A stretch of 34,001 nt of DNA from an uncultured delta proteobacterium (GCA_903904655.1 CAIVDK010000439.1:1-34001); one strand, 5' to 3'; numbered from the stretch's first letter, positions 1 to 34,001 are shown. Notes: a model not told the origin generated them from the letters alone. A program made the numbers and translations.

Positions 1-130
1 AACGGCTGTTATTGATGATTAATTTGAGGCGGTCATACTGAAGGCGGGATCACCATGAAAACATTGTCAGCATTTTCTTATTGTGTTAGTTATCTGCACT
101 GTTTGCTTAGGAGAAAGATTTGTTGTTGCC

Positions 131-931
131 ATGGATTCCATAAACCACGCCCAAAAAGAATTACAGGAACTGATCGCGCTCATTAAAAAACTGCGCGCGC
201 CGGACGGCTGCCCCTGGGACCAAACACAGACAAAACAGGATGTCGGCAAATATCTTCTGGATGAGTCCTATGAAGTTCTCGATGCGCTGGCCGAAAACAA
301 TCCGCGGCACATTCAGGAAGAACTGGGTGATCTGCTGTTCCAGATCTTATTTATCGCTGAAATTGCATCCGAGTCCGGAGAGTTTTCGCTGGCGGAGGTG
401 ATGACGGCTATCAAAGAAAAAATGATCCGGCGGCACCCGCATGTTTTTGGCGACGTAAAAGTTAATTCCGTCCGGGACGTAAGAGATAACTGGCAGGAAA
501 TCAAAAAGCAGGAACGAGGCGGCAAGGCTCTCGAAGACAATCTCTTCGGCAATATTCCCCGCTCGCTCCCCGCATTGAAAAGAGCGCAAAAGATCACTGC
601 CGTTGCCGCCCATTATGGATTTGACTGGCAAAACGCCGACGACGTCCTAGAAAAATTAGAGGAAGAACTCCAGGAACTCGCGAGAGCACGGGAACAAGGC
701 GATGCCGGAAAAATTGAAGAAGAAATGGGCGACATCTTTTTCACACTGGTGAATCTGAGTCGCTTTCTTTCAGTGGACGCCGAAACGGCGGCAACCGGAA
801 CCATCAATAAATTTCTGCGGCGCTTTGCCTATGTTACTGAACAACTTTCCGTCCGCAGTCAATCACTGCAAGACGCGACACTCGACGAAATGGATGCGCT
901 CTGGAACGACGCTAAGAAAAAGAGGATCTGA
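131..931 (+). CDS. mazG: Nucleoside triphosphate pyrophosphohydrolase MazG
   Basis: ORF 83..931; MazG motifs (LRAPDGCPWDQTQT, EELGDLLFQILF, EEMGDIFFTLVNLSRF). Family alignment favours the internal ATG at 131. Confidence 0.93.
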   Translation: MDSINHAQKELQELIALIKKLRAPDGCPWDQTQTKQDVGKYLLDESYEVLDALAENNPRHIQEELGDLLFQILFIAEIASESGEFSLAEVMTAIKEKMIRRHPHVFGDVKVNSVRDVRDNWQEIKKQERGGKALEDNLFGNIPRSLPALKRAQKITAVAAHYGFDWQNADDVLEKLEEELQELARAREQGDAGKIEEEMGDIFFTLVNLSRFLSVDAETAATGTINKFLRRFAYVTEQLSVRSQSLQDATLDEMDALWNDAKKKRI

Positions 932-935
932 ACAA

Positions 936-1121
936 GTGGATTATTTCCTTTGTGTGATGGGGATGGTTTTTATTATTGAAGGCCTTCCCTATCTGGTTTC
1001 ACCGAAAAAAATAAAAACCTATCTGATTAAAATCACGACTCTGCCGGATTCCACCTTACGGTTTGTCGGTATTTCCGCCATTCTTGTCGGTCTGATTCTG
1101 CTTTATTTCGGGCGGCGCTGA
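936..1121 (+). CDS. DUF2065-like small membrane protein
   Basis: In-frame GTG at 936 within ORF 825..1121 gives VDYFLCVMGMVFIIEGLPYLVSPKKIK...ILVGLILLYFGRR, typical of DUF2065. Confidence 0.75.
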   Translation: MDYFLCVMGMVFIIEGLPYLVSPKKIKTYLIKITTLPDSTLRFVGISAILVGLILLYFGRR

Positions 1122-1191
1122 TGTAATTGATTGACAGCCGCAGCTTATTCTGATTATTTGCCCAAGATTTTCCACTTTTGCCAGGGACGCT

Positions 1192-2232
1192 ATGAATTTA
1201 CAGGATTTTTCATATTTTTTACCCGATGAGCTCATCGCGCAACACCCGCGTCCACAAAGGGACGCTTCACGCATGATGATGCTTCATCGCCAGGAAAAGA
1301 CGCTCGAAGACAGCCAATTTTCGTCTTTACCGGACTACCTGCAACGAGGCGATGTTTTAGTCGTCAACGACTCCCGTGTCATCCCAGCCAGGATTTACGG
1401 CAAAAAAGCTACCGGTGCGATTCTCGAAATATTGCTTTTGACCTGCAAAGAGAAGAAAGACGGCTCAGAGTTGTGGGAAGTGCTGGCGCGCCCCGGAAAA
1501 AGGCTGACCGAAAATGACACCATCGATCTGGGACATTCCTGCGCTGCAAAGGTCGTTGCACGACTCTCGGACAAAAAATGGCTCATGGCATTTAGCGCGA
1601 CCAATGGCTTTGGAAATTACCTGGAACGCTTCGGACACGCCCCCCTGCCCCCCTATATTAAGCGAAAAAAGAGCGTTGGGCCGGATAATACTGACGACCG
1701 CGAGCGCTACCAGACCATTTATGCAAAAGCCGCCGGCTCTATTGCCGCACCAACCGCCGGTCTGCATTTTTCAGCAGACGTCCTCAAAGCCCTACGCTCT
1801 AAAGGCGTTCAGATCGCGACTATTACACTTCATGTCGGCATTGGCACTTTTTTGCCTATTGAAACCGATATCGTTGAAAACCATGTCATGGAAACGGAAT
1901 TTTTTGAAATAAGCCCTGATGCGGCGGAAAAAATAAATAATGCCCAGCGGGTCATTGCCGTAGGCACAACCTCCACCAGAACTCTGGAGAGTGTGGCCGA
2001 TAAAAACGGGTACATCACACCCCAATCGGGCGAAACTCGTCATTATATTTATCCCGGCTATTCTTTTAAAAGAGTGAATGGACTATTGACCAATTTTCAT
2101 CTGCCCCAATCATCGCTATTTTTGCTGGTCTGCGCTTTTGCCGGCACGGATTTCATGAAGAAGGCCTATGCTCAGGCCGTTGAAAATCGTTATTTATTTT
2201 ATAGTTACGGCGACTGCATGTTGATTATTTAG
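1192..2232 (+). CDS. queA: S-adenosylmethionine:tRNA ribosyltransferase-isomerase QueA
   Basis: 346 aa; FSYFLPDELIAQHPRPQRDASRMM, AAPTAGLHFSADVL and HVGIGTFLP motifs. Confidence 0.96.
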   Translation: MNLQDFSYFLPDELIAQHPRPQRDASRMMMLHRQEKTLEDSQFSSLPDYLQRGDVLVVNDSRVIPARIYGKKATGAILEILLLTCKEKKDGSELWEVLARPGKRLTENDTIDLGHSCAAKVVARLSDKKWLMAFSATNGFGNYLERFGHAPLPPYIKRKKSVGPDNTDDRERYQTIYAKAAGSIAAPTAGLHFSADVLKALRSKGVQIATITLHVGIGTFLPIETDIVENHVMETEFFEISPDAAEKINNAQRVIAVGTTSTRTLESVADKNGYITPQSGETRHYIYPGYSFKRVNGLLTNFHLPQSSLFLLVCAFAGTDFMKKAYAQAVENRYLFYSYGDCMLII

Positions 2233-2257
2233 TAAGTTAGAAATTGCTTTCCGGTAG

Positions 2258-3418
<1,161 letters not shown>

Positions 3419-3466
3419 GATTATGAAAAATTCTGATAAAGAACTAATTTTAAGGAGGAACTAAAA

Positions 3467-3826
3467 TTGATATCAACAGCATACGCAATGGGCGGCAATC
3501 AAGGGACACCGGGAGCGGCAGCAGGCGGCTTCGGTGATTGGAGTTTTATCATCATGATGGTGGTGATTTTTGGCATCTTCTATTTTTTGATGATCCGCCC
3601 TCAACAAAAAAAGCAGAAAGAACTCAAAGCGCTGCTGGATAACCTCGCCTACGGCGATACGGTTATGACCACCGGCGGCATTCACGGCAAGATCAGCGGT
3701 TTGGCCGAGGCGGTCATCACGCTGGAAATTGCCGACAAAGTGCGAATCAAAATCGCGCGAAGCGCTATCGGCGCTGTTATCCAGAAGGCGGGCTCACCGG
3801 CCCCCTCGCCTGCGACAAAGCCATAG
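3467..3826 (+). CDS. yajC: Preprotein translocase subunit YajC
   Basis: 119 aa, TTG start; FYFLMIRPQQKKQKELKALLDNLAYGDTVMTTGGIHGKI; directly upstream of secD. Confidence 0.93.
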   Translation: MISTAYAMGGNQGTPGAAAGGFGDWSFIIMMVVIFGIFYFLMIRPQQKKQKELKALLDNLAYGDTVMTTGGIHGKISGLAEAVITLEIADKVRIKIARSAIGAVIQKAGSPAPSPATKP

Positions 3827-3844
3827 CATAGAAAGGGGCATTTC

Positions 3845-5446
3845 ATGTTCAAATCTTTGAAAATCAGGATATCTATCAGCGTTATTGTGTGTCTTGCTGC
3901 TTTGTACTTTTTGATACCGACCTTTATTTCCGATATTCCGTCCCCGTGGAACCAGTTTCTGCCCAAGGAAAAAATTCATCTGGGCCTGGATTTACAGGGC
4001 GGGATGCACCTTGTTCTGGAAATTGATACGGATAAAGCTCTGGAAGCCATGATGGAAAGAACGTCCAATGATTTAAAAGAATCATTAATGGAAAGCAAAG
4101 TCCGTTTCCGGAATGTGGAGAAAGCCAAAGGCGCTACGATTTCACTGGAACTGACCGATGCGGCAGGCAAAACCGCCCTGGAAAAGGTACTGAAAGACAC
4201 TTACCCTGATCTGGAAATAGCCTCAACCACCCCGCGCGAAGGCGGACAACTTGTCACTTTAAAAATAAATGACAAAAGAGCAGTCGATCTGAAAAAATTG
4301 ACCGTTGAACATTCTCTGGAGACAATCCGCAACCGTGTGGACCAGTTCGGCGTTACGGAACCGGAAATTATACCGGAAGGCGACAACCGTATATTGATTC
4401 AGTTACCGGGCATTAAAGATCCGGAAAGGGCTAAAAATCTGATCGGCAAAACGGCGCTTTTGGAATTCAAAATCGTTGATGAGGGAAATTCTCTTGACGA
4501 AGCATTACGCGGCAATATTCCGGAAGGCTCGATCATTGCCTACGGCACGCGCGAGGATAAATCCAGCGGTCAAAAAGGCCGGGTTCCCTATTTATTAAAA
4601 AACAAAACACTCCTGACCGGCGCTTCGCTGGAAACCGCCAAAGTGCAGATTTCCGACCGGTTTGGCGAACCTCACGTCTCCATTAAATTTAATGCGCAGG
4701 GCGCGGCGGATTTTGACCGCATTACCAATGAAAACGTCCGCAAACGCCTGGCAATCGTTCTCGACGGCGTTGTCCATTCAGCACCCGTCATTCAGGAAAG
4801 AATAACCGGCGGACAGGCGCAGATTACCGGCAATTTCACCATGGATGAATCGCGCGATCTGGCCATTGTTTTACGCGCCGGCGCTCTGCCCGCTCCCGTT
4901 AATATTCTGGAAGAAAGAACCGTTGGTCCGTCACTGGGCAGCGATTCGATCAGGCAGGGCATTATGGCAACCATTATCGGAACCATTCTTGTTGTTTTCT
5001 TTATGATCCTCTATTACAGGCTTTCCGGCACGGTGGCTGATCTTGCCGTCATCATTAATATTTTTTTGATCCTGGCGGTTCTTGCGGCCTTCCGGGCAAC
5101 CCTAACATTACCGGGTATCGCCGGAATGCTCCTCACTGTCGGTGTCGCAGTTGATGCCAACATTTTGATTTTTGAACGTATCCGGGAGGAGCTGCGGACG
5201 GGAAAAACTATCCGGATGGCTCTGGATACAGGCTATAATCGGGCTTTTATTACGATCATTGACACGCATATCACGGGTATCGTAGCCGCCGTTTTCCTGA
5301 TTATCTTCGGTACCGGCCCGATCAAGGGATTCGCGGTAACAACAATCATTGGCCTTGCGGCCAGTCTTTTTACCGCCATTTTTGTCACTCGGGTAATTTT
5401 CGATTACGTTATCAGGAACTTTAACATTAAAAAATTGAGCATTTAA
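3845..5446 (+). CDS. secD: Protein translocase subunit SecD
   Basis: 533 aa; LGLDLQGGMHLVLEID, GVAVDANILIFERIREELRTGKT. Confidence 0.96.
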   Translation: MFKSLKIRISISVIVCLAALYFLIPTFISDIPSPWNQFLPKEKIHLGLDLQGGMHLVLEIDTDKALEAMMERTSNDLKESLMESKVRFRNVEKAKGATISLELTDAAGKTALEKVLKDTYPDLEIASTTPREGGQLVTLKINDKRAVDLKKLTVEHSLETIRNRVDQFGVTEPEIIPEGDNRILIQLPGIKDPERAKNLIGKTALLEFKIVDEGNSLDEALRGNIPEGSIIAYGTREDKSSGQKGRVPYLLKNKTLLTGASLETAKVQISDRFGEPHVSIKFNAQGAADFDRITNENVRKRLAIVLDGVVHSAPVIQERITGGQAQITGNFTMDESRDLAIVLRAGALPAPVNILEERTVGPSLGSDSIRQGIMATIIGTILVVFFMILYYRLSGTVADLAVIINIFLILAVLAAFRATLTLPGIAGMLLTVGVAVDANILIFERIREELRTGKTIRMALDTGYNRAFITIIDTHITGIVAAVFLIIFGTGPIKGFAVTTIIGLAASLFTAIFVTRVIFDYVIRNFNIKKLSI

Positions 5447-5473
5447 AATTCAAGCGCAAGCAGGAGATATCGT

Positions 5474-6388
5474 ATGAGCATGGAGTTGATAAAACCAGGT
5501 ATTAACTTAGATTTTGTTGGAAAAATAAAGTACGCGGTTGCTTTTTCAGCCATTCTGATTCTCATCGGTATCGGATCGATTATTTCTCATGGCGGCTTGA
5601 CTCCCGGTATTGATTTTGCCGGCGGCTCGATCATTCAGGTTAAATTTTCTAAAAATATTTCCGCCGATCAGATTCGCACAGCTCTCAAGTCAACCAAGCT
5701 AGAAAGCAGCATTATCCAGCAGTTCGGCGTCAATGAATTCCTTATTCGTACATCGGAATCTTTCTCTGATCAAAAGATGCTTGCCGCCAATGTGGAACAA
5801 CCGCTGACCACCGCCTTCAACAAGGATTATGAAATTCGGCGTGTGGAAGTCGTTGGTTCCAAAGTCGGTGCTGATTTTAAGCGTAAGGCAGTCATCGCGG
5901 TCATTCTTTCGTGGCTGGCCATGCTGATCTATGTCGGCTGGCGCTTTGAGTTCCGCTACGCCCTGGGAGGCATTCTCGCTTTGGTTCATGACGTCACGAT
6001 TACTATCGGAGCGGTTTCCATTATGAATATGGAATTTACCATAAACATTCTGGCAGCACTCATTTTCATTATCGGTTTTTCTATTAATGATACTATTGTT
6101 GTGCTCGATAGAATCCGGGAAAACGTGAAACTGAATCCAAAAAAGAAGCTGAACGATATTATTAATTTAAGCATTAACCAAACATTGAGCAGAACGATAT
6201 TGACGTCTCTAACCGTTTTTATGACGGTTTTAGCCCTGTATCTGTTCGGTGGAGCGGTCATCAGCGATTTAGCTTTTTCAATATTGGTCGGCGTCGTCAT
6301 CGGCACCTATTCCTCAGTCTATATCGCTTGCACGATTGTGCTGCTTTTTGAAAATTTGAAACTTTCAAAAATGAGGGGAAAGAAATAA
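5474..6388 (+). CDS. secF: Protein translocase subunit SecF
   Basis: 304 aa; GLTPGIDFAGGSIIQVKF, IGFSINDTIVVLDRIRENVK. Confidence 0.96.
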   Translation: MSMELIKPGINLDFVGKIKYAVAFSAILILIGIGSIISHGGLTPGIDFAGGSIIQVKFSKNISADQIRTALKSTKLESSIIQQFGVNEFLIRTSESFSDQKMLAANVEQPLTTAFNKDYEIRRVEVVGSKVGADFKRKAVIAVILSWLAMLIYVGWRFEFRYALGGILALVHDVTITIGAVSIMNMEFTINILAALIFIIGFSINDTIVVLDRIRENVKLNPKKKLNDIINLSINQTLSRTILTSLTVFMTVLALYLFGGAVISDLAFSILVGVVIGTYSSVYIACTIVLLFENLKLSKMRGKK

Positions 6389-6390
6389 AA

Positions 6391-6903
6391 TTGTCATCCT
6401 TGGCCACGGCGGGATTTGTTGTTTTTATTTTAATATTGTTTATCGGGATTTATCTGAGCTTGTTCAGATTACCCGGAACCGTCATTATTTTCCTGGACGT
6501 TTTGCTCTACGCCCTTTTTACCGGTTTTGCACAAGTCGGGTGGAAAGTTCTTTTGTTCCTCTTTGTCTTTTCCATTCTGGCCGAGACTTTTGATTTTTTG
6601 GCGGGATTGACTCAAGCGCACAAAGTCCCCGTCATCAAGAAATCCCTCTGGAGCGCCGCTATTGGCGCGGCAGTGGGCATGATTATTTTTACGCCCCTTC
6701 TCTGGGGACTCGGCATCTGGGGAGGTTTTTTCCTCGGAGGATTGGCAGGATTACTGATCATGGAATTGTTCCGTCAATCCAGGTTAAGAGGTCCCCATCA
6801 GGTATCCAACCGGGCTTTCTTTGCCATGACCGGTCAGAAAGTAGTTAAGGGGTTCTTTGCCCTGATCATGATTTTTGTTTCTCTATCCAATATTTACTCT
6901 TAG
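6391..6903 (+). CDS. DUF456-family membrane protein
   Basis: 170 aa, TTG start, hydrophobic; LAETFDFLAGLTQAHK and glycine-rich TM segments like DUF456. Confidence 0.7.
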   Translation: MSSLATAGFVVFILILFIGIYLSLFRLPGTVIIFLDVLLYALFTGFAQVGWKVLLFLFVFSILAETFDFLAGLTQAHKVPVIKKSLWSAAIGAAVGMIIFTPLLWGLGIWGGFFLGGLAGLLIMELFRQSRLRGPHQVSNRAFFAMTGQKVVKGFFALIMIFVSLSNIYS

Positions 6904-6918
6904 GAGTTAGCCCCTGCC

Positions 6919-7605
6919 ATGAATGAAAAAAAAATTAAGCCCAAAGATATAACCCAGGAAAAGCCGAAGGAATCCAAAAAGGAAACCACAAAATCAAAAG
7001 TTCAAGAATATATTGAAGCAATTATTATCGCGATATTAATCGCCGTCGTGATTCGTACCTTCATCATTCAGGCCTATAAAATCCCTTCCCGGTCGATGGT
7101 GCCCGCACTGCTCGTCGGCGATCATCTTCTGGTCAACAAATTCATTTACGGCATCAAAATACCCATCATCAGAAAAATAATCCTGCCCATCTCCGACCCA
7201 AAAAGAGGTGATATTATTGTTTTTATTTACCCCAATGACCGCACCAAAGATTATATTAAACGCGTCATCGGCGTGGGCGGCGATAAAATAGAGATTAAAA
7301 ATAAAGATATCTTTATCAATGATAAACCCTATAAAGACTCATTCGGCATCTATTCCGACAACGTCACCTACCCGGCGGTCATGCAGCCACGCGATAATTT
7401 CGGGCCGGTAAGCGTTCCCCAGGGATCGCTTTTTGTGATGGGTGATAACCGTGATGAAAGCGCTGACAGCCGCTTCTGGGGTTTTGTTGACTTAAAAGAC
7501 GTGGAAGGGAAAGCGTTCATTATCTACTGGTCATGGAACAGTGAAGAACAAGACAATCTTCTTCAGAAAATTCGCTGGGAACGTCTCGGAAGTATGCTGC
7601 ACTAA
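6919..7605 (+). CDS. lepB: Signal peptidase I
   Basis: 228 aa; N-terminal TM, IPSRSMVPALLVGDHLLVNKF, RGDIIVFIYP, DYIKRVIGVGGD, VMGDNRDESADSRFWG. Confidence 0.95.
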   Translation: MNEKKIKPKDITQEKPKESKKETTKSKVQEYIEAIIIAILIAVVIRTFIIQAYKIPSRSMVPALLVGDHLLVNKFIYGIKIPIIRKIILPISDPKRGDIIVFIYPNDRTKDYIKRVIGVGGDKIEIKNKDIFINDKPYKDSFGIYSDNVTYPAVMQPRDNFGPVSVPQGSLFVMGDNRDESADSRFWGFVDLKDVEGKAFIIYWSWNSEEQDNLLQKIRWERLGSMLH

Positions 7606-7633
7606 TCAGCATTTGCCTTGTCCATCTTTTATC

Positions 7634-7662
7634 TTGACAGGCCTGACGGCAAGTTGTAATGA
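7634..7662 (+). promoter_or_regulatory. Predicted sigma-70 promoter for the pyr leader/operon (TTGACA-N17-TAATGA)
   Basis: -35 TTGACA at 7634-7639, 17-bp spacer, -10-like TAATGA at 7657-7662, upstream of the pyr leader. Confidence 0.6.
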
Positions 7663-7675
7663 GCTTGCAAAATAA

Positions 7676-7708
7676 CCTTTTAATTTGATCCGGTGAGATT
7701 GAAAAAGG
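7676..7708 (+). promoter_or_regulatory. Candidate PyrR-binding (anti-antiterminator) loop
   Basis: GATCCGGTGAGATT at 7687-7700 matches about 12 of 14 positions of the remembered PyrR site ARUCCNGNGAGGYU; flanked by complementary CCTTTT (7676-7681) and AAAAGG (7703-7708); lies upstream of pyrR. Confidence 0.6.
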
Positions 7709-7716
7709 ACGACGTA

Positions 7717-7791
7717 ATGAAAATGTTAAAACTAAAGTCAATTAAGGCCTTTCTCCGCAAGGGGAAGGGCCTTTTTTATGTCTGTTCATGA
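7717..7791 (+). CDS. Putative 24-aa pyr leader peptide MKMLKLKSIKAFLRKGKGLFYVCS
   Basis: ATG at 7717 preceded by AGGA (7706-7709, 7-nt spacing); ORF runs through the terminator hairpin and stops at TGA 7789-7791. Confidence 0.45.
   Translation: MKMLKLKSIKAFLRKGKGLFYVCS
7744..7777 (+). terminator. Rho-independent terminator/attenuator upstream of pyrR
   Basis: AAGGCCTTTCTCC-GCAA-GGGGAAGGGCCTT stem (two G-U pairs) ending in a TTTTTT run. Confidence 0.8.
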
Positions 7792-7873
7792 ATTTTCAAC
7801 TAATGGCGCTCCGCATTGTTTTGGCGAAGGAATATCGCTTCAAGGATAACGAAAATTCATAATGAGTAATTGA

Positions 7874-8431
<558 letters not shown>

Positions 8432-8461
8432 TTTTAAAAATATAAACAAGGCAAACCTATG

Positions 8462-9388
8462 ATGAAACTTGAAAAAAAAGATATCCTCGGTATCCGGGAA
8501 ATGACCGTTGACGAAATTAATCTGATTCTGGAAACCGCCGAATCTTTTCTGGAAATTTCGACACGCGATATTAAAAAAGTCCCCACGCTACGCGGCAAAA
8601 GCGTGATCAACCTGTTTTATGAAGCCAGCACACGGACACGAACATCTTTTGAAATTGCCGGAAAAAGACTCAGCGCCGATACCATCAACATATCCGCATC
8701 GACCAGCTCCGTCGTCAAAGGCGAAACCCTCATAGATACCGCGCGCAATCTCGAAGCCATGAACCCGGACATTATTGTGATCCGGCACAGTGCTGCCGGC
8801 GCTCCGCACTTGTTGGCCTCGCTCGTCTCTCAATCCATCATCAATGCCGGTGACGGTGCACATGAACATCCGTCTCAGGCCCTGCTCGACATGATGACAA
8901 TTAAAGCCAAAAAAGGTAAAATCCACGGATTGAAAATCGCGCTTGTCGGCGATATTCTGCATAGCCGGGTTGCCCGGTCCAATATTTACGGGTTGTCCAA
9001 AATGGGCGCCGAGGTGGTCGTGGCCGGCCCCGCCACCATGATACCGCGCGATATCGAGCGGATGGGCGTGAAGGTTTACACAAAACTTGACGATGCGATT
9101 GCAGACGCCGACGTCGTGATGATGCTGCGTATTCAGTTGGAGCGACAAAAGCAAAACATCTTCCCATCGCTTCGTGAGTATGCGCAGCATTATTGCCTGA
9201 ATCGCAACAACATTAAACGGGCTAAAGATGATGTCATCGTCATGCACCCTGGCCCCATGAACCGCGGCGTAGAAATTTCGCCCGACATCGCCGACGATCC
9301 GAACTATTCCGTCATTCTTGACCAAGTCAATAACGGCGTCGCCGTCAGAATGGCGCTGCTTTATCTGCTCTCCGGAGGAAACGAATGA
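8462..9388 (+). CDS. pyrB: Aspartate carbamoyltransferase catalytic subunit
   Basis: [50 protein letters not shown]. Confidence 0.96.
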
Positions 9389-10674
9389 AACTGTTATTAA
9401 AAGGCGCAAGGGTGATTGACCCGTCACAAAAAATTGATGCCCTGATGGATGTTTTAATTGAAGAAGGAAAAATCGGCGCATGTGGCACAGCCATCACGGC
9501 ATCGCCGGACGTCAAAGTCATCGATCTGACCGGGATGATTGTCGCACCCGGCTTGATCGACATGCACGTTCATTTGCGCGAGCCGGGTCTGGAATATAAA
9601 GAAACCATCGCCAGCGGTTCTGCCGCCGCTGTGGCCGGTGGTTTCACGTCGATTGCCTGTATGCCCAACACGGAGCCGGTAAACGACAATCGTTCGATCA
9701 CCGAGTTTATCCGTAGAAAGGCCGCAGAAGCAAACCTGGCCAATGTCTATCCCATCGGCGCGATCAGCATCGGTTCGGAAGGCAGGCAGTTAACGGAATT
9801 CTGGGATCTCAAGGAAGCCGGGATCATCGCGCTCTCTGACGACGGGAAACCCGTCATGGACGCGGCTCTGCTGCGCCGGGCTCTGGAATATGCCTCATCG
9901 CTTGACTTGCCTGTTATTCAGCACTGTGAAGACAAGAATCTTTCCGCAGGCGGTCTGATGAACGAAGGATATTATGCCACCATTCTCGGACTACCCGGCA
10001 TTCCCGCCATCGCCGAAGATGTTATGGTGGCGCGCGATATTCTGATTGCCGAATATACGCGTACACGGATTCACATCGCGCATGTCAGCACGGCGGGCGC
10101 CGTGCGTCTGATTCGCGATGCTAAAGCACGAGGACTGAACGTTACGGCGGAAACCGCACCGCATTACTTTACCTTAACGGATGAATCACTCCAGGATTAT
10201 AACACCAACTACAAAGTCAGTCCCCCGTTACGCAACGCGACGGATGTGGGAGCCATCAAAGAAGGCCTCGCCGACGGCACGCTCGACGCCATCGCCTGCG
10301 ATCACGCACCGCACGGGCGCACGGATAAGGAAGTGGAATTCGAATATGCCCTAAACGGGATCAGCGGGCTGGAAACATCTCTGGGTTTGAGCTTGAACCT
10401 GTGGCATGACGGTATCCTCCCCTTACCGGAACTGATCGCTAAAATGAGTTGCAATCCGGCGCGTATTTTAAGCCTGGACAAAGGAATGCTTGCGATAGGA
10501 TCTGACGCGGACATCACCGTCATCAACCCTGATCTGCCATGGATAGTGGATGTAAAATCATTCCACTCGCGCGGAAAAAACTCACCTTTTCATGGCCTCA
10601 AAATGAAAGGACGCGCCGTTTTGACCATCGTCGGCGGCGACATTAAATATAATGGACTTGCCGAAAAGCCATGA
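9385..10674 (+). CDS. pyrC: Dihydroorotase
   Basis: 429 aa; [36 protein letters not shown]; overlaps the pyrB stop by 4 nt. Confidence 0.95.
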
Positions 10675-11444
10675 GCGCCAGAGAAAGCCACAGAGCCACC
10701 GGATTCTTTCTTAAAAGTCTGAGCTACGGAGAATCGGATTTAATCGTCACCTTTTACAGCCGCGAGTTCGGTAAAATCAAGGGAATGGCCAAAGGCGCCA
10801 AAAGAAGCAGGAAACGTTTCGCCAATGTCTTTGAACCGTTCTCTCTCACCAGCATTATTTTTTCGCAAATAAATCATGACACGCTAGCTTTCATTGAATC
10901 CTGCGATATCATCGACCACTACACCGCCATCCGCCAGGATTTGGAAAAAACACTGACCGCCTCCTATTTGATTGATCTGGTCGATCATTTCAGCCCGGAA
11001 GGAAAACACAATGAAGATCTTTTTATGTTGCTTTCGGATTTCCTGGCCTGGCTCGTGAGGGAGAATATTTCGGATACAGCCATTCGTTTTTTCGAAATGC
11101 GTCTGTTGAAAATTGCCGGATTTGAACCGGCCCTTGATGCCTGCGTGCGCTGTAAAAAGCCCGTCATCAACGGCACCTCGTACTACTTTTATCCCAAAGA
11201 AGGCGGCATCCAGTGCGCCGCCTGCGCTCGACCCGAAAGATACGACCAGTCCATATCGGCGGGCGCCATTCGCACATTGCTTTTGGGAAAAGATATGGAA
11301 ATTGAAAAAATGAAAATGGTCTTTCTCACGGGAAATCTCGCATGCGAATCCCGCAACATCCTCTGCGGTTTCATTTCTTACGTACTGGGGAAGGAAGTCA
11401 AATCTCTCAAAGTCATGGAGCAGGTGCGCAGGTTTTGCCCATAA
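10671..11444 (+). CDS. recO: DNA repair protein RecO
   Basis: 257 aa; GFFLKSLSYGESDLIVTFYSREFGKIKGMAKGAKRSRKRF, C-terminal zinc-finger CxxC pairs. Confidence 0.9.
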   Translation: MSARESHRATGFFLKSLSYGESDLIVTFYSREFGKIKGMAKGAKRSRKRFANVFEPFSLTSIIFSQINHDTLAFIESCDIIDHYTAIRQDLEKTLTASYLIDLVDHFSPEGKHNEDLFMLLSDFLAWLVRENISDTAIRFFEMRLLKIAGFEPALDACVRCKKPVINGTSYYFYPKEGGIQCAACARPERYDQSISAGAIRTLLLGKDMEIEKMKMVFLTGNLACESRNILCGFISYVLGKEVKSLKVMEQVRRFCP

Positions 11445-11455
11445 TGGAGGGTTTT

Positions 11456-12703
11456 ATGCGCCGTCCGGAATTACTGATCCCCGCCGGCAATCTGGAAAAA
11501 TTGCGCACCGCTTTGCTTTATGGCGCAGATGCCGTCTATGTCGGCGTTCCGGGATTGAGCCTGCGCTCGACATCCGCTGAAATATCGCTCGATGATCTGG
11601 CCACAGGCGTTTCCGAAGCTCATGGACAACATGTCAAGGTTTATGCCGCCCTCAATACATTCGCCCGCAACACCGATCTGGAACAGACGCGGCTCCTGAT
11701 TCCCGCGCTGATTGCAACAGGTGTGGATGCACTGATTCTCAGCGATCCGGGCATGATCCGGCTGATCCGTCAAATCGCGCCCCAGTTGACGCTGCATCTA
11801 AGCACACAGGCCAACACAATGAATACCGAAGCGGTCCGCTTCTGGCAGGATCAGGGCATACGGCGGATTATCCTGGCGCGGGAATTGACTTTAAGGGAAG
11901 TTGGAGAAATTTCCAAGGCGGCACCCGGCATGGAACTGGAAATTTTTATCCACGGTGCGATGTGCATGTCTTATTCGGGACGCTGCTATCTGTCGGCGTG
12001 GCGCAACCGGAAGAGCGCCAACCAGGGGGACTGCACGCAGCCCTGCCGCTGGGAATACCTGCTAACTGAAGCAACACGTCCTCACGATCCTCTCATTCTG
12101 GAAGAGGATGAACGATTCAGTTATTTACTGAGTTCAAAAGATTTATGCCTGATTGAGAATCTGCCGGACGTGCTGGCCGCCGGCATCACGAGTGTTAAAA
12201 TCGAAGGCCGGATGAAATCGTCTTACTACGTGGCCATTGTTACCCGAACCTACCGTCAGGCGCTTGACGAACTAACCTCGCACAAAGAAACCTACCACTG
12301 CAATCCGCAATGGCTTGATGAACTAAAGAAAATTTCTCACCGCGGCTACACCACCGGTTTTGCTTTCAGCAAGGAAAAAATAACGGAAATCAGTTCGGAA
12401 ATAAAAAATATCCAGACCCACGAACCGGCGGGCATTGTTCTGGACTATGATGATGTTCACAAGCGAATTCTCGTGGAGATCCGCAATCATTTAAAGGCAG
12501 GGGATGTTGTTGAACTGCTATTGCCAAGGGATATTGTGCGGGTGAACACTCAAAGGCTTTTCAACAACAATGGCGACGTTGTTCTTCAGGCCCACGCGGG
12601 AAATAAAATATTTCTAGACCTACCCTGCCCGGCACCCCAGGGGGCTCTGCTGCGCAAAGCAATTAGAAATAGGCTGACCCCCTTGCAGGGGGCGCGAGGC
12701 TGA
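11456..12703 (+). CDS. Peptidase U32 family protein (TrhP/YegQ-like)
   Basis: Start MRRPELLIPAGNLEKLRTALLYGADAVYVG at 11456; U32 signature EIFIHGAMCMSYSGRCYLSAW; CxQPCRWEY. Confidence 0.88.
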   Translation: MRRPELLIPAGNLEKLRTALLYGADAVYVGVPGLSLRSTSAEISLDDLATGVSEAHGQHVKVYAALNTFARNTDLEQTRLLIPALIATGVDALILSDPGMIRLIRQIAPQLTLHLSTQANTMNTEAVRFWQDQGIRRIILARELTLREVGEISKAAPGMELEIFIHGAMCMSYSGRCYLSAWRNRKSANQGDCTQPCRWEYLLTEATRPHDPLILEEDERFSYLLSSKDLCLIENLPDVLAAGITSVKIEGRMKSSYYVAIVTRTYRQALDELTSHKETYHCNPQWLDELKKISHRGYTTGFAFSKEKITEISSEIKNIQTHEPAGIVLDYDDVHKRILVEIRNHLKAGDVVELLLPRDIVRVNTQRLFNNNGDVVLQAHAGNKIFLDLPCPAPQGALLRKAIRNRLTPLQGARG

Positions 12704-12868
12704 AGACCGAAGGCTGAAGATTAAAACTCCAAGTCTGACCACCTTGCTGGGGACGAAAGACTGTTGACTAAAGGCTTTTGTATTTATAATAAAAGGAAAC
12801 CCCCGCAGTAAACTGCGGGGGTTCATTCATTTTAACCTTCGGCCTCGCGCCCCCCGCAGGGGGGTCAG
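12672..12868. repeat. Inverted/direct repeat cluster flanking a terminator
   Basis: 12674-12700 CTGACCCCCTTGCAGGGGGCGCGAGGC matches the reverse complement of 12842-12868 at 25/27 positions; a diverged direct copy begins near 12735 (GTCTGACCACCTTGCTGGGGACGAAAGACTG). Confidence 0.75.
12798..12823 (-). terminator. Rho-independent terminator for the OmpA-family gene (possibly bidirectional)
   Basis: Perfect 11-bp stem AACCCCCGCAG-TAAA-CTGCGGGGGTT; T-rich on the minus strand downstream. Confidence 0.8.
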
Positions 12869-12882
12869 TCTTTCAGCCTAAC

Positions 12883-13935
12883 CTACTTCTTGATGATATA
12901 TTCGGCTGTCGCTGCTTCTACACGACGGTTCTTCGCTCGTCCTTCTTTTGTAGAGTTGGAAGCCACGGGTTTCTCCAGACCGAAACCTTTTGCATTCAGC
13001 CGTTTCGCATCAATACCGCCTTTTTCGACCATGTACTTCTTGATAGCGTCGGCGCGTCGCTGAGAAAGTTTTTTATTGTATGCGGCGCTGCCTTTACTAT
13101 CCGTATGACCTTCGATTGTTACATTGAGATCCGTATATTGCTTCATAACGGCGACCAGATCGTTGATATCACTGAAGGCGTTCTTCTTGATGGAGGACTT
13201 GTCGAAATCAAACAATACATTCAGGGTTGTTCTTCCCTTCTCCACGATTTCCTTAGCTACCCTGGGCTGGGGTTTCACTTCCTGAACTACCACGGGAGCT
13301 GCCGCCTGGGGTTTAATTTCCTCAACTACCACGGGAGCTGCCGCCTGGGGTTTCACTTCCTGAACTGCCGGCGGGGGTGCAACAGCCTTCTTTGCGCCAC
13401 CAAAGGCAAAGGTTACACCTAATGTGTAGAGAAGGTTGCTATGTGTGTCGCTAAAAGGAATAACATGGCGAACATCACCGCGCAGGGCAACATTCTCCGA
13501 CAGGAAATACTTCAGTCCGGCGCCATAATCTAAGGCGATTTTATTTCTTTTGTCTTCAGTCGTTCTATCATAAGTTGTGGAATAGTGAATACCTCCAACA
13601 CCGGCAGCAAGAAAAGGCACAAATTTTCCGTTTGGCAGAATGTTGAAAATACCTTCAATTCCGTAACCAAGAAAACTCATTTTTTCCTTCGCCGGGGTCC
13701 CATTGATCTCAGTTGGAACATAGTGGACAAAACCTTCGACACCAATATACTTGGTGAAAAAGTATCCAGCTCGCAGACCCAAGCTCAATGAGTTATCCAT
13801 GTCTTCGTTACCTTCGAACATGTAACCGCCAATAGTTGGCGTAATATTAACCGACCCGGCTTTCACCTGCGTGTATCCTGTTGCGACAACTAACATGAAC
13901 AGCAGAATGACAACCAATGAAGTAATCTTTTTCAT
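12883..13935 (-). CDS. OmpA-family outer membrane protein (beta-barrel plus OmpA C-terminal peptidoglycan-binding domain)
   Basis: 350 aa; signal peptide; NVLFDFDKSSIKKNAF, TIEGHTDSKGSAAYNKKLSQRRADAIKKYM, NRRVE; Pro/Val-rich linker repeats. Confidence 0.92.
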   Translation of the reverse strand: MKKITSLVVILLFMLVVATGYTQVKAGSVNITPTIGGYMFEGNEDMDNSLSLGLRAGYFFTKYIGVEGFVHYVPTEINGTPAKEKMSFLGYGIEGIFNILPNGKFVPFLAAGVGGIHYSTTYDRTTEDKRNKIALDYGAGLKYFLSENVALRGDVRHVIPFSDTHSNLLYTLGVTFAFGGAKKAVAPPPAVQEVKPQAAAPVVVEEIKPQAAAPVVVQEVKPQPRVAKEIVEKGRTTLNVLFDFDKSSIKKNAFSDINDLVAVMKQYTDLNVTIEGHTDSKGSAAYNKKLSQRRADAIKKYMVEKGGIDAKRLNAKGFGLEKPVASNSTKEGRAKNRRVEAATAEYIIKK

Positions 13936-14195
13936 ATTTCTCTCCTTATTCTTATATTTCGATTTTCAATCGACTCTTTTTTTCAGAAAAGTCAATCACC
14001 ATTTTGAGTTAAAAACAGAATCCATTGGATATGAACTTAACAAATATGTTTTTGATCAACCACCTCGCAGCAAGCTGCGGAGAATTGACGCTCGTCCCGC
14101 AACAGCGGGATTGGAAATAACTGTATCACTCACCTGACCGATGTCAATAAATTTTCTTCATAAGTGTACCGAATCAGCCAAGCGCAGGCCTGATT

Positions 14196-15353
14196 TCAAT
14201 GACAGAGCTTCAGTATCTCCCGCATCACGTCTGGCGTAACATCATTATTTTCACCCATATTGGACAGGCCGTGCGCTTCCAGTAGTTTAATCACCAGATC
14301 GGCATCGACCGCCTCAATACCATAGCCCTTCAGACGGGTTGGCAAACCCATACTCTCAAAAAAAGCCCGCGTCCTGTCAATCGTGGTATCGATTCGCGTC
14401 GCCTCCGTCCCGGATGAAATACCCCAGATCCGTTCGCCGTACTGAAGCAGTTTTTGCTTCTTACTTCCGGCACGGACTTTCAGCATGGCCGGCACCAGAA
14501 CGGCCAGAGTCTGAGCATGATCCAATCCGTATAAAACCGTCAATTCATAGCCCGCCCGGTGAGCCGCCCAATCCTGAGGAACACCCGCGCCGATGAGACC
14601 GTTCAGCCCCAGCGTTGCTGCCCACATGAGATTGGCCCGCGCATCATAATTCTTTGGATCGACAAGCGCTTTCTGCCCCTCTTCAATCAGCAAAAGCAAA
14701 AGCCCTTCGGAAAGACGATCCTGAACTTTTCCATTCACTGGATAGGTCAGATACTGCTCAAGAACATGCACAAACGTATCGACCACGCCATTGCCGATTT
14801 GTCTGACCGGCAGGGTAAAGGTCTTCGTTGGATCCAGCGCGGCAAATCGGGGAAACAGACAATCATTCATTATAGCGCGCTTCAGCCTGACGGATTTGCG
14901 TGAGATAATGGCCCGGTTGTTCATTTCCGAACCGCTCGCCGGCAGCGTCACAACAGCGCCAACCGGCAGTGCCCGGCGAATGTCGGCGCCTTTGTTCTCC
15001 AGCAAAAGAAATGGTTCGTTGTTAAAGGGAATGGCGGCGGCCATAAACTTGGTTCCGTCAATCACCGAACCGCCGCCGATCGCCAGCAGAAAATCAACAT
15101 TCTTCTTGCGCGCCAGCTCTATACCCTGCATTAACGTTTCATATTCGGGATTTGCTTCGATGCCGCCAAATTCAGTGATATCAATACCTGCAAGGGCCGA
15201 GACCACCTCATCCAGCACACCATACTTCCTGGCGCTCATCGCGCCATAAGTGATCATCACCTTGGCATCGCGCGGAATTTCACCGGCAATCCGCCCTATC
15301 GCGTCTTTGCCGAAAATGACTTTAGTGGGATTATGAAATGTAAATGAAAACAT
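14196..15353 (-). CDS. Iron-containing alcohol dehydrogenase (YqhD/butanol dehydrogenase-like)
   Basis: 385 aa; FSFTFHNPTKVIFGKDAI, LLAIGGGSVIDGTKFMAAA, AAHRAGYELTVLYGLDHAQTLAVLVPAM. Confidence 0.93.
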   Translation of the reverse strand: MFSFTFHNPTKVIFGKDAIGRIAGEIPRDAKVMITYGAMSARKYGVLDEVVSALAGIDITEFGGIEANPEYETLMQGIELARKKNVDFLLAIGGGSVIDGTKFMAAAIPFNNEPFLLLENKGADIRRALPVGAVVTLPASGSEMNNRAIISRKSVRLKRAIMNDCLFPRFAALDPTKTFTLPVRQIGNGVVDTFVHVLEQYLTYPVNGKVQDRLSEGLLLLLIEEGQKALVDPKNYDARANLMWAATLGLNGLIGAGVPQDWAAHRAGYELTVLYGLDHAQTLAVLVPAMLKVRAGSKKQKLLQYGERIWGISSGTEATRIDTTIDRTRAFFESMGLPTRLKGYGIEAVDADLVIKLLEAHGLSNMGENNDVTPDVMREILKLCH

Positions 15354-15507
15354 ATTATTTAAGCAACCCCCTCGTAAAAATCGTCTCTACCTGTGGAATA
15401 TTTTTCAGAAACATACTATTCCCGCCGCTAATTTTCAAGCTCTTTTGAAAATCACGCTGAATAGATTGACCAGGCATTTTGACCCTTCTTTCATTTGCTG
15501 TGAAGCA

Positions 15508-15804
15508 TTACAATTTCTCAGAAGTAGCTGGCAGAAAGCATCCCGAACCGGAAATATGTTTTCCCCTGGATTGCTTCAAGTCTGCAATAATTTCATCCGC
15601 CGTCCGGTCATCCTCCCATGAGCCGGAGAGTTCAAGCAAAACCTGAGCGGGCATCTTTACGGCCTGCGCCTGCTGCCTTTTCAGGAGATATTCTTTTGTC
15701 ATAAAAAGAATCTGCTGGCTGACAGAGCGGTTTTCCGAACAGGCAAGCGCCTTGATCTGGGCATAATAATCATCGTTCATGCCTTTTATGTGAAGATTCG
15801 CCAT
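15508..15804 (-). CDS. FitA/Arc-like ribbon-helix-helix antitoxin-type protein (orphan)
   Basis: 98 aa; MANLHIKGMNDDYYAQIKALACSENRSVSQQILFMTKEYLL resembles FitA-like plasmid stability antitoxins; no adjacent PIN toxin. Confidence 0.6.
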   Translation of the reverse strand: MANLHIKGMNDDYYAQIKALACSENRSVSQQILFMTKEYLLKRQQAQAVKMPAQVLLELSGSWEDDRTADEIIADLKQSRGKHISGSGCFLPATSEKL

Positions 15805-15857
15805 ACTTACATCCGATTAATATCATACTATATCGTGCCCAAAACCCCGCCGTCTTA

Positions 15858-17081
15858 TTACTGAATTCGCAGCCCATTTTCCAGCCGTTGAATTATTGCT
15901 TCTTTGTCTAGTAGTAAACTGGTTTTCTTTGTTTCGAATAAAGGCATCCTTATGATTGGTTTATACTTGCTATCAATTAAAGGTAAAAAATCTCTCAACG
16001 TATCGTACCACGCCCTTTGTTCATCGCGATATGGAGGGTCGTCATCTTTCATTTTAATCCGGTTGCAATAATCGGCATATTCTTCCTTGTCAAAGGCAAT
16101 TGTCAATTCTTTCGGATAATTTTTCAGCGCAACAGCCCTTAATTCAGTAAAATGCCTCACTTCATCAAGCTCAACAATTATCTGTTCTCCTGGTATGTAG
16201 ATATCACAATTTGCGAGTTTCTTCCTGCCTATCTTTATCTTTCTGCCACGATGATTTCCCAACGCTGCATAGATTTTTTTTAAGTAGGGATATGCTTCTT
16301 TTTCAGCATGTCCACTAAGATCGGCAACCAGTCCACTTGGGTATCCCCAGAATACTTTTTCGTAGTGATCCAACAGGTATCGATAAATAAAGTTTTTTTC
16401 TTCATCAACATTCCGGGACAAAGAGTCCTTGTATTTCAAAATTGATATTTCCCCTTTTTTCTCCTCATAAAATTCGATTTCCTTGTCCGACGCCTTTATA
16501 TAATCGAGCACTGAACGGGCAGGTATATCTGTAACTGATGTCGAAATGGCAGTAACATCAATCCTTGCCGTTGGATTAATGCCGGCTATCCATGGTAAAA
16601 AATCACGCAATACATCATTCCATATACTTACAACATTATTTCTCTTGCCTATCGCCTTTTTTTCGCATTTTCCACGGTATTCTTTATGATTGAAGGCAAG
16701 CGGCAGGTCAGAGGGATACATGTCTAGCACCTCTCCCCGCAGACTATTAAAGTGCTGCTTCTCATCAAGCTCAACCACCTGATTGGAACGTCCAAGAAAA
16801 ATATCACAATCCTCCAAATGACCACTATTACCTATTCTGCCTGTTTTAAAAAAATTTTTACTGTTGTCATATTGCAACAGGAAATCGTATATGCGTTTCA
16901 AGTGCTTGAAATACGGTTTGCCCTCATAATCTACAATCCGGGTTGAAATTTCGGGAATTTTATATTCAACCCGGATATCATATCCTTGGCGGTAAAGCGC
17001 AATCCAGATGTTGTTCTTTATGAGCCAATCGTGGTTTGTTGTTTCTTTATTTGCCATTATTTCGCCAAAACCTCTCATCAT
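15858..17081 (-). CDS. Uncharacterised protein with two tandem Vsr/DUF559-like (PD-(D/E)xK superfamily) nuclease-type domains
   Basis: 407 aa; repeated motif CDIFLGRSNQVVELDEKQHFNSLR...YPSDLPLAFNHKEY...LRDFLPWI and CDIYIPGEQIIVELDEVRHFTELR...YPKELTIAFDKEEY...LRDFLPLI. Confidence 0.55.
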   Translation of the reverse strand: MMRGFGEIMANKETTNHDWLIKNNIWIALYRQGYDIRVEYKIPEISTRIVDYEGKPYFKHLKRIYDFLLQYDNSKNFFKTGRIGNSGHLEDCDIFLGRSNQVVELDEKQHFNSLRGEVLDMYPSDLPLAFNHKEYRGKCEKKAIGKRNNVVSIWNDVLRDFLPWIAGINPTARIDVTAISTSVTDIPARSVLDYIKASDKEIEFYEEKKGEISILKYKDSLSRNVDEEKNFIYRYLLDHYEKVFWGYPSGLVADLSGHAEKEAYPYLKKIYAALGNHRGRKIKIGRKKLANCDIYIPGEQIIVELDEVRHFTELRAVALKNYPKELTIAFDKEEYADYCNRIKMKDDDPPYRDEQRAWYDTLRDFLPLIDSKYKPIIRMPLFETKKTSLLLDKEAIIQRLENGLRIQ

Positions 17082-17090
17082 ACAACTTCA

Positions 17091-17897
17091 TTATACAGGC
17101 CTTCTCCGTATTACAGTAGTTCTGGCCTGACCCAATGTCATCACCGGTATTTCAGGTACAATTCCAATCCTGATATCCAATCTATCATTTATCCGTGGCG
17201 ACACTTCACGCACTCGTGCTGTTATATCCTCACCGTTATAAAAGACGGTCCACGGAATTGAGGATTCCCTTCCTCTCCCCATGTTCCATACCGTAATTAC
17301 CATTCTCTGGTTCCTGGAATAATAAGCTCTTTTTCTTTTCATCTCATAGCGCGTCATATAGTCGTGTAGTGGATTAAAAACGACTCTGATATTGCGCCTT
17401 TCAAGTTCACCGTTAAAACCGAATTCATCTCTAAAGTTTCCATTGGATGGCATATAGTTGGCAATGTTACTTTCACCACAAATAGCAACCAGGCCATCGC
17501 CTATAATTCGTCCGGGAATGCTGCGGAAAAATTCTCTTTTCCGTTCATGCGTGTCGCTTGATTTGCCGAAAAATTGCTCCATTATTCGCGGTAGTTCTTC
17601 ACCTTTCAGCCAGACTTCCACAAATTTATTAGGAGTTTTTTTGTTGCCCACCTCAAGAATAACACACCGGACGTTTTTCAGATCACCAAAAATGGTTTGG
17701 TGATTTCTGCGAATCGGAGAATTCTCATCCCATGTAAAAAGCGAATATAGGATAGTGTCACACCCTTCACCATCACATATGGAATGAATCTGTGAAGCAT
17801 GTTCAGCAAAATCCTGATGACCATGTCTATTAGAAAGATTGTAATTATGAGAAACTACGGCCACTTTTTTTACGTTAAAACTCTTTTGTTCCATCAT
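17091..17897 (-). CDS. Nitrilase/carbon-nitrogen hydrolase-like protein
   Basis: 268 aa; GLVAICGES (candidate catalytic Cys), LERRNIRVVFNPLHDYMTRYEMKRKRAYYSRNQRMVITVWNMGRG and TVFYNGEDI follow the nitrilase-fold order. Confidence 0.45.
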   Translation of the reverse strand: MMEQKSFNVKKVAVVSHNYNLSNRHGHQDFAEHASQIHSICDGEGCDTILYSLFTWDENSPIRRNHQTIFGDLKNVRCVILEVGNKKTPNKFVEVWLKGEELPRIMEQFFGKSSDTHERKREFFRSIPGRIIGDGLVAICGESNIANYMPSNGNFRDEFGFNGELERRNIRVVFNPLHDYMTRYEMKRKRAYYSRNQRMVITVWNMGRGRESSIPWTVFYNGEDITARVREVSPRINDRLDIRIGIVPEIPVMTLGQARTTVIRRRPV

Positions 17898-18007
17898 ATA
17901 TAGATCCCTTTCGCTTAGTTTTCTTTCGGATAAAATCTATTCCTGGATCAATCTGAAAGGCCCTCCGATCAGTGAAACCAAATTATTGATGAGGGCGCGC
18001 CACCGTC

Positions 18008-18940
18008 TTACCTTTCCAATAATTTTCTTCCTCCAAATACTTTGATTTTGTCCACAAGATCAAAAGCGGCCGTTTTGATTTGATAATCCTGCCAACGTTG
18101 TTCATATAGGCTTGTTGAAAGCAATGCTACATCCGTGGTTTGACCTTCACCCACCCACTCGTCGAGACCATAGTCATAGCGGATACCGCCCCGCTCCGTT
18201 AGGACATATCGCGCGTGGGGTTTATCTCCTGATGCCTTGATTTTCCATCTAAAGACCTGCAATATCAATCCTTCTGGAATTATCTGAGGGAATTTGCGCA
18301 AACAATCATCTTTCCATTCCGTTGCTCTTTTCTGCTCCTTCAAATCGTCATATTCAACATGAAGTTCTATCCGCAATGGTAAATGTTCTTCAAAGGCAAA
18401 TTCGATAAGATTGGAGAATGTTTTCCGAAAACGGGATTTCATGGGATCGAAATGAGGATCGATGATAAGAATTTCCTTACTGACCTGCAACAACAGCTTG
18501 GCGCAGCAAGCCAATTCATTTGCTTTACGGGAAATTACTTGCTCTTTTGGTACGTTCCAAAGGGGGTGAGATGCGTCGAGTTCGTCTATATTCAGGATAT
18601 TCGGGATTTTTGCCTCGTTGTTTCTGGCAATGACAGCGTGAAAGGGGCGCTGCCGCTGCTGCTCTTCTATGTTGTTCATCCAGTTTTTTTCAGGATCATA
18701 CGGTCTATTCAATTTTGCCATTTTGCTCTTTTCAAGATTTTTTAACTTTATCGCAATACGGGAACGCTCCACATCTCGTAACTGTGTATTTTCACAACAG
18801 GCTGCCATAACCATGCGCGCCCACTTTCCGGGAAAGCGTGAAATCAGCCGTCCGTGCTCGACACCTACTTGATCATCAACATAACGGAAATTTTGCCAGT
18901 TGTTGAGTGCTTCGGGTTCCACAGCATATTCATTGATCAT
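18008..18940 (-). CDS. Uncharacterised PLD-like protein (degenerate HKD motif)
   Basis: 310 aa; KEILIIDPHFDP ... KPHARYVLTERGGIRYDYGLDEWVGEGQTTDVALLSTSLYEQRWQDY resembles the H-x-R-Y-(I/L)-T strand/loop of PLD-like domains. Confidence 0.45.
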   Translation of the reverse strand: MINEYAVEPEALNNWQNFRYVDDQVGVEHGRLISRFPGKWARMVMAACCENTQLRDVERSRIAIKLKNLEKSKMAKLNRPYDPEKNWMNNIEEQQRQRPFHAVIARNNEAKIPNILNIDELDASHPLWNVPKEQVISRKANELACCAKLLLQVSKEILIIDPHFDPMKSRFRKTFSNLIEFAFEEHLPLRIELHVEYDDLKEQKRATEWKDDCLRKFPQIIPEGLILQVFRWKIKASGDKPHARYVLTERGGIRYDYGLDEWVGEGQTTDVALLSTSLYEQRWQDYQIKTAAFDLVDKIKVFGGRKLLER

Positions 18941-18942
18941 GA

Positions 18943-20646
18943 TCAGAAAAGCTCCCTTTCCCGCTCCGTAAAAAAGCCATCAGGCCATTTATCGATAAAA
19001 TCGCCATCCTCGGAGATGCGTAATTCCATCAATTCTGTCCCGTTCTCTGTAGGCTTGGCATAGATGACGGCCACATCCTCTGGGCGTAAGGGCTTTTCAC
19101 CTTCTTCAAGCTCTCCATTGGTCGTGTTTCGGATTAACCTGAGCAATCGCAATATCAAGTGCTCGCTGTGTGTTTCGATGATAAATTGATTGCCATTAAT
19201 GTCGGCCTCATCCATACCTTTTTCCTTTGATGGTATGCGTTCATTAATGCAATTTGCAAAGAAACTTCCCAATTCTGCCTGCAACCTGGGGTGCAAATGA
19301 ATTTCAGGCTGTTCAATGCAAATAATTTTGTGACCGGGATCTATATAACTGGGTAGAATGCCTTGGACAATAATGGGAAGAAGTTGACTAATGCCGAAGC
19401 CGACATCTGTGGGACTGACTTCGCATCCATTTTTTTTATCAATCAAGGCTAAGGTAAATAAATTGCGTTTAAAGCGCTCTACCTTGAGTTCATATCCCAT
19501 TTCGAATTTATCAAACCAGTGATTAACATTTTCGACAATATCCGGTCGTTTAAACAAAATATCTGGCATGTATTTCCCGGATTTACCTACATCTGATCCT
19601 GCATTTCCCGAGAATGAATAAGCCCTACCTGGGAATTCTCTTAGTGGCCCTATATGAATAATTTTTTTAAGATATTGAGTAAGGAGGTCCGTTATTGGTA
19701 GGATAAAATCAATAGGAACAATTTGACGATATTCTTCTTGTCGATTGAACAAACCCGCATAAGCAATCAAAATAGGCAACGAGATATAATTCCAATAATG
19801 TGCTCGTCCTGCCAATCCGTAAGGGAAACATTTTGCAATCTTGATTATCCTGTCATTAGGCGGCATGCCTATTTGTGAAAAATCCTCGAAAGAATTATTA
19901 TAAAATGAACATTCTATTTTTTCTAAATGACGTATTATTTTCTTTCTCGCCTTTGCTTCCTCCTGAGAATATAGTGGTAATGATTCCATCATATTCAAAT
20001 CATCAGAAAAAAAACATTTGCTAATCTCTTTGTCACTTTTTGCATTATTCCCATAGTGTTGAGCATAATAATCCCAATTTGCTTTGATAAATTCTGAATT
20101 GAAGTTTATCGACTCCAAAAAGAGCATTGATTTTGTCAAACAATCTAAACCATCTCTTTTCCGCCCGAATATACGGGAAAACTTTGGAGACAATGTAATA
20201 TTATTATAAACTAATAGCGGCTCCGGATTCCGCAGATAAAACAGGCGTATCGATTTCACAATCACATCACCTGTTTTATCCTTATGAAATGTGAACTCCA
20301 GTGTCATGACCTCATCTTCGCGAATTGGACGTGACTCCCAGCAAATATTAGCAATTTCTGGATCCCATATAAAATTGAATGAAAAAGACATTTTAAATTC
20401 ATTTTTATCATCATGTTTATGAATAAATTCTGAATAGTCACCAAGATCCACTAAGTTTCCCCGTGACAGCAATGGCACTTCATCATTTGTTGATTCCTCC
20501 AATGTCTGTTTGAATAGCAGTAATGATTGGATGAATGAGCTTTTTCCAGAACTGTTCGGTCCATAAAGCAACGTGATAGGTTTCAGAGGAATGCGCTGCA
20601 TCTTGCCAAAGGCCTTGAAATTTTCGATTCCTATTTCAGTGAACAT
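18943..20646 (-). CDS. AAA/ABC-type ATPase with DUF3696-like C-terminus
   Basis: 567 aa; Walker A YGPNSSGKSSFIQSLLLFKQ, signature VSPTDVGFGISQLLPII, Walker B CIEQPEIHLHPRLQAELG, IETHSEHLILRL, C-terminal EDGDFIDKWPDGFFTERERELF. Confidence 0.85.
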   Translation of the reverse strand: MFTEIGIENFKAFGKMQRIPLKPITLLYGPNSSGKSSFIQSLLLFKQTLEESTNDEVPLLSRGNLVDLGDYSEFIHKHDDKNEFKMSFSFNFIWDPEIANICWESRPIREDEVMTLEFTFHKDKTGDVIVKSIRLFYLRNPEPLLVYNNITLSPKFSRIFGRKRDGLDCLTKSMLFLESINFNSEFIKANWDYYAQHYGNNAKSDKEISKCFFSDDLNMMESLPLYSQEEAKARKKIIRHLEKIECSFYNNSFEDFSQIGMPPNDRIIKIAKCFPYGLAGRAHYWNYISLPILIAYAGLFNRQEEYRQIVPIDFILPITDLLTQYLKKIIHIGPLREFPGRAYSFSGNAGSDVGKSGKYMPDILFKRPDIVENVNHWFDKFEMGYELKVERFKRNLFTLALIDKKNGCEVSPTDVGFGISQLLPIIVQGILPSYIDPGHKIICIEQPEIHLHPRLQAELGSFFANCINERIPSKEKGMDEADINGNQFIIETHSEHLILRLLRLIRNTTNGELEEGEKPLRPEDVAVIYAKPTENGTELMELRISEDGDFIDKWPDGFFTERERELF

Positions 20647-20691
20647 ATTTTCTCCTCGATCAGTGTTGCGTTATCAAAGCCCTGTTATAAA

Positions 20692-20706
20692 GCGACTTCT
20701 GTGCCA
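20692..20706 (-). promoter_or_regulatory. Candidate sigma-54 promoter upstream of the ATPase gene
   Basis: Minus strand TGGCAC-AGAAG-TCGC; consensus TGGCAC-N5-TTGC with one mismatch, GG-N10-GC spacing exact, 46 nt upstream of the ATG at 20646. Confidence 0.65.
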
Positions 20707-20723
20707 GGAAACGATTATATTTT

Positions 20724-20751
20724 CAACATATTGTAATTAAACGACATATTG
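20724..20751 (-). repeat. 18-bp-period direct repeat upstream of the sigma-54 promoter (candidate activator site)
   Basis: Plus strand CAACATATTG (20724-20733) and CGACATATTG (20742-20751), 9/10 identical. Confidence 0.45.
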
Positions 20752-20824
20752 CATTGCTTCACTCAAAGCATCGTGTCCTTGGACATATTATAGGTAATAT
20801 TTATTTCGAACATAGTAACATTGG

Positions 20825-21013
20825 TTACTTTTCTCTTCGAAAATTAACAAGCTTATTGTTTATTATTACTTCAACATCAGCCGCAAATTTATCATCGTCG
20901 TCCAGCCTGGGCATTGTTTGCAGGAAGATTTTCAATTCCCTCAAGGTTCGCGTGCCGACGGCTTTTTCCACCAGCCCAATTGTTGCCGCCGGTTTTCCAC
21001 ATCTCATGATCAT
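20825..21013 (-). CDS. Small hypothetical protein
   Basis: MIMRCGKPAATIGLVEKAVGTRTLRELKIFLQTMPRLDDDDKFAADVEVIINNKLVNFRREK; AAAGGAG a few nt upstream of the start. Confidence 0.5.
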   Translation of the reverse strand: MIMRCGKPAATIGLVEKAVGTRTLRELKIFLQTMPRLDDDDKFAADVEVIINNKLVNFRREK

Positions 21014-21104
21014 AGAGAATTCTCCTTTATCCTGCCTTCGACACTTTCCAAGCAAATAATGAATAATATCATCGTAGTGTAACTTTTACGTTCTATTTCT
21101 TGCA

Positions 21105-21455
21105 TTATCTGTATTCACTTGCTTGTTCAGATACTCGATGTCTCCAATAGTCAGGAGTACGGTGAAGATGCATCACGGCTGTCACAATGATTTATTCTTC
21201 CTCATCACAGTATAGAATTCCATAGTGGAAACGGCCGACCAGAATTCTTCTGATTCCATTTCGCTGGAGGGGATAAGACATAGGGTTAATAGAGATCGCG
21301 TCCGTTCCTTTCTTGATCATGGATAAGAACTCCCGCCCCAATCCTTGTCTATGTTTATCATAGAAGATGGCCGCTTCGTTCATTTCCTGCTCTGCTTGGG
21401 AAGAAAAATGACTTTCTTCATCGCATTTTAGAGAACGCATCACTGTAGACATCAT
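21105..21455 (-). pseudogene. RelE/ParE-family toxin interrupted by an in-frame TAA
   Basis: Track ORF 21192..21455 ends ...RILVGRFHYGILYCDEEE*; the same frame continues IIVTAVMHLHRTPDYWRHRVSEQASEYR*, the expected ParE C-terminus. Confidence 0.7.
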
Positions 21456-21648
21456 CGGCAGGTCTGCCCTGGATTTTACCTTGCCGGTATTCCTGATAGC
21501 GCCTTTCGGCTTCCTGAAGCCACAACTCTTCTGCTTCGGGGTCGTCGTAATTATCGAGACTTTTTATCAGGTCCATCGCCAGCCTTGCACGTTCCTCGGC
21601 GGAGAGAGTCAAAGCAGCTTCTTCTATTTTTCCCAAATTGGTACTCAT
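21418..21648 (-). CDS. Addiction-module antitoxin (RHH-like/TIGR02574-type)
   Basis: 76 aa; EEAALTLSAEERARLAMDLIKSLD...EAEELWLQEAERRYQEYRQGKIQGRPADDVYSDAFSKMR; overlaps the toxin frame. Confidence 0.8.
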   Translation of the reverse strand: MSTNLGKIEEAALTLSAEERARLAMDLIKSLDNYDDPEAEELWLQEAERRYQEYRQGKIQGRPADDVYSDAFSKMR

Positions 21649-21720
21649 AACCAGCCTCCTTTTCGCGGCATAAGAGTAGTCTTAACCTACGAAAATATCA
21701 ACAGGTAATAAGTATTAACC

Positions 21721-21865
21721 AATGTCGTTGACTTAAGAAGTAATCCCCTTTTATTCTTCCTTTGCGAAAGGTGGATACATTTTGATTTTATTGACATTTT
21801 TTAAAATCTCCCCCCAACCCCTCTTTACCAAAGAGGGGAGCTTTAGCGCTTAAGTCAATGACATT
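21721..21865. mobile_element. MITE-like element, 145 bp with 17-bp terminal inverted repeats
   Basis: AATGTCGTTGACTTAAG (21721-21737) versus CTTAAGTCAATGACATT (21849-21865), 16/17 as inverted repeat; internal hairpin CCCCTCTTT-acc-AAAGAGGGG (21818-21838). Confidence 0.5.
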
Positions 21866-21875
21866 GAGTGTCAAC

Positions 21876-23441
21876 CTATATCCCGAATTTTTCTTTCGCG
21901 CGTTTGCGGAACGTGTGGGGTTTGATGTTGAGGAGTCGGGCGGCGGCTTCCCGGTTGCCGTCTTTAACTTTAACAGCTTCTTCGTAATATGCTTTTTCAA
22001 GATTGTGCAGGTGCACGTCCAGTTTCAGACCGTCAGGGGGGATGGTGACTATCGGAGCATTTGGTTGTTCTGTGTTGCCGGACGATTTCGGAAAAGAGGA
22101 ACCCGGTGAAGTGATTTCTGGCGGTAAATCGTTTTCTTTGATGGCGCTGCCCTTGGAGAGGACAAAGGCCCTCTCGACGGCATTTTCCAATTCCCGGATG
22201 TTTCCCGGCCACGAATAGGAAAGGATGCGGCGCATTGCTTCCCGGCTGAGCTGCTTCTGCTGCCGGTAGCGGGAGTTATGGCGGTCAAGAAAGTATTCCA
22301 CAAGAAGGGTAATATCCTCCGTGCGCTCCCGCAGGGCGGGCATGGGGATTTCAATCACCTTGAGCCGGTAGTAAAGGTCTTCCCGGAATTTTCCTTCGCT
22401 GATAAAAGCGGCCAGATTCCGGTTGGTGGCGGCAATAATCCGGACATCGGCGCGAATGGTTTTTGCGCCGCCCAGCCGCGTGATTGTCTTATCCTGCAAG
22501 ACGCGCAGGATTTTGGCCTGGGCGGGCAGAGGCATATCACCAATTTCATCTAAGAAAATTGTGCCCCCGTCCGCCAGTTCGAATTTTCCCTTCTTCTGCT
22601 GTGTGGCCCCGGTGAAGGCGCCTTTCTCATGGCCGAAAAGTTCGCTTTCCACAAGGGTCTCCGGAATGGCGGCGCAATTTACGACGATCAGGGGTTCCTC
22701 TTTCCTTGTGCTGTTGTAATGGATGGCCTTAGCCACAAGTTCCTTGCCCGTGCCCGTTTCGCCTTGGATCAGAACCGCCGAGTCATACAGGGAGGCCGCC
22801 CGGACAGTGTCCATAACCCGCGTCAGCGCCGGACTTTTGCCGATCATTTGAAGGCCGGAAAATTCCCGGATGAGTTCATCTCGCTCTGCCTCTAGTTTTT
22901 CCTTGCGCAGACAGGTCGCGGCAATGTCCAGTGTTTCCGGCGACGGCGGCGTGATCCTGGGAAAGGTCGCCAGTGATAGACTTATTTCGGAGACAGCTTT
23001 CTGCTGCGGTCTCAGGAAACGAGGCGGTGTGATCTTGAGGAGCGTGGCGGGCACAATGCCTGATTGGGCCATGAGGAACCAAACGGTCTGCATCTGCGGC
23101 GTCCCGGATGCCGTGGCAATAAAACAGGCGGGCTGCCGATCGCGATACTCCTCCAGGATTTCCCGGCACCTTGCGCTCATGTTCAGGAAAAGGGCTTCGT
23201 AATCCGTCGGGTCAGGGATATCGATATTGTGTATCCGTGTGCGGACATCCCCCGCTCTCTTGAAAATCTCCTGCTGGAGCCGCTGGGCGTTGGGAAGGCT
23301 GTTCGGGTTGGTGAAGATATGGACGGCATGAAAAGACCGCTCCGTAAGCAAAGTGAGAACCGGCCCGTCGGTAAAGACGCCTTTCACAGCTTCGGGATTG
23401 TAAGGATCACGGTTGCCGGCAAAAGTAAAAAGAATATCCAT
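21876..23441 (-). CDS. Sigma-54-dependent transcriptional activator with N-terminal CARF-like (RtcR-type) sensor
   Basis: 521 aa; N-term ILFTFAGNRDPY...GPVLTLL...FIATASGTPQMQTVWFLM; AAA+ IQGETGTGKELVAKAIH, GAFTGA, IRELENAVERA; C-terminal Fis-type HTH. Confidence 0.85.
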   Translation of the reverse strand: MDILFTFAGNRDPYNPEAVKGVFTDGPVLTLLTERSFHAVHIFTNPNSLPNAQRLQQEIFKRAGDVRTRIHNIDIPDPTDYEALFLNMSARCREILEEYRDRQPACFIATASGTPQMQTVWFLMAQSGIVPATLLKITPPRFLRPQQKAVSEISLSLATFPRITPPSPETLDIAATCLRKEKLEAERDELIREFSGLQMIGKSPALTRVMDTVRAASLYDSAVLIQGETGTGKELVAKAIHYNSTRKEEPLIVVNCAAIPETLVESELFGHEKGAFTGATQQKKGKFELADGGTIFLDEIGDMPLPAQAKILRVLQDKTITRLGGAKTIRADVRIIAATNRNLAAFISEGKFREDLYYRLKVIEIPMPALRERTEDITLLVEYFLDRHNSRYRQQKQLSREAMRRILSYSWPGNIRELENAVERAFVLSKGSAIKENDLPPEITSPGSSFPKSSGNTEQPNAPIVTIPPDGLKLDVHLHNLEKAYYEEAVKVKDGNREAAARLLNIKPHTFRKRAKEKFGI

Positions 23442-23476
23442 AAGACTATCGTTTCTGTTTGTTTACATGTTTGCGT

Positions 23477-23520
23477 GGCAATCTAAAACCATGAGATTGC
23501 TTCACTTCGTTCGCAATGAC
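23477..23520. repeat. Dispersed intergenic repeat (GCAATCT...AGATTGCTTCACTTCGTTCGCAATGAC type)
   Basis: Inverted arms GGCAATCT/AGATTGC plus TTGC...GCAA; resembles intergenic palindromic repeats common in environmental bacteria. Confidence 0.5.
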
Positions 23521-23809
23521 CCGTTCATGTTTTCTTAGTATACATGCGAGACATTATGTACGACCATCTACGTGAAATTTTGTAGCACATTATTTATTTT
23601 AGTTCTGCTATTTTTTCTATTGATTTGGAAAGAGAGCGATCACCGAATAACACCTCTGATGATTTTGACCGTGACGCGCCTGTATGTCATTTACCCTTTG
23701 ATATTGACCCCATCGCCCTTTCGTGCTAGGTAACCGCTTGTAAATTTGAAGATACGGACCCGTTGGATAGGTCTGTGCTTCTTTTTGGCAACCACTTAAG
23801 GAGGACATT

Positions 23810-24682
23810 GTGACTTTTCAGGAATTAATATTTGCTCTCGAACAATACTGGCACTCTCAAGGCTGCGTCATCCAGCAGCCCTATGATATGGAAGTCGGCG
23901 CGGGAACGTTTCATCCCGCCACCTGCCTGCGCGCACTGGGGCCCGAACCGTGGAACGTGGCCTATGTTCAACCATCGAGGCGTCCCACCGACGGCCGCTA
24001 TGGCGAAAATCCCAACCGCCTGCAACACTATTATCAGTACCAGGTCATCATGAAACCCTCCCCTAAAAATATCCAGGAACTCTACCTCAATTCACTCAAA
24101 AGTTTCGGCATCGATCCGCTCGAGCACGACATCCGTTTTGTGGAGGACGACTGGGAATCGCCAACACTGGGCGCATGGGGACTGGGTTGGGAAGTCTGGC
24201 TCGACGGCATGGAAATTTCGCAGTTTACGTATTTCCAGCAGGTAGGGGGCTTTGACTGCAACCCCGTCTGCGCTGAGCTGACGTACGGAACGGAACGCAT
24301 CGCCATGTACATTCAAGGGATCAACAATGTCTATGATTTGCAGTGGACCGACAAAATAAAATACGGCGACATTCATCATAAAGGTGAAGTGGAATTTTCC
24401 ACCTACAATTTTGAAGTGGCAAACATTCCCATGCTGCGCAAGCTCTTTGATATGTATGAAGAGGAAGCCTTGCTCATTGCCGAGAAAAATCTGGCCCTGC
24501 CCGCCTACGATTACTGTCTGAAATGTTCCCATACTTTCAATCTGCTCAACGCCCGCGGCGCAATCAGCGTGGCCGAGCGGACCAGTTACATCGGCCGGGT
24601 CAGAAATCTGGCGCGCCTCAGCGCCGAACTTTACCTCAAGCAACGCGAAGAAATGGGGTATCCCCTTTTAAAGAACAACTAG
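23810..24682 (+). CDS. glyQ: Glycine-tRNA ligase alpha subunit
   Basis: 290 aa, GTG start after [53 protein letters not shown]. Confidence 0.97.
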
Positions 24683-24698
24683 AAGATCTGGAGACAAA

Positions 24699-26771
24699 AT
24701 GAGTAACGAACTGCTTTTTGAAATTGGCACCGAAGAAATTCCCGCCGCGTTTCTGTCCAAGGCCGTCGGTGATATGGAAGAGATCATCCGCAAATCCTTA
24801 ACGGAAAAACGCATTGGCTTTACCGGAATCAAGTGCCTGGCCACACCGCGCCGTTTGGTTCTTTATATTGAAGACATTTTGCAAAAACAGGAAGACCAGA
24901 CGATCGAAAAGCTGGGACCGGCCAAAAAGACCGCCTTCGATGAAAACGGCCAACCGACAAAAGCCGCGCTGGGATTTGCCAGAGGGCAAGGAATGGAAGT
25001 CTCCCAGTTGGAAACCATTGTCACTGAAAAAGGCGAATATCTGGGCGCCAGCAAAACCATTGCCGGCCAGCCGACGGTAACATTGTTGCCCGAAATTCTG
25101 ACCAGTTTTCTTCTGGCGATACCTTTTCGGAAATCCATGCGCTGGGGCAACCATGATTTGCGCTTTGCCCGTCCGGTGCATTGGATTCTGGCACTCTATG
25201 GCGGAAAAGTTGTTCCCCTGAAGATTGAAGATATTGAAAGCGGCAACATGTCCTATGGTCATCGCTTCATGAGCCCGGCTGCTTTCACCGTATCCGACTT
25301 TGCAGATTATCTGATCAAGACCAGAGAAAATTTCGTCATCGCCGATCCCGAGGAAAGAAAGAAATTCATTCAGGAAGAAGCCCAAAAGGCGGCTTCCGAG
25401 GTTGGTGGAAAACTTTTTTATACGGAAGACCTGCTGGAGACTGTCAGCTTCATTGTGGAATATCCCGTGATTGTGCGCGGTGGATTCGATGAAGCCTATT
25501 TAAAGATTCCCAAAGAAGTTCTGACAACCACGATGATCTCGCATCAGAAATATTTCCCCGTCGTTAACACCGAAGGAAAACTTCTGCCTTACTTCATTGC
25601 CGTGAGCAACACTAAGGCCCGCGACATCGCTGTGGTGGCCAGCGGAAATGAAAGAGTGTTACGGGCACGCCTGGCCGACGCTTCATTCTTCTTTGAGGAA
25701 GACAAGAAAGTTTCCCTGGAAGATCGGGTGGAGTCTCTTAAAAAAGTCGTCTTCCACACGCTTTTGGGAACGTCGCATAAGAAAGTAATGCGCTTCCGCA
25801 GGTTGGCGGTCAAGATTGCCGCCCACGTGAAGCCGTCCGTCAAGAAAAACGTTGACCGCGCCGCGCTTCTGGCCAAGGCCGATCTAGAATCGCTCATGGT
25901 GGGTGAATTTTCGGAACTCCAGGGCATCATGGGGCGCGAATACGCGCTTTTAGCCGGCGAAAAATCGGAGATCGCCAATGCCATCTATGAACATTATTTA
26001 CCAATTGTCGCCGGCGGTGATCTGCCCCAAACGGATGAAGGCGCCATTGTCGCCATTGCCGATAAAATAGATACCATTGTCGGTTTCTTCGCGGTGGGTA
26101 TGCCGCCAACAGGTACGGCCGATCCCTACGCTTTACGCCGTCAGGCGCTGGGTGTCATTAATATCATCTTGGCCCGGCGTTATGCTTTGAACCTGAATTT
26201 CCTGATCGATGAGAGTATGGCGTCACTGAAAGATGTTTTGAAAAAACCGGCTGACGACATCAAAAAAGACGTCTTGGAGTTCTTTAAGGGACGTTTGCAA
26301 AATCAGCTGATCGCCCAGGGTTATACTTACGATACGGTGGACGCGGTTCTATCCACGGACATTGGCGACCTTGTTTCGGTTATCGAAAAAATTCAAGCCC
26401 TGCAGGCTTTTAGGCTTAACCCGGAATTTGAACTCATCTCGGTCGCTTTCAAGCGAGTTGATAATATTTTAAAAGATTTCCGCGAAGCCCAGGTTGATGT
26501 CAATCTGCTTTCCCATGATGCGGAAATTAAATTATTTTCGTCATTAGAAAACATTAGATTGCGTGTAGAAAAAGGCATTGCTGAAAAAGATTTCAACACC
26601 GCCTTAAACAAACTTTCCGCCCTGCGTCCTCCTGTGGATGCTTTTTTTGAGCATGTCATGGTCATGGATAAAGATGAGAAAATCCGTTTCAACCGTCTAT
26701 CGCTTTTGTCTGAAATATCAGCACTGTTCCACAAAATAGCCGATTTTTCAAAAATTGTGACCGCCGGCTGA
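24699..26771 (+). CDS. glyS: Glycine-tRNA ligase beta subunit
   Basis: 690 aa; LLFEIGTEEIPAAFL, RWGNHDLRFARPVHWI, TGTADPYALRRQALGVINI. Confidence 0.97.
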   Translation: MSNELLFEIGTEEIPAAFLSKAVGDMEEIIRKSLTEKRIGFTGIKCLATPRRLVLYIEDILQKQEDQTIEKLGPAKKTAFDENGQPTKAALGFARGQGMEVSQLETIVTEKGEYLGASKTIAGQPTVTLLPEILTSFLLAIPFRKSMRWGNHDLRFARPVHWILALYGGKVVPLKIEDIESGNMSYGHRFMSPAAFTVSDFADYLIKTRENFVIADPEERKKFIQEEAQKAASEVGGKLFYTEDLLETVSFIVEYPVIVRGGFDEAYLKIPKEVLTTTMISHQKYFPVVNTEGKLLPYFIAVSNTKARDIAVVASGNERVLRARLADASFFFEEDKKVSLEDRVESLKKVVFHTLLGTSHKKVMRFRRLAVKIAAHVKPSVKKNVDRAALLAKADLESLMVGEFSELQGIMGREYALLAGEKSEIANAIYEHYLPIVAGGDLPQTDEGAIVAIADKIDTIVGFFAVGMPPTGTADPYALRRQALGVINIILARRYALNLNFLIDESMASLKDVLKKPADDIKKDVLEFFKGRLQNQLIAQGYTYDTVDAVLSTDIGDLVSVIEKIQALQAFRLNPEFELISVAFKRVDNILKDFREAQVDVNLLSHDAEIKLFSSLENIRLRVEKGIAEKDFNTALNKLSALRPPVDAFFEHVMVMDKDEKIRFNRLSLLSEISALFHKIADFSKIVTAG

Positions 26772-26906
26772 TCAACGGGCATTCCGGTATGATAGGTTTA
26801 ATTTTAAAGCGCATGATTTGAGAATCGGTTTCATTGACATTCATTGAAGTGCTTGCTAAAATTATACTAGTTTTCGGCTTAGAAAAGAAGATGGAGAAAT
26901 TGCCGC

Positions 26907-29204
26907 ATGAGTTTCAATTTTAAACCCGATCCACTAGACAGCACGGATGAAAAGCTGCGAATACTTAAAAACCTTCAGGATATTACCAATCGCATCCATG
27001 CAGCAAAGAATACTACGCAAATACTGATTGACTTAAAAGACGGCATTTTGAATTTATTTAACGCATACTCCATCACGATTTACGTTGTCGATAAACTTCA
27101 TAGTGAAATCTATTCGATGTTTCTGGCAGGCTCGCAGCTTAAGGAAATTCGCGTCCCGATCAGCAATCAAAGCATCGCCGGATATGTGGCCAATACAGGC
27201 AATATTATGAATATCAGCGATGCTTATAATCAGGCGGAACTCAAGGCCATTGACTCTCAGCTGAAATTTGATTCCACTTGGGATCAAAAGTCCGGATTCA
27301 GATCCAAACAAATTCTTGCCGCTCCGATCTTTTATGAAGATCAGCTCATGGGCGTTATCCAAATTCTCAACAGAAAAAAAAGCGACAGCAAATTTACTGA
27401 AGAAGAGGTTGGGCTGGCGGTTGAAATCGCCGAAGTTTTGGGCGTTGCCTTTTATAATCAGCAGCGATTCTTGCATCGTCGTAAAACACGCTTCGATTTT
27501 CTGATCACCCGTGGTTTAATCAACGATCAAGAAATGGAAGAAGCTTGGGCGGAAGCGCACGAGCATAAAGAATCCATTGAACAGCTCCTGATGCGCAAGC
27601 ACAAGATTTCCAAGGCTGATATGGGTCACTCTTTTGAAGAATTTTACCGGTGCCGGTTTTTTGATTATAATGATAAATTCACTATCCCCGGCAATTTAAT
27701 TAAAAATCTGAAAAAAGATTATCTCTGCCGTGAATTGTGGGTACCGATGGAAATCATCGATGGCTACATTCATGTGATTGTCGATGATCCCAACAATATC
27801 CTGAAAAGAGACACCATCGAAAATCTACTGAAACCAAATAAAATTAAATATGACGTTGCCTTGTCTGAAGACATCTTGAAATTTATTAACCTCTTTTTTC
27901 ACTCCTCCGACAACGGACATTCTTTTACCGAGATTTTAGGCAAACTGGATGATGAAGATAAAGGCTCCGATGATGAGGACGGCTCCGACTTGGTCACGGA
28001 ATCCGACAGCGTGATCATGCAACTCATCAATAAAATTATTAATGATGCGTATGCCCGCCGGGCATCTGATATTCATATTGAACCGAATATCGGCAAAAAA
28101 AACGTGGAAATCCGTTTCCGTGTTGACGGCGACTGCGCCGTTTACCAGACGGTTCCATTCAGTTACCGCGCCGCGGTTGTTTCCCGCATCAAGATTATGT
28201 CCAATTTAGATATTACCGTTAAAAGACTGCCCCAGGACGGCAAAATTAAATTTCGGCGTTCCAATGGCGAAGAATTGGAGCTCCGGGTGGCTTCAATTCC
28301 CACACAAGGTGGCGTCGAAGATGTCGTCATGCGGCTTTTGGCCAAAGGGGAAACCATGCCGTTGGAAGACATGGGCTTATCAAAACGTAATTATGATGAA
28401 CTGCTCGAAATCATCGCCAAACCCTACGGCATGATTTTAGTCGTCGGCCCGACAGGCTCCGGTAAAACAACCACGTTGCACGCAGCGCTTCACCATATTA
28501 ACCGGCCGGACAGAAAAATCTGGACAGCCGAAGATCCTGTGGAAATTACCCAATACGGTTTACGTCAGGTGCAAGTACAACCCAAAATCGGTTTTGATTT
28601 CGCAGCAGCTATGCGCGCATTCTTACGCGCCGATCCGGATATCATTATGGTTGGTGAAATGCGCGATTTTGAAACCGCCAAGATCGGCGTCGAAGCATCG
28701 TTGACCGGTCATCTGGTTTTCAGCACCCTGCACACCAACAGCGCACCGGAAACCATCGTCCGACTGTTGGATATGGGCATTGATCCGCTGAACTTCGCCG
28801 ACGCTCTGCTGGGCATCCTTGCCCAGCGTCTTCTGCGCACACTGTGTAAAAACTGCAAAGAGTCGTACCATCCCAACAAAGAAGAATATGACGATATTGC
28901 GAATAGTTACGGCGAAGAGGCCTTCGCCAAGCTCAATATTCCCTATAACAATGATTTCAAACTTTTCCGCCCTAAAGGATGCGACTTATGCGACAAAACC
29001 GGCTACAAAGGCAGAATGGGCATTCACGAACTTGTAGTGGCCACCGACAGCATTAAAAGATTGGTGCAAAAACGCGAAACGGTTGAAGTCATGCGTAACA
29101 AAGCTATGTCTGAGGGTATGACGACGCTGCTTCAGGACGGTATCTTAAAATCACTAAGAGGTTTGACGGATTTCAAACAAGTTCGCCGAGTCTGCATTAA
29201 ATAA
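26907..29204 (+). CDS. GspE/PilB-type secretion ATPase with N-terminal GAF and MshEN-like domains
   Basis: 765 aa; GAF-like N-term; VGPTGSGKTTTLHAAL, ASDIHIEP, GEMRDFETAKIGVEASLTGHLVFSTLHTNSA, CxxC zinc motif CKNC...CDLC. Confidence 0.88.
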   Translation: MSFNFKPDPLDSTDEKLRILKNLQDITNRIHAAKNTTQILIDLKDGILNLFNAYSITIYVVDKLHSEIYSMFLAGSQLKEIRVPISNQSIAGYVANTGNIMNISDAYNQAELKAIDSQLKFDSTWDQKSGFRSKQILAAPIFYEDQLMGVIQILNRKKSDSKFTEEEVGLAVEIAEVLGVAFYNQQRFLHRRKTRFDFLITRGLINDQEMEEAWAEAHEHKESIEQLLMRKHKISKADMGHSFEEFYRCRFFDYNDKFTIPGNLIKNLKKDYLCRELWVPMEIIDGYIHVIVDDPNNILKRDTIENLLKPNKIKYDVALSEDILKFINLFFHSSDNGHSFTEILGKLDDEDKGSDDEDGSDLVTESDSVIMQLINKIINDAYARRASDIHIEPNIGKKNVEIRFRVDGDCAVYQTVPFSYRAAVVSRIKIMSNLDITVKRLPQDGKIKFRRSNGEELELRVASIPTQGGVEDVVMRLLAKGETMPLEDMGLSKRNYDELLEIIAKPYGMILVVGPTGSGKTTTLHAALHHINRPDRKIWTAEDPVEITQYGLRQVQVQPKIGFDFAAAMRAFLRADPDIIMVGEMRDFETAKIGVEASLTGHLVFSTLHTNSAPETIVRLLDMGIDPLNFADALLGILAQRLLRTLCKNCKESYHPNKEEYDDIANSYGEEAFAKLNIPYNNDFKLFRPKGCDLCDKTGYKGRMGIHELVVATDSIKRLVQKRETVEVMRNKAMSEGMTTLLQDGILKSLRGLTDFKQVRRVCIK

Positions 29205-29206
29205 TC

Positions 29207-29542
29207 TTATTTAATCATGACCAACAGCATCTTAAACTTCGTTACGGCTTTGAGCGCGTGAGTCTTATTGGCCGGCATAATGATCATTTCACCTTCTTTC
29301 ACCGAATAGTTTTTTTTATCAATGGTGATTTCAGCCTCACCTTCCAGCAAATGGACCACCGCATCAAAAGGCGCCGTGTGTTCACTTAAGCCTTCTCCCT
29401 GATCGAATGCAAAGACCGTCATCGTTCCAGCAGGTTTCCGGATGATTTCTCGGCTGACGACGGAATGTCCCTGATAGGCAGCCATGTCTTTGAGATAAAA
29501 CGTATGGGGCATGTCTCCTATCTGTGTAATATTCTCAGTCAT
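29207..29542 (-). CDS. Cupin-domain protein
   Basis: Start MTENITQIGD at 29542 after AAAAGGAG; GLSEHTAPFDAVVHLLEGEAEITIDKKNYSVKEGEMIIMPANKTHAL. Confidence 0.85.
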   Translation of the reverse strand: MTENITQIGDMPHTFYLKDMAAYQGHSVVSREIIRKPAGTMTVFAFDQGEGLSEHTAPFDAVVHLLEGEAEITIDKKNYSVKEGEMIIMPANKTHALKAVTKFKMLLVMIK

Positions 29543-29796
29543 GTTTTTTCTCCTTTTCTGGGCAGAGGGTATTGAAAACACTTCATAATCTTTCTTAGCT
29601 TTCATGAACTAAATCATTAACATTGTAATTGACTTAAGTCAAAATTTGTTATTGTCTGTTTTATTGAAGATATGGATTACATATGTGTCGACCGCTGGTC
29701 AGTTGGCGTTTATTATAGTTAAATTTCTTGAGAAAAAACCCCGATACTGGTATGAAACTCAAGTATTGAGAAAATATATTTTAAGGATGGTTATTT

Positions 29797-30924
29797 ATGC
29801 AAAACCCTAATTTCAGTTCCGGCCCTTGCAGCAAAAGGCCAGCATGGAGTATTGACGCGCTGAAGAGCGCGCCGGTCGGCCGCTCACACCGTTCCGCGTT
29901 GGGCAAAGAAAGAATTGTCAAAGCCACCAATGAAACACGGAAAATATTAAATATTCCGGCAGATTACCTTGTGGGCATTCTGCCGGCTTCCGATACGGGC
30001 GCTTTTGAATGCGCGATGTGGTCACTTTTAGGCCCCAAACCGGTTACCGTATTGGTCTGGGAAAGTTTTTCCGAAGGTTGGGCAACCGATGTAGCCAAAC
30101 AACTTAAACTCAATCCGACAGTTATCAAAGCCGACTACGGCAAACTTCCCGATCTCAGCAAAGTGGACTGGTCAAACGATGTGGTATTTGTCGCTAACGG
30201 CACCACCAGCGGCGTCAAGGTTCCAGACTACAACTGGATTCCGGCCAATCGTGAAGGCCTGTCTCTGTGCGACGCGACCAGCGCCGCGTTTGCAATGGAA
30301 ATCGATTGGAGCAAGATCGACGTTTTGACCTTCTCCTGGCAGAAATGTCTCGGCGGCGAAGCAGCGCATGGTATGATGGTTATGAGCCCCAAAGCGGTCG
30401 CGCGTCTGGAATCCTATACACCTCCCTGGCCGATGCCTAAAATTTTCCGTCTGAAAAAAGGGGATAAAGTCAACAAGACCATCTTTGACGGTGACGTTAT
30501 CAACACGCCTTCGATGATCTGTGTAGAAGACTATCTGGACGCACTGAATTGGGCAGGCAAATTCGGCCTCGATGGTTTGATCAAAAAAAGCCAGGGCAAC
30601 CTGAAAGTGGTCGAAGATTGGGTTGCCAAAACAGACTGGATCGAATTCCTGGCCGATGATCCCAAAGTCCGCTCCAACACGTCCGTTTGCCTCTCGGTGA
30701 CTCATCCCAAAGTCAACGCACTGGGCGCTGATGAAAAGGGCAAATTCCTCAAAAGCATCACTTCAGACCTGAGCAAGAAAAATATCGCGCACGACATCAA
30801 CTCCTACAAAGATGCGCCCGCCGGTTATCGTTTCTGGTGCGGCCCGACCGTCGAAGAGGCTGATCTCAAGATGGCACTTCCCGAACTGGAAAAAGTTTTC
30901 AACGAAAAGGTAAAAAGCCTTTAA
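29797..30924 (+). CDS. serC: Phosphoserine aminotransferase
   Basis: 375 aa; [37 protein letters not shown]; adjacent to serA. Confidence 0.88.
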
Positions 30925-30948
30925 CTTAAAAACAACTTGGAAAACGTT

Positions 30949-33845
<2,897 letters not shown>

Positions 33846-33862
33846 AATATATCAGTTTCTTC

Positions 33863-33891
33863 TTGACACACCTCTTGCTAGCTGCTAGAGA
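33863..33891 (+). promoter_or_regulatory. Possible promoter of the tRNA-Lys gene
   Basis: TTGACA (33863-33868), 17-bp spacer, weak -10 TAGAGA (33886-33891), 29 bp before the tRNA. Confidence 0.4.
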
Positions 33892-33920
33892 ACCTTGCTG
33901 TCAAATAACGATCAAACAGT

Positions 33921-33995
33921 GGGCCGTTAGCTCAGCGGTAGAGCAGCGGACTTTTAATCCGTTGGCCGCGGGTTCAATCCCCGCACGGCCCACCA
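33921..33995 (+). tRNA. tRNA-Lys (anticodon TTT), CCA encoded
   Basis: GGGCCGT acceptor pairs ACGGCCC (33985-33991); anticodon loop CTTTTAA; T-loop GGTTCAATCC; discriminator A then CCA. Confidence 0.95.
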
Positions 33996-34001
33996 AGAAT
34001 A

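Follow-up and report, generated by a model that had tools for sequence, protein, structure and literature searches.

Two separable gene pairs behind a predicted sigma-54 promoter: a probable inducible antiviral operon in an uncultured delta proteobacterium

Do four adjacent minus-strand genes in the genome of an uncultured delta proteobacterium constitute a single defence system, or are two separate modules combined in one operon? The question arises from a window of 34,001 nucleotides (the whole stretch of DNA that was analysed), for which an earlier note had proposed an undescribed four-gene system comprising a DUF3696 ATPase, a PLD-like protein, a nitrilase-like protein and a tandem nuclease (g1 to g4). 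The ORF listing reproduced the four minus-strand ORFs of that note together with the gaps of 2, 110 and 9 nt between them (Table 1), and family matches (g1, g4), homologues (g1-g3) and an internal repeat (g4) indicate that they are genuine genes. In our reading, the locus is probably an inducible antiviral operon of two modules, consisting of an activator switch, a g1-g2 pair and a rare g3-g4 pair.

Table 1 Features of the island in the window (TA, toxin-antitoxin)
Feature	Position	Strand	Description
g1	18943..20646	minus	AAA_15/AAA_21 ATPase with C-terminal DUF3696; 567 aa
g2	18008..18940	minus	Likely PLD-like, H-x-R-x4-[D/E] (H242, R244, E249); 310 aa
g3	17091..17897	minus	Predicted nitrilase-superfamily fold; 268 aa
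g4	15858..17081	minus	Tandem DUF7255 / Vsr-DUF559-like putative nuclease domains; 407 aa
Antitoxin, Unstab_antitox	21418-21648	minus	PF09720, E=1.8e-17
ParE-like toxin ORF, overlapping the antitoxin	21192-21455	minus	Recognised by eye only, no Pfam match
Small TA pair, between activator and operon	21192..21648	minus	
Lone RHH-type ORF	15508-15804		Weak matches
RtcR/PspF2-type activator	21876..23441	minus	CARF-like N-terminus, sigma-54-interacting AAA+, Fis-type HTH
Predicted sigma-54 -24/-12 promoter TGGCACAGAAGTCGCT	20691..20706	minus	44 bp upstream of the g1 start

A mobile island at a fixed chromosomal site

The g1-g4 locus is an AT-rich mobile island that is present in some genomes and absent from others. 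The GC content of the island genes is 0.38-0.44, versus 0.48-0.52 in the flanking genes, and in four congeners (G079, G119, G007 and G124) the Fe-ADH gene adjoins glyQ, with the island genes missing between them. The empty site in these four genomes thus reveals a mobile island occupying a fixed chromosomal position. The toxin-antitoxin remnants that had been reported next to the operon are an antitoxin, identified by its Pfam domain, an overlapping ParE-like ORF, seen by eye, and a lone RHH-type ORF, which gave weak matches only.

Two further genomes show the site in other states. The assembly of the congener G032 contains the activator (95%), the TA pair and g1 up to residue 146 (98.6%) before the contig breaks, and otherwise matches only in a few dozen bases at the end of g4 and in the flank. 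Since these matches are limited to both ends, the bulk of the operon is absent from the G032 assembly. In G051, the -24/-12 region is kept (TGGTACAGAAGTCGCT) before what is left of another, broken gene of the g1 type with about 67% nucleotide identity; contig ends share a short sequence, which suggests an element inserted just upstream. The patterns in G032 and G051 make it possible to propose that the site exchanges and loses its cargo behind a kept promoter, as seems to be the case from these assemblies.

Two gene pairs with separate distributions

The g1-g2 pair is portable and defence-associated. We examined g2 loci in eight genomes of the same phylum, four plasmids and four viral contigs in addition to the window, and in every one of them g1 lies immediately before g2, with an overlap or a gap of a few nucleotides (the g1 of G254 reads as truncated). 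The neighbours of the pair vary. It follows hsdS in three genomes (G221, G268 and G254), on the Methylocella, Azotobacter and Vibrio plasmids and in all four viral contigs; it stands behind the activator with no restriction-modification (R-M) genes on the stretch read in G344 and G424; it accompanies the activator and Hhe in G367 (PDLC02194, E=0, 1656 bits) and the activator and a large ORF similar to the G367 Hhe in G407; in Methylocella, SIR2 and HerA-type DUF87 genes are adjacent; and in some loci no further neighbour was recognised. In phage records, neither g2 nor g4 was found. The earlier view of a probable defence locus in which an ATPase is coupled to candidate effectors is supported.

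Could g1-g2 be an accessory of Type I R-M that modulates or backs up restriction, the window copy being a leftover after the loss of hsdRMS, with g3-g4 gained later? The position behind hsdS in three genomes, three plasmids and four viral contigs is in keeping with this scenario, as is the fact that R-M loci are preceded by the same activator family. However, the pair occurs behind the activator with no R-M genes on the stretch read in two genomes (G344, G424) and with a large Hhe-type helicase instead in two others (G367, G407). The g1-g2 pair therefore does not require R-M, and we regard the accessory scenario as unlikely. In the loci with R-M or Hhe, these genes adjoin g1-g2 under the same activator class as in the window, but the window differs in its content: neither hsdR, hsdM nor hsdS occurs between the activator and the Fe-ADH gene, where all ORFs are accounted for, and no Hhe gene was found in the 34-kb window.

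The g3-g4 pair is separate, very rare and, judged from its three known loci, independent of g1-g2. A g4 homologue adjoins g3 in all three of these loci, the window included. In a deltaproteobacterial MAG (L008/L025), the g3 relative is 59% identical and lies at a contig end, where the locus is truncated, with stops just upstream; in a Chloroflexi MAG (L026), the g3 relative is about 42-43% identical, and g3 and g4 are divergently transcribed without g1-g2. Searches of the class and phylum samples yielded no further g3 beyond G088, whose contig matches the L008/L025 MAG contig, and no relative in the 394 other genomes of the phylum sample; g3 was not found in viral contigs, nor were g3 and g4 found in plasmids.

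These distributions bear directly on the proposal of a single integrated defence system in which sensing falls to the ATPase and g2, g3 and g4 are all required alongside it. The co-directional genes, the short gaps and the one predicted promoter ahead of them speak for such a unit, and on the strand of the operon the 110-nt gap between g2 and g3 is free of terminator-like sites. However, g3-g4 are missing from every g1-g2 locus found except the window, the Chloroflexi g3-g4 genes are divergent and lack g1-g2, and a g3 relative occurs in 0 of the 394 other phylum-sample genomes. The window is the only locus seen with all four genes, although co-occurrence across genomes was the property on which the earlier note had itself staked the four-gene system. 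Each pair travels without the other, the single-system claim is not supported, and we consider such a system very improbable. The accompanying statement that no named system covers all four genes did stand: PADLOC and NCBIfam were blank for g2 and g3, gave only weak matches for g4 and recognised g1 as an ATPase at the family level.

Predicted properties of the four proteins

The g1 protein matches AAA_15, AAA_21 and DUF3696 in Pfam, and its homologues are 23-40% identical. Its Walker A motif is GPNSSGKS, and IEQPE occupies the Walker-B/catalytic position; none of the 11 aligned proteins departs from the Walker A residues or from E445-Q446-P447-E448. In ATPases of this kind, a catalytic Glu is usual at the position of Q446, and the canonical catalytic residue of g1 thus looks altered. 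No TOPRIM domain was matched in g1, and the sole match among structure sequences was a weak one to an OLD-family structure.

The closest defence models to g1 in PADLOC are Menshen NsnB (PDLC03878, residues 1-566, E=7.3e-58), PDC-M55A (E=1e-44) and HEC-03B (E=3e-44). In Menshen (NsnA-NsnB-NsnC), NsnB is partnered by a DUF262 protein and by an OLD nuclease, the latter a prediction (PMC10952713), whereas the partner of g1 is a putative PLD-like protein. NsnA had no match in the genome, and g2-g4 matched neither the PADLOC NsnA and NsnC models nor Pfam DUF262; lacking the partner genes, the locus was not assigned to Menshen. The candidate systems PDC-M55A and HEC-03B share the ATPase family of g1; g2 and its homologues matched no PADLOC model, save for a weak AbiEi match in one member.

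The g2 protein is likely, but not proven, to be PLD-like. It had no family match in Pfam, PADLOC, NCBIfam or PHROGs, and its AlphaFold2 model is poor (pLDDT 42.9). Comparison with PLDc_2 proteins by hhalign gave a score of 23.9 (E 0.0096, with a probability of only 4%) that was reached by 0 of 100 column shuffles, and it paired H242 with the His of the HKD motif. In an alignment with 12 homologues at 20-45% identity, H242, R244, D161 and R138 are kept in all 13 proteins, and D or E stands at the position of the HKD Asp in 10 of them; the canonical HxKx4D is absent from g2, and H-x-R is found in 13/13 instead. When PDB sequences were searched with profiles of g2, g3 or g4 (hmmsearch), no significant relative emerged.

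For g3, PADLOC, NCBIfam, Pfam and PHROGs provided no family assignment, and comparisons of its shallow sequence profile with nitrilases gave no match. A nitrilase fold is nevertheless supported at the level of the AlphaFold2 model (pLDDT 71.9, pTM 0.78): in Foldseek searches against the PDB, the top 27 matches all belong to the nitrilase superfamily (best E 6.9e-5; TM about 0.4-0.5), and all 20 matches at E <= 0.001 fall within them. In a three-sequence alignment, Cys140 in CGExN is conserved, Lys112 is replaced by Arg in L026, and, by eye, no Glu follows the second strand, the expected place of the triad Glu; g3 is perhaps a catalytically altered nitrilase-fold protein. A metabolic nitrilase operon was rejected on the genomic context. 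A precedent for a nitrilase-fold antiphage effector is DRT1, in which a reverse transcriptase carries a nitrilase effector domain (PMC13275509). In contrast to DRT1, g3 stands alone without a reverse transcriptase, is paired with the nuclease-like g4 and has no Glu visible at the triad place.

The g4 protein contains a true tandem duplication: its internal repeat score is 158, versus a shuffled maximum of 59, and it matches DUF7255, a Pfam family of no assigned function, in two stretches (PF23913, E=1e-12). PADLOC and NCBIfam matches were only weak. The C-terminal copy and two relatives share the motifs D-(x)n-ExDE-xxHF and YRDEQRAxYD, the first of which reads D-(x)n-VELDE-xxHF in g4, and D293, E304, D306, E307 and H310 are invariant in the three sequences; the second motif (RDEQRAxYD) is absent from the N-terminal copy. 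Repeat and motif together support a tandem nuclease-like protein. The fold guesses of the earlier note therefore found support for g3 and g4 and, short of proof, for g2. Given the altered catalytic residues (Gln in g1, Lys to Arg in g2, no Glu seen in g3), some of these parts may not be the enzymes that would be expected.

Activator, predicted promoter and proposed mechanism

Another important question is what controls these genes. The next substantial gene upstream of the operon encodes a protein that matches the PADLOC model RtcR_PspF2 (PDLC01995, E=3.3e-138, residues 2-516) and, in Pfam, Sigma54_activat (1e-73), RtcR (1e-8) and HTH_8, so that a CARF-like N-terminus, a sigma-54 AAA+ domain and an HTH are present in one protein. 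An activator lies upstream of g1-g2 or R-M-g1-g2 operons in G344, G367, G407, G424, G268, G254, G221 and the Vibrio and Azotobacter plasmids, and in G168, G194 and G297 it stands before R-M genes, with no g2 seen along the stretch read; its class was checked with PADLOC in the window, G221 and Vibrio (RtcR_PspF2 at E<1e-190 in the latter two) and assigned by sequence similarity, position or record annotation in the others. In Methylocella, a WYL gene takes the place of the activator, and no activator of the RtcR/PspF2 kind was found in the Deinococcus stretch.

The TA pair is followed by a predicted -24/-12 site, TGGCACAGAAGTCGCT, which has one mismatch to TGGCACN5TTGCW (its -12 element is TCGCT, not TTGCW). 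In a scan based on the literature consensus with preset weights, no other site on either strand of the 34-kb window scored higher. Similarly placed sites precede the operon in 12 other activator loci, and across the 13 loci the strand of the operon is enriched for sigma-54 sites downstream of the activator (Fisher p=2.2e-9, a value obtained with a uniform window and optimistic because the loci are partly related; opposite strand, 0.97). RpoN is encoded in the genome. Palindromes such as TGTCCAAGGACA, 78 bp upstream of the -24 element, are possible activator sites. As a description of the functional unit, the earlier note was thus right about the four genes but lacked the CARF sigma-54 activator and the -24/-12 site.

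CARF-NtrC proteins frequently accompany R-M systems, and sigma-54 activation on infection has been proposed for them (Makarova et al., PMC4012209); RtcR-type superoperons were shown in the CoCoNuT paper (PMC11090510). The present locus shares with these R-M- and CoCoNuT-associated activators the arrangement of a CARF-AAA+-HTH protein upstream of co-directional defence genes. However, those studies predict control of R-M or CoCoNuT, while the constant cargo here is g1-g2; no CoCoNuT gene was recognised in the window, and a predicted promoter was located before the operon across loci. Within the libraries and the open-access literature searched, the recurrent ATPase/PLD-like cargo, the promoter positions and the nitrilase-fold/DUF7255 pair are additions to these two studies.

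The same architecture also invites a different reading, in which the CARF activator answers RNA damage, as RtcR does, with g2-g4 as enzymes of repair or turnover in a stress or RNA-repair operon. RtcR of this architecture is reported to control RNA repair (PMC7790460, PMC9650030). Neither rtcA nor rtcB was recognised in the loci read, though, where the genes next door belong to R-M, Hhe, SIR2-HerA and TA systems; this, together with the mobile, AT-rich nature of an island that some genomes carry and others lack, makes an RNA-repair role hardly probable.

Beyond the placement of the promoter, we infer the mechanism of the preferred two-module antiviral operon, including its defence function, ligand, effector chemistry and co-transcription across the 110-nt gap. 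The CARF domain would bind a ligand that arises from infection or damage and is probably a nucleotide or an RNA end; the activator would then open the sigma-54 promoter just upstream of g1. The g1-g2 products would be made during infection, as would those of g3-g4 by probable read-through. As an ABC/OLD-type ATPase, g1 may sense or gate, and g2 may act on nucleic acid, the pair standing alone or supplementing Type I R-M or Hhe; g3 would be a sensor or regulator, and the tandem DUF7255 nuclease g4 may cut DNA or another nucleic acid. Several observations weigh against this reading: g2 and g4 are absent from phage records, g3-g4 are known from three loci, one of them truncated, the two pairs meet in the window alone, a TA pair lies between activator and promoter, the -12 element departs from the consensus, and catalytic residues of g1, g2 and g3 look altered. 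A more specific version, which we put forward tentatively and do not favour, is that g3-g4 form an undescribed two-gene defence system in which the altered-site nitrilase-fold g3 licenses g4 and which shares the CARF sigma-54 switch with an undescribed g1-g2 pair.

Through the activator and predicted promoter, the operon may respond to infection, and the two candidate effector modules (ATPase/PLD-like and nitrilase-fold/nuclease) correspond to no named system in the libraries searched. Ever since R-M-associated CARF sigma-54 activators were noted in 2014 (PMC4012209), their ligand and in vivo role have been a standing question; with predicted promoters in 13 loci and a recurrent g1-g2 cargo, this switch becomes directly testable by reporter.

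Genes accompanying g1-g2

The company that the g1-type ATPase and g2-type PLD-like genes keep differs among loci (see table). On a Methylocella plasmid (L004), a SIR2-family gene and a HerA-type (DUF87) gene come after g1-g2; the place held in other loci by the CARF activator is taken there by a WYL gene. In L019, a locus of genome G367, the large protein encoded downstream of g1-g2 was identified as Hhe (PADLOC, 1656 bits), so that an activator of the same type stands ahead of Hhe; a large protein is also encoded downstream of g1-g2 in L020. In the g4 relative of a deltaproteobacterial MAG (L008), the N-terminal 85 aa differ, replacing the first nuclease copy, and have no Pfam match. Within g1 itself, the Gln of the IEQPE motif (residues 445-448) is invariant in 11/11 aligned proteins and occupies the position at which ABC/OLD-type ATPases usually carry the catalytic Glu.

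Locations of the features discussed
Feature	Sequence	Positions
g1, containing IEQPE	window	18943-20646
Activator	window	21876-23441
Operon genes	window	15858-20646
Palindromes	window	20770-20830
~9 bp common to G051 ends	window	20726-20734
End of G032 match, within g1	window	20213
Resumption of G032 match, g4 end	window	15913
G051 sigma-54 site, remnant and contig ends	L134 (G051:C60)	1-485
	L133 (G051:C23)	1-600
G032 matching DNA and contig ends	L131/L132 (G032:C49, C67)	
Methylocella plasmid locus	L004	9041-12332
Large protein (Hhe)	L019	9473-15277
Large protein	L020	9788-15565
g4 relative	L008	16726-17565

Promoter region and congeners

Upstream of the -24 element, at a distance of 78-122 bp, lie the short palindromes AGTAACCAATGTTACT and TGTCCAAGGACA, which are possible activator-binding sites. 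In congener G051, the sigma-54 site is kept ahead of a broken g1-type ATPase remnant that differs from the g1 of the window. Both contig ends carry TTATTCCGGACAGTAGTGACA together with the ~9 bp of window sequence, which suggests that the promoter has an insertion sequence upstream of it. In congener G032, the match to the window breaks off within g1 and picks up again only at the end of g4; the contig ends bear sequence unrelated to the window, and in one case this may be where a transposase gene begins.

Base composition of activator and cargo

The activator of the window has a GC content of 0.55, versus 0.38-0.44 in the operon genes. The activator was consistently more GC-rich than the adjoining g1-g2 in the loci compared (the window, L017, L019, L020 and L021), by ~8-17 points in most of them, and therefore the activator and its cargo may be of separate origin.
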